From positions 1 to 64,000 of the forward strand of contig JADLAC010000029.1 of assembly GCA_020848435.1 (NCBI GenBank): a stretch of DNA of 64,000 nt. The letters run 5' to 3'. The translations under genes were made by a program, and so were the position numbers. The DNA comes from Burkholderiales bacterium. GTDB lineage: Bacteria; Pseudomonadota; Gammaproteobacteria; Burkholderiales; WYBJ01. The notes below the pieces were generated by a model. The model saw nothing but the letters and a program-made list of their open reading frames with translations, was not told where the DNA came from and searched no databases. Below are positions 1-64,000 of this stretch, in pieces (positions within the stretch are counted from its first letter, which is position 1; every line of letters starts with the position of its first letter).

Positions 1-186
1 TAGGAGCCTGTCGGAGTTGATTTCACGTGTGCGACGGAGGCGATTTTCGCGCAGGGCTAGGAGGACGACGCAGCCGATAGCGAGACTATCGGCAAGTCGT
101 TCGACACCGCCATGCGCGAAAATCGCCTCGTCCCTTGGGGTTGCGCCCACAACGCATCGCGCGAAATCAAGTCCGACAAGCTCCTA
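1..186. repeat. Nested inverted-repeat (MITE-like) element, full copy
   Basis: The outer ends are inverted copies: TAGGAGCCTGTCGGA at 1-15 and its near-perfect complement at 172-186. Matching inner blocks follow: a TTGATTTC block near 17-24 against GAAATCAA near 162-169, and GGCGATTTTCGCGCA near 39-53 against its complement near 114-127. A central hairpin CCGATAG / CTATCGG lies at 74-80 / 86-92. The arms are not colinear throughout because of indels. The right arm recurs at 49266-49343, and a minimal version at 59211-59254. There is no transposase, so this is a non-autonomous or REP-type repeat. The family name is unknown to me. Confidence 0.75.
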
Positions 187-213
187 AAGCCCCGGACGAA
201 GAACCCGCGGCGG

Positions 214-219
214 TATAAT
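214..219 (+). promoter_or_regulatory. Possible -10 box upstream of pcnB
   Basis: A perfect TATAAT hexamer lies 52 bases before the pcnB ATG and just outside the repeat element. No convincing -35 hexamer sits 16-18 bases upstream. This is therefore only a candidate promoter for the pcnB-folK-dNK-panB-panC run. Confidence 0.3.
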
Positions 220-271
220 CCAAGGCTTGCGGCAGCGCCGAATCCGGGCGCCATGCCTGCCTGGCAAAACG

Positions 272-1609
272 ATGATCCGAAGCCTGTTGCGGCGAGTGTT
301 CTCACGTGGTTCGACCAAGCCCAAGGTCATCGCCTTCGCCTCGCACGGCATCGCGGCCGCCAGCATCAGCCAGTGCGCGCGCCGCGTGGTCGAGGCGCTG
401 CAGGGCCACGGTTTCAAAGCCTTCGTCGTCGGCGGCGCGGTCCGCGACCTGTTGCTCGCCAAGCATCCCAAGGATTTCGACCTTGCGACCGATGCCCATC
501 CCGAGCAGGTAAAGGGCGTATTCCGGCGCTCGCGCATCATCGGCCGGCGCTTTCGGCTGGTGCATTGCATGTGCGGCAACGAGACGGTCGAGGTGGCCAC
601 CTTCCGGCGCGGCCACGACCAGGAGGAAGACGCGGCCGGGCACACCGACGAGCACGGGCGGCTGCTGCGCGACAACGTCTACGGCAGCCAGCCGGACGAC
701 GCCGCGCGGCGCGATTTCACCATCAATGCGCTGTTCTACGATCCGGCCACGCAGGAGATCGTCGACTACCACAACGGCTGGGCCGACCTGAAGAAGAAGC
801 AGCTACGCATGATCGGCGACCCCGATATCCGCTATCGCGAAGACCCGGTGCGCATGTTGCGGGCGGTGCGCTTCGCCGCCGCCTACGGGCTGGAGATCGA
901 GAAGAAGACGTTGGCGCCCATCCGCCCGCTGGCGCCGTTGCTGCAAAACGTGCCGCCGGCGCGGCTGTTCGACGAGATGCTGAAGCTGCTGCTGTCCGGT
1001 CACGCGACCCAATGCGTGACCCGACTGCGGCGCGAAGGCCTGCACCATGGGTTGCTGCCGCTGCTCGATGTGATCCTGGAGCAGCCACTGGGTGAGCGTT
1101 TCGTCATGCTCGCGCTCAACACGACCGACGTGCGGATCCTCGAGGGCAAGCCGGTTTCGCCGGGTTTTCTGTTCGCAGCCTTGCTCTGGCACGAAGTGCT
1201 CGCGACCAGCAAGAAGATCCGCGAAGGCGGCATGGCGCCGATGCCCGCGCTGTTCCTCGCCATGGACCAGGTGCTCGATACCCAGACCGCCAAGCTCGCC
1301 ATTCCGCGCCGTTATACCACCGACATGAAGGATCTGTGGGCCCTGCAACAGCGGCTGGAGAACCGCACCGGACGGCGGCCGTTTCGCGTGCTGGAGCACC
1401 CGCGCTTCCGCGCCGCTTACGACTTTCTCCAGTTGCGCTGCGATTGCGGCGAGCTCGAGGCCGAGGTCGGGGATTGGTGGCGGCGATTCCAGCAGGCGAG
1501 CGCGCACGAACGCGAAGGCATGCTGCTGCGCGAGGGCGATGCTAAGCGCCGCCGCCGGCGCCGGCGCAAGCCGTCCACGGCGCAGGCGCAACCGGACGCC
1601 CCCGTGTAG
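272..1609 (+). CDS. pcnB: Poly(A) polymerase I
   Basis: Template-independent nucleotidyltransferase that adds 3' poly(A) tails to RNA and so marks it for decay. The 445-residue product is close to the length of E. coli PcnB. The class II nucleotidyltransferase signature is clear: GGAVRD at residues 54-59 and the metal-binding DFDLATD at 68-74. An RNA-binding head domain follows. The C-terminus is a run of arginines, as is common in this family. I chose the ATG at 272 because an upstream in-frame TTG at 227 would add only unconserved residues. It is the first gene of a co-directional run; folK begins 14 bases after its stop. The arginine tail and the 54-59 motif separate it from CCA-adding enzymes, though the catalytic folds are shared. 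Confidence 0.95.
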   Translation: MIRSLLRRVFSRGSTKPKVIAFASHGIAAASISQCARRVVEALQGHGFKAFVVGGAVRDLLLAKHPKDFDLATDAHPEQVKGVFRRSRIIGRRFRLVHCMCGNETVEVATFRRGHDQEEDAAGHTDEHGRLLRDNVYGSQPDDAARRDFTINALFYDPATQEIVDYHNGWADLKKKQLRMIGDPDIRYREDPVRMLRAVRFAAAYGLEIEKKTLAPIRPLAPLLQNVPPARLFDEMLKLLLSGHATQCVTRLRREGLHHGLLPLLDVILEQPLGERFVMLALNTTDVRILEGKPVSPGFLFAALLWHEVLATSKKIREGGMAPMPALFLAMDQVLDTQTAKLAIPRRYTTDMKDLWALQQRLENRTGRRPFRVLEHPRFRAAYDFLQLRCDCGELEAEVGDWWRRFQQASAHEREGMLLREGDAKRRRRRRRKPSTAQAQPDAPV

Positions 1610-1623
1610 GCCCTTGGCAGGCG

Positions 1624-2109
1624 ATGCACGACGTCTTCATCGGCCTGGGCAGCAACCTGGACGATCCGGTGGCCCGGGTCCGGGCTGCGATAGGCGCGCT
1701 CGGATCCCTCGACGCCACGCAGCTCGTGCGCGCCTCGTCGTTGTATCGCACCAAGCCCGTCGGCTATGCGCAGCAGCCTGATTTCGTGAATGCCGTAGCC
1801 CGGCTCGCGACCCGGTTACCGGCGCATGTGCTCTTGCAGCAGTTGCAGGCCATCGAGCAAGCGGCCGGGCGCACTCGCAGCCTGGCCAACGGTCCGCGCA
1901 CATTGGATCTCGATCTTCTGCTCTATGATGGCGCGCACATCGCTACGCCGCCGCTCGCCGTGCCGCATCCACGCATGCATGCAAGGGCGTTCGTCCTGGT
2001 GCCGCTGGTCGAGATCGCACCTGGGGTGGAAATCCCCGGCCGGGGTGCGGCCGCAACGCTGCTGGAAGCCCTGGGCACCCACGAGGTGGTACGGATCGGC
2101 GATGCTTGA
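1624..2109 (+). CDS. folK: 6-hydroxymethyl-dihydropterin pyrophosphokinase
   Basis: HPPK transfers pyrophosphate from ATP to 6-hydroxymethyl-7,8-dihydropterin, the step before dihydropteroate synthase in folate synthesis. The 161-residue protein shows GLGSN at 7-11, the substrate-loop TKPVGYAQQPDFVN region at 43-56, and the metal-binding PRTLDLDLLLYD at 91-102. The conserved VPHPRMHARAFVL segment follows at 113-125. The gene overlaps the next reading frame by 8 bases, which suggests translational coupling. Its place after pcnB is typical of beta- and gammaproteobacteria. Confidence 0.95.
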   Translation: MHDVFIGLGSNLDDPVARVRAAIGALGSLDATQLVRASSLYRTKPVGYAQQPDFVNAVARLATRLPAHVLLQQLQAIEQAAGRTRSLANGPRTLDLDLLLYDGAHIATPPLAVPHPRMHARAFVLVPLVEIAPGVEIPGRGAAATLLEALGTHEVVRIGDA

Positions 2110-2746
2110 CGCGTCCGCCAAGGGCCGCTACATCGCGGTCGAGGGTCCCATAGGCGCCGGCAAGACCTCGCTTGCGCGCAGGCTCGCCGCGCATCTCGGG
2201 GGCAGCGAGATGCTGGAAGAGCCGCAACACAATCCTTTCCTCCCCGGCTTCTATCAGGAGCCCGCACGTTACGCGCTCTCGACCCAGCTGCATTTTCTGC
2301 TGCAACGGGTGAACCAGCTGCGCTCGCTCGCGCAGGGCGGCATCGACGCACACGCGATCGTCGCCGACTTCATGCTGGACAAGGATCGCTTGTTCGCGGC
2401 CATCAACCTGGACCCGGACGAGCTCGCCTTGTACGAAGGGCTGTACCGGCATATCCGGCCGCAGGCGCCGGCGCCGGACCTGGTGATCTACCTGCAAGCC
2501 TCGCCGGCGACCCTGCTGGAGCGGGTGCGGCGGCGGCGCGCGGAGTACGAACGCGGTCTTACGCTCGACTACCTACACCGGCTGTCGGCGGCGTATGCAA
2601 GCTTCTTTCATGCTTACAGCGCCGCGCCGGTGCTCATCGTCAATTCCGACCATCTCAACTTTGTTGATCGCGACGCCGATTTTGAATTATTGTTGCAGCG
2701 CATGCGCGGCCTCAAGGGGCCGCGGGAGTATTTCAGCCTGGGATAA
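2102..2746 (+). CDS. Deoxynucleoside kinase family protein (dNK/dGK-like)
   Basis: A 214-residue P-loop kinase of the deoxynucleoside kinase family, which phosphorylates deoxynucleosides in nucleotide salvage. The Walker A motif GPIGAGKT is at residues 15-22. A LEEP segment near 37-40 and a [11 protein letters not shown] segment match the substrate-binding helices of the family. An arginine-rich lid ([13 protein letters not shown]) lies near 140. The ATG at 2102 overlaps the folK stop and puts the P-loop at the expected distance from the N-terminus. A longer frame open from 1826 is read through folK and is not used. Deoxyguanosine or deoxyadenosine specificity cannot be decided. The position between folK and panB is common in betaproteobacteria. 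Confidence 0.85.
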
Positions 2747-2757
2747 GGACGAGCGAC

Positions 2758-3549
2758 GTGCGCGTGACGCTGGCTGCATTGCAAAAGATGGCGCTGGACG
2801 GCGGCAAGATCGCGATGCTGACGTGCTACGACGCGAGCTTCGCCAGCCTGCTCGAGCACGCAGGCGTCGATGTACTGCTCATCGGCGATTCGCTCGGCAA
2901 CGTCATCCAGGGCCAGGAGTCGACCTTGCCGGTGAGCATGGACGACATGGTCTACCACACCCGCTGCGTGGCCCGCGGCGCGAAGCGGGCCTTCATCGTC
3001 GCCGACATGCCCTTCGGCAGCTTTCAGCTCGGACCGGCGCAGGCGTTCGAGAATGCCGCCCGGCTGATGGCCGCGGGCGCCCAGATGGTGAAGCTCGAAG
3101 GCGGGGCGGTGATGGTCGATAGCGTCGACTTCCTCGTGCGCCGCGGTGTGCCGGTATGCGGCCACCTGGGCTTGACGCCGCAGTCGGTGCACCAGCTCGG
3201 CGGCTATCGCGTGCAAGGCCGCGAGGAAGGCGGCGCGCGGCAACTGGTCGCGGACGCCGTGGCCTTGTCCGAGGCGGGCGCAGCGTTCATCGTGCTGGAA
3301 GCCGTCCCCGCCAAGCTCGCGGCCGAGACCACGCGGGTGGCCTCGGCATTGACGATCGGCATCGGCGCCGGCGTCGATTGCGATGGGCAAGTCCTCGTGT
3401 TGCACGACATGCTCGACGTCTATCCGGGGCGCAAGGCGAAGTTCGTCAAGAACTTCATGGCCGGGGCCGCGAGCATACAAGCCGCCGTCGAAGCGTACGT
3501 GAAGCAGGTCAAGGCCAAGGAATTCCCCGGGCCGGAGCACGCCTTCTAG
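2758..3549 (+). CDS. panB: 3-methyl-2-oxobutanoate hydroxymethyltransferase
   Basis: Ketopantoate hydroxymethyltransferase, the first committed step of pantothenate synthesis. It moves a hydroxymethyl group from methylene-tetrahydrofolate to alpha-ketoisovalerate. The 263-residue length is standard. [10 protein letters not shown] at 21-30 and the metal-ligand region GDSLGN at 43-48 are conserved, as is the [14 protein letters not shown] segment near 137-150. The start is GTG at 2758, eleven bases after the preceding stop and directly upstream of the conserved [10 protein letters not shown]. The folK product feeds folate, the one-carbon donor used here. Confidence 0.96.
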
Positions 3550-3610
3550 CAAACCGCCAACCCGCCGTGAGCGGCAGCGCGCCGCGCTCACGATTCTTCG
3601 ATTCGAAGTT

Positions 3611-4450
3611 ATGGACGTCATTCACTCGGTTGCTGCCTTGCGCGAACGCCTGGAACGGGTGCCGAACAACGTGTTCGTGCCGACCATGGGCAATCTGCAC
3701 CAGGGCCACATCCAGCTCATCGACATCGCCAAGCCGCGGGCCGCGTGCACGGTCGTCAGCATATTCGTCAACCGCCTGCAATTCGGCCCCCAGGAGGACT
3801 TCGACCGCTATCCGCGGACGCTGGAAAACGATTTCGAGCAATGCCGCTCGACCGGTGTCGATGTCGTGTTCGTACCCGATGAGCGCGAAATCTATCCGGA
3901 GCCTCAGACCTTCGTGGTCGAGCCCTCGGATCTGCAGCACATCCTCGAAGGGGCCGCACGACCCAAGCACTTCCGCGGCGTGGCCACCGTCGTGCTCAAG
4001 CTGTTCAACATGGTGCGGCCGCATTCGGCCATTTTCGGCAAGAAGGACTATCAGCAGTACATCGTGCTGCGAGACATGATCCGGCAGTTCGCGCTGCCGA
4101 TCGAGATCATCCCGGCCGAGACCGTGCGCGCCGACGACGGGCTCGCCCTTTCCTCGCGCAACCAATACTTGTCGCCGCCGCACCGGCGCGAAGCCCCGCG
4201 GCTTTACCAGACGCTATGCCAGATGCGTGACGAGCTGCTGCAAGGCGCTCGCGATATGCAACGCCTGGAGCTCGAGGGCATGGCTGGATTGGCGCGCAAC
4301 GGCTGGCGTCCCGACTACATCGCGATCCGGCGGCAAGCCGACTTGCAGGCCGGGACGCCGGAGGATACGCACCTGGTCATCGTCGCCGCCGCTCGGCTGG
4401 GGCCGACGCGTCTGATCGACAACATCGAAATCGAGCTGCCCGGGCCGTAG
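3611..4450 (+). CDS. panC: Pantothenate synthetase
   Basis: Joins pantoate and beta-alanine with ATP to give pantothenate. The 279-residue protein has the nucleotidyl-transferase HxGH-type motif PTMGNLHQGH at 24-33, where Q replaces the more usual E or D before GH. It also has FVNRLQFGPQEDFDRYPRT near 57-75 and GKKDYQQ near 143. The KMSKS-equivalent region reads GLALSSRNQYL near 176. It lies 61 bases after panB in the same direction, the usual pan pair. Panthothenate transport or panD is not present in the window. Confidence 0.96.
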   Translation: MDVIHSVAALRERLERVPNNVFVPTMGNLHQGHIQLIDIAKPRAACTVVSIFVNRLQFGPQEDFDRYPRTLENDFEQCRSTGVDVVFVPDEREIYPEPQTFVVEPSDLQHILEGAARPKHFRGVATVVLKLFNMVRPHSAIFGKKDYQQYIVLRDMIRQFALPIEIIPAETVRADDGLALSSRNQYLSPPHRREAPRLYQTLCQMRDELLQGARDMQRLELEGMAGLARNGWRPDYIAIRRQADLQAGTPEDTHLVIVAAARLGPTRLIDNIEIELPGP

Positions 4451-4484
4451 GCAGCCCTCGGCCCAGGTCGCGCTGCGCCCCGGA

Positions 4485-5237
4485 TCAGGCCGGGAACGAC
4501 ACCTGGGCGCGCCCCACGGCAGGGAATTCCACCACGACCTCGGCCGCGGGCTCGACCATGTGCATGCCCAGCCAGGCGCCCGTGGTCACCACCGTATTGG
4601 CGGCGAGCCCGCCGCGCTCACGGGCGTGGTTGGCAAGCCATGGCAGCAGCCCCAGGGGATTGCCCACCGCATGGGTGCCCGTGCCCTGCTTCAGGAGCGC
4701 GCCGTTCACCCACGTCCGCACCTCCAGCGTGGCGCAATCGATGGGCGCGTAGTCGCGCCGACCGCTGCCGCGCACCAACGCGAAATTGAGCTGATGGTCC
4801 GCGAGCTTGGTGGCGCCCTCGGCGCTTTCCCAGTCGGCCAGCCGGGAGTCGCACACTTCGATGGCAACGCATAGCTCGTCCAAGGCGGCCATCACCTCGG
4901 ATTCGGTGTACGCGCTCGCTCGCGGCGGCAAGGCGGCTTTGAACACCACGGCGATCTCCGCCTCGACCCCGATCATGTGCAGCCCCCGCGCATTGATCCG
5001 GGCCGGGCTCGCCAGCACATCGAAGATCGGTGCGGCGGTGGGCTCGGTGCGGCCATCGGGGGCACCGACTTTCCATCCGGCCCGCGCCGTCTTACCCAAC
5101 AGGCGGGCGACTTCATCTTGCACGGCATAGGCTTGCGCAGCCGTGCGCGGTCGCAGCTCGGCGGGGAGGACGATGCGCCGGCCTTGCGCGCGTGCATCGG
5201 CCAGGATTTGCGCTGCCCGAAGGATATCCATCGACAT
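4485..5237 (-). CDS. 2-keto-4-pentenoate hydratase family protein
   Basis: A 250-residue member of the MhpD / fumarylacetoacetate hydrolase-fold group, which hydrates 2-hydroxypentadienoate in meta-cleavage pathways for aromatics. Conserved features are the AWKVG-type segment (GWKVGAP near 54-60), the metal-binding GVEAEIAVVF near 89-98, the AIEVCDSR segment near 123-130 and the late GNPLGLLPWLAN stretch. No other meta-cleavage genes are adjacent, so the substrate is not fixed. Related decarboxylases (4-oxalocrotonate decarboxylase) share this fold and cannot be excluded. The gene faces panC convergently with a 34-base gap. Confidence 0.75.
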   Translation of the reverse strand: MSMDILRAAQILADARAQGRRIVLPAELRPRTAAQAYAVQDEVARLLGKTARAGWKVGAPDGRTEPTAAPIFDVLASPARINARGLHMIGVEAEIAVVFKAALPPRASAYTESEVMAALDELCVAIEVCDSRLADWESAEGATKLADHQLNFALVRGSGRRDYAPIDCATLEVRTWVNGALLKQGTGTHAVGNPLGLLPWLANHARERGGLAANTVVTTGAWLGMHMVEPAAEVVVEFPAVGRAQVSFPA

Positions 5238-5517
5238 GGCTGCCTCGCGAGGTGGAAAACATCATTATGACGCCCGTGGCTGGCGCGAAGACGAGGCGGT
5301 CCACGCCAGGCGAAAATGCGCCTCAAATGCGTTGCCACGTGCGCGCATTTCCCGTATCTTGGCCGGGCAATCGATTCGACGCCCGGCATGACGCGCACGG
5401 GTGAAACGCCCGGGCGTAGCCTGTTCGGGGTCATGACGCTGGCTTGACTCGCATTGCGGGGGATGGGTCGCGATATGCGATGGACATCCGGACGTCTAAA
5501 TTTTCTTGGGAAGTCGC
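5238..5517. other. Intergenic region between hydratase and cold-shock gene
   Basis: Divergent promoter space for the minus-strand hydratase and the plus-strand cold-shock gene. The right part would be the long 5' leader usual for csp mRNAs. A purine-rich GGGAAG lies just before the csp ATG. I see no credible gene and no clear -35/-10 pair. Confidence 0.4.
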
Positions 5518-5721
5518 ATGGCAACTGGAACCGTGAAGTGGTTCAATGAAGCAAAAGGCTATGGATTCATCACCCCGGACGATGGCGGGCAGGACCTGTT
5601 CGCGCATTTCTCCGAAATCCAGGCGAAAGGGTTCAAGACCCTGCAAGAGAAGCAGAAGGTCAGCTTCGAAGTGAAGACCGGCCCCAAAGGGAAACAGGCC
5701 GCGCAGATCAAGCCGGTATAA
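5518..5721 (+). CDS. Cold-shock domain protein (first copy)
   Basis: A 67-residue single cold-shock domain, a nucleic-acid-binding beta barrel that melts RNA structure. The RNP1 motif KGYGFI is at residues 13-18. RNP2 is DLFAHFS at 26-32, where LFAHF replaces the classical VFVHF; the same change occurs in the second copy at 54309-54515. The ATG at 5518 gives the standard [10 protein letters not shown] start. The longer frame open from 5506 is not needed. The gene is monocistronic, with a strong intrinsic terminator 30 bases after its stop. Confidence 0.95.
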
Positions 5722-5751
5722 CACCACCAACGACGCTCTCTGCGAGCCCGG

Positions 5752-5781
5752 ACCGCAGTCGTCACGACTGCGGTTTTTTTT
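5752..5781 (+). terminator. Intrinsic terminator of the cold-shock gene
   Basis: A perfect 10-bp stem ACCGCAGTCG / CGACTGCGGT (5752-5761 and 5765-5774) with loop TCA is followed by eight T residues. The loop TCA is also the complement of the TGA stop of the convergent MFS gene, so that gene's last codons are the terminator read backwards. Confidence 0.92.
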
Positions 5782-7018
5782 CGTCCCGCGCGCTGCCGGC
5801 GGGCGGGACGCTCGAGCGGCGCGCATGATGCAGGCATAGCAGCGCGATGGCCGAGGGGATCACCAGCAAGCCGAAGCTCGTGCTGTAGCTGTCGAAGATC
5901 GTGAACGCGGTCGCGAACAGGAGCGGCGCCGCGACGCTGCTGACGTTGACGAAGAACAGCGCGCCGCCGGTCGCGTTGCTCACCTGGCCGGCCGGTGCGA
6001 GGCGCGCGACTTCGCCCAGGAAGGCGCCGTTCCAGCCGCTCGCGCTGAAGCCCAAGACGAAGAACAGCACGTAGACCAGCGGCCGGGGCCAGCCCAGCGC
6101 CAGCGTTCCGGTGCCCAAGGTCGCGGCGACGAGCGTGGCGGCGAGCAGCGCGAGCGCGAGCAGCGCGTCGCGGCGCCGGTCGGCGTACCAGCCCCAGAAC
6201 ACACGCCCGCACACCCCGCCGACTTGCGCCACGGTAAGGATCCAGCCCGCCTCCACCAGCGGTAGCGAGAACTGCTCGTAGAACATCGCGACGGTGTAGC
6301 TCTGCATGCAGATCTGGCTCGCGCAAATGCCGGCGCCGGCCAAGGCCATGAGCCGCAGACGCGGCCGGTGCCAGATGATGCGCACCGCCCCCAGCGGATT
6401 GGCGGCAAGCGGCGTGGCGGGGATGCGATCGTCATCCCAGCGCCGGCGCCAGCGCTCCATCACGAGAGCCATGCCGAGGGCGGCGAGCGCATCCAGCCAT
6501 AGGGCCCATTGCCAGCCGGCCGTGATCGTGACCACCGGCATGATGGTGGCGGTCAACACTCCGCCCAGGGGCACGCCGCTTTGTTTCAGCGAGAACACGA
6601 CATTGCGCCGATGCGCGGGGGTGAATCGAATGAGGATGTGCGAGGCCGACGGCGTCAACATGCCGTAGCCGATACCGACGCTGAGCGAGGCCGGGACGGC
6701 GCAGGCGAGACTCGGGATGCTCAGCGCAGCGGCGCCGGCTGCGACCAGCACCAGCCCGGCCTGGTTGACGCGGGTGGCGCCCCAGCGCAAGGAAAGGTTG
6801 CCGCCGAAGACCAGCGCGACGATGATGCCGAAGGCCATCAGGCTCGCCTGGTAGCCGATCGCGTACACGGGCACGCCGTAAGCCTTGGCCGCGAACGGGG
6901 CGATGGCGGGCAAGGTCAGCGCCGAGATCGTACCGAGGGTGTGCGCGAGGGTGAGAACGCCGACCAGCGTGAGGAACTCGCCGCGGCGCATCGGCGCCGC
7001 GGTCGGCGGCGCGCTCAT
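5762..7018 (-). CDS. Major facilitator superfamily transporter
   Basis: A 418-residue integral membrane protein with about twelve hydrophobic segments. Examples are the segments starting at FLTLVGVLTLAHTLG (residues 15-29) and YQASLMAFGIIVALVFGG (56-73). A basic cytoplasmic loop (MERWRRRWDDDR) lies in the middle, as in MFS proteins. The substrate cannot be told from sequence. The start is the ATG at 7018; an internal ATG at residue 10 is possible. The last residues, EKKPQS, are encoded by the reverse complement of the cold-shock gene's terminator stem and T-run, and the stop codon is its loop. Confidence 0.85.
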   Translation of the reverse strand: MSAPPTAAPMRRGEFLTLVGVLTLAHTLGTISALTLPAIAPFAAKAYGVPVYAIGYQASLMAFGIIVALVFGGNLSLRWGATRVNQAGLVLVAAGAAALSIPSLACAVPASLSVGIGYGMLTPSASHILIRFTPAHRRNVVFSLKQSGVPLGGVLTATIMPVVTITAGWQWALWLDALAALGMALVMERWRRRWDDDRIPATPLAANPLGAVRIIWHRPRLRLMALAGAGICASQICMQSYTVAMFYEQFSLPLVEAGWILTVAQVGGVCGRVFWGWYADRRRDALLALALLAATLVAATLGTGTLALGWPRPLVYVLFFVLGFSASGWNGAFLGEVARLAPAGQVSNATGGALFFVNVSSVAAPLLFATAFTIFDSYSTSFGLLVIPSAIALLCLHHARRSSVPPAGSARDEKKPQS

Positions 7019-7037
7019 CGGCCCGCGGTGAAGCTGC

Positions 7038-7616
7038 TCACCCGAACGGGCCGACGCCGATCAGCCATGCGTGCAGGTGGAAGGCGAACGCCGCCCAGAG
7101 TGCGAGCCCGATCGCGACCGCGACGGCATCTCGCGCCAAGGACGCGCTCGGATAGCGGGTGCCGGCGGCACGGTCGCGCGCTCGCGCCGCCTTGAAATCG
7201 AATACCGCCCAGACGAGGAAGGCGCCGAACAGCAGCACATCGCCGAGCCGGCCGTTGGAGATCAGATGCGCTAGCGCCCACAGCTTCACGCCAACGAGCA
7301 TCGGGTGGCCGAGCGCGGCCTTGATGCGCGTGCCGGGGATGTAGGCCGCGGCAATCAGCACGAATATCGGAGCGGTGAGCAGCGCCGCCGCGTGCCGCGT
7401 CCACAGCGGAGGCTCCCACAGCGTTACGGGCTCGGCCCGCGTCATGCCGTAGCCCCAGACGATGAGCGCGAATCCGAGCAGCGAGACGATCGAATACAGC
7501 CCCTTCCAGCGCTGCTCGCCCAGCCGGGCGATCTGGCGTGCACGCCACGGCTCGGCGACGATGCGCAGCGAATGCGCGCCCAGGAAGACGAGCAGGCCGG
7601 CGATCAGGACGCTCAT
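7038..7616 (-). CDS. NnrU family membrane protein
   Basis: A 192-residue protein with about five to six hydrophobic segments, resembling the NnrU family associated with nitrite and nitric oxide metabolism in denitrifiers. Family-like features are FLGAHSLRIV near 12-21, the GWxY-type segment IVWGYGMTRA, LGHPMLVGVKLWALAHLISNG (the most diagnostic stretch, split here between residues 99-118) and FDFKAARARD. The start is the ATG at 7616. A longer frame adds 30 basic residues read from within the neighbour's promoter region. No nir or nor genes are nearby, so a denitrification role is not supported by context. Confidence 0.75.
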   Translation of the reverse strand: MSVLIAGLLVFLGAHSLRIVAEPWRARQIARLGEQRWKGLYSIVSLLGFALIVWGYGMTRAEPVTLWEPPLWTRHAAALLTAPIFVLIAAAYIPGTRIKAALGHPMLVGVKLWALAHLISNGRLGDVLLFGAFLVWAVFDFKAARARDRAAGTRYPSASLARDAVAVAIGLALWAAFAFHLHAWLIGVGPFG

Positions 7617-7668
7617 GCGTAAGCTCCCGCGAACCCGCGTGCCGCGCCCATTGCCGCGTCTCGGCCCG

Positions 7669-8589
7669 TCAGCCCGGGACCGAATCGTCCTCGGCTGCGG
7701 CGCCAACGACGGCAGGTTCGAACAATGTCCTCGGTAGCGGTTCGGTGTCGAAAGCGGTGTCGCCCTCGGCTTGCGGTGCGCCGCTCGCTTCCAGGCGCGC
7801 GAAATCGTACCAGGCGCGATCCGCCAGGTGCGACGGCGCCACGTTCTGCAATGCGCGCAGCATGTTGTCCAGCCGGCCCGGATGCTTGCGCTCCCAGCCC
7901 TGGAGCATGTCCTTCACCAGCTTGCGCTGCATGTTCTCCTGCGATCCGCAGAGCGTGCAAGGGATGAGCGGAAACTCGCGGATGCGCGCGTACGCGGCAA
8001 TATCCTTCTCGCGGCAATAGTACAACGGCCGGATGACGACGTTGGAGCCGTCGTCGCTCACCAGCTTGGGCGGCATGGCCTTCATCTTCGAGCAGAAGAA
8101 CATGTTGAGCAGCAGCGTGGTCAGGACATCGTCGCGATGATGGCCGAGCGCGATGCGGGTCGCGCCGAGCTCGCGCGCGACCCGATAGAGCACACCGCGC
8201 CGCAGCCGCGAGCAGAGCGAGCACATGGTCTTGCCTTCGGGGATCAGCCGCTTGACGACGCTGTAGGTATCTTGCACTTCGATCCGGTAATGCACGCCGA
8301 TCGAGCGCAAGTAGCGCGGCAGCACGTCCTCGGGAAAGTCGGGCTGCTTCTGATCGAGGTTGACCGCGACCAGCTCGAAGCGAAACGGCGCGTGCTGCTG
8401 CAACGTGAGCAGCACGTCGAGCAGGGTGTAGCTGTCCTTGCCCCCGGACAGACATACCATGACCTTGTCGCCGTCGCCGATCATGCCGTAGTCGGCCGAA
8501 GCCTTGGTCGCAAGGCGCGTCAGCCGCTTCGCGATCGGTGACGAATTGAAGGCTTGGTGGCGGGAGAGCGTGCGCTGGCTGCCGTCCAT
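7669..8589 (-). CDS. ttcA: tRNA 2-thiocytidine(32) synthetase
   Basis: TtcA thiolates cytidine 32 in certain tRNAs, using ATP and an iron-sulfur cluster. The 306-residue protein has the PP-loop SGGKDS at residues 48-53, a CSLC pair at 124-127 and a further cysteine in PCTLCGSQE near 211-219. These are the cluster and sulfur-carrying cysteines expected in the family. [17 protein letters not shown] near 150-166 is also diagnostic. The start at 8589 is the only ATG before the conserved [12 protein letters not shown] segment. It lies 52 bases upstream of the NnrU-like gene on the same strand. Confidence 0.93.
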
Positions 8590-8729
8590 GAGCGGGGGGA
8601 TGTTCAGCAGCGAACCGGTCGGGACACTGCAAAACGGAGATATTATCGTCTGGCCGGGGTGACGCCAAGCCGCGAGCCGCTCGCCGGCCGTTCATCGATC
8701 GCACGCATGCAAGGAGCGAGGAAGCACGG

Positions 8730-9296
8730 ATGCGATGCCACAACGCCCAGCCTGCTTTCGCCGGCCTGCTGCTGATCGCCATTGCGCTGGCGACAGCGTG
8801 CACGCACCTGGGCTTGCAGCAGCGCGAGGTGTTCGTCTCCGCCGACAAGCTGAGCGAGGCGCTCGCCAAGCGATTGAGCATCGAAAGAAAGCTGCTCGAT
8901 GTATTCACCGTTCGCATCGCGCAGCCGAAAGTGACGCTGGAGCCTGGGTCGCAGCGGCTACGCGTGGACTTCGATCTGAGCCTCGGCCATCCCTTTTCCA
9001 CCCGGCCCATGAGCGGGCGCGCCGGGATCTCGGGCGCATTGGGCTACGACGCGGCCTCGCGCAGCGTCATGCTGCTGGAGCCGAAGGTCGAGCGATTCGA
9101 AATCGAGGGTACACCGCCGGCAGTGCGCGATCCGCTCGGCCGCCTGGGCGCCGCGCTCGGCGCCGAATTGCTCGGCAAGTACCCGCTGCTCACCTTGCAG
9201 CCGCGCGATCTGACCGCCTATGGCCGCGAGTACCGCGTGCTCGGTTTCGAAGTGCTCGAGAAGGGCATCCAAGTCGTGCTGCGCGCCAAGGACTGA
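8730..9296 (+). CDS. DUF1439 (YceB-like) lipoprotein
   Basis: A 188-residue exported protein. A signal peptide of about 20 hydrophobic residues ends in the lipobox LATAC, with the lipidated cysteine at residue 24. The rest is a soluble beta-rich domain with regular hydrophobic alternation (VTLEPGSQRLRVDFDLSLG), matching the DUF1439/YceB lipoproteins of unknown function. The start at 8730 follows a purine-rich AAGGAGCGAGGAAG. It is divergent from ttcA with a 140-base gap and followed by tandem repeats. Confidence 0.75.
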   Translation: MRCHNAQPAFAGLLLIAIALATACTHLGLQQREVFVSADKLSEALAKRLSIERKLLDVFTVRIAQPKVTLEPGSQRLRVDFDLSLGHPFSTRPMSGRAGISGALGYDAASRSVMLLEPKVERFEIEGTPPAVRDPLGRLGAALGAELLGKYPLLTLQPRDLTAYGREYRVLGFEVLEKGIQVVLRAKD

Positions 9297-9417
9297 CCCG
9301 GTCTTCTCATCCGGCCGGGCCGGTGCGCGCAGTCGATTGACTCGGATCCGTTCATCCGGCCGGATCAGATTCCTCGGTCGATCGAACCCGGATCCGTTCC
9401 TCGGGCCGGGTCAGATC
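9297..9417. repeat. Three imperfect tandem repeats of about 40-45 bp
   Basis: Units begin near 9299, 9341 and 9386. The shared core is a GGATCCGTTC(A/C)TC-type block followed by a GGCCGG palindrome and TCAGAT. The second and third units are most alike; the first is diverged. Short palindromes (ACCCGG with CCGGGT in the last unit) suggest hairpins. The array fills the gap between two convergent genes and may serve as a bidirectional terminator. No T-run is present. Confidence 0.6.
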
Positions 9418-10377
9418 TCAATCCAGCCGCGCCCCCGCCTTGCGCACGACTTCGCCGAGCCGGGCCTGTTCCTTGCCCATGTAGGCGGCGAACTCGGCCC
9501 CGGGCATGAGCGATATTTCGAGGCCGAGGCGCTGGATGCGCTCGCGGTTCTCGGGCGCTTGCACGATCTTCGTCACCTCGGCGCCGAGCCGGTTGACGAT
9601 ATCGGCCGGCATGCCGGCCGGTCCCGCGAGGCCGATCCAGGAAATGAGCTCGAAGCCTTTCACGCCGGCTTCGTCCACGGTTGGAATATCGGCCGCGGCT
9701 TGGATTCGCTTGGCCGTCGTGATCCCCAAGGCCCGCAGCCGCCCTGCCGCCACTTGCGGAATGGCGGCCGAGGCGACGACGAACATGACGGGAATCTGCC
9801 CGCCGAGCAGGTCGGCTTGCGCTTGCGCGGCAGCCTTGTAGGGCACGTGCACCAGGTCGATGCCCGTCATGGTCTTGAGCAGCTCCGTGGCGAGGTGCGC
9901 CGGGCTGCCGTTGCTGGGCGAGCCGTAGTTGAGCTGTCCCGGCCGGGACTTGGCGAACGCGATGAGCTCCTTCAGGTTCTTCACCGGCAGCGAAGGATGG
10001 ACGGTGAGTATGAACGGCGCGAACGCGACCCGCACCACCGGCGTGAAATCCTTCAGCGTATCGAACGGAAGCTTCGAGTAGAGGCTCGCATTGACCACGT
10101 GATTGGCCGCGATCATGATCAGCATGTGACCGTCGGGCGGGGCTTTGGCAACGGCCGCTGACGCGGGTATGCCATTGGCGCCGGGCTGATTGTCGACCAC
10201 CACCTGCTGGCGCAGGCTCTCGCTCAAGCGCTGCGCGATCAGGCGCGCGAGCGCGTCGGTCGCGCTGCCGGTCGAATACGGCACGATCAGGCGCACCGGC
10301 TTGCTCGGATAGGTTTGCGCGAATACTGGCAGCCCCAGCACGGCGGCGAGGGCGAAGGCGAGCAGCGTGCGGATCAT
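9418..10377 (-). CDS. Bug/TctC family tricarboxylate-type solute-binding protein (copy 1)
   Basis: A 319-residue periplasmic receptor of the Bug (TctC) family. A signal peptide ends near LPVFAQ at residues 16-21. The family opening YPSKPVRLIVPYSTGSATD follows at 23-41, and the DNQPGANG-type motif is near 62-69. Later landmarks are LNYGSPSNGSPAHL and VHVPYKA. Such receptors bind carboxylates or other small organics, but the ligand cannot be predicted. Its ATG overlaps the soxG stop (ATGA), so it is the last gene of the sarcosine oxidase operon. No TctA/TctB membrane partners are present. Confidence 0.9.
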   Translation of the reverse strand: MIRTLLAFALAAVLGLPVFAQTYPSKPVRLIVPYSTGSATDALARLIAQRLSESLRQQVVVDNQPGANGIPASAAVAKAPPDGHMLIMIAANHVVNASLYSKLPFDTLKDFTPVVRVAFAPFILTVHPSLPVKNLKELIAFAKSRPGQLNYGSPSNGSPAHLATELLKTMTGIDLVHVPYKAAAQAQADLLGGQIPVMFVVASAAIPQVAAGRLRALGITTAKRIQAAADIPTVDEAGVKGFELISWIGLAGPAGMPADIVNRLGAEVTKIVQAPENRERIQRLGLEISLMPGAEFAAYMGKEQARLGEVVRKAGARLD

Positions 10378-11033
10378 GCGGGTCTCCTCGAAAGGTCAGC
10401 GGTACCATCATAGATGCTTGGCGGCGCGGCCGGCGTTGATATGCCGGGCATGTATTCGAGCATGGCATCGCAGAGCCAGCGCCAAAGATAGTCCGCGTAG
10501 CTTCGGTCCACCATGACGCGGAATGCGCGTTCTCGGCCCTCCACGTAGGGCCAGAGCAGGACGCGCGCCTTGGCGAGCAGCGTGCGGGCGCACTGGCCGG
10601 GGGCGAATAGAGCCGGATGCAGGTCCAGCGGGCAACCCTTGCGCAGGACGTCTTCCGCGCGCGCGCCGTGCAAGTCGAGGCCGCAGTAGCTGTCGCTCAC
10701 GTCGGTGAGCACGATGAAGTGCTCGTCTGCCAGGTCGCGCAGCGCCGCGAGCCCCGTGTCGCCGGCGCCGTGGCCGAGATCGATGAGCCATTGGTCGGGC
10801 GCGAGCCATGCAAGCGTCCCGGCGCCGAATCTGCGCGTGGTATTGCACACCGGCAACGCGACCCCGAGGGCATGCTCCACGGCCTCGATCGCGGCGCGCT
10901 CGTCCGCACGCACGCGCAGCTCGTAATAGTGCGCAGAAGGCGCGACCGCCATACGCACGCTCGCCTCGGCGGCCGCGAGGCTCGGCGCGCGCAGGTGGGC
11001 AAGCGCCCCGCGGATTGCCAGTGCCTCAGCCAT
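10374..11033 (-). CDS. soxG: Sarcosine oxidase gamma subunit
   Basis: Gamma subunit of heterotetrameric sarcosine oxidase, which demethylates sarcosine to glycine and formaldehyde or methylene-THF with H2O2. The 219-residue length is typical. Family-like features are the WLAPDQWLID segment near 75-84, the VLTDVSDSYCGLDLHG run near 107-122 and RSYADYLWRWLCDAM near 177-191. The start overlaps the end of soxA by 8 bases, and the stop overlaps the Bug receptor start by 4. Function is inferred mainly from the intact soxBDAG order. Confidence 0.88.
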   Translation of the reverse strand: MAEALAIRGALAHLRAPSLAAAEASVRMAVAPSAHYYELRVRADERAAIEAVEHALGVALPVCNTTRRFGAGTLAWLAPDQWLIDLGHGAGDTGLAALRDLADEHFIVLTDVSDSYCGLDLHGARAEDVLRKGCPLDLHPALFAPGQCARTLLAKARVLLWPYVEGRERAFRVMVDRSYADYLWRWLCDAMLEYMPGISTPAAPPSIYDGTADLSRRPA

Positions 11034-14000
11034 GCAGCCTGCTGCCTTCGGGATCGTAGAACCGCGGCGAGCACAGGCGCGCTGCCCGCGGCGTACCTCG
11101 ATCGATGACGCTCACCGCCTCGCCCAGGCGAGCGAGCCCGTCGCTGACCATCGCCAAGGCAATGGATCGGCCGAGCGTGGGACTCGAATAGCTCGAGGTG
11201 ACGCGGCCGATGGCGGCGGCAGGCCCGTGCTGCCGCGAGGTTGCTCCCGAGGCCGCGACGATGGGGCTGCCTTCGGCGACCACGATGCCGGGATCATCGC
11301 TCTCGAGGCCGACGAATTGCAGCCGGCCGGATCGCTTGAGCTCCGGGCGCGACAGCGAGTGTTTGCCGATGAAGTCGGACTTGGTGCGGCTGATGAGCCA
11401 TTCGGCGCCCAGGTCGCGCGCCGATACGGTGGCGTCGGCATCGTGTCCCACCACGAAAAACCCTTTTTCCGCCCGCAGCACGTGCAAGGCTTCGGTTCCG
11501 ATCGGCTCGATGCCAAGGTCGCTCCCGCGATCCATCAACCGCTGCCACAGCCCGAGGCCGTAGCGGGCCGGAACATAGAGCTCGTAGGCGAGCTCGCCGG
11601 TGAAGCTGACGCGCAACAGCCGCGCCGGCGCCCCCTCGATGCTGCCCTGGTGGATGCTCATGAAAGGGCAGCGCTCGCGCGCCAGGTCGAAGCTCGTCTC
11701 CAGGCGCTCCAGCAGCACGCGAGCGCGCGGCCCGCTCACGAGAATCCCGGCCCATTGCGTGGTCACCGGTACGGCGAATACCCGCCACCGCGGCCACTCG
11801 CACTGGAGCCACTCTTCGATCCAGTCCGCCACGGCGTCCGCGTGACCGGAGGTCGTGGTCATGAAGTAGCGATCCGCGCCGAGCCGCGACGTGGTGCCGT
11901 CGTCGAACACCATGCCGTCGTCTTTGAGCATGAGCCCATAGCGCGCACGGCCCGGCTTGAGCGTGGAAAAGTCGTTGGTATAGAGCATATCGAGCAGGCG
12001 CACGGCATCGGGACCGTGGATGTCGAGCTTGCCCAGCGTCGAGACGTCGCACAGCGTCACGGCGTTGCGGGCGGCGATGCACTCGCGCCGCACGGCGGCG
12101 GCGAACGATTCAGCCGCGCGCGGGTAACAGGCCGGACGCCGCCAGGCGCCCACCGGTTCCATCAGCGCCGCATGCGCTTCGTGCCAATCGCTGATCGGCG
12201 TGCGCCGCAAGGGCTCGTAGAGCGCGCCGATATCGCGCCCGGCCATGGCGCCGAATGCAATCGGCACATAGGGCGGACGAAAGGTCGTCGTGGGGAGTTG
12301 CTCGAGCACCAGCCCCTGCGCCGTCGCCAACACCGCCAGCGCGTTGATGTTGCCCGTGCGGCCTTGATCGACGCCCATGCCGGCCGTCGTATAGCGCTTG
12401 GCAAGCTCGGGTGCGCCGTAGCCCTCGTGACTTGCGAGAGCAAGATCCGCCGCCGACACGTCGTTCAGGATGTCGACGAAGATGTTCTTGCGGGCTGAAC
12501 GCGCGAGCGAGGGCAGCTCGCGCACCGGCGCCGGGTTGCTGGAACGTCTCGGCGCGGCAGGCGGCGGCGAAACGGGGCCGCTGCCGTGGCCGCATTCGAA
12601 CGCGGCCTGGCTGCCGGCAGCCTCGCCTTGCGCGATGCCGTCGAGCAGGGAGAAAGTTCCGGCGCATGCCCCGGCGGAGCGCTCCTGCTGCGCCGATTGC
12701 GCCGGAACATACGCCTGGATGGCCGGCTCGAAGCGCAGCTTGCCGCCCGACTGGGAGAAAAGATGGACGGCAGGATTCCAGCCGCCGGCGACGCACACCA
12801 GGTCGCAATCGAACGATCGGGCTGCACCGGCGAGGCGCTCTCCCGAGGCATCGAGCGGCGCGACCAAAGCCGCGCGCACCTTGCGTCCGCCGCGCACGGC
12901 GACCACGGCCGAAGCGCGCAAAATGGGCACACGCGCCTCCAGTGCCGCGTTGATGCCGTCGCTGGTCGCGGGGCGCCGATCGACGGCCGCGACGATCTCG
13001 ATGCCCGCGGCCTGCAAGGCCGCGGCGGCCCGGTAGCCGCTGTCGTTATCGGTGAACAGCACGGCCCGACGCCCCGCTCGCACCGCGTAGCGCTCGGCGT
13101 AGGTCGCGGCCGCGTGGGCGAGCATGACGCCGGGGGTATCGTTGTTGGCGAACAGCAGCGGGCGCTCGAAACTGCCGGTCGCGAGCACCACGCGGCGCGC
13201 GCGCACATGCCATAGGCGTTGCCGCGGGAGCGTGCGCATACGGCTGCCCGGGGCAACGTGATCCTGGACGCGTTCGAGGATGCTGACCAGGTTGTGATCG
13301 TGATAACCGACCGCGCTGGCGCGCGTGAGGATGCGCGCGCGTGCACACGATTCAAGCACGGCGGTTCGCTCGGCCGTCCAGTCGAGCCCGCTGCGCGCGT
13401 CGATCGCGGCATCGAGGTCGAGCAGCGAGCCACCGAGCGCCGCGCGCTCCTCGACCAGCAGGATGCGCGCGCCGGCGCGTGTAGCGGCCGCGGCGGCCGC
13501 CAATCCGGCCGGTCCGGCGCCGATCACCAGGACATCGCAATGGTCGAAACGCCGTTCGTAGCGCTCAAGATCGGGGGCGAGGGGCGCGCGTGCAAGCCCG
13601 GCGGCGTGCCGGATGATGTGCTCGTAACGACCCCAGGCGCGTGCGGGCCACATGAAGGTCTTGTAGTAGAAACCTGCCGGCATTAAAGCCGCGAAGCGAT
13701 CGAGCACCCCGCCCAAATCGAAGCTTGCGTTCGGCCAGCAATTGAGGCTGCGCGCGATGAGCCCGTCGTAGAGCTCGACCTGGGTGGCTGCCGCGCACGG
13801 TATCGCGTGCGCCCCGTGCTCCAGGCTCACCCAGGCATTGGGTTCTTCGGCACCGGCCGAGAAGATGCCGCGAGGGCGATGGCGCTTGAAGCTGCGCCCG
13901 ACGATGTCCACGCCATTGGCGAGCAAAGCCGAGGCCAGCGTATCGCCCGGATGCCCCGTCATCGCGGCGCCGTCGAAGCTGAACCGCAGCGAGCGCGTGC

Positions 14001-14049
14001 GGTCGATGCGCCCGCCTTGCGGCAGTCGCCGGGATTGTGCCGTGCTCAC
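11026..14049 (-). CDS. soxA: Sarcosine oxidase alpha subunit
   Basis: A 1007-residue alpha subunit. The N-terminal region has FSFDGAAMTGHPGDTLASAL, then GRSFKRHRPRGIF. A dinucleotide-binding motif follows (LVIGAGPAGLAAAAAAT, about residue 130-150 of the chosen start). The C-terminal 400 residues are a GcvT-like tetrahydrofolate-binding domain (CDVSTLGKLDIHGPDAVRLL, GELAYELYVP). I chose the GTG at 14049, giving VSTAQSRRL, because it overlaps the soxD stop (GTGA). The frame open from 14133 would run through soxD. Length and domain order match the heterotetrameric enzyme family. Confidence 0.93.
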   Translation of the reverse strand: MSTAQSRRLPQGGRIDRTRSLRFSFDGAAMTGHPGDTLASALLANGVDIVGRSFKRHRPRGIFSAGAEEPNAWVSLEHGAHAIPCAAATQVELYDGLIARSLNCWPNASFDLGGVLDRFAALMPAGFYYKTFMWPARAWGRYEHIIRHAAGLARAPLAPDLERYERRFDHCDVLVIGAGPAGLAAAAAATRAGARILLVEERAALGGSLLDLDAAIDARSGLDWTAERTAVLESCARARILTRASAVGYHDHNLVSILERVQDHVAPGSRMRTLPRQRLWHVRARRVVLATGSFERPLLFANNDTPGVMLAHAAATYAERYAVRAGRRAVLFTDNDSGYRAAAALQAAGIEIVAAVDRRPATSDGINAALEARVPILRASAVVAVRGGRKVRAALVAPLDASGERLAGAARSFDCDLVCVAGGWNPAVHLFSQSGGKLRFEPAIQAYVPAQSAQQERSAGACAGTFSLLDGIAQGEAAGSQAAFECGHGSGPVSPPPAAPRRSSNPAPVRELPSLARSARKNIFVDILNDVSAADLALASHEGYGAPELAKRYTTAGMGVDQGRTGNINALAVLATAQGLVLEQLPTTTFRPPYVPIAFGAMAGRDIGALYEPLRRTPISDWHEAHAALMEPVGAWRRPACYPRAAESFAAAVRRECIAARNAVTLCDVSTLGKLDIHGPDAVRLLDMLYTNDFSTLKPGRARYGLMLKDDGMVFDDGTTSRLGADRYFMTTTSGHADAVADWIEEWLQCEWPRWRVFAVPVTTQWAGILVSGPRARVLLERLETSFDLARERCPFMSIHQGSIEGAPARLLRVSFTGELAYELYVPARYGLGLWQRLMDRGSDLGIEPIGTEALHVLRAEKGFFVVGHDADATVSARDLGAEWLISRTKSDFIGKHSLSRPELKRSGRLQFVGLESDDPGIVVAEGSPIVAASGATSRQHGPAAAIGRVTSSYSSPTLGRSIALAMVSDGLARLGEAVSVIDRGTPRAARLCSPRFYDPEGSRLHG

Positions 14050-14312
14050 GGCGCCGGCGCCTCGCCCATGGGGTACGCCGTGCGGATCTCGTGGCTCGCG
14101 GTGTCGCGCTCGACGTTGAACCAGCGCCGGCACCCTGCCGCGTGAAACCAGCGCTCTCGCTGCGTGCCGTTCGGGTTGGCGCGATAGTACAGATACCGCG
14201 CCCAGCGCGTCGCGTCGGCTTGCGGGCCGGGCCGCTCGAGGTGCGCTTGGCCGCCGCAGGCGAACTCGATTTCGTTACGCTCGCCGCAATGGGGACAAGG
14301 GATCAACAGCAT
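14046..14312 (-). CDS. soxD: Sarcosine oxidase delta subunit
   Basis: A small 88-residue zinc-binding subunit of heterotetrameric sarcosine oxidase. The CPHCGERNEIEF stretch at residues 6-17 provides the first two zinc ligands, and CRRWFNVERDT with a later histidine completes the family pattern. RYLYYRANPNGTQRERWFHA is diagnostic for SoxD. It is separated from soxB by 28 bases and overlaps the soxA GTG by 4. Confidence 0.93.
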   Translation of the reverse strand: MLLIPCPHCGERNEIEFACGGQAHLERPGPQADATRWARYLYYRANPNGTQRERWFHAAGCRRWFNVERDTASHEIRTAYPMGEAPAP

Positions 14313-14340
14313 TGCGGCGTCATTCGCGCAAATCGCGACA

Positions 14341-15588
14341 TCAATGGCTCACGCCGGCGGCGGCGCTTTCGTCGATGAGGGCGCCGCGGGCGAAGCGCTC
14401 CAGTCCGAAGGGCGCGTTCAAAGCGTGCGCCGCGCCGGTCGCGATGGTGTGGGCGAAGACCCAGCCGGAGCCGGGCGTGGCCTTGAATCCGCCGGTGCCC
14501 CAGCCGCAGTTCACGTACAGCTCGCGCACCTCGGTCGGACCGATGATCGGCGACAGGTCGGGCGTCACGTCCACGATGCCGGCCCATTGCCGCAGCAGGC
14601 GCACGCGGCTCAGCACGGGAAAGAGCTCGAGCAGCGCGGCGATGGTCGCTGCGTTGATATGCGCGCTGCCGCGCTGGGCGTAGGAGACATAGCTGTCGCG
14701 GGCGGCGCCGAGCACGAGCTCGCCCTTGTCCGATTGACTCACGTAGCAATGCACGAGGCCCGACATTATGACGGTATCGAGCATCGGCTTGAGCGGCTCG
14801 GACACCATCGCCTGCAATGGATAGCTTTGAATGGGCAGGTGCACACCGGCGGTTTCCATCAACGTGGTGACATGCCCGGCCGCGACCACCGCGACCCGGC
14901 CGGCTTCGATGCAGCCTTGCGCGGTCTCGACACCGACCGCGCGCCCCCGCTCGACCCGGATCGCGCTCACCGGGCAGCTCTGGATGATATCCACGCCCAA
15001 CGCGTCGGCCGCGCGCGCATAGCCCCAAGCGAGCGCGTCGTGGCGGGCGTTGCCGCCGCGCGGCTGAACCATCGCGCCCAGCACCGGATAGCGCAGCTCG
15101 CGCGACAGGTTCAGCAGCGGCACGCGGCGACGCAGCTCGTCCAGCGTCAGCATCTCGGAATCGATGCCGTTCAACTTGAGCGCGCCGACGCGCCGTTCCA
15201 TTTCGGTCAGCTCGTGGCGCGTGAAGGCGAGCGCCACCACGCCGCGCTGGCTGAACATGAGGTTGAAATTGAGCTCCTGGCTCAAGCCTTCCCACAGCTT
15301 GAGCGCATGCTCGTAGAGCGCCGCGCTCGGGTCGAGCAGGTAGTTCGATCGCACCACCGTGGTATTGCGCCCGGTATTGCCGAGGCCGATCGGGCCCTTG
15401 TCGATGACCGCGACGTCGCGGATCCCGTGGCGCTTGGCGAGGTAGTAGGCGGTGGCCAGGCCATGCCCGCCGCCGCCGACGATCACGACGTCGTAGCGCG
15501 TCCTGGGCCGCGGAAAGCGCCAGGCGGGCCGCCAATGGCGTTGGCCGCCGATGGCGTTGCGCAGCAATGCCGCGGCCGAATAGCGCAT
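14341..15588 (-). CDS. soxB: Sarcosine oxidase beta subunit
   Basis: The flavin-carrying beta subunit, 415 residues. A DAO-type FAD motif VVIVGGGGHGLATAYYLAKRHG lies near residues 34-55 (GGGGHG is the glycine-rich core). GNTGRNTTVVRSNYL follows near 69-83, and the C-terminal GWGTGGFKATPGSG closes the FAD site. It is the first sox gene and starts 12 bases after the stop of the metallo-beta-lactamase-fold gene, so the two are probably cotranscribed. The product acts in the cytoplasm with SoxD, SoxA and SoxG. Confidence 0.95.
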   Translation of the reverse strand: MRYSAAALLRNAIGGQRHWRPAWRFPRPRTRYDVVIVGGGGHGLATAYYLAKRHGIRDVAVIDKGPIGLGNTGRNTTVVRSNYLLDPSAALYEHALKLWEGLSQELNFNLMFSQRGVVALAFTRHELTEMERRVGALKLNGIDSEMLTLDELRRRVPLLNLSRELRYPVLGAMVQPRGGNARHDALAWGYARAADALGVDIIQSCPVSAIRVERGRAVGVETAQGCIEAGRVAVVAAGHVTTLMETAGVHLPIQSYPLQAMVSEPLKPMLDTVIMSGLVHCYVSQSDKGELVLGAARDSYVSYAQRGSAHINAATIAALLELFPVLSRVRLLRQWAGIVDVTPDLSPIIGPTEVRELYVNCGWGTGGFKATPGSGWVFAHTIATGAAHALNAPFGLERFARGALIDESAAAGVSH

Positions 15589-15600
15589 CGCTGCGGCTCG

Positions 15601-16488
15601 CTATTCCATGCGCGCGAGCTTGGGCCCCGCGATGGGGATCTGCATGAGGTCCTCGCCCCAGATGATCGGGCCGTCGTAGATGCGGGCCATCTGCTTCAGG
15701 ATGTCTTCACGCACGCCCGGCTGGTCGATCTGCTCCAGCATGTGGGTCAGAACGAGGAGCTTCGCTTGCGCCTGCCGCGCCACGTGCGCGGTATCGATGG
15801 GATTGCCGCAGACCAGCCGATAGATCTCGGTCGGCTCGGTCCCGCTCATGTAGTGATTCATGTGCACGAGCACGTCGGCCCCGCGGGCGAGCTCGACGAT
15901 CCCCGGCGCCACGCCGCCGCTGTCGCCCGAATAGCAGATCGAACCGACAGCGGCATCGATGCGCATGCCGTGGCAGTCGAGATAGGGCTGCACGTGCGAG
16001 GCGGCACCGAAACGCACCTCCCAACCCGCGCCCTTGACGACGTCGCCGGGGCGCACTTCGGTCACCTTGGGCTGCGGCCAGCGGCGCGGCAGCTTGCCCC
16101 CCCGCGCCTCGAAAATATCGATCGATCCCTGGTGGCGGATGCGCGCAGTGAGATCGGGCGCGAACGCGCCCTGCTCGCCGAACAGCCGCTCGACGAAGCT
16201 GCGCGTTCCGGGCGGTCCGTGGATCTCTAGCTCCGGTATGCGATCGGCGCCCATGTCCCAGCGGCTAAGGAACAGGCGTACGAAGTCGGCGCAATGGTCG
16301 TAATGGAGATGACTGAAGAACACGTGCGTCACGTCGGTTGCGCGCTTGCCCGCCTCCAGCAAGCGATGGTGCGATCCGGGACCGTGATCCCAGACCATGA
16401 CATCAGCGTCGATTTCGACCAGGTAGCCCGAGCTCGCGCGCTTGAGCGAGGGCGTCGGCGTACCGGTTCCGAGCAACGTGAGCTTCAT
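15601..16488 (-). CDS. Metallo-beta-lactamase-fold hydrolase
   Basis: A 295-residue MBL-fold protein. The metal motif HLHYDH is at residues 60-65, preceded by the typical LTLLGTGTPTPS start. A DSGG and later HMNHY and LTHML segments supply further ligands, as in ribonuclease Z / arylsulfatase-like and phosphodiesterase-like subgroups. The ATG at 16488 gives MKLTLLGTG; the open frame upstream has no conservation. Being 12 bases before soxB, it is likely the first gene of the sarcosine operon. Its substrate is unknown; a thioester or lactone linked to methylamine catabolism is conceivable but unproven. Confidence 0.8.
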   Translation of the reverse strand: MKLTLLGTGTPTPSLKRASSGYLVEIDADVMVWDHGPGSHHRLLEAGKRATDVTHVFFSHLHYDHCADFVRLFLSRWDMGADRIPELEIHGPPGTRSFVERLFGEQGAFAPDLTARIRHQGSIDIFEARGGKLPRRWPQPKVTEVRPGDVVKGAGWEVRFGAASHVQPYLDCHGMRIDAAVGSICYSGDSGGVAPGIVELARGADVLVHMNHYMSGTEPTEIYRLVCGNPIDTAHVARQAQAKLLVLTHMLEQIDQPGVREDILKQMARIYDGPIIWGEDLMQIPIAGPKLARME

Positions 16489-16594
16489 GACGACTCCATT
16501 GGATTGCACATCGATTCTTGCGGGTGACGGCGAGCGCCAAGCGTGGGCACGCATAGTATATTCAACCCTCGTCCTGTCAAGCGAACCAGCGAGC

Positions 16595-17821
16595 ATGCCT
16601 GCAAGCGTCGATTTTCGCGCCGTGCGCTCGGCCGCGCGGCGCATCAAGCGGCACGTCTTGGATACGCCGCTGCTGTTGTCGCGCACGCTGTCGCAGATCC
16701 ACGGCTGCGAGATCTGGCTCAAGTTCGAGAATCTCCAGTTCACCGCCTCGTTCAAGGAGCGCGGGGCCTTGAACAAGCTGTTGCAGTTGCAGCCCGCGCA
16801 GCTCGCGCGCGGCGTGCTCGCGGTTTCGGCCGGCAACCATGCGCAAGGCGTCGCCTATCACGCGCAGCGGCTCGGCGCGCGGGCATGCATCGTCATGCCG
16901 CTCGCCACGGCGCACGTCAAGGTAGAGCGCACGCGCGATTTCGGCGCCGAGGTCATCCTGCACGGGGAATCGTTCGATGCGGCGCGCGAGCACGGGGTTC
17001 GGCTCGCGGCCGAGCGCGCCATGACCTTCATCCATCCCTACGACGACCCGGCCGTGATTGCCGGACAAGGCACGATCGGCATCGAGATGTTGCGCGCCGC
17101 GCCGCAGCTCGATCTGCTGCTGGTGCCGATCGGCGGCGGTGGCCTGATTTCCGGCGTCGCGATCGCGGCCAAGGCGCTCAAGCCGCGGATCGAAGTCGTG
17201 GGCGTGGAGACGACATCCTATCCTGCCGCCTGGGCGGCGTTGTCGAAGCGCAAGCCGCGCTTTCGCCATTCGACCGTTGCCGACGGCATCGCGGTTCGCC
17301 AGCTCGGAGCCCTGACCCTGCCCCTGATCCGCCGCCACGTCGACGACGTGGTGCTCGTTGCGGAAAGCGCGATCGAGCAGGCGATCGTCGCGCTGCTGGA
17401 GATCGAAAAAACCGTCGCCGAGGGCGCGGGAGCCGCGGGGCTCGCGGCGATCGCCTGTCATCCGCGGCGCTTCGCCGGCAAGCGCGTCGGCGTCGTGCTC
17501 TCGGGCGGCAATATCGATACGCTGCTCCTGACGCAGATCCTGCGTCGCGTGCTCGCCCGCGGCCGGCGGCTGGTGCGCTTCGCGATACGATTGCCCGACC
17601 GGCCCGGCGCGCTCGCCCGAGTCAGCGCGGTGCTCGGCGAGCTGGATGCGAACATCGAGGCGATCGAGCATCAGCGCACGTTCAGCTCGGCGCCGCTGAA
17701 AACGCCGGAAGTGGAATTCACCGTGCAGACGCGCGGCTCGGCGCATGTGCGCGCGATCGTGCGAACGTTGCGACGGGCAGGCTTCGCGGTGCGCCCGGCG
17801 CACGACATCGCCTTGCCCTGA
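16595..17821 (+). CDS. ilvA: Threonine dehydratase (short, ACT-containing form)
   Basis: PLP enzyme deaminating threonine (or serine) to 2-oxobutyrate. The 408-residue protein has the Schiff-base lysine in FTASFKERGAL (K54), the phosphate-binding PIGGGGLISG loop near 180, and a single C-terminal ACT domain beginning FAIRLPDRPGALARV. That is the short form usual for TdcB-like or degradative enzymes; long IlvA has two ACT-like domains. I therefore cannot tell biosynthetic from catabolic use. The ATG at 16595 puts the first conserved residues 10 codons in. Divergent from the MBL gene. Confidence 0.85.
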   Translation: MPASVDFRAVRSAARRIKRHVLDTPLLLSRTLSQIHGCEIWLKFENLQFTASFKERGALNKLLQLQPAQLARGVLAVSAGNHAQGVAYHAQRLGARACIVMPLATAHVKVERTRDFGAEVILHGESFDAAREHGVRLAAERAMTFIHPYDDPAVIAGQGTIGIEMLRAAPQLDLLLVPIGGGGLISGVAIAAKALKPRIEVVGVETTSYPAAWAALSKRKPRFRHSTVADGIAVRQLGALTLPLIRRHVDDVVLVAESAIEQAIVALLEIEKTVAEGAGAAGLAAIACHPRRFAGKRVGVVLSGGNIDTLLLTQILRRVLARGRRLVRFAIRLPDRPGALARVSAVLGELDANIEAIEHQRTFSSAPLKTPEVEFTVQTRGSAHVRAIVRTLRRAGFAVRPAHDIALP

Positions 17822-17872
17822 GCTGGCGGCCACCGATGCGCTGCACGGCACGCCGCGCTCAGTCCCGCGAGC

Positions 17873-17925
17873 AGTGGATCCTTGGCGTCGGGTCGCTCCG
17901 CGACGAACCTCGGACTCGAGCCACT
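17873..17925. repeat. Dispersed repeat family B, copy 1
   Basis: An intergenic repeat with inverted ends AGTGG (17873-17877) and CCACT (17921-17925). The 18-base core GCGACGAACCTCGGACTC (17900-17917) is identical to the core at 45642-45659. It lies between the convergent ilvA and MFS genes. Confidence 0.55.
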
Positions 17926-17944
17926 ACCGTCGATGCACGGCGGC

Positions 17945-19165
17945 TCAGCCGCGCCGCCCGGCGCGTTCGAGCACCAAGCGGCCGAACGCGATTCGTCCGG
18001 CCAACACGGCGAGCGCCGCCGCGGCGAATGCCGCGCCCCATGCGTGCTGCGACATCCCGCCGAGTGCATCCAGCGTCCAGCCGAGCGCAAGCGGACCGAC
18101 GAAGCCGCCGCCGTACCCCAGCATGGAATGGACCGCGAGCGTCGCACCGCGCCGAGCCGGATCGGCATGCATGGCGGTGCCGGCGGTCAACGACGACGAA
18201 TCCAGCCAGATGAGGATGCCGTAAACCGTGACCAGGACGGCGGCAATGGAGTAGCTCGCGACGCCGGCGAATCCGATCACCAACCCGCAACACATGGACA
18301 GCAGCATGGTCGTGCGGACCATGCGCGCGCGTCCCCATTTCAGTGCCGCCTCGTTGCCGAGCACGCTCGCCGCGGTGCCAAGCAAGGCCATCACGGTCGT
18401 GATCGCGGCGGGAGAGATCCAGACATCCTGCGGGGCGGAAGCAGCGGCGACGAACGCGAGGAACGCCACGGCCCAGCCGCGCAACGCGTTCATCTCCCAG
18501 GTGTGCACGCAGTAGGCGAGCGCATAGGCCATCGCCGCGCGATTGCGGATGACCGGGCCGAAGTCGAGCAGCGGCGCCTGCTGCGCCGGCCGCGCGCGTT
18601 TGGTCTGCCAGGGCGCCAGCGCCAGGATCGTGACGAAGGCCGTGCCGGCGCAGATCCCGGCGGCAAGGAAGGCGGCCGGCCAACCCCACAGGGCTGCGAT
18701 CCGGTCGGCGAACAGGAACGACACGGCACCGGCGACACCTACGCCGGCAGCATGGCCGGATACGGCGCGGCTCATGAGATCGCCCTGCACCCGATCGGCG
18801 AGTAGCTTCAATCCCGTCATGTAGCTCCCCGCCCAGCCCACGCCGGCCAGCGCGCGCGCTGCGAGCGCGCTCCAGAAGCCGTCCACCAGGTATACGAACG
18901 CGAGATGACCGAGCGCGGTGGTGAGCACGCCGAAGAGATAGATCCGCTTCGGGTCGATGCGATCGGTGAGCGTCACCAGGAAGGGAACCGCCAGGGTGTA
19001 GGCGGCGTAGAAGATGCCCGTGATCCAGCCCGCCTCGCTATTGTCGAGCCCCCACAACGGCATGAACGTCGGCAGCAGGGCGGGCCAGGCGTAGGCGCCG
19101 ATCTGCACCAGCACTTGCGAGATGCACATCAACGCCACCAGGCGCCGGGGAGAGATCACGGCCAT
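17945..19165 (-). CDS. Major facilitator superfamily transporter
   Basis: A 406-residue membrane protein with about twelve predicted hydrophobic helices. The MFS loop 2-3 region appears as VTLTDRIDPKRIYLFGVL near 62-79 (a DR..PKR variant of the GxLaDrxGrkp motif). WAGSYMTGLKLLADR lies near 110-124. The substrate is not predictable. I chose the ATG at 19165 rather than the TTG at 19183. The gene is flanked by repeat family B downstream and a RidA-fold gene upstream on the same strand, 136 bases away. Confidence 0.82.
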   Translation of the reverse strand: MAVISPRRLVALMCISQVLVQIGAYAWPALLPTFMPLWGLDNSEAGWITGIFYAAYTLAVPFLVTLTDRIDPKRIYLFGVLTTALGHLAFVYLVDGFWSALAARALAGVGWAGSYMTGLKLLADRVQGDLMSRAVSGHAAGVGVAGAVSFLFADRIAALWGWPAAFLAAGICAGTAFVTILALAPWQTKRARPAQQAPLLDFGPVIRNRAAMAYALAYCVHTWEMNALRGWAVAFLAFVAAASAPQDVWISPAAITTVMALLGTAASVLGNEAALKWGRARMVRTTMLLSMCCGLVIGFAGVASYSIAAVLVTVYGILIWLDSSSLTAGTAMHADPARRGATLAVHSMLGYGGGFVGPLALGWTLDALGGMSQHAWGAAFAAAALAVLAGRIAFGRLVLERAGRRG

Positions 19166-19301
19166 CGGCACGGACCAGGGCAAGGCCGAACCCGAGATCT
19201 CGGCAGTCGTCGAGCGTGCGTGCGCCGCCGCTTGCTCCGGTCGCGCCGCGCGTCGAGAACGGTACGCACCCCGGCCGCGGGTGCGATGGTATGCCCGCCG
19301 C

Positions 19302-20606
19302 TCAGGGCACGTAGACCCACAGATCGAGCATGACGCTGCAACCGGGGGCGGGCAGGAACGGCACCTCCACGGCGCAGAGCGGGAAGTACTGATCCGGCAA
19401 CGACTGCTCCCAGACTTGATACGCCGGATAGAACTCGTCGAGGCTTAGATGATATTGCTGTATGCGCACGACATTGGCGAGCGAAGTGCCCGCGGCTGCG
19501 CATAACTTCTGCGCATTCGCGAGCAGCGCCTTCATCTGCGCCTGCACGCTCGAGCCGAAGTACGGAAATCCCGGATGCGCCCGAGCGCTGTCCACCACGC
19601 CATGCTCGTCGATCGGCAGCATGCCCGACAAGAAAAGCAGGTTGCCGGCCCGGATCGCCTGCGGGAAGGGCGCGAAGGCCGGCAGCACGCCGGCGCAGAT
19701 GACTTCGCGGCGCGTCGCGGCATGTTTACGCAAAGCGATGGTGTTGATCTCGATGCGGGCGTCGTCGAGAAAGAAGCCCGGGTTCGCGGTCGGAATGAGC
19801 GTCGTGGCGGGGCCGCCCGAGGGGAAGTACTTCTTCCAGACTTCATTGAAGGGCGCGAAATCGTCGAGATCGCGCAAGTACACTTGCCACTTGAGCACGT
19901 GATCGAGCGCTGAGCCGGCCGTTTCCAGGACCGGCACGATCTTGCGCTCGATGATGAACTCGGCCTCGAGCTTGACCGGCTCGCCCTTCCACAGGTGATG
20001 TTGCGGGCGGCGCGCTTCCGGGGCGAGGCCCTCGCCGAAAGTGAACGAATCCGCCATGCGGCCGGCAACGAAGATCAGGTCGCCGGCGGCGAGCCCGAGG
20101 CTGTAGCCCGACGTGGGGTGGACCTGCGGGTCGTTGCGGCGGATGTGCTCGGCACGTAGCCCGTGACCCGGCAGGATCCCCATCATGTGAACCTCGATCT
20201 CCTGACCGGCCAGCAACAGGCCTTGCGTGAGCGTCGAGGTGCTGGGCGGGATGTGATCCGCGAGCAGCGCCCGGCGCGCGTCGTGATACGGCTCCACGGC
20301 CTTCGACGTCGTGTAATTCTGGTCCACGCGCACGACGTGCGCGAGCGAGCTACCGGCGGCGTCGAATACCGTCTTCAGGTTGCCGAAGACGCGCTCGGCT
20401 TCGCGCTGGAGCTTGGGCTTGTCGTGATGCGGCAGCGCGCTGCGCAATACCTCGTCGGCCATCGGACCATCGAAGCGCGCCACGCCCTTGTGCGCGGTCG
20501 CGAACAGCCATGGCCCCGCTTTCACGCCGGGTGCGTAGCGGATGGCGCCGGGTTCGATCGTGACGGGAAGGACGGGTTCGACTGCTGCGCGCGCGTTGCT
20601 GGTCAT
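19302..20606 (-). CDS. Three-domain RidA (YjgF/L-PSP) fusion protein
   Basis: A 434-residue protein that reads as three RidA-fold domains in a row, roughly residues 20-150, 160-295 and 305-434. Each part shows the family pattern: a 'sG' strand (FATAHKG; FVAGRMA; FLSGMLP), a Q-x-x-x-x-x-N/L helix, and a V-x-x-x-x-Y-L/V strand (RVDQNYTT; KWQVYLRD; RIQQYHLS). Single RidA proteins (about 130 residues) destroy reactive enamines made by PLP enzymes such as threonine dehydratase, which is encoded nearby at 16595-17821. The arginine that binds the imine is not clearly kept in each domain. Function of the fusion is inference. Confidence 0.75.
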   Translation of the reverse strand: MTSNARAAVEPVLPVTIEPGAIRYAPGVKAGPWLFATAHKGVARFDGPMADEVLRSALPHHDKPKLQREAERVFGNLKTVFDAAGSSLAHVVRVDQNYTTSKAVEPYHDARRALLADHIPPSTSTLTQGLLLAGQEIEVHMMGILPGHGLRAEHIRRNDPQVHPTSGYSLGLAAGDLIFVAGRMADSFTFGEGLAPEARRPQHHLWKGEPVKLEAEFIIERKIVPVLETAGSALDHVLKWQVYLRDLDDFAPFNEVWKKYFPSGGPATTLIPTANPGFFLDDARIEINTIALRKHAATRREVICAGVLPAFAPFPQAIRAGNLLFLSGMLPIDEHGVVDSARAHPGFPYFGSSVQAQMKALLANAQKLCAAAGTSLANVVRIQQYHLSLDEFYPAYQVWEQSLPDQYFPLCAVEVPFLPAPGCSVMLDLWVYVP

Positions 20607-20776
20607 GCGGAACCTCGCTGTCGTGCCAACCGGTTGTGATGAAACGGGCTTGTTGTCGCGGTCGCAGCGATTATACGGGCGCGCCGAGCGTGCGCTGGTA
20701 CCGGGGCGATTCGCGTTGACCCCGCGCCTTCGCGCCCTCGATAATCGAGCACATCACGCGCACGGGAGCTGCCGCA

Positions 20777-21748
20777 TTGAAATACGCCTGGGTCGTGCTT
20801 GGCAGTCTTTGTCTCGGTCCGCAGTGCTTCGCATCGGATGGCGCGAGCACGTATCCGCAGCGTCCGGTACGCATGGTCAATCCGTTTCCGCCGGGAGGCA
20901 GCAGCGATCCCATGTGCCGCCTGCTCGCCGATGCGCTGACGCGCGCGCTCGGGCAACAGTTCGTGGTCGACAATCGCGGCGGCGGCAACGGCAACATCGG
21001 CACCGCGCTGGTGGCCAAGGCGAACCCCGACGGCTACACCGTGCTGTTCGGCTCCGGCACCACGTTCACCATCAATCCCTACGTCTACCGCAGCCAGGGT
21101 TTCGATCCGAAGAAGGACTTCACGCCGGTGATCCGCTTCGCGGCGGTGCCGAACGTGCTCGTGCTCAATCCCTCGCTGCCGGCGCGCAGCCTCACCGAGT
21201 TCACCGAATACGTCAAGGCGCGGCCGGGCGCGCTCAATTACGCTTCGGCAGGCAATGGCAGCAGCATGCACCTCGCCGCCGAGCTCTATCAGAAGATGAG
21301 CGGCACGAAGATGCTGCATATCCCGTTCGTATCGCCTGGGCAGGCGACGCAGGATACGATGGCGAATCGGACCCAGCTCATCTTCCACCTGGTGGCCGCG
21401 GTCTACCCGCAGGTCCAAGCGGGTAACCTGCGTGCACTCGCGGTGCTCGACAAGTCGCGTTCCGGGGTGCTGCCCGCGGTGCCGACCACCGCGGAAGCCG
21501 GGCTGCCCGGCTTGGAAAGCGGAACGTGGTACGTCATCATGACGCCGGCCGGCACACCCGCTGGCGTTGCGGCGAACCTCAACCAGGCCGTGAATCGCGA
21601 GCTGGCCAATCCGGCGTTTCGCAAGCGCGTGGTGGAAATGGGCGGCAGCCTCCTCGGTGGCAGCGCCGCCGAGGTGATGCCCTACATAGAAACCGAAGCC
21701 AGGAAGTGGTCGGAGGTCGTGCGCGTGGCGGGGATCAAGCTCGACTGA
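20777..21748 (+). CDS. Bug/TctC family solute-binding protein (copy 2)
   Basis: A 323-residue periplasmic receptor with a signal peptide ending near CFASDGA (residues 17-23). Family landmarks are YPQRPVRMVNPFPPGGSSD near 26-44, VVDNRGGGNGNIGT near 64-77, LNYASAGNGSSMHL and MLHIPFV. The frame begins with TTG at 20777, which places the signal peptide correctly; no ATG lies between it and the mature start. It is divergent from the RidA-fold gene and has no adjacent TctA/TctB. The ligand is unknown. Confidence 0.88.
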   Translation: MKYAWVVLGSLCLGPQCFASDGASTYPQRPVRMVNPFPPGGSSDPMCRLLADALTRALGQQFVVDNRGGGNGNIGTALVAKANPDGYTVLFGSGTTFTINPYVYRSQGFDPKKDFTPVIRFAAVPNVLVLNPSLPARSLTEFTEYVKARPGALNYASAGNGSSMHLAAELYQKMSGTKMLHIPFVSPGQATQDTMANRTQLIFHLVAAVYPQVQAGNLRALAVLDKSRSGVLPAVPTTAEAGLPGLESGTWYVIMTPAGTPAGVAANLNQAVNRELANPAFRKRVVEMGGSLLGGSAAEVMPYIETEARKWSEVVRVAGIKLD

Positions 21749-21787
21749 TACGTGCAGTTCGCAATCCGCGCAGGGGCTCGCAACGGC

Positions 21788-22627
21788 CTATCCAGCGCAG
21801 CAGCCCGGCGCGCAGCAGCCCGCCGGCGCGGGCTTCACCGCGCGCACGAAGGCGCTCATGAATTTCCCCGCGACCTGGGGCGCGATCGCAGCGACATCGA
21901 TCCCTTGACCGGCGAGAAACTGGCGCGCGTCGTCGATGTCGTAGACGCGGGTCGGTTCGATGGAAATGTCGTCGAAGCCGGCCGCGGTCAGCTTGGCGCG
22001 GTATTCGTCGTCACGCAGCGCGCCGGCGATGCAACCGATCCACAGCTCCACGCTCTTGCGCACCTCGGCAGGGACTTCGCCCCGGACGACGACATCCGAT
22101 ACCGCGATGCGCCCGCCGGGCTTGAGCACGCGAAATGCCTCGCGCAACACTTGATCCTTGTCCGCCGATAGATTGATGACGCAGTTCGAGATCACGACGT
22201 CGACGCTTGCGTCGGGCAAGGGGATGTGCTCCATCTCGCCCTTGAGAAACTCGACGTTGGTCAGCCCGGCCTTGGCCTGGTTTTCGCGCGCCACGGCGAG
22301 CATCTCGTCAGTCATGTCCAAACCGTACGCCTTGCCGCCGGGAGCTACGCGCTGGGCGGACAAGAGCACATCGATGCCGCCGCCGGAGCCGAGATCCAGC
22401 ACGGTCTCGCCCTGAGCGAGCGCTGCGAGCGCCGTCGGATTGCCGCAGCCGAGGGAGGCTTGCAGCGCGAGCTCCGGTATGCCCTCGGATTGCGTCCGGT
22501 CGTAGAGATCGGAAGTGATCGGCCCGCGGCACGCGGCCTGCGCGCCGCAGCAAGAGGCGTCAGCGCTGCGCGCGCGAGTAGCTGCTTGCGCGTATTTTTC
22601 CTTTACAACGTCCTTGATGCTGCTCAT
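21788..22627 (-). CDS. arsM: Arsenite S-adenosylmethionine methyltransferase
   Basis: Methylates arsenite with SAM to volatile or excreted species. The 279-residue protein has the SAM motif DLGSGGGIDVLLSA near 97-110. The three cysteines conserved in ArsM are present, in LGCGNP, ISNCVINL and WIGCIAGAL. Extra cysteine pairs near the N-terminus (SCCGAQAAC) and at the C-terminus (GCCAPGCC) could bind arsenic. The ATG at 22627 gives MSSIKDVVKEKY, the usual start. It stands alone, without arsR or arsC, in a convergent pair with the second Bug gene. Confidence 0.9.
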   Translation of the reverse strand: MSSIKDVVKEKYAQAATRARSADASCCGAQAACRGPITSDLYDRTQSEGIPELALQASLGCGNPTALAALAQGETVLDLGSGGGIDVLLSAQRVAPGGKAYGLDMTDEMLAVARENQAKAGLTNVEFLKGEMEHIPLPDASVDVVISNCVINLSADKDQVLREAFRVLKPGGRIAVSDVVVRGEVPAEVRKSVELWIGCIAGALRDDEYRAKLTAAGFDDISIEPTRVYDIDDARQFLAGQGIDVAAIAPQVAGKFMSAFVRAVKPAPAGCCAPGCCAG

Positions 22628-22822
22628 GGCGCTTTCCTTGGATGGCTGAGGATCTTGCATGCAGGGTAATGGGAGGTCAACCACCCCGTTCGCCACTGCC
22701 CCGTTCGGATCCCCGCGCAATGCATCGCGGCAATGACCCGGGCCGCGAGGGTGTTATCCTGCACGCTGCGTCGGACGCCGGATATCGCACCCACGACCGA
22801 CGAGGCTGAAGGGGAGAAGACG

Positions 22823-23797
22823 ATGCGCATCGGCATGGCAGTCAACGCATTCGTGCTCGCATTGGCTGCGCTGCCCGCCGCGGCGCAGCCGGCAGCGGGC
22901 GGCTACCCGACCAAGCCAGTTCGCTTCATCTGCCCCTTTCCGCCGGGCGGGCTCAACGATCTGCTCGCGCGCTTTTTCGCGCAGCGCCTGACCGAGACGC
23001 TCGGCCAGCAGGTGTTCGTGGACAACCGCGGCGGCGCGGCCGGGATCATCGGTGCCGAGGCCGGGATGCGCGCCGCCCCGGATGGCTACACTATCACCAT
23101 GGCGAACTTGAGCATGATGACCATCAATCCCTCGCTCTACGCAAAGCTGCCCTACGACAGCCTGCGCGATTTCGCCCACGTGATCGAGCTGGCCGAGAGC
23201 GTGAACCTGTTGCTGGTACATCCGTCGTTGCCGGTGAGATCGGTCAAGCAGCTGATCGCACTGGCCAAGACGCGCCCCGGCGAGATCAATTTCGGATCCC
23301 CGGGCATCGGTACGCCCGGGCACCTCGCTACCGAGCTGATGAGCACCATGGCCGGCATCAAGATGCACCACGTTCCTTACAAGGGCTCCGGTGCCGGAAT
23401 CCCGGCGTTGATCGGCGGCGAAACGCAGGTCTATATCGAGCCGGTGGCGACCATCATCCAGCATGTGACCTCCGGGCGCGTGCGCGCGCTTGCTGTGACC
23501 TCGGCCCAGCGTGCCGCGATGTTGCCCGATCTGCCCACGGTCGCCGATACGCTCGCCGGCTTCGAGTTTACGTCCTGGTATGGCGTGCTCATGCCGGCGG
23601 CGACACCGCGGCCACTGGTGCTGCGCGTGAACGAGGCGATCAATCGCGTGCTGGCGCAGGCGGAGGTGAAGGAGTATCTCGCCAAGCAGGCGATGGTGCC
23701 CTTGGGCGGCGCGCCGGAAGCGTTTACGGCGCGCATCAAGCGCGAGTCGGCGCGCTGGGGCAAGGTGGTCAAGGACACCGGCGCCAGGGCCGAGTGA
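22823..23797 (+). CDS. Bug/TctC family solute-binding protein (copy 3)
   Basis: A 324-residue periplasmic receptor. The signal peptide ends at LPAAAQPA near residue 20. Landmarks are YPTKPVRFICPFPPGGLND near 28-46, VDNRGGAAGIIGAE near 67-80, INFGSPGIGTPGHL and MHHVPYKGSG. The ATG at 22823 has AAGGGGAGAAG just upstream. The GMC oxidoreductase starts 70 bases after its stop on the same strand. The receptor may therefore import the oxidoreductase's substrate; this is an inference from position. Confidence 0.9.
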   Translation: MRIGMAVNAFVLALAALPAAAQPAAGGYPTKPVRFICPFPPGGLNDLLARFFAQRLTETLGQQVFVDNRGGAAGIIGAEAGMRAAPDGYTITMANLSMMTINPSLYAKLPYDSLRDFAHVIELAESVNLLLVHPSLPVRSVKQLIALAKTRPGEINFGSPGIGTPGHLATELMSTMAGIKMHHVPYKGSGAGIPALIGGETQVYIEPVATIIQHVTSGRVRALAVTSAQRAAMLPDLPTVADTLAGFEFTSWYGVLMPAATPRPLVLRVNEAINRVLAQAEVKEYLAKQAMVPLGGAPEAFTARIKRESARWGKVVKDTGARAE

Positions 23798-23867
23798 ACG
23801 CCGCCGCGCTTGCGGCCGCACTGGCGGCGCAGCGCGCCGGGACCGGATCATCAGGGAGAAGTCCAGC

Positions 23868-25508
23868 ATGTACGTGAGCACGTTGCCGCACGAGGCCGAG
23901 TTCGACTACGTGATCGTCGGTTCCGGTTCGGCCGGGTGCGCCGTGGCCGGGCGCCTCGCGGCTGCCGGGCAGCGCGTGTTGCTGCTGGAAGCGGGCGGGC
24001 GCGACAACAACCACAACATCCAGATCCCGTTGATGGTGGCCAACGTCTTGAACGACACGCGCTGGACCTGGCCCTACATGACCGAGCCGCAGACCCACTT
24101 GAACGGCAAGGCGCAAAAATGGGTGCGCGGGCGCGTGATCGGCGGCTCGAGCTCGGTCAACGGCAATCTGTTCGTGCGCGGTGATCCAAGAGAATACGAC
24201 AAGTGGCGCGATGAGCAGCAGTGCGCTGGCTGGGGCTACGCCGACCTGTTGCCGATCTTCAAGCGCCTGGAGGATTTTCCGGACGGCGATCCCGCGGTGC
24301 GCGGGCGCGGCGGCCCCATACACTGCACGCGGCTCGACCGCTTCGATCCGCTTTCGGATGCGTTCCTGGCGGCCTGCGGGCAGGCCGGCTACCGCCAGTT
24401 GAGCGATTACAACGACGGCAGCTACGAGGGCGCGTTCTACCTCCAGTATTCGACCCGCAAGGGACTGCGCAACAGCGCCGCGGCCGGTTACCTGCGGCCT
24501 AATATCAAGCGGCCGAATCTGAGCGTGCTGCCGCGTGCGGTTGCAACGCGCGTGCTGCTCGAGGGCACACGTGCGACCGGGGTCGAGTACCGTCTCGACG
24601 ACGGCTCGGTACACAGCGTGCGTGCGCACCGCGAAGTCGTGCTGTCGGCCGGGCCGCTCGCCTCTCCGCAGCTCCTGGAGTTGTCCGGCATAGGCAACAG
24701 CGATGTCCTGCGCAAGCTCGGCGTAGAGGTCGTGCATCACCTGCCCGGCGTGGGCGAGAACCTGCGCGACCACCCGAATGTGCGACTTACGTTCGAATGC
24801 TCGCAGCCGCTCACCATCAACGACGTGCTGCGCAGCCCGCTGCGCAAGCTCAAGGAAGGCTTGCGCTTCATCCTGAAGCGCCAAGGATTGCTCACCATCT
24901 GTTCCGCCACCGCGCAGATGAACCACCGCAGCCGCTCCGAGGCGGGCCAGCCGGATCTCGTCCTGCGCCTGCTGCCGCTCTCGGGCAAGGACCGCTACGC
25001 GCGCACACCCGATCGCGGGCTCGATCCCTTCCCCGGCTTCACCTTCGGCATATCGGTGTTGCAGCCGCGCTCGGTCGGCGCCGTGCACATCCGCTCGCTG
25101 GACCCGTTGCAACAGGCTGCAATGGATCCCAAGTATCTCTCGCACGAAGCGGACACCGAGCTTTTTCTCGACGGCATGCGCGTCGGCCGCCGCATCGCGC
25201 AGATGCCCGCGCTCCAGCCGCTGGTCGTGCGCGAGACGCGCCCCGGCCCCGGCATCCAGGACGACGCAGGGCTGATCGACTACATGCGCGAGACGATCCA
25301 GACGAGCTGGCACATGGTGGGAACGTGCAAGATGGGGGTCGACGGCCAGGCCGTGGTGGACCCGCAGCTACGCGTGCGCGGAATCGACTGCCTGCGTGTG
25401 ATCGACTCCTCGATCTGCCCCACCATCCCGGCGTCGAATACCAATATTGCGTCGATCGCGATCGGCGAGAAGGGGGCGGATCTGCTGCTGGACGCCGGGC
25501 GCGGCTAG
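23868..25508 (+). CDS. GMC-family FAD oxidoreductase (choline dehydrogenase-like)
   Basis: A 546-residue flavoprotein of the glucose-methanol-choline family. The N-terminal FAD motif VGSGSAGCAVAGRL begins at residue 17. The GMC signature 1 region reads GGSSSVNGNLFVRGDP, signature 2 is SAGPLASPQLLELSGIG, and the catalytic histidine region is TSWHMVGTCKMG with the partner asparagine in ASNTNIASIAIGEKGADLL. Such enzymes oxidise alcohols; the substrate is open. The ATG at 23868 has GGGAGAAG upstream. It follows the third Bug receptor. Confidence 0.9.
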   Translation: MYVSTLPHEAEFDYVIVGSGSAGCAVAGRLAAAGQRVLLLEAGGRDNNHNIQIPLMVANVLNDTRWTWPYMTEPQTHLNGKAQKWVRGRVIGGSSSVNGNLFVRGDPREYDKWRDEQQCAGWGYADLLPIFKRLEDFPDGDPAVRGRGGPIHCTRLDRFDPLSDAFLAACGQAGYRQLSDYNDGSYEGAFYLQYSTRKGLRNSAAAGYLRPNIKRPNLSVLPRAVATRVLLEGTRATGVEYRLDDGSVHSVRAHREVVLSAGPLASPQLLELSGIGNSDVLRKLGVEVVHHLPGVGENLRDHPNVRLTFECSQPLTINDVLRSPLRKLKEGLRFILKRQGLLTICSATAQMNHRSRSEAGQPDLVLRLLPLSGKDRYARTPDRGLDPFPGFTFGISVLQPRSVGAVHIRSLDPLQQAAMDPKYLSHEADTELFLDGMRVGRRIAQMPALQPLVVRETRPGPGIQDDAGLIDYMRETIQTSWHMVGTCKMGVDGQAVVDPQLRVRGIDCLRVIDSSICPTIPASNTNIASIAIGEKGADLLLDAGRG

Positions 25509-25667
25509 TCCGGACTTGTCCGCAGCTCCTCGGCTTTGCCGGGGAGACGCCGAGGGGTATACCGATACGGGAGTCCATGCGCGAGACTTCCGAGCGTGAG
25601 CCGCCAAGCACACGCAAGGCAGTCGAGCGGATGGACGAAGCAATCGACGCCGTGCCAAAGGCCGCGG

Positions 25668-27044
25668 TTACTTCGTCCCCCAGGGCTTGATGGCCTCCTT
25701 GAGCTTCAAGTAGCCCTCGATGTAGCGCGGCCGCTTGGCGCCGTAGATCCGGTCGAAGGTCTCCAACTGGGTGTCGAGCCAGCGCGCCAGCTCGGCGTTG
25801 CCCGGGTTCGCCGCCTTGTAGGCTTCGTTGATGAGCACGAAATGGATGCGCGGGTCGTAGGGTTGCTTTTCGCCGCCGACGGTCTCGTCGCCCGCCAGCA
25901 AGCGCAGCAGCATCGCGTCCGCGGACCCCAGCGTCTGCTCGAAGATGGGCTCGCCCTGCATGCGGTACATGACGCTCGTCATGTCCTTGCCGTTGGTCAT
26001 GGTGAAGCCCATTTCCTTCCACACCTTGCGCATGTCGGCGCCCGCCTTGACGTGGTCGAGCACGATCTGGCCCCAGTCGCGCAGGACGTCGGGCGCGTCC
26101 GCCATGAGGTCGGTGAGCCGGTCGCCGTCGAGGTCGGTGGCGTAGACGATGGCATTACGCTGGCGGATGAGATCGTGCAGCAGGATGCCGAAGTTCGTAT
26201 CCGAAATATGCTCGTTGATCTCGCCGCCCCAGCTTTCCATTCCGGCCTTGAAGTCCTTCGGCAACAGCGCCACGATGGCGTCCACGTTCGCCTTGTGCTC
26301 GGCATAGGCGTCGACCGCATAACGGCGCTTGAGCTCGAACTTCGTGCCCTGAAGAAGCCAGCGGACGATGCCCGCGTTCACCGCGTCTTCCTGCGCCTGG
26401 GTGGGCTTGGTGGCGATGCGGCCGACGTATCCGGTTTCGTGCACCATCTTCAGGAACAAGCGCACCGCGTACGCCATGCGCACGCCGGGCGTGTTCATTT
26501 CGGAATGGATGATGCCGCTGTCACGGTCGACGCGAAACTTCTTGCTGTCCTGCGAGTACGGCAAGCCGGGCATGAAGCGCACGCTCGTGACCGAGCCGTA
26601 AGGGCGCACATTGCAATACACGCCGGCTGCGGTGCGAAGCGGCGCGTTCGCCGACTTGCCCATCACCACGACCTTCTTACCGTTTTCGTTGACCAGCGCG
26701 TCGCCGGCGGTCGACCACTTGATCGCGGTCGCCTCCAGCTTGCCGAACCATTCCAGCGAGGCGAGCTTGGTGTCGTGGCGGAATTGCGCCATCATCGGCA
26801 CCCCCAGGAAGGGCAGCCCCAGAACGTCCAACGCCATCAAGGTGCCGTTGAGCGCGAACATGTCGGTGAACGCATGTGCTACCGGCTTGACGTTGCCGGC
26901 CGCATTGCCGCCCTCCCAGATGGTCGCATCGGCAATGCCGCGCGGTTTCACGCTGGAGCGCCGGTAGATGCTGTCGAGCAGTTTGAACAGGTCGCCGCTT
27001 TGTTCTTCTTGGGCGATCTTCAGCAAGTCTAGGGGTTGGCTCAT
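25668..27044 (-). CDS. Unrecognised 458-residue soluble protein
   Basis: I do not recognise this family. The protein is 458 residues, without signal peptide or membrane segment, mixed alpha/beta, rich in charged residues and with codon use like its neighbours, so it is a real gene. Visible features include DGDRLTDLMADAPDVLRDW near 303-321, NEHISDTNFGILLHD near 276-290, and several single aspartate or histidine sites that could bind metal. The start ATG at 27044 is the first in frame. It is transcribed towards the GMC gene, with a 159-base gap, and is upstream-adjacent to tRNA-Leu on the other strand. Confidence 0.75.
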   Translation of the reverse strand: MSQPLDLLKIAQEEQSGDLFKLLDSIYRRSSVKPRGIADATIWEGGNAAGNVKPVAHAFTDMFALNGTLMALDVLGLPFLGVPMMAQFRHDTKLASLEWFGKLEATAIKWSTAGDALVNENGKKVVVMGKSANAPLRTAAGVYCNVRPYGSVTSVRFMPGLPYSQDSKKFRVDRDSGIIHSEMNTPGVRMAYAVRLFLKMVHETGYVGRIATKPTQAQEDAVNAGIVRWLLQGTKFELKRRYAVDAYAEHKANVDAIVALLPKDFKAGMESWGGEINEHISDTNFGILLHDLIRQRNAIVYATDLDGDRLTDLMADAPDVLRDWGQIVLDHVKAGADMRKVWKEMGFTMTNGKDMTSVMYRMQGEPIFEQTLGSADAMLLRLLAGDETVGGEKQPYDPRIHFVLINEAYKAANPGNAELARWLDTQLETFDRIYGAKRPRYIEGYLKLKEAIKPWGTK

Positions 27045-27380
27045 AGTCGATTCGTCTCCGTGGGAACGTGTTTGACCCGACAGCTCAGCAGCCGGGCGCG
27101 GGGATCGGGGTGCATGGAAGGGGGCGCTGAAGTTACAAGCTGCCGCCGACCTTCGCGCATGGGTCCGTGCGGCCGATTATCGCATTTGGGACGCCATCGT
27201 CCTAGCTAGGCGGGGACAAGCTGGTGGGCGCTGGGGGCGAAGCGCACGCGACCCCGTTGAACACCTGGCGAGGATCCACGCCACGTGTGGCGTCGATCCC
27301 CGCCGTCGGTCGTGGCGCTCGCGCTGCGCCTTTCGAGTTGCTGGCCAGCCGACGCATAACGCATAATCCCGCCTCACCCT
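27045..27380. other. Intergenic region, 336 bases
   Basis: Lies between the start of the minus-strand unknown gene and tRNA-Leu. It must hold promoters for both. I see no gene, repeat or strong hairpin in it. Confidence 0.4.
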
Positions 27381-27467
27381 GCCGGGATGGCGGAATTGGT
27401 AGACGCACGGGACTCAAAATCCCGCGCCCCCAAAGGCGTGAGGGTTCGACTCCCTCTCCCGGCACCA
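27381..27467 (+). tRNA. tRNA-Leu (anticodon CAA)
   Basis: An 87-base class II tRNA with encoded CCA. The acceptor stem pairs GCCGGGA with TCCCGGC. The D arm holds TGGTAGACGC. The anticodon stem CGGGA / TCCCG encloses loop CTCAAAA, so the anticodon is CAA and reads UUG. The long variable arm CGCCCCCAAAGGCG and the GGTTCGACTCC T arm complete it. No integrase or att duplication is adjacent. Confidence 0.95.
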
Positions 27468-27523
27468 ACGGCTTCAGCGAGCCGACCGAATCATCCGAGC
27501 GCGACGGCTCACGTAGCGTTGGG

Positions 27524-27544
27524 CAGCGCGCGGGACGCGCGCTG
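27524..27544. other. GC-rich hairpin after tRNA-Leu
   Basis: A perfect 8-bp stem CAGCGCGC / GCGCGCTG with loop GGGAC, 57 bases after the tRNA. No T-run follows, so its role as a tRNA terminator is only possible. Confidence 0.35.
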
Positions 27545-27707
27545 AGACGTGGACATTGCCGTAGCGTTGGCATCGGTCCCACGAAAGCAGAGCGGCGCTT
27601 TTTCGCTGCACGAGCACGAAATCTGGCGTGGTGATGGTGGCGTCTGCCGCCGCCCGCGCTTCGCTGTTCGTGGTAGAAATGCGTCGTCCTTTCGCAAGGA
27701 GGCTTGG

Positions 27708-28877
27708 ATGAAGATCACCCGGGTACGCGCCATTCCGATGTCGGATCCCGTGCCGCCCGAGCGGCGGCATCGCACCGACCTGGGCACCAAGATGAAGAGC
27801 GATGCGACCTTGATCCTGGTCGAAACCGACCGGGGTTTAACCGGCATGGGCGCCGCGTTGGGCACGCCGCCGATCGTCGCCGCGATCGTCGAGCACGAGC
27901 TCGCGGCCGAAGTCGTCGGCGAAGATCCCATGTTCTCCGAGCGCATCTTCGAGAAGATGTACAACGGCTCGCGCGCGAAGCCGGCCTTGGAGGGCGGCGT
28001 GCCCCAGGCCGAGACGAGCCGGCGCGCGGGCATGGTGATGGAAGCGATCTCCGGCATCGACATCGCGATCTGGGATGTCAAGGCGAAGGCGCTCGGCATT
28101 CCCGTCTACCAGGCGTTGGGCGCGGTGCGAAACTCGGTGCGCGCGTACGGCAGCGGCGGCTGGGCGCCCGGCAATGAAGCCGAGGCGGAGCTCGGCAGCT
28201 ACGCGGCCAAGGGTTTTACCGCGGTGAAGATGCGCGTGGTGGGGCGCGACGGTTTCTCGATCGAAAACTGCGTGCGGCGCGTGGCAGCCGCGCGCCGCGG
28301 CATCGGCTCCGGCGTCGAGCTCATGGTCGATGCCCATGCCTCGCTCGAGACCCCGGTCGCGATACGCCTCGCGAAGGCCTTGGAGCCGTACGACATCGCC
28401 TGGTTCGAGGAGCCGGTATCGCCCGACAATCACGCCGGCATGGCGCAAGTGCGCGCATCGACCTGCATCCCGATCGCATCTGGCGAACGCGAGTTTTCGC
28501 GTTACGGCTTCAAGAGCATGCTCGAGCACAAGGCGATCGACATCGCCCAGCCCGACGTCGCTCGCGCCGGAGGACTGACGGAAATCCGCCGGATCGCCGC
28601 GCTCACCCAGGCGTACGACATACGGCTCGCCCCGCACGCATGGGGCTCGGGCGTGTTGTTCGCGGCGAGCATTCATGCGGCCATGGCCGCCGCCAGTTGT
28701 CACATCCTCGAAGTGAGCCAGGGCTACATGCCGATGATGAACGAGCTCTTCAACGAGCCGTTCGACGTTCGCGACGGCTACGTGCACGCGCCGGACAGGC
28801 CCGGCCTGGGCTTCAGCTTGCGCCCCGCGGCGATGGAGCGTTTCAAGTACGTGGAGGGGCCGGAGTTCGCCTTCTGA
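27708..28877 (+). CDS. Enolase-superfamily enzyme, mandelate racemase subgroup
   Basis: A 389-residue acid-sugar dehydratase or racemase-like enzyme. Metal ligands are visible as D208 (ELMVDAH), E234 (WFEEP) and E260 (IASGERE). The general-base pair is K174 in AVKMR, and the D283-H310 dyad lies in IAQPDVARAGG and LAPHAWGSG. The D-H dyad is the hallmark of the mandelate racemase subgroup. The KxR form (K174, R176) replaces KxK. The ATG at 27708 has AAGGAGG upstream; an open frame from 27549 crosses the hairpin region and is not used. The exact sugar acid is unknown. Confidence 0.85.
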   Translation: MKITRVRAIPMSDPVPPERRHRTDLGTKMKSDATLILVETDRGLTGMGAALGTPPIVAAIVEHELAAEVVGEDPMFSERIFEKMYNGSRAKPALEGGVPQAETSRRAGMVMEAISGIDIAIWDVKAKALGIPVYQALGAVRNSVRAYGSGGWAPGNEAEAELGSYAAKGFTAVKMRVVGRDGFSIENCVRRVAAARRGIGSGVELMVDAHASLETPVAIRLAKALEPYDIAWFEEPVSPDNHAGMAQVRASTCIPIASGEREFSRYGFKSMLEHKAIDIAQPDVARAGGLTEIRRIAALTQAYDIRLAPHAWGSGVLFAASIHAAMAAASCHILEVSQGYMPMMNELFNEPFDVRDGYVHAPDRPGLGFSLRPAAMERFKYVEGPEFAF

Positions 28878-28915
28878 CCGGACCAGCGCGGCCCGCTGGG
28901 CCCATTGCCTCTCGA

Positions 28916-29821
28916 TCAGCGCGCGCCATCCGGCCTCGCGCTGCCGCGAATGGCTTGCAGCCAAAGCTCGGCCGCCCGCTCGATACCCTCGGTCGAGAAA
29001 TGACAACCGTCGTAGCGCTCGCCGAATCCGAGGACGTCGGTATCGGGTCCGGGAAGAATTCGCTCGGCCGGATCGATTACCGAGCGTTGCGCCGCGCGAA
29101 TGGCTTCATCCACGCGCACCCGGGCGCAACGCGTCGCGAGCGACACGTAGATCGGCGCGCCGACGCCTTGGCTGCGCAGTGAACGTATCATCGCGCGCAA
29201 GTCGGCTGCGTAAGCTTCACCCGCGGTGCCCGCGATGGCGTCGCCTTCGCCGTGATGCCACAGCAAGTGCGTGAACTCGAGCCCCGCGGCGCGGGCGTCG
29301 GCGATGAGCGCAAGCAGCCGAGCGTGCAGGTTTCCGCCCGGCGCCCAGCGGCGGATCTCGGTGGCGCCGATCGCGAAAGGTACGAGAATGACGCTGTCGA
29401 AGCCGCCGCTGCGGATCGCGGCGGCGGCGAGCGGCAGCCACACGCTGCCGCGGTTGCCGTCCGCGCCGAGCAAGGGATCGCGCGCGCTGTAGAAGCGCCC
29501 GCGATGGAATTCGTAGACACCAGGGTGCTCGGGGGCGAGCGTCTCGCCGCTGTTGGCGGCATTCGACTGGCCGAATGCGAGCGCGACCATCGTTCGCTCT
29601 GGTACTACGGCGGGCTTGGGTACTTCCGCGCGATCGGCGAGGTCCCGAGGCATGAGTGCGATCACGACGTGGCGCATCCCGGACCAGTCGATGAGCTGGC
29701 CGGTACCGACGTAGCGCTCGAAGAGGATGCCGCCGGCTGCCCCGCCGGCCGCGGCGAGCAGCGCGATCATGAGCGCGCGCGGCTTCACCGTTCGCCCGCC
29801 GCGGCCACTGCGGCGGTCCAT
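28916..29821 (-). CDS. SASA/SGNH-type carbohydrate esterase
   Basis: A membrane-anchored or exported protein, about 301 residues from the ATG at 29821 (a GTG at 29788 is an alternative start). The N-terminal hydrophobic segment is ALMIALLAAAGGAAGGILF. The sialate O-acetylesterase-like (SASA) serine motif GQSN lies in VALAFGQSNAANSGE. WHHGEGD resembles the family's second block, and the DGCHFSTEG stretch holds the late D-x-x-H. The family removes acetyl groups from sugars. It is the last gene of the acetylation cluster, 43 bases after its neighbour. Confidence 0.7.
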   Translation of the reverse strand: MDRRSGRGGRTVKPRALMIALLAAAGGAAGGILFERYVGTGQLIDWSGMRHVVIALMPRDLADRAEVPKPAVVPERTMVALAFGQSNAANSGETLAPEHPGVYEFHRGRFYSARDPLLGADGNRGSVWLPLAAAAIRSGGFDSVILVPFAIGATEIRRWAPGGNLHARLLALIADARAAGLEFTHLLWHHGEGDAIAGTAGEAYAADLRAMIRSLRSQGVGAPIYVSLATRCARVRVDEAIRAAQRSVIDPAERILPGPDTDVLGFGERYDGCHFSTEGIERAAELWLQAIRGSARPDGAR

Positions 29822-29864
29822 GCGATGCGTGCCGGCGCTGCGCGCTGGAAGGCCGCGCCCATGG

Positions 29865-31088
29865 CTATTTCCTGCCGATGCGCCGCAGGTAGGCGACCAT
29901 TTCGCGCACGTTGGCGACTTCGCCCGCTTGGGTCGCGCGATAGCGCTCCGCGTCGAGCGCGAGAGCCGACAAGTGGCGCTCGATGTTGGCGCGGTCGATG
30001 CGCCCATCGGGCAGTGCATCGGCATCGACCGGTCGATTGCCGGCGATACGGTCGAGCACGAGAGAGCCCAGGGCGGGCGAGTAATGAGAAGACTCCGCGT
30101 ACCATTTCATCCTCGCGGCCAAGTCGCCGAGGCGCGGTACGGGCTCGGCCGCAATCGGATGAAAGCCGCTGAAGTCCCATAACAGGAAGACGGGCTGCGG
30201 CGCACGCGATTCGCGCGCCGCGGCGACGGCTTGCACGAGCTCGCGCTTCCAGTCCTGAAACAAGGGCCACCAGCCGACATGCCGATACCACTCGAGGTAG
30301 CGCGCGTGCACGGGCGAGACGAACATGCGCAGCTCGATATCGTTTTGCCGCGCGTAGTCTAGCAGCGCCCGGAACGATGCCATTGCCGCTCGCCGCCGCG
30401 GATCGGCCTGCCATCGACCGGCCGCGCCGCCACGGGGAAAGAGCTCCGCGAGCCGCGAGTAGAAGTTGTTGATTTCCGTGACCCAAATGACGCCGCGCTG
30501 ACCTTGCAGCGCGTTCACCCGCGCCTCGAAGCTTGCTTGCGGCATCGCCGTGTCGGAGTCTAGGACCTGACCGACCGAGGCGCCGAGCGCGGCGCGCGAA
30601 AAATCGACTTTGAGCCGAGCGAGCCAAAGCGGCTGTGAATCCGGGTTGCCCGCTAGCGCCGCGGGATCGAAATCCGATCGCCCGCCGCCGAGAAACGCTT
30701 CCATGTCGAGACCGATGACTGCCTTGCGCACGCCGGATAGGGTATGGGCATGAATGAGCAGCAAGCGCATGTGCTCGATCTGCACAGCGCCCAATGCCAG
30801 GTTCATCACCGGCGCATCCGCGGCGGCAAAGGCGCCATGGCGGTGATCGAGCCCCGAATTCGCTCGCGAGGTGCCCAGGATGATGGTGCGCGGCATGACC
30901 CGCGGAACCGAGAACGCCTTGCGCGAGAACTCACCCGAGCGCTCGTGCCCGAGCGCTTGCAAGCGTGCCTCGCCCGCGTCCATCGCCCGCAAGCCATACG
31001 GATCGATGGAGGCATTGAGCGTGGTGATAGCCGCGGCGAGCAGCAGCGCCGCGGCGGCGACCAGGAATACGTAGCGGCGCCCGCTCAT
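29865..31088 (-). CDS. Membrane-anchored SGNH-like protein of polymer O-acetylation
   Basis: A 407-residue protein with one N-terminal membrane anchor (VFLVAAAALLLAAAITTLNA). It is otherwise extracytoplasmic. GTSRANSGLDH near 72-82 matches the serine block of the AlgJ/AlgX/DltD-type SGNH-like acyltransferases, and a late SSHYSPALG stretch contains the possible histidine. In such clusters an MBOAT protein passes the acetyl group across the membrane and a partner of this kind puts it on the polymer. It follows the MBOAT gene by 5 bases, so the two are almost certainly one operon. The exact polymer is unknown. Confidence 0.7.
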   Translation of the reverse strand: MSGRRYVFLVAAAALLLAAAITTLNASIDPYGLRAMDAGEARLQALGHERSGEFSRKAFSVPRVMPRTIILGTSRANSGLDHRHGAFAAADAPVMNLALGAVQIEHMRLLLIHAHTLSGVRKAVIGLDMEAFLGGGRSDFDPAALAGNPDSQPLWLARLKVDFSRAALGASVGQVLDSDTAMPQASFEARVNALQGQRGVIWVTEINNFYSRLAELFPRGGAAGRWQADPRRRAAMASFRALLDYARQNDIELRMFVSPVHARYLEWYRHVGWWPLFQDWKRELVQAVAAARESRAPQPVFLLWDFSGFHPIAAEPVPRLGDLAARMKWYAESSHYSPALGSLVLDRIAGNRPVDADALPDGRIDRANIERHLSALALDAERYRATQAGEVANVREMVAYLRRIGRK

Positions 31089-31093
31089 CGGGT

Positions 31094-32725
31094 TCAGAAC
31101 TGGAAGTAGAGAAACTCGCTGGTTGTGCTCATGCTCATGAGCGCAACCACCAACAGCAAAGCGGTGGCGATGGCCCAGCCACGGTCCTTGCGCCAGACCA
31201 GCCCCGCGAGGGTCGCGCTGGTACCCGTGACCCCGATGAACGCGTCGCTATGCGCCATGATCTGGCGCGTATTGGGCGCGAACCAGGCGACTGACAGCAG
31301 CGCGCCGATCCAGGCGAGCTGCGCCTGGCTGATCAACACTCCGGCGCCGCGGCCTTCCGCGAGACCTCTCGGCATGCTGGCATCGATCGTCGCGACGTGC
31401 GTTGCGACCCAGCGCACGAAGGGCGCGGGCAATGCCCACGCTTGCGTGGCGAGCCATCGTCCGGCATCGGCAATCGCCACCAGCCACGGCGGCGGCAGCA
31501 CGGTTCCGTTCAACCCCGCCATGCCCCGCAGGATGGACAGCGCCGAGGGCAGGTCCTCCGCGCGGAACACCACCCAAGCGGCGAACACGGCGACGAAGGT
31601 CGCCACGGCGCCCGCGCCGCGTTCCACCCTTCGCAGCCATCGTGGGCCTGCGGCGAAATGCGCGCGCGCTTCGCGCCAAGCGTGGTTGAACGCAAGCAAC
31701 ACACCATGTAGCGCTCCCCATATGACGAACGTCCACGAGGCTCCGTGCCATAGGCCGCCGAGCACCATCGTGAGCAACAGGTTGATGTAGCGCCGCGTCT
31801 TGCCGCGCCGATTGCCTCCGAGCGAAAAATACAGATACTCGCGCAGAAAGCGCGACAACGTGATGTGCCAGCGGCGCCAGAAATCGATGATGCTCACCGC
31901 CTTGTAAGGCGAATCGAAATTGAGCGGCATCGCGATGCCGAACATCTTGGACAGGCCCGCGGCCATGTCCGAATAGGCGGAGAAATCGAAGTAGAGCTGA
32001 AGACCGAAGGCAAGCGCCGCGCCCCAAGCTTCCAGCGTGCTTGGCGCGTGGCCGTGCGGTGCGCTCTCGAATACGGGCGCGGCGTAGGCTGCTATGCCAT
32101 CGGCAAGTACCGCTTTCTTGAACAAACCTATCGCCAGCAGCGTCACGCCGGCCGCCAGATTGTCGAAATCGAGCTTATAGCGCCGCTCGTCTTCGAACTG
32201 GGGCATCATCTCGCGATGATGCAGAATGGGACCAGCGATCAGGTGCGGAAACCAGGTGACGAACAACGCATAGTGCAGGAAACGGTAGCGCACGGGCTCG
32301 CGGTAGACATCGACGAGGTATGCGATCTGGGTGAAAGTGAAGAAGGAGATGCCCAACGGCAAGGTGATCGACCCGGCTTGTACGTCGAGCCCGAGCAATG
32401 CGCTGGCGTTGGCCGCCAGGAATCCCGCGTACTTGAAGTGAGCGAGCAGCGTGATGTTGGCGCCGACCGCGGCGTACAGTACCCAACGGCTGCGCCCGCC
32501 GCGCGCGCCGCCCCGCTGCGCAATCGACTCACCGGCGAGATAGTTGAACAGGATCGAACCGATCAGCAGAGGGACATAGCGCGGATCCCACCAGCCGTAG
32601 AAGAAGAGCGAGGCGACGACGAGCCACGGCACGACCAGCCGGGCGCGGCGGCTCGCCGCGAGGAAGGCGCCGCCGAGAACCATCGGTAGGAACAGCAGCA
32701 GGAAAGGGTAGGAATTGAACAGCAC
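31094..32725 (-). CDS. MBOAT family O-acyltransferase (AlgI-like)
   Basis: A 543-residue multi-pass membrane protein. Family features are the WDPRYVPLLIGSILFNYLAG stretch near 46-65, PHLIAGPILHHREMMPQF near 160-177, DFWRRWHITLSRFLREYLY, and the active-site histidine in LGGLWHGASWTFVIWG. This layout matches AlgI/DltB. It would carry acyl groups across the inner membrane for polymer O-acetylation. The start is GTG at 32725. It is divergent from queA with about 190 bases between. No polysaccharide synthase is in the window. Confidence 0.88.
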   Translation of the reverse strand: MLFNSYPFLLLFLPMVLGGAFLAASRRARLVVPWLVVASLFFYGWWDPRYVPLLIGSILFNYLAGESIAQRGGARGGRSRWVLYAAVGANITLLAHFKYAGFLAANASALLGLDVQAGSITLPLGISFFTFTQIAYLVDVYREPVRYRFLHYALFVTWFPHLIAGPILHHREMMPQFEDERRYKLDFDNLAAGVTLLAIGLFKKAVLADGIAAYAAPVFESAPHGHAPSTLEAWGAALAFGLQLYFDFSAYSDMAAGLSKMFGIAMPLNFDSPYKAVSIIDFWRRWHITLSRFLREYLYFSLGGNRRGKTRRYINLLLTMVLGGLWHGASWTFVIWGALHGVLLAFNHAWREARAHFAAGPRWLRRVERGAGAVATFVAVFAAWVVFRAEDLPSALSILRGMAGLNGTVLPPPWLVAIADAGRWLATQAWALPAPFVRWVATHVATIDASMPRGLAEGRGAGVLISQAQLAWIGALLSVAWFAPNTRQIMAHSDAFIGVTGTSATLAGLVWRKDRGWAIATALLLVVALMSMSTTSEFLYFQF

Positions 32726-32896
32726 GAGGTCAGGTCGTAGCCGGTAAGTGCGGGGATTATGCGTGATCCGAGCCGCGTGGTCCCGACACCGCGGCGCGGC
32801 GCGCGTATTCGAACGCGCTAGCGCCGCGTGCCATGCGCCTGCGGCCGGGACGGCACGCGCTGCGCCGCGGCCGCCGGCAGGCTTCCGAGCCTCCCG

Positions 32897-32902
32897 TATA
32901 AT
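32897..32902 (+). promoter_or_regulatory. Possible -10 box just before queA
   Basis: A perfect TATAAT ends only 10 bases before the GTG start chosen for queA. If functional, the mRNA would have a very short or absent leader. No clear -35 is seen. Confidence 0.25.
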
Positions 32903-32912
32903 TTGCCGTGTC

Positions 32913-33947
32913 GTGCGGCTCGCTGATTTCGATTTCGACCTGCCTCGGGAGCTGATCGCTCAGCATCCTGCCGCCGAGCGTTCGGCGAGCCGGCTGCTGT
33001 CTGTCGATGCCCCTGCCAGTCGACTCGCCGACAGGCAGTTTCGCGATCTGGCCGAGCTCGTCGGCCCCGGCGACGTGATCGTATTGAACGACACGCGAGT
33101 GATCAATGCGCGCTTGTTCGGCGTCAAGAGCACCGGTGGCCAGGTCGAGGTGCTGATCGAGCGTCTGCTCGATGCGCACAGCGTGCTCGCGCAAGTGCGG
33201 GCGAGCAAGCCGCCGCGCGCGGGGAGTGCGTTGCGCCTGGTCGGGGGGATCACTGCTCGGGTGGTGGGACGCGAGGGGGATTTTCATCGTCTTCGCTTCG
33301 AAGCCGGCGCTGATCTATCCGAGTACCTGGCGCGGCACGGCTCGGTGCCTCTGCCCCCGTATATCGAGCATGTACCGGACCAGACCGACGCGGCGCGCTA
33401 CCAGACGGTGTATGCGCGCCATCCCGGTGCCGTCGCCGCGCCCACGGCGGGGCTGCATTTCGACCAGGTCCTGTTGACGCGGCTGCGGCAACGTGGCGTA
33501 GCGATCGTGTACTTGACCTTGCACGTCGGCGCCGGGACCTTCCAACCCGTGCGCGCAGACGACGTCAAGGAGCACGCGATGCATAGCGAATGGTTCAACG
33601 TCCCAGAGGAAACGGTGGCGGCGATACGAACGGCAAAGCGCCGCGGCGCCCAGGTGCTCGCGGTCGGCACCACGACGCTGCGCGCGCTCGAATCGGCCGC
33701 CGCGGGCGGGGAGCTGCGCGCAGGGTACGGCGAAACCAAGCTCTTCATCCTGCCCGGGTATCGGTTCCAGGTGGTCGAGCGGCTGCTGACCAATTTCCAT
33801 CTGCCGAAGTCGACGCTCTTCATGCTCGTCTGCGCCTTCGGCGGCATGGACCTCATGCGTGCGGCCTACAGGCATGCCGTCGAGCAGCGCTATCGCTTCT
33901 TCAGCTATGGCGACGCCATGCTGATCGAGCGCCGAGCGCAGGCCTGA
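32913..33947 (+). CDS. queA: tRNA preQ1(34) S-adenosylmethionine ribosyltransferase-isomerase
   Basis: QueA transfers and isomerises the ribosyl moiety of SAM onto preQ1-modified tRNA to give epoxyqueuosine. The 344-residue length matches the family. Signatures are [17 protein letters not shown] near 10-26, [14 protein letters not shown] near 51-64, [25 protein letters not shown] and [15 protein letters not shown]. The GTG at 32913 starts [10 protein letters not shown], the usual N-terminus; 55 more in-frame codons upstream are unconserved. It works with Tgt, encoded 520 bases downstream. Confidence 0.95.
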
Positions 33948-35561
<1,614 letters not shown>

Positions 35562-35643
35562 GCCATGCTAGAATCGACCATTTTTCGATGTGCAACGCGG
35601 CCTCACCGCACCTACCGGGGCTCGCGCTCGCAAGGGGACATAC

Positions 35644-35967
35644 ATGCTGATCGGTCAGGCTTGGGCGCAGGGCGCGGGCGGCGGCGCGGGCAGCGACATG
35701 CTGGGATTGCTGCCGATTGTGCTGATGTTCGTCGTGCTCTACTTTCTCATGATCCGCCCGCAGATGAAGCGCGCCAAGGAGCACAAGGTAATGATCGAGG
35801 CGCTGCAGAAGGGAGACGAGGTGGTGACCTCGGGCGGGGTCGTCGGACGCGTCTCGAAGATCAACGAGAACTACGTCTCCCTGCAGGTGGCCGAGAACGT
35901 CGAGATCATGGTGCAGCGCCCCGCGGTACAAGTGGTGCTGCCCAAAGGCACCCTCAAAGCGCTGTGA
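35644..35967 (+). CDS. yajC: Preprotein translocase subunit YajC
   Basis: A 107-residue inner-membrane protein that joins SecDF. One membrane segment (MLGLLPIVLMFVVLYFLMI, near 19-37) is followed by RPQMKRAKEH and the conserved LQKGDEVVTSGGVVGRV. An alanine/glycine-rich start precedes it. The ATG at 35644 is preceded by AAGGGG. Same strand as tgt, 82 bases after it. Confidence 0.95.
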   Translation: MLIGQAWAQGAGGGAGSDMLGLLPIVLMFVVLYFLMIRPQMKRAKEHKVMIEALQKGDEVVTSGGVVGRVSKINENYVSLQVAENVEIMVQRPAVQVVLPKGTLKAL

Positions 35968-36052
35968 GACGCTTGGTCAGATCGTCGGCGTTGCCTTCGG
36001 CGGGCTGGATGGGCGCATCGAGCCCGCCCGCGGCGCAGGACGAATCCGCGCG

Positions 36053-37936
36053 ATGAATCGATATCCTGTCTGGATCTATGCGATCGTGGCGCTGGCGCTG
36101 GTCGTCGGCTCGCTCTACACGTTGCCGAATTTCTTCGGCGAAGCGCCGGCGGTCCAGGCGTCGCCGGTCAAGGCGACGCTCAAGGCCGATAGCGCGCTGC
36201 TCGGCCGAGTCGAGGCCATCCTCAAGGACGCCGGCCTCGCGCAGCAAGGCATGACTCTGGATGCGAACGGCGTGAAAGCACGCTTCGCCGATACCGAAAC
36301 CCAGATCAAGGCGAAAGACATTCTGCAATCCAAGCTGGGCGAGGACTATGTCGTCGCGCTCAACCTGGTGTCGAACAGCCCGCGCTGGCTGACGGCTATC
36401 GGTGCGCTGCCGATGTACCTGGGTCTCGATCTGCGCGGCGGCGTGCATTTCCTGATGCAGGTCGACATGAAAGCGGCGCTGATCCGCAAGGCCGAGGGAG
36501 TCGCCGGCGATATCCGCAGCGCCTTGCGCGACAAGCGTATCCCTTACGCCGGCGTCACGCGCGAAGGGCAGGTCGTCCAGGTGCGGTTCCGCGACCAGGC
36601 CAATCGCGACCAGGCCGTCGCCGAGATCGAGCGCATCACCTCGGATCTCAACTTGCGCACGGCGGACGAGGCCAACGAGTACAAGCTGTTCGCCACGCTC
36701 AAGCCCGAAGCGCAGAAGCGCACGCAGGACTTCGCGCTACAGCAGAACATCACGACCCTGCGTAATCGCGTGAACGAGCTCGGCGTGGCCGAGCCCATCA
36801 TCCAGCAGCAAGGCGCCGATCGCGTCGTGGTGCAGTTGCCGGGCGTGCAGGATACCGCCAAGGCCAAGGACATTCTCGGCCGCACCGCCACGCTCGAAAT
36901 ACGCATGGTGGATGAGGAGAGCTCGACTAATCCGGCTGTCCTGGAAGCCGCGGTGCGCGGCCAGGTGCCGTTCAACAGCGAGCTTTACTACGAACGCGCC
37001 GAGCGCGGCGCGGTTCCGCTGCTGGTGCGCAAGCAGGTCGTGCTGACCGGCGATCGCATCAACGACGCCCAACCCGGATTCGACAATCAGTCCGGCGAAC
37101 CCGCCGTGCACATCAGCCTGGACGGCACCGGGGCGCGCATCTTCCAGCAGGCGACGCGCGAAAACGTCGGCAAGCGCATGGCGATCCTGCTGTTCGAGAA
37201 GGGCAAGGGGGAAATCGTGACCGCGCCCGTGATTCGCGCCGAGATCGGCGGCGGGCGGGTGCAGATCTCCGGGCGGATGAACACGCGCGAGGCGAACGAC
37301 ATCGCGCTGCTGTTGCGCGCAGGGGCCTTGGCCGCGCCGATGGAGATCATCGAAGAACGCACCGTCGGCCCCAGCCTGGGGGCGGAGAACATCTCCAAGG
37401 GATTCCATTCGACCTGGATCGGGTTCAGCGCCATCGCGATTTTCATGATCGCCTACTACGTCCTGTTCGGGGTCATATCGGTGATCGCCCTCGCCACCAA
37501 CCTGCTGTTCCTGGTGAGCCTGCTGTCGATGCTGCAAGCGACGTTGACCCTGCCCGGCATCGCGGCGATCGCGCTCACGCTCGGCATGGCGATCGATGCC
37601 AACGTGCTGATCAACGAACGCGTGCGCGAGGAATTGCGCAACGGCAACAGCCCGCAGGCCGCGATTCATGCCGGCTACGAACGCGCCTGGGCTACGATTC
37701 TCGACTCCAATATCACCACCCTGATCGCCGGCATCGCGCTGTTCGCGTTCGGCTCCGGCCCCGTGCGCGGCTTCGCCGTGGTGCACTGCCTCGGCATTCT
37801 CACGTCGATGTTCAGCGCGGTGGTGGTGTCGCGCTCCATAGTCAATCTCTACTACGGCCGCAAGCGCAGGCTCGAGGGCGTATCGATCGGTCAGGTATGG
37901 AGGCCGGAGGCGCAAGCGCCGGCGCGCAAGGCATGA
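36053..37936 (+). CDS. secD: Protein translocase subunit SecD
   Basis: SecD uses the proton gradient to pull exported proteins across after SecA. At 627 residues it is of normal size. The first membrane helix is WIYAIVALALVVGSLYTL (7-24). The conserved LGLDLRGGVHFL at 123-134 opens the periplasmic domain. Five further helices lie at the C-terminus, with GMAIDANVLINERVREEL and SGPVRGFAVVHCLGI diagnostic. The large P1 domain lies between. Ends 64 bases before secF. Confidence 0.96.
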   Translation: MNRYPVWIYAIVALALVVGSLYTLPNFFGEAPAVQASPVKATLKADSALLGRVEAILKDAGLAQQGMTLDANGVKARFADTETQIKAKDILQSKLGEDYVVALNLVSNSPRWLTAIGALPMYLGLDLRGGVHFLMQVDMKAALIRKAEGVAGDIRSALRDKRIPYAGVTREGQVVQVRFRDQANRDQAVAEIERITSDLNLRTADEANEYKLFATLKPEAQKRTQDFALQQNITTLRNRVNELGVAEPIIQQQGADRVVVQLPGVQDTAKAKDILGRTATLEIRMVDEESSTNPAVLEAAVRGQVPFNSELYYERAERGAVPLLVRKQVVLTGDRINDAQPGFDNQSGEPAVHISLDGTGARIFQQATRENVGKRMAILLFEKGKGEIVTAPVIRAEIGGGRVQISGRMNTREANDIALLLRAGALAAPMEIIEERTVGPSLGAENISKGFHSTWIGFSAIAIFMIAYYVLFGVISVIALATNLLFLVSLLSMLQATLTLPGIAAIALTLGMAIDANVLINERVREELRNGNSPQAAIHAGYERAWATILDSNITTLIAGIALFAFGSGPVRGFAVVHCLGILTSMFSAVVVSRSIVNLYYGRKRRLEGVSIGQVWRPEAQAPARKA

Positions 37937-38000
37937 GCCGCAAGTCGATGGCCGAGGCCGTCGCCGAGCGTTGCCGTTCGCATTCGCCGCGGAGCTAGGC

Positions 38001-38933
38001 ATGGAGTTCTTTCGCATTCGCCGCGACATCCCGTTCATGCGCCACGCGTTGGTGTTCAACGTGATCTCCTTGGTCACGTTCTTGCTGGCGGTGATCTCGC
38101 TTGCGACCAAGGGATTGCACTTCGGCGTGGACTTCACCGGCGGCACGGTGATGGAGGTGAGCTACCAGGCCCCCGCCGATCTCGGCAGCATCCGCGATGC
38201 CGTGGCGAAGCTCGGCCTCACCGACGTGGCGGTGCAGAACTTCGGCAGCGCTCGCGACGTGCTGATTCGCTTGCCGGTGAGGCAGGACGTCTCCGGCGCG
38301 AAGCTCTCGGAGACCGTGATGGAGTCGCTGCGCAAGCTCGATGCATCCGTGGAGCTGCGCCGGGTCGAGTTCGTCGGGCCACAGGTCGGCAAGGAGCTGG
38401 TCGAAAACGGCGCGCTCGCATTGCTGTTCGTGTCGATCGGCATCGTGCTCTATCTCTGGTTCCGTTTCGAGTGGAAGTTCGGCCTTGCCGCCATCATTGC
38501 CAACTTGCACGATGTCATCATCATCCTGGGATTCTTCTCGTTCTTCCAATGGGAGTTTTCGTTGCCGGTGTTGGCGGCGGTGCTCGCCGTGCTTGGCTAT
38601 TCGGTGAACGAATCGGTCGTGGTGTTCGACCGGATACGCGAGAATTTCCGCAAGATGCGCCGCGCGTCGGTGCCGGAGATCATCGACAACGCGATCACGC
38701 GCACCATGTCGCGGACCATCATCACCCACGGCAGCACGCAGATGATGGTCACCTCCATGCTCTTCTTCGGCGGCGAGACCTTGTTCTACTTCGCCCTCGC
38801 GCTCACCATCGGCATTCTTTTCGGTATCTACTCGTCGGTTCTGGTCGCAAGCCCCATCGTGATGTGGCTCGGCATCCGGCGCGAGGACCTGGTCAAGCCG
38901 GAAAAGAAACCGCAAGCCGATGCGGTCGTGTAG
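38001..38933 (+). CDS. secF: Protein translocase subunit SecF
   Basis: Partner of SecD. The 310-residue protein starts MEFFRIRRDIPFM, has GVDFTGGTVMEV near 41-52, and the six-helix body includes GYSVNESVVVFDRIREN and ITRTMSRTIITH. The ATG at 38001 is used; the frame is open from 37971 but those codons are not conserved. It completes the queA-tgt-yajC-secDF block. Confidence 0.96.
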   Translation: MEFFRIRRDIPFMRHALVFNVISLVTFLLAVISLATKGLHFGVDFTGGTVMEVSYQAPADLGSIRDAVAKLGLTDVAVQNFGSARDVLIRLPVRQDVSGAKLSETVMESLRKLDASVELRRVEFVGPQVGKELVENGALALLFVSIGIVLYLWFRFEWKFGLAAIIANLHDVIIILGFFSFFQWEFSLPVLAAVLAVLGYSVNESVVVFDRIRENFRKMRRASVPEIIDNAITRTMSRTIITHGSTQMMVTSMLFFGGETLFYFALALTIGILFGIYSSVLVASPIVMWLGIRREDLVKPEKKPQADAVV

Positions 38934-39059
38934 CGCGATGGGCGGTTTCGCGTCCGCGGCCTTGCGCGCCCGGACGTTTCGTCAGGCCGGCCCGAGCATC
39001 ATGCCGCCGCCCGATGAATCCCGATGAATCAACCCGGACAGTCATAGCAAGCACTCGAC

Positions 39060-39701
39060 GTGGACCTCATCGCCCAGTTCATCGATATCGTCCTGCACCT
39101 CGACAAGCACCTCGTCTGGGTGGTGCAGAACTACGGCGCCTATGTCTATGTCCTGCTGTTCGCCATCATCTTCTGCGAAACCGGATTGGTGATCACGCCG
39201 TTCTTGCCGGGCGATTCGCTGCTGTTCGTCGCCGGCACGCTCGCCGCGACCGGCCACATGGATGTCCATGGGCTGTTCGCCGCGCTTTGCCTGGCCTCCT
39301 TCCTGGGCGACAACACCAATTATTGGGTTGGACGTTTCGTCGGGCCGCGGGTGTTTCGCAGTAGCAACTCGCGCTTGCTCAATCGAGCGCACTTGGCGAG
39401 GACGCACGCGTTCTACGAGCGTCATGGCGGCAAGACGATCGTGATCGCGCGTTTCATGCCGATCGTGCGCACCTTCGCGCCCTTTGTGGCCGGAATCGGG
39501 CGCATGAGCTACGGCCATTTCCTGGCCTACAGCGCGGCCGGAAGCGTGTTCTGGATCAGCTTTTTCGTCTACGGCGGTTACCTGTTCGGCAACCTGCCCG
39601 TCATCAAGCAGAACCTGAGCTGGTTCATCATCGCGATCGTGCTGATCAGCGTCATGCCCGGTGCGATCGCCTGGATGCGCGCGCGCTTGGCAACGCGCTA
39701 A
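39060..39701 (+). CDS. DedA family membrane protein
   Basis: A 213-residue inner-membrane protein of the DedA/SNARE-associated family, whose members flip undecaprenyl phosphate or phospholipids. Family motifs are ETGLVITPFLPGDSLLF near 41-57, GDNTNYWVGRFVG near 83-95, and the second-half ARFMPIVRTFAPFVAGIG near 129-146. The start is GTG at 39060; there is no strong ribosome-binding site, and the next in-frame ATG would remove the first conserved motif. The gene is convergent with the thioredoxin-TPR gene. Confidence 0.88.
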   Translation: MDLIAQFIDIVLHLDKHLVWVVQNYGAYVYVLLFAIIFCETGLVITPFLPGDSLLFVAGTLAATGHMDVHGLFAALCLASFLGDNTNYWVGRFVGPRVFRSSNSRLLNRAHLARTHAFYERHGGKTIVIARFMPIVRTFAPFVAGIGRMSYGHFLAYSAAGSVFWISFFVYGGYLFGNLPVIKQNLSWFIIAIVLISVMPGAIAWMRARLATR

Positions 39702-39725
39702 GGGGCGACGCCTGCCCGATCCCGA

Positions 39726-40577
39726 TCAGTACAGGGCCGCTGACAACAGGCGCCGATACCTGGACACCAGGTCGCCCTGGCCGCCGAGCAGGTTGAACAC
39801 CTCGATCAGAGTCTTGCGGCCGATGTCGTCGCGGAACTTGCGGTCGGCGCGCACGATTGCCATGAGCTGCTCCAGCGCGGGCTCGTACGCCTGGCCTTGG
39901 ACATAGTGGCGAGCCAGCTCGAGGCGAGCGTCCAGATCGTTGGGGTTGGCGTCGATGCGCCGGGCGAGCGCGGCAGGGTCCTGAGCGGTGCCTTGGGCGA
40001 AGGCCAACTGGGCCTTCAGCGCCGCGACGCGCGGCTCATCCAGGCTGAGCGGGCTCAAGTCCTCCAAGGCGGCTTGTGCGCCCTCGATCCGGCCGAGGCG
40101 CGCCAGGACGTCGATGCGATCGATCTTCGCGGCCTCGTTGCGCGGGTCGAGCGCAAGCGCCGCGTCGAGTGCCTCGATAGCCTTGTCCGTCTGTCCGGCC
40201 GCCAGCAATGCGGCCGCCTCGGCGCGGGTGATTTCCGAAGGAGAAGGCAGGATGCGCTCGATGAACGAGCGCACCTGGGACTCGGGCAACGCCCCCACGA
40301 ACTCGTCGACCAGCTTGCCGCCGACCACCGCCTTGACGGCCGGTATGCCCCGCACGCCGAAGCTGGCCGCGAGGTCCTGGTTCTCATCCGAGTTGATCTT
40401 CGCCAGCGTGAAACGGCCCGCATACTCATCCGCCAGCTTTTCCAGGATGGGCGTGAGCGCCCGGCAAGGTGCGCACCACGGCGCCCAGAAGTCCACGACC
40501 ACGGGTGCCCGCTGCGAGCCCTCGAGCACGACATCGCGGAAATTGTCGGACCCTACGTCTATGGAATGAGCGGCCAT
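39726..40577 (-). CDS. Thioredoxin-TPR fusion (YbbN/CnoX-like co-chaperone)
   Basis: A 283-residue protein with an N-terminal thioredoxin domain (about 1-110) and C-terminal TPR-like helices (about 115-283), the layout of YbbN/CnoX, which holds oxidised substrates and hands them to GroEL or DnaK. The active site is WCAPC with both cysteines, C35 and C38. E. coli YbbN has lost one of them, so this copy may keep redox activity. The cis-proline segment RGIPAVKAV is intact. It is downstream of purB on the same strand, 68 bases away. Confidence 0.88.
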   Translation of the reverse strand: MAAHSIDVGSDNFRDVVLEGSQRAPVVVDFWAPWCAPCRALTPILEKLADEYAGRFTLAKINSDENQDLAASFGVRGIPAVKAVVGGKLVDEFVGALPESQVRSFIERILPSPSEITRAEAAALLAAGQTDKAIEALDAALALDPRNEAAKIDRIDVLARLGRIEGAQAALEDLSPLSLDEPRVAALKAQLAFAQGTAQDPAALARRIDANPNDLDARLELARHYVQGQAYEPALEQLMAIVRADRKFRDDIGRKTLIEVFNLLGGQGDLVSRYRRLLSAALY

Positions 40578-40645
40578 GCCACTGTCCTCGCGATCTTCGA
40601 GTCTACAGGCTGCCGGGCGCGCCGATGAAGGAGCGCCTTGGGGGA

Positions 40646-42043
<1,398 letters not shown>

Positions 42044-42111
42044 TTATCACGCGAAGCGATTGGCACATCGCTTGCTCGATACTTCGGAGCAAGCATCGTG
42101 GGAGTGAATCA

Positions 42112-42345
42112 GTGCGAACAATCGAAGTTTTCCGCGGCAGCTCGAACGAAAGCAATATGCCGGCGGCCTTCATGAACGGTTTTGCCGACGGGCAAACGGC
42201 CCGTGCCAACAATGACGCCTTGACAGCGTATCTGCGGGTCGGCATCGACGACTATGCCAAGGGGTTTCGCGCCGGATTCTTCGCCCGCGCCAATTCTTCC
42301 CGAGTCGCGGAGCGCCCGGTGCGGCGTAACGTGGTCAACCTGTAG
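42112..42345 (+). CDS. Small hypothetical protein, 77 residues
   Basis: I do not recognise this protein. A GTG at 42112 follows GGAG with 7-base spacing, and the frame gives a compact charged protein. The segment MNGFADGQTARANNDALTAY followed by YAKGFRAGFFARANSS could form two amphipathic helices. It lies divergently upstream of purB. It is short, but its codon use is similar to its neighbours and there is a plausible start, so it is more likely real than not by a small margin. A longer version from 42037 would overlap the purB promoter. Confidence 0.4.
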   Translation: MRTIEVFRGSSNESNMPAAFMNGFADGQTARANNDALTAYLRVGIDDYAKGFRAGFFARANSSRVAERPVRRNVVNL

Positions 42346-42474
42346 TCGAACCGGCGGCAGATACGTTGGCGCTTCGACGTCCATCTCGTGCACCTGGTTA
42401 ATCTGAACTTGTAACGGCACATGCCGCTCCCCGTGACAGAGCAGCACCCGGCATCGTAAGACCAGCGCGTACGT

Positions 42475-42819
42475 TTACGGCGCGCGATCCGAGGGCTCGG
42501 CCGGCGCGAAGAAGGACGCGCCGCAATTCGTACAGGCCGGCGGTAGCTCGATTCGGGGCTGGAATCGTATCCGCTCACCACAGCTCGGACAGGCACCGCG
42601 GCGCATGTTGCACAGCGCCAGCCCGGTGATGGCCGCAAGCGCCGTACCCAACAATGCCTCGACCGCTGCCGGCAGCGCCACGCCGGCGAGCAGTGCCAGG
42701 ACACCCAGTGCGGCGAGCATGGTCACGATCCACAACCGGACGACGCTGCGCCGCCAGCGCTGAATCCCGGCGATCTGCGCCGATCGTTCGTCGTCGAGCT
42801 GCATCTCGGCGCCCCGCAC
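42475..42819 (-). CDS. Small membrane protein with C-terminal zinc ribbon
   Basis: A 114-residue protein of unknown family. Two hydrophobic segments follow the charged N-terminus: LWIVTMLAALGVLALLAGVA and a shorter one ending in ITGLALCNM. The C-terminal part is a rubredoxin-like CPSCGERIRF ... CTNCGASFF, with two CxxC pairs, so a cytoplasmic zinc ribbon is likely. The start could be the ATG at 42819 or at 42804. It lies alone, about 180 bases from the MmgE/PrpD gene. Function cannot be assigned. Confidence 0.6.
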   Translation of the reverse strand: MRGAEMQLDDERSAQIAGIQRWRRSVVRLWIVTMLAALGVLALLAGVALPAAVEALLGTALAAITGLALCNMRRGACPSCGERIRFQPRIELPPACTNCGASFFAPAEPSDRAP

Positions 42820-42998
42820 GCGCTGCCGGTCAAGTCGTGCTCATGCGCTCGGGTGCGATCGCGGCAAGCAGGCGCCGATCTGTCGCCAACGCCACCGAGC
42901 CCTGCTCAGCGCCGATACGCCCCTCCGGCACGCCCGAGCGCTCGTAAGGGCGAAGCCGCGGACAATCCATTACGTCGTTACTGATCGCTACCGGGCTA

Positions 42999-44396
42999 TC
43001 AACGGACAAGGAGGCGCGCGATGCCCGCGGCATCGTCGAGCTTGTCCAGACCGAGAACGGCGTCGCGCAACGCCTCCACCTGTTGATTCGGAAAGACATG
43101 GCGCGCGAGCTTCTCGAACTTCTCCACCACGTCGGCTTCGCTGGCGAACTTGTGCTCGGAGCCGCGTGGCGCTTCCACCGTGCGCGACATGCGCTTGCCG
43201 TTCTTCAAGTGGACCTCGACGCGGACCATGTGGCGATACGTGGAGCCCCGTGCGGTGATCTCAGGATCGTGCCGGACCTCGATCTTCTCGGCGAGCGCCA
43301 TGCGGGCGGGATCGGCCACGCAGGATTCCGGGAACTGGTCGACGAACACATCGCCCTCGAGCAGCAGCGTCGCCACGCAGAACGGCAGATTGAGCTGAGC
43401 CGAGGTCAAACCCTGCGGCTGGTATTTCCAGCCGACATGATCCATCGTGACTTGCGAGCCATGCACGACGATGCGCTCGATATCATCCGGCCCGTAGCGC
43501 TGCTCGGTCTGCATGTCGCGCAGCGCGTCGAGCGTCGTATGGTTGCTGCCCACGCAGGAGTAGAACTTCAGCGCCACCCCCATCGTCTCCCAGCGCTGGC
43601 CGAGCCCGGCCACCAGCTTGGCCCGATCGAATCGGTCCGTGGAGCGCGAGAAGGTCGTACAGAAGCCGCCGTACTCGGACTCGAACACGTTCACGATCCC
43701 GGTGAATCCGCCGGCCGCGAGCAGCGCGCCGTAGAGGCCGCTTTGCGAGGAGCGGCCCGCGTGCATGCGCTTGACCATCGCGCCGTATTGCGCCGCCATG
43801 AGCCCGGCCGATTGCGTGCCCGTAATGCCGAGGGCATGGACCGTGCGGTCGGCATCCAGACGCAGCGCTCGGGCTGCCCCGGCAGCCGCGGAGAACACGC
43901 CGACGGTGGCGCCGGAGTGCCAGCCTTGGCCGATGTGCTCCTGGCCCATGCACATGCCGACCCGAGGGCCCGTCTCGTAGCCCGCCACCGCGGCGGTCAG
44001 GAACTCCTTGCCGCTCATCCCGGGCTTCATTTCGGCGATCGCGATCAGCGCCGGCAGCGTCACGGCGCCGACGTGCAGCACGCCGACCCGATGAACGTCG
44101 TCCAACTCGAAGCCCTGCACCAGCGAGCCGTTGGCGAGCGCCGCATGCGGCGCGGACAGCCGCACCGCTGTGCCCCATACCGCCGCGCCGGGCGAGGTAT
44201 CGACCCCTTTCAGCGTGTCGATCAGGATCCGGCTCCACGGCAAATCGGCGCCGTAGACGGCGCAGCCGAGCGAATCCAGGATCAGCAGCTTGATACGCGC
44301 GAGCACCTGCTCCGGAATCGCGTCATAGCGCAGTCCGGAAATGAACTCGGCCAAGCCGCGGGTATAGCGATTGTCGCTGCCGCTATCGTGCGCCAT
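42999..44396 (-). CDS. MmgE/PrpD family protein
   Basis: A 465-residue member of the 2-methylcitrate dehydratase fold family, which dehydrates 2-methylcitrate or related hydroxy-acids. Conserved parts are LDSLGCAVYGA near 34-44, HAALANGSLVQGFELDDVH near 85-103, and GITGTQSAGLMA. The ATG at 44396 gives MAHDSGSDN; the frame open from 44513 runs into the tRNA-Sec gene and is not used. No prpB/prpC is present, so a propionate role is unproven. It is the gene next to selC on the same strand, perhaps cotranscribed with the tRNA read-through. Confidence 0.82.
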   Translation of the reverse strand: MAHDSGSDNRYTRGLAEFISGLRYDAIPEQVLARIKLLILDSLGCAVYGADLPWSRILIDTLKGVDTSPGAAVWGTAVRLSAPHAALANGSLVQGFELDDVHRVGVLHVGAVTLPALIAIAEMKPGMSGKEFLTAAVAGYETGPRVGMCMGQEHIGQGWHSGATVGVFSAAAGAARALRLDADRTVHALGITGTQSAGLMAAQYGAMVKRMHAGRSSQSGLYGALLAAGGFTGIVNVFESEYGGFCTTFSRSTDRFDRAKLVAGLGQRWETMGVALKFYSCVGSNHTTLDALRDMQTEQRYGPDDIERIVVHGSQVTMDHVGWKYQPQGLTSAQLNLPFCVATLLLEGDVFVDQFPESCVADPARMALAEKIEVRHDPEITARGSTYRHMVRVEVHLKNGKRMSRTVEAPRGSEHKFASEADVVEKFEKLARHVFPNQQVEALRDAVLGLDKLDDAAGIARLLVR

Positions 44397-44484
44397 TGAT
44401 GTCCTCGAGAGAACTGACGGGTCGTGGGAACAGAGTGCGGCTCGCGCGGCAGGACCGTGGGCCGCCGGCGCGCACCGGGAAAAT

Positions 44485-44579
44485 TGGCGGAAGAGAGTGG
44501 GAGTCGAACCCACAAAGGACCGTCAACGGCCCCCACCGGGTTTGAAGTCCGGCCACCCCACCGGGGACGCTTCTCTTCC
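44485..44579 (-). tRNA. selC: tRNA-Sec (anticodon TCA), selC
   Basis: A 95-base selenocysteine tRNA on the minus strand, with encoded CCA at 44485-44487. The 8-bp acceptor stem GGAAGAGA / TCTCTTCC is perfect and is the longer stem expected of bacterial tRNA-Sec. The anticodon loop reads CTTCAAA, so the anticodon is TCA and reads UGA. A long variable arm and GGTTCGACTCC T arm follow, closely like E. coli selC. One oddity is an A-C mismatch closing the anticodon stem, where E. coli has A-U. It lies 88 bases after the thioredoxin-reductase-like gene in transcription order. Confidence 0.96.
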
Positions 44580-44681
44580 GTGTCGTTGCCCAGCGCGAGA
44601 CCCCGGTCCCGAGGGCACGCGCGAAGCGACCATCGTATTGTAACCGGCCTCCGGCGCGTGCGGCGCGTTTCGTAGTCGCGA

Positions 44682-45584
44682 TCAGCCGGCCAGCGTTCGG
44701 GCCGCATTCTCGGCTGCCGAGCGCGCCTCGCGCACTGCGTCGACCAGCTTGCCGCTATAGCCGGCGCGCACCGCCCCGGCGGCGAATATCCGCGGTATCG
44801 CGGTTTGAAAGCTTGCGTCGGTCTCGATCGCACCTGCGGCGTCGCGCTTGATATCCGCGGGCGCGATTTCGGAGTTGGGCGTGAGGCCAACGAACACGAA
44901 CACGCCGGCGCAATCGATCCGGCTCTTGGCGCCGTCGGCGGCGCGAATCGTCACGCCTTCGACGGTAGTGCCGCCGAGTATCTCCTCGACCTGAACGCCG
45001 GCTCGGATCGACACGTTCGGCAGGGCACGCACCCGCTCCGCGAGAACACCGCTCGCCCGCGGCACTGCACCGCGCAGCAACACCGTGACGCTGCCGGCGT
45101 AATGCGCCAGCGCCGCGGCTTCCTGGAATGCGGCATCGCCGCCGCCGACTACCACCACGTGCTCTCCCTGGAACATCGGACCGTCGCAATCGGCGCACTG
45201 CGAAACGCCGCGGTGGTCGAACTCCTCTTCGCCCCGGACGCCGAGCTTCTTCATCCTGGCACCCGTTGCGATCACGACCGCGCGTGCCCGGTACTCGCCG
45301 GAATCGGCCACTACCTTGACCTCGGTGGCGCCGGCTTCGATCGCGCTCACCGTGCCGCCGAGGTTTTCGACCCCGGCCGCGGCATTGGACTCCATCAATG
45401 CCGCCGCGATATCGACCCCCGAGGCTTGCTCGTCGTAGCCCTCCAGCTCGGCGATATTGATGACCAGCCCGCCGAACAGGTTTCCTTCCGTGGTCGCGGT
45501 CTTCAGGCCCAGCGATGCCGCATGGCGCGCGCATGCGAGGCCGGTGATGCCTTCGCCCACCACGATCAGATCGTATGTGCTCAC
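44682..45584 (-). CDS. Thioredoxin-reductase-like flavoprotein in the sel locus
   Basis: A 300-residue low-molecular-weight thioredoxin-reductase fold. An FAD motif GEGITG is at residues 11-16 (the usual middle residue varies). The redox pair is in SQCADCDG, and the NADPH motif is VVVVGGGDAAFQEAAAL. One substitution stands out: the FAD-binding aspartate of the usual GD motif is alanine here (FAAGAVRAG). The start is GTG at 45584 with AGGAG upstream. Encoded between selB and selC, it is the natural candidate to reduce the selenoprotein at 50909-51661, though this is inference. Confidence 0.82.
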   Translation of the reverse strand: MSTYDLIVVGEGITGLACARHAASLGLKTATTEGNLFGGLVINIAELEGYDEQASGVDIAAALMESNAAAGVENLGGTVSAIEAGATEVKVVADSGEYRARAVVIATGARMKKLGVRGEEEFDHRGVSQCADCDGPMFQGEHVVVVGGGDAAFQEAAALAHYAGSVTVLLRGAVPRASGVLAERVRALPNVSIRAGVQVEEILGGTTVEGVTIRAADGAKSRIDCAGVFVFVGLTPNSEIAPADIKRDAAGAIETDASFQTAIPRIFAAGAVRAGYSGKLVDAVREARSAAENAARTLAG

Positions 45585-45602
45585 GTCGTTCTCCTGTGAT
45601 TC

Positions 45603-45667
45603 AGTGCCCTGAGCTGGGAATCTGCAGCGTTGGCCATGTCAGCGACGAACCTCGGACTCAGGACACT
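45603..45667. repeat. Dispersed repeat family B, copy 2
   Basis: The 18-base core GCGACGAACCTCGGACTC (45642-45659) is identical to the copy at 17900-17917, and AGTG / CACT ends face each other. It fills the gap between selB and the reductase gene, and its right end overlaps the complement of the selB TAG stop codon (45666-45668). Confidence 0.5.
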
Positions 45668-47618
45668 ACGGCTTGGCGCGGCCCGCGCCGGCCGCCGCGG
45701 CAGCCAGCGCCTGGTCGAGCGGGCGGCGTATCCTGCGCGCGTCGCCGAGCCTTTGGGTGTAACCGATGCGGTCGAAGTATTCCAGGACTTCGATCGAAAG
45801 CTTGCGGCTGGCGCCGCAGCGATCGCGGTAATCGGCCGCCGTGAACTGGCCGTTGGGCTTGGCGCCGGCGGTATTCGCGGCAATCTGCGCCAGCCGCTCG
45901 ATGGTGTTGCGAAGCATGAACCGATCGACCATGACCTTGATCGGTTCTCCGCCGCGGCTTTTGCGGTGCAGGAAGTCGCTTACCGCCTTTTCGGACAAAC
46001 GCAACTGCTCGGCGATTTCCTTCACCGTGGGGGGCAGGGGCGTGTCCTTCTGCAAGCACGGCAGGACGCGCTGCCACAACTTTTCGTCCTCTGGATTCGA
46101 GGTCGCATCGTGCCCAGGCCGGCGGATGCGCGTGCCGGCCAATTCCACTTTGCCCGCCTGGGCCAGCTCGCGCACGATCTGGCTCAGCGCCCAATCCGGG
46201 ACGCGCGTTTGGATGTGCTGCGGCAGGCCCGCCAGCTCGAGACCGAGCGACTTGGGATCGTCGCGATGCAAGCGCGTGACCGCCGCCACGATCGAATCCG
46301 CGAGCTGGTTCTTCCGGGCCGCGGCGAGGCCGATGCGCTCGCCCCGTCCGAGCACCGCCAGCTCGCATTTCAGGTACAACGCCGCCGCGCTCGACTGGTC
46401 GAGATTGAACGCGGCCTCGAATTTGCCCAGATCGATACCGTCAGCGCTGGCGGCGCTCAGCGCGCGCAATGCATCTTCCGCGGAATCGGCCGACAACGCC
46501 GCGACCACCTCCAGCCGCGCGCTGGAATTGCGACGCACCGCGGGTGCGAACGGATCGACCACCGTGCCCCCGCCGATGGTGCGCGTCGCCGACTGGTCGC
46601 GCAGGATGAAGCGATCGCCGTGCAGACAGGCGATGGGACGCTCCAGGATGATCTGCGCCACGCGGCTGGCCCCGGGTGCGATCGATTCGCCGCGGCGAAC
46701 AGCGACGCGCGCGGTAACGGCTTCCGTTCCGAGGTGAAAATGCACCGGTGTCCAATGCGCGAGCGGCTCCTTTTCCGCCGCCAGGACCTTCACCTGGGCA
46801 TCGATGCGACGGGTGGGCCGATGGATGGTCTCATCCAGCACCCAATCGCCGCGCCGAACCTGCTCCTTGTCGAGCTTCTCGCCCGTCAGATTGAGCGCGC
46901 AACGGCGGCCGGCGCTGACCTCGCCGGCCGCCTTGCCGTGGACCTGTATGCCGCGGACCCGCACCGGAATGCCCGCCGGCGAGATCATCAACCGGTCGCC
47001 GATCTTGACCTGGCCATTGAAGACGGTACCCGTGACCACCGTACCGCTGCCGGAGATGCTGAATACCCGATCGATGGCGTAACGGAAACGCCGCCCCTGC
47101 GTTTCGCGCGCCTGGATGTTGCGCGCTTCTTCGAACAATCGGGCGCGCAGCTCATCGATGCCGCTGCCGCTCAGTGCCGAAACGGGCAGCACGCTGGCGG
47201 CATGCAGCGTGGTGCCGGCCAGCAGGCGCTGCACCGACTCCGTGACCTCGCGCACCCGTGCCTCGCCCACGCGATCGACCTTGTTGACGACCGCGATGCC
47301 ACGCGAGATGTTCAGCAGGTCGAGAATCTGCAGGTGTTCCACGGTTTGCGGCATGACGCCATCATCGGCGGCGACGACCAGCAGCGCCAGGTCGATGCCG
47401 CACACTCCCGCCAGCATGTTGCGGACGAATCGCTCGTGACCGGGCACATCGACGAAGCCGAGTAGGCCGCCCTCGGGCGTGGGCACATAAGCGAAGCCGA
47501 TGTCGATCGAGATGCCGCGGCTTTTCTCTTCCGGCAGGCGATCGGTGTCGACCCCGGAAAGCGCCTTGACGAGCAGCGTCTTGCCGTGATCGATGTGGCC
47601 GGCGGTCGCGACGATCAT
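45666..47618 (-). CDS. selB: Selenocysteine-specific elongation factor
   Basis: SelB brings Sec-tRNA to UGA codons and reads the SECIS hairpin. The 650-residue protein has GTPase motif G1 AGHIDHGKT at 6-14, G3 DVPGHERF at 57-64 and G4 NKVD at 112-115. The C-terminal third contains the winged-helix domains that bind the SECIS (for example the regions near 440-640, rich in KEIAEQLRLSEKAVSDFLHR-like helices). The length is normal. Its ATG overlaps the selA stop (ATGA), so selA and selB are translationally coupled. Its presence is what makes UGA decoding at 51626-51628 possible. Confidence 0.96.
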   Translation of the reverse strand: MIVATAGHIDHGKTLLVKALSGVDTDRLPEEKSRGISIDIGFAYVPTPEGGLLGFVDVPGHERFVRNMLAGVCGIDLALLVVAADDGVMPQTVEHLQILDLLNISRGIAVVNKVDRVGEARVREVTESVQRLLAGTTLHAASVLPVSALSGSGIDELRARLFEEARNIQARETQGRRFRYAIDRVFSISGSGTVVTGTVFNGQVKIGDRLMISPAGIPVRVRGIQVHGKAAGEVSAGRRCALNLTGEKLDKEQVRRGDWVLDETIHRPTRRIDAQVKVLAAEKEPLAHWTPVHFHLGTEAVTARVAVRRGESIAPGASRVAQIILERPIACLHGDRFILRDQSATRTIGGGTVVDPFAPAVRRNSSARLEVVAALSADSAEDALRALSAASADGIDLGKFEAAFNLDQSSAAALYLKCELAVLGRGERIGLAAARKNQLADSIVAAVTRLHRDDPKSLGLELAGLPQHIQTRVPDWALSQIVRELAQAGKVELAGTRIRRPGHDATSNPEDEKLWQRVLPCLQKDTPLPPTVKEIAEQLRLSEKAVSDFLHRKSRGGEPIKVMVDRFMLRNTIERLAQIAANTAGAKPNGQFTAADYRDRCGASRKLSIEVLEYFDRIGYTQRLGDARRIRRPLDQALAAAAAGAGRAKP

Positions 47619-49081
47619 GACGCAATCGCCGTCGCGCTCGATTGCGCTTGCATGCGCCCGGCGCCTGCGCCAGCGCCAAGATCGAGCGCAGCGAGCTGGC
47701 GCGTGAGCAGGCGCGGGTCGTCCAGCGTGCGCAGGTCGAAGACCAACGTGCCGTCCTGGATTCGCCCGATCACCGGCAGCGGCAGTTTGCGAAAGGCGGC
47801 GGCCAGCCGCTCGACCTGACGGCCGCTCTTGCGCTTTCCCTCGAGCGGACGCAGCGCCACGCCCACGCTAGCGAGCAAGTCGACCGGCAGGGAGCCGCTG
47901 CCGATCTGGCTGCGGCATTCGACCTGGCGCACTTCGGCATGGCCGTCCAGCGCAGCCCGAAGCGCCGGTGTAACGGCATCGGCGACTCGCTCGATTTCGG
48001 CGCGCGAGCGCGTGAGCCAGGCAAGCGTCGGCAGGCGGGCGCACAATCGGTCCGGATCGGCGTAGAGCTTGAGAATCGCTTCCAGTGCGGCCAGCCGCAT
48101 CTTGTCGACGCGCAACGCGCGCTTCAGCGGATTGCGATTGATGCGTGCGACCAGCTCGCGCCGGCCGGCGATCAGCCCGGCCTGGGGACCGCCGAGCAGC
48201 TTGTCGCCGCTGAACGTGACCAGATCGGCGCCGTGGCCCAGGGTCTCGCGCGCGGTCGGCTCGTGCGGCAGGCCCCAGCGTTCCAGATCGACCAAGGTGC
48301 CGCTGCCCAGATCGACCAGGAAGGGCAGATCCCGGGCGTGCGCCAGATCGGCGAGCTTGTCTTCGGCGACGTGCGCGGTGAAGCCCTGGATCGCGTAGTT
48401 GCTGGTGTGCACCTTCATGATCGCCGCCGTGCGCGGGCCGATGGCGTCGGCGTAGTCGCGCGGGTGCGTCCGGTTGGTGGTGCCGACTTCGACCAGCCGG
48501 CACCCGGCGCGGCTCATGATATCGGGAATACGGAAGGCGCCGCCGATTTCGACCAGCTCCCCGCGCGACACGATCACCTCCTTGCGGGGGGCTAGGGTGG
48601 CGAGAACGATCAGCACCGCGGCGGCGTTATTGTTCACGACGGTCGCGGCCTCGGCACCGGTCAGTCGCGTCAACCAGGCTGCGACATGGTCGTCGCGTTC
48701 GCCACGGCTTCCCTTGGCGAGGTCGTACTCGAGATTGGTGGCCGCGGTCATTGCATCGGCCACGGTGGCCGCGGCTTCCGGGGGCAATACCGCGCGTCCC
48801 AGATTGGTGTGCAGGACCGTGCCCGTCAGATTGAGCACCTTGCGCTGGGACGGCGCACACGCGCCGTCAAGCTTCGTTCGCAAGATCGCGGTGAAAGCGG
48901 GCTCGTCGAAATCGTCGCCCGCAACGAGTTGCGGCTGCTCGCCCGCACGAACCTCGGCCAGCAGCCCGCGGATCAGCTCGGTGACCATGCTGCGGCCGAA
49001 GCGCTCGATCTCCGGTGAGCACACGGCGAGCAACCTGTCGACGGACGGGATGGAGCGGGGGACCGATGCGTTGGGCGGCAT
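47615..49081 (-). CDS. selA: L-seryl-tRNA(Sec) selenium transferase
   Basis: Converts serine on tRNA-Sec to selenocysteine using selenophosphate and PLP. The 488-residue product has the PLP lysine in FSGDKLLGGPQAG (K294), NLTGTVLHTNLGRA near 84-97, and GTTNRTHPRDY near 200-210, all characteristic. I chose the ATG at 49081 over the TTG at 49087. It overlaps selB by 4 bases. The enzyme's substrate, selenophosphate, needs selD, which is not in this window. Confidence 0.96.
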   Translation of the reverse strand: MPPNASVPRSIPSVDRLLAVCSPEIERFGRSMVTELIRGLLAEVRAGEQPQLVAGDDFDEPAFTAILRTKLDGACAPSQRKVLNLTGTVLHTNLGRAVLPPEAAATVADAMTAATNLEYDLAKGSRGERDDHVAAWLTRLTGAEAATVVNNNAAAVLIVLATLAPRKEVIVSRGELVEIGGAFRIPDIMSRAGCRLVEVGTTNRTHPRDYADAIGPRTAAIMKVHTSNYAIQGFTAHVAEDKLADLAHARDLPFLVDLGSGTLVDLERWGLPHEPTARETLGHGADLVTFSGDKLLGGPQAGLIAGRRELVARINRNPLKRALRVDKMRLAALEAILKLYADPDRLCARLPTLAWLTRSRAEIERVADAVTPALRAALDGHAEVRQVECRSQIGSGSLPVDLLASVGVALRPLEGKRKSGRQVERLAAAFRKLPLPVIGRIQDGTLVFDLRTLDDPRLLTRQLAALDLGAGAGAGRMQAQSSATAIAS

Positions 49082-49265
49082 GCGCAAGGCGAGGGCGGCT
49101 GGAACGGCGAGCGGAGACTGCGGCGCTCACAAGTTTAGCATCGTCGCACGCTCGCGCCATCGCTGTGCGCCGGCGAGCCCGCCTCGAGCGGAACGTAACG
49201 CCGTATGCACCAGCGTGGTCCGCTGTCGCGCTTGGGGTTGCACACACCCCGGGGCGGACGATCAC

Positions 49266-49343
49266 GCCATACGCGAAAATCGCCCCGTCCCTTCGGGTCG
49301 CGCCCACAACGCAGCGCGCGAAATCAAGTCCGACAGGCTCCTA
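49266..49343. repeat. Right arm of the inverted-repeat element
   Basis: About 78 bases almost identical to the right arm of the element at 1-186 (positions 108-186), ending TCCGACAGGCTCCTA. No left arm is seen. The TAG at its end, complement of 49341-49343, is the stop codon of the protease gene. Confidence 0.75.
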
Positions 49344-50867
49344 GCGCCAGCACTCGATCAGCAGGGTGAAGCGGCGGGCGCGCTCGGGCGCATCGAGAAT
49401 CGCGCCTCGCGGAGGAAGCGCCTCGTCGTCGGGCAGGTCGACGCCATGCGCCTCGATGAAGTTGCGAGCCACCGCGCCGCTGATGGCGAAATTGACGTTC
49501 TGCGGCACATCGCCGGTGACCATGGCCACCTGCAAGGCATTGAGCTTGCTCACGACCACGCCGATGACTTCCCCCTGGGCATCGAGCACCGGACCGCCGC
49601 TGTTGCCGTGCTGTATCGGTGCGGTGATCTGGAACAGGGTATCGTTGTTCTTCGGTCCCGCCAGTGCGCTCACCGTCCCGGTGGTGACATTGAGCGATTG
49701 CGCCAGCAGGTCGCTCAGGGGAAAGCCGGCGACCATGATCTGCTCGCCCAGCCGAGGCGCGGTCTGGAGCCTGAAGCGGGCCGTTTCGGCTACGGCGAGC
49801 TCGCCTTCGAGCAGCGCCAGGTCGTTCTTGGCATCGCGCGCCAGTACTTTGAGCACCGCTTTGCGTGCCGGTGCGCGCACTTCCGTGCATTGCTCGACGA
49901 CGTGGTTGTTAGTAAGGACGTAACCCGGCAGCCCAACGATGAATCCGCTGCCCGTGCCGGTACGGCGCTTGCCGCTGGCGTCGGGCGTGCCGATCGCCTG
50001 GGCAACGCGGACGGGACGCCAACGGCTGGCCGCCTTCTGCGCTTCGGCAACTTGTTCGGGTGTCATCTTCGCCGCCAACTCGTCGCGCAGCTTGTGCGCA
50101 CGCGCCGAGCCGCGGGCCGCGGCCAGGTTTGCCCACATATGGGCCTGCACGAAGTCCTGCGGCACGCCGGTTCCCAGGTGGTAGCTCACGGCCAGCGCCT
50201 CCATCGAGGGCCGGTTGCCCTGGCTCGCCGCCCGGCGCGTCCAGCGCAGAAACTCGTCGAGACTGCGTGCCGCGCCGCCTTCGCCTTTCAGATGCGCCTG
50301 CGCGAGCACGGTTTGGGCCTGAACGTTGCCGCGGTCCGCTGCCTTGCGCGCCCACCGCACCGCCTCGTCGGCATCCTTGGCGACACCATCGCCCGTGAAC
50401 AAGGCTTGCGCCAGTGCGCCCTGGGCTCGCACCGAGCCCGCTTCGGCGGCCGAGCGCCATTGCTGCACGGCTTGGTCGGCATCGCGCGCTACACTCTCGC
50501 CGAGCCGGTGCATGATACCGAGCCAGAACCGCGCATCGGCATGGCCCTGCTCGGCGGCGCGCGTAAACCAGCGAAATGCCTCTTCCGGTGCGCGCTGGGG
50601 ATTGGCGGGCGCGCGCAGGATCTGGCCGAGGGCGACCTGGGCCGCCACGTCGCCTGATTCGGCGAGTGGCCGCAAATGGTCCGCCGCGCCGGCGAAATCG
50701 CCGCCGGCAAGCGCTTTGAGCGCGGAGGGAATGTCCGCGCCCGCGGGCATCGCGGCGAAGGTGCCGAGCCCGAGACAGACGAGCCAAAGCAGACCGATCG
50801 CCGCCCGCGCACATCGGCTGCCCCGTGCAAGCGCCCACGCGCCCGCCCGCGCATATGCACGCTGCAT
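49341..50867 (-). CDS. Sel1-repeat protein fused to a trypsin-like serine protease
   Basis: A 508-residue exported protein. The N-terminus is a basic stretch followed by a signal-like hydrophobic helix (AIGLLWLVCLGLGTFAAM). Several Sel1-like (SLR) repeats of about 36 residues follow, near 60-260; 'Sel1' is a eukaryotic gene name and is unrelated to selenium. The C-terminal part is a trypsin fold with His in LTNNHVVEQC, Asp in KNDLALLEG and Ser in GNSGGPV, so the catalytic triad is intact. I chose the ATG at 50867, which suits the signal peptide. The stop is supplied by the repeat element. It lies between the selenoprotein and selA. Confidence 0.82.
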   Translation of the reverse strand: MQRAYARAGAWALARGSRCARAAIGLLWLVCLGLGTFAAMPAGADIPSALKALAGGDFAGAADHLRPLAESGDVAAQVALGQILRAPANPQRAPEEAFRWFTRAAEQGHADARFWLGIMHRLGESVARDADQAVQQWRSAAEAGSVRAQGALAQALFTGDGVAKDADEAVRWARKAADRGNVQAQTVLAQAHLKGEGGAARSLDEFLRWTRRAASQGNRPSMEALAVSYHLGTGVPQDFVQAHMWANLAAARGSARAHKLRDELAAKMTPEQVAEAQKAASRWRPVRVAQAIGTPDASGKRRTGTGSGFIVGLPGYVLTNNHVVEQCTEVRAPARKAVLKVLARDAKNDLALLEGELAVAETARFRLQTAPRLGEQIMVAGFPLSDLLAQSLNVTTGTVSALAGPKNNDTLFQITAPIQHGNSGGPVLDAQGEVIGVVVSKLNALQVAMVTGDVPQNVNFAISGAVARNFIEAHGVDLPDDEALPPRGAILDAPERARRFTLLIECWR

Positions 50868-50908
50868 GCCGCGCGGCTTCGAGCGCTCCGATGGGGTGCG
50901 TTGCGTAG

Positions 50909-51661
50909 CTACTCCCAAAGCCCTTCGGGCATCGGCAAACCCTGCGCCTGCTCGGGTCGCAGGGGTTGGGCAGGCTTGATATCGAAGCGCTCGAGCACGA
51001 CCGCGAGCTGGCGGCAATGCTGGGCCGAGTGCCACGTGCTGCGCTCGAACACGTCATGGGCGCTCTGGATGCCGTAGTACGTGTCGAGCTTCTTCTCCAG
51101 GGCAGGGTCAGGATTGGCCGCCCACCAGGTGCTCATGCGGTCGCGCACCTGCTGGCCGTATTCCGCCACCTGGGCAGGCGTGCGCATGGTTTCGGGCGGC
51201 TCGGTATTGGCGAGGGTATTGGAATAGACTTGGCCCTCGTAAGCGAGCAGGAACGCCTCGCCGATGCGGAAAATGTGATAGACGAACGGACGAATGAGCC
51301 GCGGCCGATTCGGAATCACCTGCTCGCCCATGCGATCGAGCGGCAACTGGCGTACCAGCCCCTGCGCCGTGGCGAGTATGGAATCGTAGCGCGGCACCAG
51401 CAGCACGGGTGCGAGCTGGCTTCGATCGAGCGCGACGCCGATGAACTTGGCGACGTCTTTGAGGTTCTGCGCGAAGGTGTAGCGATCGCCGATCGCCACC
51501 ACCGGCACGTTACGCAGGCCCAGCGCTTTCAACTGATCCATGCCGCCCGGCGTGTTGATCACGTCGACGACATCGAAGTCCTTCACCGTCTGCGAAAGAA
51601 ACTCTTTCGTCTTGAGGCAACTGCTTCATCCCGGCTGGGTGAATAGACGCACGCGTTCCAT
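50909..51661 (-). CDS. Selenoprotein: Sec-containing glutaredoxin-like domain fused to DinB-like domain (UGA at codon 12)
   Basis: A 250-residue protein if the in-frame TGA at 51626-51628 is read as selenocysteine. Residues 1-20 read MERVRLFTQP then G-U-S-S-C, so U12 and C15 form a UxxC at the thioredoxin-fold active site. The cis-proline segment NVPVVAIGD lies at 51-59, as in glutaredoxins. Residues 85-250 look like a DinB/YfiT helical bundle with H129 and an H211-x3-H215 pair as metal ligands. The ATG at 51661 has AGGAGAG 6 bases upstream. Without Sec decoding, the frame would seem to begin at the GTG at 51586 and lose the active site. It lies 36 bases after mnmA and 41 before the protease. 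The genes selA, selB and selC are downstream on this strand. Specific chemistry is unknown; DinB-like proteins often use low-molecular-weight thiols. Confidence 0.88.
51593..51609 (-). promoter_or_regulatory. Candidate bacterial SECIS hairpin
   Basis: On the mRNA (minus strand), a perfect 6-bp stem CGAAAG / CUUUCG encloses the 5-base loop AGUUU. The loop begins 22 bases after the UGA, within the usual bacterial range. It has a G in its second position and a U after it, as in the E. coli fdhF loop. The bulged U of fdhF is not evident. The hairpin lies inside the coding region, as bacterial SECIS elements do. Confidence 0.72.
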
Positions 51662-51697
51662 CGTGCTCTCCTGTAGGCGCCGAATCTGCAAACAAGG

Positions 51698-52822
51698 CTA
51701 CTCTGCGCAGGCGAAAGCCGTCAAGGACGCCGCCGCGGCTTGGGCGGTTTCGATGATGCCGCCGCCGAGACAGGTTTCACCTTGATAAAGCACGACCGAC
51801 TGTCCCGGCGTGACCGCCCATTGCGGCGTGTCGAAGTCGATCACGCACAGGTTCGCGTCGAGGGCGGCGATGCGGCATGCGGCATCGGTTTGTCGATAGC
51901 GCGTCTTGGCGCTATAGCGCAAGGCCGGATCGGGCGGCGAACCGGCAATCCAATTGAGCCGCGTGGCGTGTAGCCTGCGCGCGAGCAGCAGAGGATGGTC
52001 GTGGCCTTGGACTACGATCAGGCGATTGTGTGCCATGTCCTTGCGAGCGACGTACCAGGGCAGGGCGGGGCTTGCCTTGCGCCCGCCGATCCCGAGGCCT
52101 TGGCGCTGGCCGATGGTGTAGTACATGAGGCCGGCGTGGCGCCCGACGAGGCGACCGTCCGGCGTACGAATGTCGCCCGGCTCCGGCGGCAGGTAGCGAT
52201 TGAGGAAGCTGCGAAAGGGCCGCTCGCCGATGAAGCAGATCCCGGTGCTGTCGCGCTTGGCGTGGACCCCGAGCCCATGGGCTCGAGCGATCGCGCGCAC
52301 GGCGGACTTGCGCAGGCCGCCGAGCGGAAACAATGCGCGCACCAGTTGATCCTGCCGCAGGCGATACAGAAAGTAGCTTTGATCCTTGGTTTCGTCCAGG
52401 GCGCGCAGCAGGTGCACGAGCGCGCCGTCTCGCCGCGTGCTCGCGTAATGCCCCGTGGCGATATGTTCGGCGCCCATGCCGATTGCATGATCGAGAAAGC
52501 AGCGGAACTTGATCTCGGCGTTGCACAAGACATCGGGGTTGGGCGTGCGTCCGGCGCGGTACTCGGCGAGAAATTCGCTGAACACGCGTTCCTTGTACTG
52601 CGCCGAGAAGTTGACGACCTCGATCTCGATGCCCAGGGCATCGGCCACGGCGACGGCATCAATCAGATCCGAGCGCGACGAGCAATACGCGTCGGTGTCG
52701 TCATCCTCCCAGTTCTTCATGAACAGGCCGACCACCTCGTGGCCCTGCTGCTTGAGCAGCAGCGCCGCCACCGAAGAGTCGACACCGCCCGACATGCCGA
52801 CCACGATGCGCTTGGAGGTCAT
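51698..52822 (-). CDS. mnmA: tRNA-specific 2-thiouridylase
   Basis: Puts sulfur on U34 of tRNAs for Lys, Glu and Gln. The 374-residue protein begins with the PP-loop [14 protein letters not shown] near 8-21. The catalytic cysteines are in [12 protein letters not shown] (near residue 102) and [15 protein letters not shown] and [10 protein letters not shown] are also conserved. The ATG at 52822 is used. It is the first gene in the run that leads into the selenoprotein, which begins 36 bases after its stop. Cotranscription is likely, a functional link is not. Confidence 0.95.
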
Positions 52823-52883
52823 GAGATGAGTTCGTGCGAAGGAGCTTGACCAGCGTCACGAGGGACAGCATTGCGGCCGGCCC

Positions 52884-52914
52884 AAAAAACAAAAAGGCAG
52901 GGTTCCCCCTGCCT
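52884..52914 (-). terminator. Terminator of the first lysine-rich peptide gene
   Basis: Read on the minus strand, stem AGGCAGGG / CCCTGCCT with a 4-base loop is followed by TTTTTGTTTTTT. The same stem sequence recurs at 53252-53276. Confidence 0.88.
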
Positions 52915-52935
52915 CTTGGTTCGCCCGAGCGAATG

Positions 52936-53109
52936 TTACTTCTTGTCCTTGGCCTTCTTGTCGTCCTTCTTGTCGTCTTTCTTCTCGTCCTTCTTATCCG
53001 CCTTCTTGTCCGCCTTCTCGGCGGCTTTGGCGACGGTGGGAACGAGGGTGATGCCGACGGTGGCGGTGGCGAAGAAGGCCGCAAGGGCGGCAGCCAACAG
53101 TTTCTTCAT
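52936..53109 (-). CDS. Exported lysine-rich peptide 1, 57 residues
   Basis: A very small secreted protein, below the size cutoff of most gene finders. A signal peptide (MKKLLAAALAAFFATATVGI) ends at about VAKAAE, residues 26-31. The mature part is almost only K, D, E and A, in repeats like ADKKADKKDEKKDDKKDD. The ATG at 53109 has GAGGAG 6-7 bases upstream, and an excellent terminator follows the stop. I know of no named family; E. coli Asr (acid-shock) is similar in style. Possible roles are binding polyanions or acid buffering, both speculative. Confidence 0.75.
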   Translation of the reverse strand: MKKLLAAALAAFFATATVGITLVPTVAKAAEKADKKADKKDEKKDDKKDDKKAKDKK

Positions 53110-53242
53110 GACGTCTCCTCAACGTAGGGTGATGGGGGGAAGGCGCCCGGCCCGCGATGCGTTGCGACTGACTCGCCGCGGGCTTCGCAAGCCGGCGGCG
53201 GGACTATATAAGAGACTGTCGGGAAATGCAAATATGCTGCCG

Positions 53243-53276
53243 GAAAAACAAAGGCAGGGTCTCGAAAGCCCTGCCT
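53243..53276 (-). terminator. Terminator of the second lysine-rich peptide gene
   Basis: Minus-strand stem AGGCAGGG / CCCTGCCT (53269-53276 with 53252-53259), 9-base loop, then TTTGTTTTT. The stem is identical to that of the first peptide gene, indicating a duplicated unit. Confidence 0.85.
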
Positions 53277-53297
53277 CTGGTACGCTGAAATATGCTG

Positions 53298-53447
53298 TTA
53301 CTTCTTGTCGGCCGCCTTTTCCTTCTTGGCGTCTTTCTTTGCGGCTTCCTTCTTTTCTTCCTTCTTCTGGTCCGCCGCGAAAGCGACCGGGGAGATCGTG
53401 GCGGTTGCAAACACAGCGGCCATCAACGCAGAGATCAGCTTGGTCAT
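53298..53447 (-). CDS. Exported lysine-rich peptide 2, 49 residues
   Basis: A paralogue of peptide 1. The signal peptide is MTKLISALMAAVFATATISP, cut near VAFAAD (21-26). The mature tail is DQKKEEKKEAAKKDAKKEKA and a few more residues, mainly K, E and A. The N-terminal FATATxxxP motif matches peptide 1. The start at 53447 has a weaker TAGGAA upstream. It has its own terminator with the same stem as peptide 1. Confidence 0.72.
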   Translation of the reverse strand: MTKLISALMAAVFATATISPVAFAADQKKEEKKEAAKKDAKKEKAADKK

Positions 53448-53570
53448 GTCGGTTCCTAAGTGGGGTTGAATAACGTTATTGGATGCGACCGTACCGGTGC
53501 GGTCAGAACGGAATAACGCCCCGCCGCTCAGGCGGTTGACATACCCGGCGCCGAGCTCGGGGCTAGCGTT

Positions 53571-53795
53571 CTAGGAGGCACGCGCTTTCTTGGTCTTCGT
53601 GCTCGCCTTCTTGGTTTTGCTCTTGGTCTTCTTGGTCGCCTTCGCCGACTTGGCGGGCTTGCTGTCCTTGGCAGTGCGCACGTTGTCCTGGGCCGAGGCG
53701 CGTTCCGGTTTTCCGTCGGCTGGGGCTTGGGCGAGCGCGACACCGGGAACGGCGGTACCAAGCGCGAATAGACAAGCTGCGATCAGCCGCTTCAT
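53571..53795 (-). CDS. Exported lysine-rich peptide 3, 74 residues
   Basis: A longer third member. The signal peptide MKRLIAACLFALGTAVPG ends at ALAQAP (20-25). The tail is Lys/Ala/Thr/Ser-rich (AKSAKATKKTKSKTKKA...), closer to a histone-H1 tail than to the Lys/Asp tail of peptides 1 and 2. The ATG at 53795 has GAGGAG upstream. All three lie on the same strand, suggesting a small family. No clear terminator follows the stop. Confidence 0.72.
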   Translation of the reverse strand: MKRLIAACLFALGTAVPGVALAQAPADGKPERASAQDNVRTAKDSKPAKSAKATKKTKSKTKKASTKTKKARAS

Positions 53796-54232
53796 GCCGG
53801 CTCCTCGAGGTTGGTCGATGAATGGGTCACAGGGTTGGCACGACGGGCGGGTGCGGGCCGTCTGATCGGTTGACGCGATCACGCCGACCGGGACGCGCGA
53901 CTGGCGATGGCGCTGAGTCCCCGGTCTGGCCGCCCGATCGTGGCACCGTGTACGCCGCGCGCGGGTGCAGCCGATGGGCGCGCGCGGCGTGTGCAGTCTG
54001 GCGTTGACCGGGATTACCCGATCGCTCGCATCCCGGCGGTAAGGCTTGCGCTTCTCGCGGGACGGCTAACGCGGTCGCAAGGGCAGGCTCGGTCACGCAG
54101 CCGCCTCGGCCGCGGCTAGGCGCGACCAAGAAAAAAGCTCGCGCACCTTGATGCCCGCACCGATGCGGCGTCGCAAGGCGCGCTGCCATGAGGGAGCCCG
54201 GGCGCGGCGGGAAACCGCGGCCAAAATCGACA
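53796..54232. other. Intergenic region with a strong hairpin
   Basis: About 440 bases with no convincing gene. Its best structure is a perfect 11-bp stem ACGCCGCGCGC / GCGCGCGGCGT at 53952-53962 and 53980-53990 with a 17-base loop and no T-run. A 138-codon minus-strand open frame across it has no domain and a Gly/Arg/Pro-rich composition, so I take it as chance. Confidence 0.4.
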
Positions 54233-54263
54233 ATGCCCAGCAAGGCGAGACCTCGCTGGGCAT
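54233..54263 (-). terminator. Probable terminator of the second cold-shock gene
   Basis: A 9-bp stem ATGCCCAGC / GCTGGGCAT with an inner AGG / CCT pairing. Read on the minus strand it is followed by a weak T-rich stretch. It lies 45 bases past the csp stop. Confidence 0.55.
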
Positions 54264-54308
54264 CTGGTTTGCTTCGCTTTCCGGGGTACTGAGGCAGAGC
54301 GGGGCGTT

Positions 54309-54515
54309 TCAGCCTTGGGCCTGGATATTGGAAGCTTGCTTCCCCTTGGGGCCTTGGGTTACCTCGAACGTCACTTTCTGACCCTCTTTGAGGGTCTTGA
54401 ATCCACCCATCTGGATCGCAGAAAAATGCGCGAACAAATCCTCGCTGCCGTCGTCTGGAGTAATGAACCCGTACCCCTTGGCGTCGTTAAACCATTTCAC
54501 AGTACCCGTGGCCAT
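54309..54515 (-). CDS. Cold-shock domain protein (second copy)
   Basis: A 68-residue cold-shock domain, closely like the first copy (RNP1 KGYGFI, RNP2 LFAHFS), differing mainly in [18 protein letters not shown] and the C-terminal SNIQAQG. The ATG at 54515 is standard. A long leader (about 250 bases to clpS) lies upstream, as for other csp genes. Divergent from clpS, which is a common arrangement in betaproteobacteria. Confidence 0.95.
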
Positions 54516-54762
54516 GCGCGTCTACCTCACGAAAGAATCGGGTGGGGAGCCCTTGCCATGTTTGAGTTTCAAGATCGCGCAGCAGCAGAACCGGTACGGC
54601 AGCCCACCTTGAAGCCAAACACCCTCGCGCGTTCTAGGACATTTGCGTGCCGAAGTCAAGTACCGTCAAAGCGCCCTCACGCGGTTTTAGGCGGCCTTGA
54701 AAAAATCTCGTTAATGGTCAAAATAGCTCCTGACGGACCGCAATCCGATATAGCAGACGGTC

Positions 54763-55070
54763 ATGGCAACACGGCAGCGTGAAGGCACGATACTCGAACC
54801 GGCGAAGGCCAAGGTCAAGCCGCCGAAGATGTTCAAAGTGCTGCTGTTGAACGACGACTACACGCCCATGGATTTTGTCGTCGCCGTCCTTCAGACTTTT
54901 TTTTCCTATAGTAGAGAGCGGGCAACGCAGATCATGCTGAAGGTTCATCGCGAGGGCATGGGAGTTTGCGGGGTGTATTCGCGGGATGTGGCGGCCACCA
55001 AGGTCGAGCAGGTAACCGCGTTCGCGCGCCAGCACCAACATCCGCTGCGCTGCGTCATGGAGGAAGCGGA

Positions 55071-55074
<4 letters not shown>
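54763..55074 (+). CDS. clpS: ATP-dependent Clp protease adaptor protein
   Basis: ClpS delivers N-degron substrates to ClpA. The 103-residue protein has the binding-pocket residues in [13 protein letters not shown] near 28-40, and the later [21 protein letters not shown]. The N-terminal extension needed for ClpA control is present. The ATG at 54763 is used. Its TGA stop overlaps the clpA ATG (ATGA). Confidence 0.95.
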
Positions 55075-57356
<2,282 letters not shown>

Positions 57357-57374
57357 GCGGCCCAGCTCATCGAG

Positions 57375-57410
57375 ATGCGTACAGCCGGCATCGCCGGCTG
57401 TACGCATTTG
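57375..57410 (+). terminator. Terminator of clpS-clpA
   Basis: A perfect 15-bp stem ATGCGTACAGCCGGC / GCCGGCTGTACGCAT (57375-57389, 57393-57407) with loop ATC, then TTTGGG. The short T-run is weak but the stem is strong. Confidence 0.75.
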
Positions 57411-57581
57411 GGCGTTCGTCGACACATGTCGATGCCGTCTCGGCACCGGGCGGCACAGGTTATCGTGCGAATGAGACGCCGCTTCCCATGGCCCCGGATG
57501 AGCACGCCGTCAAGTTTGATTGAACGAAAAATACAGCCGGAGTAGCATGCGGTACCGGCGGCTATCGACAGGAGGGGGGGC

Positions 57582-57902
57582 ATGGCCAGGGCCAAGTATG
57601 CATGGGGAATCATCGCGGCAACGCTGGCGGGTATGGCGCTAGTCGCGCCGGCGGCTGCTCAGGACTACAAGGCGGCATCCTGGGCGGCGAGCTGTGCCAG
57701 TTGCCATGGCACTCGCGGCGTGGGCAACGACACCATGCCGCGGCTCGCGGGCCGCTCCAAGGACGACCTACTGGCCATGATGCTGGAATTCAAGGCGGAC
57801 AAACGCAAGACCGCCACCATCATGCACCAGCATGCCAAGGGTTATACCGACGCCCAGCTCGAGCGCATCGCCGAGTATTTCGCGCGGCAGTCCTACCGCT
57901 GA
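57582..57902 (+). CDS. Class I cytochrome c, sulfide dehydrogenase subunit (FccA-like)
   Basis: A 106-residue periplasmic monoheme cytochrome. The signal peptide runs to about PAAAQD (residues 23-28), and the heme motif CASCH is at 38-42. A methionine in NDTMPRLAGR is the likely axial ligand. The gene starts with a very strong GGAGGGGGG ribosome-binding site. It stands 30 bases before the flavoprotein subunit, so together they make a flavocytochrome c. Single- and double-heme FccA forms exist; this is the single-heme form. Confidence 0.88.
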   Translation: MARAKYAWGIIAATLAGMALVAPAAAQDYKAASWAASCASCHGTRGVGNDTMPRLAGRSKDDLLAMMLEFKADKRKTATIMHQHAKGYTDAQLERIAEYFARQSYR

Positions 57903-57932
57903 TCCAGCCAAACAAGAGTCAGGGAGAGATCC

Positions 57933-59213
57933 ATGCGAGTTACTCGGCGTGAATTCGTGAAGCTTGCCGGCGCCGGCGTTGCCGTGGGCGCGGGCGCGTT
58001 GACGGGATGCGCGGGGACCGGGACCTCGGGCCGGGCCAAGGTCGTCGTGATCGGCGGGGGTTTCGGCGGCGCTACGGCCGCCAAGTATGTCCGGCTGTGG
58101 GCACCGCAGTTCGACGTAAGCTTGGTCGAGCCCAATGCCAACTTCATCTCCTGTCCGTTCAGCAATCGAGTGCTGGGCGGCAACCTCAAGCTCGAGGCCC
58201 TGACCGCAAGCTACGACAAGCTCCAGAGCGCTCGCGGCGTCACCCTGGTGCGCGACCGCGCGGTCGCGGTCGACCCACAAGCCCGCACGGTGAGGCTCGC
58301 CGGCGGCCAGACCTTGGCCTACGATCGCCTGGTCGTCGCCCCGGGCATCGACTTCATCTACGACGAGTTGCCGTCGCTGAAGGACGCGGCCGCGCAGGAG
58401 CGCATCCTGCACTCGTGGAAGGCCGGCCCGCAAACACTCGCCCTGCGCCGCCAGTTGGAATCGATGCGCGATGGCGGCGTCTACGCGCTTTGCGTGCCCA
58501 AGTCGCCGTATCGTTGTCCGCCGGGGCCCTACGAGCGCGCCTGCCAGGTCGCCTTCTACTTCAAGAATCACAAGCCGCGTTCGAAAGTGCTGATTCTGGA
58601 TGCGAACGAGGACGTCCAATCGAAGAAGGGCCTGTTCATGGCGGCCTGGAACGGGCCCTCCAAGGGCCTGGTGGAGTATCGGCCGCAGAGCGAGCTGGTG
58701 GATGTCGATGTGCGCAACATGACCGCCAAGCTCCAGTTCGAGGACGTCAAGGCCGACGTGCTCAACGTCGTGCCGCCGCACCGCGCCGGCGACATCGCGC
58801 GCCAGGCTGGGCTCATTACCACGAACGCGCGCTGGTGCAACGTCAATTGGCAGACCATGGAGTCGACCGCGGTGCCGAACGTGCACGTCCTGGGCGACGC
58901 TACCCTATCGGCGCCGGCGATGCCGAAATCAGGACACATGGCCAATCAGCATGGCAAGCTCGCCGCCGATGCGATCGTCGCCGCGTTGACGGGGCGTGCG
59001 ATCAACGACGAGCCCATCATTTCCAATACCTGCTATAGCTGGATCAGCGACAAGGAGGTCGTCCACGTCGCCTCGATCCATGCCTACGATCAGGCGCAGA
59101 AGACGCTGGTGCCCGTGAAAGGCTCGGGCGGGTTGTCTCCCGGCATCACCACGCGCGAGGCGGAATACGCGATGGGTTGGGTTGCGAGCATCTTCGCCGA
59201 TGCGCTGACCTAG
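57933..59213 (+). CDS. fccB: Flavocytochrome c sulfide dehydrogenase flavoprotein subunit
   Basis: Oxidises sulfide to sulfur and gives electrons to the cytochrome subunit. The 426-residue protein has a Tat signal (TRREFVKLAGAG, 4-15) followed by a hydrophobic helix. The FAD motif VVVIGGGFGGATAAKYV lies near 37-53, and PYRCPPGPYERACQV and SNTCYSW supply the redox cysteines. RAGDIARQAGL is typical of the FCSD family. The TAG stop is the first three bases of the repeat element at 59211-59254. Confidence 0.9.
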   Translation: MRVTRREFVKLAGAGVAVGAGALTGCAGTGTSGRAKVVVIGGGFGGATAAKYVRLWAPQFDVSLVEPNANFISCPFSNRVLGGNLKLEALTASYDKLQSARGVTLVRDRAVAVDPQARTVRLAGGQTLAYDRLVVAPGIDFIYDELPSLKDAAAQERILHSWKAGPQTLALRRQLESMRDGGVYALCVPKSPYRCPPGPYERACQVAFYFKNHKPRSKVLILDANEDVQSKKGLFMAAWNGPSKGLVEYRPQSELVDVDVRNMTAKLQFEDVKADVLNVVPPHRAGDIARQAGLITTNARWCNVNWQTMESTAVPNVHVLGDATLSAPAMPKSGHMANQHGKLAADAIVAALTGRAINDEPIISNTCYSWISDKEVVHVASIHAYDQAQKTLVPVKGSGGLSPGITTREAEYAMGWVASIFADALT

Positions 59214-59254
59214 GAGCCTGTCGGACGCGCGAAATCAAGTCCGACAGGCTCCTA
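59211..59254. repeat. Minimal palindromic copy of the inverted-repeat element
   Basis: Perfect 15-base inverted ends TAGGAGCCTGTCGGA (59211-59225) and TCCGACAGGCTCCTA (59240-59254) around a 14-base middle, CGCGCGAAATCAAG, that matches the element at 1-186. Its first TAG is the stop of fccB. Between two convergent genes it could act as a bidirectional terminator-like hairpin. Confidence 0.8.
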
Positions 59255-59258
59255 GCTG

Positions 59259-59648
59259 CTACCGGGGCTGCCCCGCGCGGGCGCGCCGGGGCGACACCAG
59301 CAGCCAAGTGATCGCCGTGGCGAGCGCCATGGCTGCGTACGCCAGCGCGAACACCCACTCGGGCAGGTCGTAGTAGAGCAGGCGCTGCACCCAGCGCGCG
59401 ACGAAGCTCACTTCAGTGGCAGTGCCTCGCAGGCGGTCCTCCCACAGCGTCAGTGGGCAGGTCATGCCGAGCACGCCTTCGACCGCGACGAAGCCGATCG
59501 CGGCGAGATGGGCGGCGCGAAACCAGAAGTTACGCACCCATGACCAGGCGCGCGCCGCTCCCAGCCAGGTGAGCAGCAAACCGGCGACGATAAAGACGGC
59601 CAGCCCAAAATGGACCAGCAGCACCAAATCGGCGAGCAGCGCACGCAT
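59259..59648 (-). CDS. DUF2784 family membrane protein
   Basis: A 129-residue inner-membrane protein with four hydrophobic segments (first LLADLVLLVHFGLAVFIVAG at 4-23). It matches the DUF2784 pattern of CPLTLWEDRLR near 64-74 after an aromatic-rich second helix, and a late LLYYDLP. Function of the family is unknown. The ATG at 59648 is used. It is convergent with fccB across the repeat. Confidence 0.75.
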   Translation of the reverse strand: MRALLADLVLLVHFGLAVFIVAGLLLTWLGAARAWSWVRNFWFRAAHLAAIGFVAVEGVLGMTCPLTLWEDRLRGTATEVSFVARWVQRLLYYDLPEWVFALAYAAMALATAITWLLVSPRRARAGQPR

Positions 59649-59690
59649 GGGCGGTAGATTGCCGGGGGCGCGGCAAGTTCTCGCTGCGCG

Positions 59691-61520
59691 TCATCCGTGG
59701 GCGGAGCCCGTCACGGGATCGCGGCCGAGCAGCGCGGACAATTCCTGGAGCAGGCGCTCTGCTGTAACCGGCTTGGGCAGACAGCGCAGCCCGGAAGCTT
59801 GTATCACGCGCAAGCTCCGCGGCGCCGTGTCGCCGGTGACGATCATCGCGGGCACTGCCAGGCCTAGCTCGTGGCGGATGCGCGCGACCGCGTCGATCCC
59901 GTTCTCTTCCTGGCCCAGGCGGAAGTCCGATACGATGGCATCCGGATAGCGCTCGCATTCCGGCAGCCGTGCGAGCGCGCAGCCGAGCGAGCGCGCGGCC
60001 ACCGCCCGCACCCCCCAGCCTCGCAGCAGCTCGCTCATGGCGTCCAGTACCGACGGGTCGTCGTCGATCACGAGCACGACGGCATCGGCGAGCGATCGCG
60101 CCGAAGCGTGCAGCATCGCCCCGGTCGGGTTCCGGGGCGCCGGCAAGCGCTCGCTCCTCGGGACACGAAAGCGGAACACCGAGCCCTTGCCCGGACTGGA
60201 TTCGACGCTGGTCTGCGCGCCGAGCAGCCGGGTAACGCGCCGCACGATCGCCAAGCCGAGACCGAGACCTTCGCGGCGATCGCGCTCCGCCGCCTGGTAG
60301 AACTCGTCGAAGATGCGCTCCTTCTTGTCGGCCGGTATGCCGATGCCGGTATCCCAAACCTCGACGCTGACCCAGCGCCCGCGCGGCCGGCATCCGAGCA
60401 GCACCGAGCCGCGATCGGTATAGCGGATGGCATTGGTGACCAGGTTGCGCACAACTTGCTCGACCAGGACCGGATCGCTGTAGGCCGCCAGACGCGTCGT
60501 CACCACTCGAAGCACGAGACCCTTGGCGGCGGCTTCGGCCGCGCAATCGCTCTGCACCCGGTCCAGAAGATCGCGCAGCCGGAACGCCGTCTTCTTGGGC
60601 TGCACGACGCCTGCGTCGAGCCGCGATATGTCGAGCAGAGTATCGAAAGTCTGCTCGATGGCCTCGACCGACTGGCAGATTCGATCGGCGAGCGCGTGCT
60701 GCTCGGGATCGGTGATGCGACGGCGCAGCGAGTCGCTGAACAAACCCAGGGCGTGCATGGGCTGGCGCAGGTCGTGGCTCGCCGCGGCGAGGAAGCGCGT
60801 CTTGGAGAGATTCGCCTGATCGGCCTCCCTGCGCGCGGCCTCGGCCTGTGCCTTCTGGTCGGTCAACTGATCGATCAGCTCGACGTTCTCATAGCGGCGC
60901 CGGACGGATTCGGTGATGGTGCGATTCAGCTCCGCGCCGAAGAGGAAAATGCCGTACATCACCAGGGCGCTGATGATCGCCAGCAGCAGCCTCTCCGCGC
61001 CGCCCTCGATCGCCAAGCGAACGATGATGGGCAACAGCACGGCCAGCACGAACGCATAGAGGGAAGGCAGATGCCGGCCGATCAAGGGTACCGCGGCGGT
61101 GCTGATCGCGAACAGCGCCACCAGCAGCAATGCCTGGTACTCAGGCGACCCCGGCACATACATGAAGACCGCCGTGCTACCCCAGATCGTGCCGTGAACC
61201 GCGGTGCTCCAGGTCCACCTGCGCTGCCAGTACGCGACCTGCCCCGGGTCGCGCGCCCCGCGGTGAAACGCCCGGTGCAAATACAGACGGCATATCAGCA
61301 CGGCACCGATACATCCAAGCCAACCCAACAGCGCTGAATGCGCCACTTGGCCCCACATTCCCCACGCCACGGTGACCGCACCGGCGAGCACCCCCAGCGA
61401 AGAGCGCGGAATGTGACTGTAGATCGACGCGATCAAGTCCGCGCGCACCTGGCGCTCGCGCAGCGCTGCGCTGGATTCCTGCTGGCCGGGGATGGACATC
61501 CGGTGGGCAGCGCCGGGCAT
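59691..61520 (-). CDS. Hybrid sensor histidine kinase with receiver domain
   Basis: A 609-residue membrane kinase. Six or so hydrophobic helices lie at residues 40-200. A short coiled region follows near 205-235. The HisKA box has H249 in AAASHDLRQPMH. The ATP-binding parts are NLVTNAIRYTDRGS near 359-372, WDTGIGIP near 389-396 and GLGLGLAIV. A receiver domain with D532 (VSDFRLGQ) ends the protein. Two starts (61520, 61499) are possible. It follows its likely partner by 62 bases on the same strand. The signal is unknown. Confidence 0.88.
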   Translation of the reverse strand: MPGAAHRMSIPGQQESSAALRERQVRADLIASIYSHIPRSSLGVLAGAVTVAWGMWGQVAHSALLGWLGCIGAVLICRLYLHRAFHRGARDPGQVAYWQRRWTWSTAVHGTIWGSTAVFMYVPGSPEYQALLLVALFAISTAAVPLIGRHLPSLYAFVLAVLLPIIVRLAIEGGAERLLLAIISALVMYGIFLFGAELNRTITESVRRRYENVELIDQLTDQKAQAEAARREADQANLSKTRFLAAASHDLRQPMHALGLFSDSLRRRITDPEQHALADRICQSVEAIEQTFDTLLDISRLDAGVVQPKKTAFRLRDLLDRVQSDCAAEAAAKGLVLRVVTTRLAAYSDPVLVEQVVRNLVTNAIRYTDRGSVLLGCRPRGRWVSVEVWDTGIGIPADKKERIFDEFYQAAERDRREGLGLGLAIVRRVTRLLGAQTSVESSPGKGSVFRFRVPRSERLPAPRNPTGAMLHASARSLADAVVLVIDDDPSVLDAMSELLRGWGVRAVAARSLGCALARLPECERYPDAIVSDFRLGQEENGIDAVARIRHELGLAVPAMIVTGDTAPRSLRVIQASGLRCLPKPVTAERLLQELSALLGRDPVTGSAHG

Positions 61521-61582
61521 GGAGGTGTGGGGAGAGAGCACCGTTGAGGTCGACGGGAAAGGCCGCTCTCCGGCGTCCCGCC

Positions 61583-62266
61583 TCAGCGCGCCGGCGGCGC
61601 GGCCGGAAGCAGCGCGTCGAGCCGCAAGCCTAGGCGGCTTACCGCGACCAGCGCTTCGGTGCGGTTCGACACATTGAGCGCGCGCAGTATGGCCGTGACA
61701 TGAATCTTCACCGTGCCTTCGGCGAGATCGAGTGCGCGGCAGATCAATTTGTTGGACTTCCCTTGCACGAGCAAGGCCAGGACCTGGGCCTGGCGATCGG
61801 TGAGGCCGGCATCTCGCGGCGAACGCACCGCGGGCGCCGGGGAACGAGGCTCGCACGCCTGGTCGGGCGGTGCGGCGAATGCCGAGGGCGGCAAGTACAC
61901 TCCGCCCGAGAAGACGAGCCGCAAGGCCGCGATCAGCACTTCGGTCTTGGATGTCTTCGGAATGAAGCCCATCGCGCCCCCGTTGATGGCACGCATCACC
62001 GTCTCTCGATCCTCGGAGGCCGACAGCACCACGATGGGCAGATCGGGCAAGCTCTGGCGCAGCTCCGTGAGCAGCTCGAAACCGTTCTTCTGCGGCAGCG
62101 TGAGGTCGAGCAATACGAGCGACAAGTCGTGATGGGACAGTGCCTGGTCCAGAGCCTGGCGCCCGTCGCGGGCCTCGAGGACTTCGATTTGCGGATGCAG
62201 ATCACGCAGAACCTGCTTGAGCGCTTCCAGGATCAACGGATGGTCGTCGACTACCAGGATCTTCAT
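61583..62266 (-). CDS. LuxR/NarL-type response regulator
   Basis: A 227-residue regulator. The receiver domain has the acidic pair DD at 7-8, phosphate site D54 and the conserved lysine in IPKTSK near 103-108. The LuxR HTH (GLTDRQAQVLALLVQGKSN and HVTAILRALNVSNRTEA) lies near 154-205. It is upstream of, and probably cotranscribed with, the hybrid kinase. Such hybrid kinase/LuxR pairs in betaproteobacteria often control carbon use; the target here is unknown. Confidence 0.92.
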   Translation of the reverse strand: MKILVVDDHPLILEALKQVLRDLHPQIEVLEARDGRQALDQALSHHDLSLVLLDLTLPQKNGFELLTELRQSLPDLPIVVLSASEDRETVMRAINGGAMGFIPKTSKTEVLIAALRLVFSGGVYLPPSAFAAPPDQACEPRSPAPAVRSPRDAGLTDRQAQVLALLVQGKSNKLICRALDLAEGTVKIHVTAILRALNVSNRTEALVAVSRLGLRLDALLPAAPPAR

Positions 62267-62662
62267 GGAGCCCTCCCCGAGTCAGTTGCCGCCGCGGCTT
62301 AAGAGGATGTACTTGTCATTGTGCTGCCAGTATAGCGATCTCCAAGGCCGGGGGAATACGACCTTGGTGCTAGGACAAATGCATGGCCGACGAAACGGCG
62401 GGCCCATCGGGTGGCTCGGACGCCGGCGCCGGCGGAAGTGGCCAGCGAGCTCGCGGCCGGCCTGGGAGGCTGACGGACTTGATTCCCGCACCCGCTTGCC
62501 GCGGAAATGGGCGCCGTTGCGGCTGGGGCCCGCAGCGGCCGATGCCGCCCGTGGGCGACACCGGCACTTGTCGCCCAGGGGCTAGGCCGCTCGGCGTATT
62601 CCGCAAAGACGGTTGAGGCAGCGAGAATGCGATGCGGTGTGTCGAGCGCGAAGGAATACGCT
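62267..62662. other. Intergenic region before the possible small gene
   Basis: About 400 bases upstream of the response regulator. A CCAAGG / CCTTGG inverted repeat at 62342-62347 and 62362-62367 could be an operator. A 77-codon plus-strand open frame (62383-62616) lacks any domain and is likely chance. Confidence 0.35.
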
Positions 62663-62878
62663 ATGCAGTCAAGACCGAAGCCAATCGTGACGCGAGCCGG
62701 TTGCGCGCAGCAGCTTCTGCTGTGCAGCGATGTGCTCGCCGTTGCCGGCGCGCAACTGGAACTGCCGTCTCGACTTCAGGCAGCGGCTGGATCGAGCAGC
62801 CCGCTGCAGGGCGCCGTGAACGCGGCCCGAATGCGCAACGCCGCAGCCAAACGCCTCCCGGTGCAACGTCCCAGCTAG
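62663..62878 (+). CDS. Possible small protein, 71 residues (uncertain)
   Basis: An ATG at 62663 has GAAGGAA upstream, and the frame ends 24 bases before a good plus-strand terminator, which suggests that something is transcribed here. The sequence has no signal peptide, domain or clear fold (Ala/Leu/Arg-rich). A small regulatory RNA is as likely as a protein. Low confidence. Confidence 0.25.
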   Translation: MQSRPKPIVTRAGCAQQLLLCSDVLAVAGAQLELPSRLQAAAGSSSPLQGAVNAARMRNAAAKRLPVQRPS

Positions 62879-62902
62879 CCGGCGGGGATCGGACCCCTCC
62901 TT

Positions 62903-62929
62903 GGGTCGCGACGATCGCGCCCTTTTTTT
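62903..62929 (+). terminator. Plus-strand intrinsic terminator without an assigned gene
   Basis: Stem GGG-CGCGA / TCGCGCCC (62903-62911 with one bulged T, and 62915-62922) with loop CGA and seven T residues. The genes on both sides are on the minus strand, so it ends an unknown plus-strand transcript or acts as a barrier. Confidence 0.72.
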
Positions 62930-62939
62930 GCCCGCGCCG

Positions 62940-64000
62940 TCAGGGCTGGGCGCCGAGGTGGGGATCGAGGTGCCGGTGCAGGAACTCGTGGAAGTGGCGC
63001 ATACCGTCTTCCATCGGACATTGGTACGGTCCGACATCGTCGCGCCCCTGCAGATAAAGCGCGCGCCTGCCCTCGGTCATACGATTGCAGATGACTTCGT
63101 CTTCCACCGCCGTTTCGATGTACGCCTGGCGTTCTGCCTCGACGAACTCGCGCTCGAACAACGCGATATCTTCCGGAAAATAGAACTCGACGACGTTGCT
63201 GCAGGCTTCGGGACCGCGCGGCAGCACCGTGCTCACGACCAGCACCTGGGGATACCACTCGATCATGACGTTCGGGTAGTAAACCATCCAGATGGCGCCA
63301 TGGCGCGACATCTGCTCCCGAGCGTGCTTGAGCACCTGTTCCTGCCACTGAGCGTAGACTGGCGTTCCCGCCCGCTTCAGGGCGCGATTGACCGGCACGC
63401 TCTGAACGCTGTACCAATCGCCCATCTCCCAGCGCAGCTGCGCGCAGTCGACGAAATTGCTCAGCCCGGGATGAAACGGCTCGACGTGATAATCCTCGAG
63501 GTAGACCTCGATGAACGTCTTCCAGTTGAACTTGTACTCCGTCACTTCGACTCGGTCGAAAACAAAACCCTCGAAGTCGAGGTCGGCCAGGTAACCGAGC
63601 TGGGCCAGGTCACGATTCGGGCTGCGGGGGCCGCGAAACAAGAGCCCGTTCCACGTTTCGATGTCGATCCGCGCCAGGTCGAGACAGGGCCGGGCCGGAA
63701 AATGCGGGGCGCCGAGGAGCTTCCCATCCAAGCCGTAGGTCCAGCGATGCAGCGGACACACCAGCGACTTGGCGTTCCCCCGCCCCTTCAGGATGGTCGA
63801 TTGGCGGTGGCGGCAGACGTTGCTCAGCAGTTGGATGCCAGAGGCGTTGCGCACCAGCACGTGCGAATCGCCCGACCAGTCGAGGCTGTGGAAGTCGCCT
63901 GGTTCCGGGACCATGAGACTGTGTCCGACATAGCCCGCACCGGCATCGAACAGCAGGCGCTGCTCCAGGGCGGCGATTCGCTCGTCGAAATACCATTGCA
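62940..64000 (-). CDS. Rieske-type ring-hydroxylating oxygenase alpha subunit (5' end cut)
   Basis: The frame stays open to the window's right edge, so the start is missing; about 353 residues are visible. The Rieske cluster ligands are in CRHRQ and CPLHRW, with about 16 residues between. The mononuclear iron ligands are in EDYHVEPFHPG, followed later by an acidic ligand. N-terminal residues QWYFDERIAALE also fit the family before the in-frame ATG at 63914, so that ATG is internal. Substrate is unknown (aromatic acid, quaternary ammonium or other). Its reductase is not seen. Confidence 0.85.
   Translation of the reverse strand, partial: QWYFDERIAALEQRLLFDAGAGYVGHSLMVPEPGDFHSLDWSGDSHVLVRNASGIQLLSNVCRHRQSTILKGRGNAKSLVCPLHRWTYGLDGKLLGAPHFPARPCLDLARIDIETWNGLLFRGPRSPNRDLAQLGYLADLDFEGFVFDRVEVTEYKFNWKTFIEVYLEDYHVEPFHPGLSNFVDCAQLRWEMGDWYSVQSVPVNRALKRAGTPVYAQWQEQVLKHAREQMSRHGAIWMVYYPNVMIEWYPQVLVVSTVLPRGPEACSNVVEFYFPEDIALFEREFVEAERQAYIETAVEDEVICNRMTEGRRALYLQGRDDVGPYQCPMEDGMRHFHEFLHRHLDPHLGAQP

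What the first reader, a model, noticed from the sequence alone, without database searches (positions are those of the whole stretch)
50909..51661. Hidden selenoprotein: UxxC glutaredoxin-like domain fused to a DinB-like domain
Reading back from the apparent GTG start at 51586 shows 25 more codons in frame to an ATG with a good ribosome-binding site, interrupted only by TGA at codon 12. The TGA sits exactly where the first cysteine of the glutaredoxin CxxC belongs (residues G-U-S-S-C), with the second cysteine and the cis-proline segment NVPVV intact. The genes selA, selB and selC lie downstream on the same strand. Sec-containing glutaredoxin-like proteins are known from selenoproteome surveys; whether this Grx-DinB fusion has been described I cannot check.
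Basis: partly seen in the sequence, partly recalled or inferred. Interest (0 to 1): 0.95.

Follow-up and report, generated by a model that had tools for sequence, protein, structure and literature searches.

The report
Hidden selenoprotein: redoxin fused to DinB
This gene, which gene finding cuts short at an internal stop codon, is predicted to make a selenium-containing redox protein joined to a likely metal-binding DinB-type domain; relatives in dozens of bacterial genomes keep the same stop codon, and in most of those genomes a copy sits beside the selenocysteine-insertion genes, a spot that in comparison genomes usually holds formate dehydrogenase.

Summary
At 50909-51661 (-) a 250-codon frame with one TGA (codon 12) joins a glutaredoxin-like to a DinB-like domain; selA, selB and selC lie downstream on the same strand. 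The selenoprotein reading is strongly supported. Of 60 distinct copies read as DNA, 51 have TGA here and 9 have Cys. All 51 TGA copies, and none of 16 Cys copies, carry the hairpin CGAA(A/G)GA-GUU-UCUUUCG, 23 nt from UGA to loop; codons 20-23 are identical in all 51, the only zero-entropy codons of 76 scored. Among 399 genomes of the order, selB is in 25 of 27 with TGA copies, 3 of 8 with Cys copies, 76 of 364 without the gene. In 22 of 25 a copy lies 1.4-6.6 kb from selB. Sec formate dehydrogenase was seen in 16 of 20 comparison sel loci, but in 6 of 27 TGA genomes, not this one. A thioredoxin-reductase-like gene follows selB in 12 of 15 loci read. A 2026 catalogue of 119 selenoprotein families lists no such fusion. 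Proposed, untested: the TrxR-like protein reduces the Sec redoxin, which serves the DinB metal site.

The parts
50909..51661 (-). CDS of the Sec-redoxin/DinB fusion, 250 aa, ATG start, TAG stop, TGA at codon 12
51668..51672 (-). AGGAG, likely ribosome-binding site, 6 nt before the ATG
   Evidence: sequence
51626..51628 (-). in-frame TGA, predicted selenocysteine codon (residue 12 of PGUSSC)
51593..51609 (-). predicted SECIS hairpin CGAAAGA-GUU-UCUUUCG; it starts 16 nt after the UGA and its loop G comes after 23 nt
51479..51652 (-). glutaredoxin-like domain, residues 4-61, with Sec12, Cys15 and Pro53
51005..51283 (-). DinB-like domain, residues 127-219
51275..51277 (-). codon of His129, first of three invariant histidines
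   Evidence: 43 of 43 rows
51017..51031 (-). His211 and His215 (HSAQH), invariant histidines
   Evidence: 43 of 43 rows
47615..49087 (-). selA
45666..47618 (-). selB
44682..45584 (-). thioredoxin-reductase-like flavoprotein (CADC motif) between selB and selC; proposed reductase of the redoxin
44489..44579 (-). selC, tRNA-Sec
51698..52822 (-). mnmA, immediately upstream; the same neighbour in 14 copies of families f1 and f227

Best explanation
The gene at 50909-51661 encodes a glutaredoxin-like domain fused to a DinB-like domain whose first active-site cysteine is replaced by an in-frame UGA that is predicted to be read as selenocysteine, likely with the help of a hairpin that starts 16 nt after it. 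Shown by sequence: UGA or Cys at this site in all 60 copies read, the hairpin in all UGA copies only, linkage to selAB, and a genome with selA, selB, selC and a selD that itself has UGA. Inferred: SelB and tRNA-Sec insert Sec12; Sec12-Cys15 forms the redox pair of a NrdH-like redoxin; the TrxR-like flavoprotein encoded between selB and selC is its electron donor; and the redoxin delivers electrons, or removes a thiol adduct, at a metal held by His129, His211 and His215 of the DinB domain, acting on a small organic or thiol-conjugated substrate. The confidence given is for the selenoprotein part; for the TrxR-redoxin-metal-site relay it is about 0.4.
For: TGA/Cys swap: 51 TGA, 9 Cys of 60 copies, plus Cys in L050 and in the 6 plasmid copies read. 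Coding on both sides of the TGA: P10 and G11 kept in 50 of 50 rows with 4 codons each. Hairpin in 51 of 51 TGA copies, always at the same distance; at the same register the 16 Cys copies pair over 0-4 bp only. Codons GAG-TTT-CTT-TCG fixed in 51 of 51, AAA in 48 (the other 3 AAG, keeping a G-U pair); Cys copies vary there. selB in 25/27, 3/8 and 76/364 (Fisher p 4e-14 for first against last; genomes are related, so not independent). tRNA-Sec of 72 bits or more in the same 25. Linked to selB in 22 of 25, same strand in all 22. SelD with internal TGA in 25 of 27 genomes; in this genome it reads GGG-U-GCK. Tree: 50 of 51 Sec rows form one group, SH-aLRT 95. TrxR-like gene after selB in 12 of 15 loci read against 0 of 19 readable comparison loci. 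In the PDB profile search NrdH entries follow two entries named glutaredoxin and two named thioredoxin. Three His invariant in 43 of 43, as in bacillithiol transferases, whose activity needs metal (PMC5815605, passages).
Against: No protein evidence. G420 has a TGA copy but no selB, no strong tRNA-Sec and a SelD without TGA; G721 has no selB or strong tRNA-Sec (84% and 83% complete). G373 has no SelD hit at E<=1e-40. Folding energy alone is unremarkable. One plasmid Cys copy (L134) has AAA GAG TTT CTT like the Sec copies and a 4-bp stem. The TrxR-like gene is absent from the 3 loci of family f194 read past selB. Substrate and metal are unknown.
Confidence: 0.93

Rival explanations
1. Selenoprotein as above, but the chemistry is glutathione-based catabolism: the DinB domain joins a thiol to an electrophilic organic acid and the Sec redoxin strips it off again, giving net reduction or isomerisation.
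For: Among 20 neighbour proteins that I picked by hand from TGA and Cys copies away from sel genes are CoA-transferase family III (3), TctC, DctM, MmgE/PrpD, mandelate racemase type, aconitase, isocitrate/isopropylmalate dehydrogenase, a succinyl-CoA-ligase-type protein and an AMP-binding enzyme; Cys copies lie among catabolic genes on Variovorax and Roseomonas plasmids. One of 43 rows matches mycothiol-S-transferase PF04978 weakly. The DinB superfamily includes glutathione transferases (reference title seen in PMC5815605).
Against: The Gly-Gly of canonical glutathione-binding glutaredoxins (recalled) is Gly/Ala-Gln here, Gln65 in 43 of 43. The rest of the 20 neighbours are unrelated to this idea (CobW, DUF1989, a molybdopterin enzyme, two-family MFS, a desaturase, GFO/IDH) or without family (3), and no background rate was measured.
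Confidence: 0.3
2. Selenoprotein whose role is selenium handling: the Sec redoxin and metal site reduce or carry selenium for SelD or SelA.
For: Linked to selAB in 22 of 25 genomes and next to mnmA, a gene of the tRNA-thiolation path that selenouridine synthesis follows (the pathway is recalled).
Against: 20 of the 42 TGA copies in the order sample are not on a selB contig, nor is any of the 8 Cys copies, and 5 of the 8 Cys genomes have no selB hit; a Sec protein needed to make Sec would be self-dependent.
Confidence: 0.12
3. TGA is a true stop and the gene is a DinB-only protein of 225 aa from GTG 51586, or a pseudogene.
For: Gene finders call it so: of the best 120 homologues listed (3,462 passed), 118 cover 93% of the query or less and only 2 cover all of it.
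Against: Glutaredoxin residues before the TGA are conserved with synonymous variation, 51 copies keep the TGA and hairpin, Cys copies read straight through.
Confidence: 0.02
4. TGA is read as another amino acid, by suppression or a variant code.
For: None found.
Against: TGA ends 7 of 14 window frames examined; full Sec machinery is present; the alternative residue in the relatives read is always Cys.
Confidence: 0.01

Closest known systems
Sec-containing glutaredoxin (PF00462, UxxC; PMC13188914 table 1; Geobacter, Alkaliphilus and Moorella in PMC1794560, passages)
   Same: UxxC at the same place in a glutaredoxin-like domain
   Different: Here fused to a DinB domain, in betaproteobacterial genomes and mostly with a copy next to selAB; glutathione-site Gly-Gly (recalled) replaced by Gly/Ala-Gln
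UXX-star selenoprotein families (NF041212, NF041211, NF041114)
   Same: Short glutaredoxin-like domain with N-terminal Sec
   Different: Window protein scores 28.3 against a cut-off of 66 for NF041212 and 20.5 against 100 for NF041211; UxxC with conserved second Cys; DinB fusion
NrdH redoxins (TIGR02194)
   Same: Best NCBIfam match, 37.2 bits; reduced by thioredoxin reductase (recalled)
   Different: Below cut-off 85.75; Sec and DinB fusion
DinB / S-transferase-like superfamily (PF12867; bacillithiol transferases BstA-H, PMC5815605, passages)
   Same: Three conserved histidines, two of them as HxxxH near the C-terminus
   Different: N-terminal Sec redoxin; no thiol transferase activity shown; weak profile scores
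Sec formate dehydrogenase FdhA with selABC in Proteobacteria (PMC1794560, passages)
   Same: The selenoprotein gene beside selAB
   Different: Unrelated protein; it holds that place in 16 of 20 comparison loci, whereas 21 of 27 TGA-fusion genomes show no TGA form of it at E<=1e-20

Membership tests
bacterial selenoprotein | in-frame UGA conserved in relatives and exchanged only for Cys | tested here: met
   51 TGA, 9 Cys of 60
bacterial selenoprotein | hairpin after UGA: 3-9 nt loop, 4-16 bp stem, G in first two loop positions, 16-37 nt spacing (rule of PMC13188914 section 5) | tested here: met
   GUU loop, 7-8 bp stem, 23 nt, 51 of 51; the rule's energy limit of -7.5 was not computed for the hairpin alone (72-nt segments gave -11.6 to -25.3)
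bacterial selenoprotein | selA, selB, selC, selD in the genome | tested here: met
bacterial selenoprotein | selenium in the protein | not testable with these tools
   needs 75Se or mass spectrometry
glutaredoxin PF00462 | score over Pfam cut-off | tested here: met
   38.1 against 22.9 bits; 43 of 43 rows at E<=0.01
glutaredoxin PF00462 | Gly-Gly glutathione-binding motif (recalled) | tested here: not met
   position 64 Gly 26, Ala 16, Cys 1; position 65 Gln in 43 of 43
NrdH TIGR02194 | score over cut-off | tested here: not met
   37.2 against 85.75
UXX-star NF041212 | score over cut-off | tested here: not met
   28.3 against 66
DinB_2 PF12867 / S-transferase-like | profile match | tested here: inconclusive
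   21.1 against 24.8 bits for the window protein; 38 of 43 rows at E<=0.01, best 1e-8
DinB_2 PF12867 / S-transferase-like | three conserved histidines for metal | tested here: met
   H129, H211, H215 in 43 of 43; metal itself not tested
DinB_2 PF12867 / S-transferase-like | thiol transferase activity | not testable with these tools
   needs assay

The most novel reading that the evidence does not exclude
An uncatalogued selenoprotein family has taken the place of formate dehydrogenase as the resident selenoprotein of the sel operon in several betaproteobacterial lineages, arising from one Cys-to-Sec change, and works as a new kind of enzyme: a TrxR-like flavoprotein feeds a selenocysteine redoxin that is fused to, and drives, a three-histidine metal centre of the DinB fold.
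Probability: 0.35. Interest if true: 0.86.

Novelty: new variant of a known kind. Interest (0 to 1): 0.76.

Why it matters
Gene finding clips these proteins just after the UGA, so a family is stored largely as DinB-like fragments. For these lineages it departs from the published picture that formate dehydrogenase is the only selenoprotein of sel-bearing Betaproteobacteria (PMC1794560, passages), offers a reason why the Sec machinery is kept there, supplies an unusually uniform SECIS hairpin for mechanism work, and joins selenocysteine to a fold known for metal-dependent thiol transfer, which can now be tested directly.

Tried and rejected
Pseudogene, sequencing error and true stop: rejected by 51 copies and the frozen hairpin. 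Formate dehydrogenase as the Sec user of this genome: TIGR01591 gave 13 matches and TIGR01553 4 matches here, none with TGA. Structure prediction was not possible; phmmer of the DinB part against PDB sequences found nothing at E<=1, and the profile search matched glutaredoxin, NrdH, thioredoxin, Spx or ArsC-like chains over the N-terminus, and one chain (7upp) over residues 99-149 at E 0.0014. A simple SECIS rule found no hairpin of 5 bp or more in this genome's selD, so that rule misses some SECIS. Covariation could not be used: the hairpin is almost invariant. The Rfam tRNA-Sec cut-off alone does not discriminate (over it in 204 of 399 genomes); I used the gap between 66 and 52 bits. Literature searches: selenoprotein+glutaredoxin+DinB 1 unrelated paper, UXX-star+selenoprotein 1, selenoprotein+DinB 2 unrelated, selenoprotein+selenocysteine+betaproteobacteria+glutaredoxin 2, SECIS/metagenome 18, of which I opened four, glutaredoxin domain+DinB family+fusion 0, selenoprotein+Burkholderiales+selenocysteine 2 that look unrelated, a five-term search 0. 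Subscription papers and preprints are not in that library.

Full report
OBSERVATION. The minus-strand frame 51661-50909 runs from ATG to TAG with one internal stop, TGA at codon 12, in PG-U-SSC. AGGAG lies 6 nt before the ATG. Pfam finds Glutaredoxin at residues 4-61 (38.1 bits, cut-off 22.9) and DinB_2 at 127-219 (21.1 bits, cut-off 24.8). Reading downstream on the same strand: a Sel1/trypsin-like frame, selA, selB, a thioredoxin-reductase-like gene and selC; mnmA lies just upstream.

IS THE TGA A RECODED CODON? I read the DNA of the copies that I could fetch: the genome-contig scan gave 20 loci, 15 of them covering the motif, 14 TGA and 1 Cys; genome searches gave the rest. After removing duplicates by sequence there were 61 matches to PGxxxC; one (AGG) lay elsewhere in L080 and was dropped. 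Of the other 60, 51 have TGA, 8 TGC and 1 TGT. A further Cys copy, L050, was missed by the pattern because its motif is QGCSSC; five loci are cut off before the site. Six plasmid copies read (of 13 records found) are also Cys. On both sides of the TGA the protein sequence is kept while synonymous codons vary, so both sides are coding.

THE HAIRPIN. All 51 TGA copies carry the hairpin, 48 as CGAAAGA-GTT-TCTTTCG and 3 as CGAAGGA-GTT-TCTTTCG, always at the same distance, 23 nt between TGA and loop. At the same register the 16 Cys copies checked pair over 0-4 bp. Codons 20-23 (GAG TTT CTT TCG) are identical in 51 of 51 and codon 19 is AAA in 48 and AAG in 3; of 76 scored codons these four alone have zero entropy. 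Among the 9 Cys copies the same sites vary: Lys is AAG in 8, Phe TTC in 4, Leu is never CTT; but GAG is kept in 7, and one plasmid Cys copy, L134, has AAA GAG TTT CTT. In eight window genes CTT is 20 of 325 Leu codons and AAA 12 of 106 Lys codons. Even L064, only 28% identical to the window protein, has the hairpin. It fits the published bacterial SECIS rule (PMC13188914, section 5 read): 3-nt loop beginning with G-U, 7-bp stem, 23-nt spacing. Against this, the folding energy of the segment is ordinary and 2.3% of random synonymous recodings satisfy the rule with 7 or more Watson-Crick pairs, so the case rests on conservation.

MACHINERY. Order sample, 399 genomes: 35 have the gene at E<=1e-20; 27 of these have TGA copies (42 copies in all) and 8 have Cys copies. 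selB: 25 of 27, 3 of 8, and 76 of the 364 without the gene. Strong tRNA-Sec hits (66 bits or more; the next score is 52) include the same 25 TGA genomes. The two misses, G420 and G721, are 84% and 83% complete; G420 also has a SelD without TGA and stays an exception. In 22 of the 25 a fusion gene lies on a selB contig at 1.4-6.6 kb, same strand in all 22; G373, G627 and G694 are unlinked. SelD was found in 26 of 27 (not in G373), with an internal TGA in 25; here it reads GGG-U-GCK.

WHO USES SELENOCYSTEINE HERE? I took 20 sel loci from the 76 selB genomes without the fusion (picked from the list, not at random): 16 hold a formate dehydrogenase with TGA at DNQARV/DTQARI-U-H, 4 do not. Whole-genome searches with TIGR01553 (E<=1e-20) found a TGA form in 10 of 10 comparison genomes but in only 6 of 27 fusion genomes (G371, G457, G533, G545, G627, G713); this genome has none. 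G545 and G370 each have two selB genes; in G545 one lies with formate dehydrogenase and one with the fusion. So in 21 of 27 genomes the fusion and, in most, SelD are the only selenoproteins seen by these searches; other selenoprotein families were not searched for, and several of these genomes are incomplete. This departs from the earlier finding of formate dehydrogenase as the only selenoprotein in sel-bearing Betaproteobacteria (PMC1794560, passages).

EVOLUTION. In a tree of 65 rows (51 Sec, 14 Cys), 50 Sec rows form one group (SH-aLRT 95) beside the Cys rows; the last, L064, sits on a very long branch. One Cys-to-Sec change followed by duplication is the simplest reading; root and long branches are uncertain. 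G369 has four TGA copies, and this genome two.

HOW IT MAY WORK. Sec12 and Cys15 would form the redox pair. The redoxin part lacks the Gly-Gly of glutathione-binding glutaredoxins (recalled motif): Gln65 is invariant in 43 of 43, and NrdH is the best NCBIfam match, though below cut-off. NrdH proteins are reduced by thioredoxin reductase (recalled). A TrxR-like gene (CADC motif in the window copy) follows selB in 12 of the 15 sel loci of fusion genomes that I read past selB (of 27 selB genes in 25 genomes); the 3 without it belong to family f194. It follows selB in 0 of 19 comparison loci; a twentieth ends too early to tell. The loci are related, so the Fisher value of 8e-7 is only a guide. I therefore propose the relay NADPH - TrxR-like - Sec redoxin - DinB metal site; every step of it is inferred. 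[quoted passage not shown] That paper also suggests that a second domain in such enzymes sets the non-thiol substrate. Some copies away from sel genes neighbour organic-acid catabolism genes, hinting at electrophilic acids as substrates, but the neighbours were picked by hand and no background rate was measured.

NOVELTY. A 2026 catalogue of 119 prokaryotic selenoprotein families (PMC13188914, section 7 parts 1-2 of 3 read; the word DinB does not occur in the text) has Grx, UXX-star and other redoxins but no such fusion; deep-Sep (PMC12013277, word search) and the 2022 review (PMC9312934, word search) do not contain DinB. NCBIfam of June 2026 has no model whose cut-off the protein passes. Cys relatives are annotated as DinB family or glutaredoxin domain-containing proteins. 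I rate it a new variant of a known kind: a new selenoprotein family with a new architecture, using known recoding.

Noticed in passing
44682-45584 (-): A TrxR-like flavoprotein with a CADC motif sits between selB and selC and goes with the fusion-bearing sel operon (12 of 15 loci read), not with the comparison sel loci (0 of 19 readable).
   Followed up: partly
51698-52822 (-): mnmA lies directly upstream, and likewise beside 14 copies of families f1 and f227; MnmA makes the thiolated tRNA base that selenouridine synthesis uses (recalled).
   Followed up: no
49341-51035 (-): A Sel1-repeat/trypsin-like frame lies between the fusion and selA here and in L044 (G371), but not in L042 and L043 of the same genus.
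   Followed up: no
L002 / L102 (G000:C2:288071-288817 +): A second TGA copy in this genome, 41% identical, with the same hairpin, with a CoA-transferase gene upstream and a mandelate-racemase-type gene downstream.
   Followed up: partly
L111 (G369:C122:4537-5274): A very divergent TGA copy (28% identity, motif PG-U-FSC) that still has the hairpin, with an extra A-U pair.
   Followed up: partly
L134 (Caballeronia plasmid pNK82): A Cys copy that shares the codons AAA GAG TTT CTT with the Sec copies but has only a 4-bp stem; it may show what the hairpin grew from or decayed to.
   Followed up: no
L126 (G000:C22:27091-28020 -): selD is itself a predicted selenoprotein (GGGUGCK), but a simple SECIS rule finds no hairpin of 5 bp or more after its UGA.
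   Followed up: partly
G370 and G545: Two selB genes in one genome; in G545 one lies near a formate dehydrogenase gene with TGA and the other near the fusion, as if two Sec operons coexist.
   Followed up: no
L028, L035: Metagenome bins labelled Bordetella parapertussis carry the gene; they group with other betaproteobacterial bins in the tree, so the labels look doubtful.
   Followed up: no
57933-59213 (+): Flavocytochrome-c sulfide dehydrogenase flavoprotein, also present in the nearest named relative L020 (79% identity).
   Followed up: no
55995-57446 (-): A 483-aa frame without any Pfam or NCBIfam match at E<=0.001; it may not be a gene.
   Followed up: no
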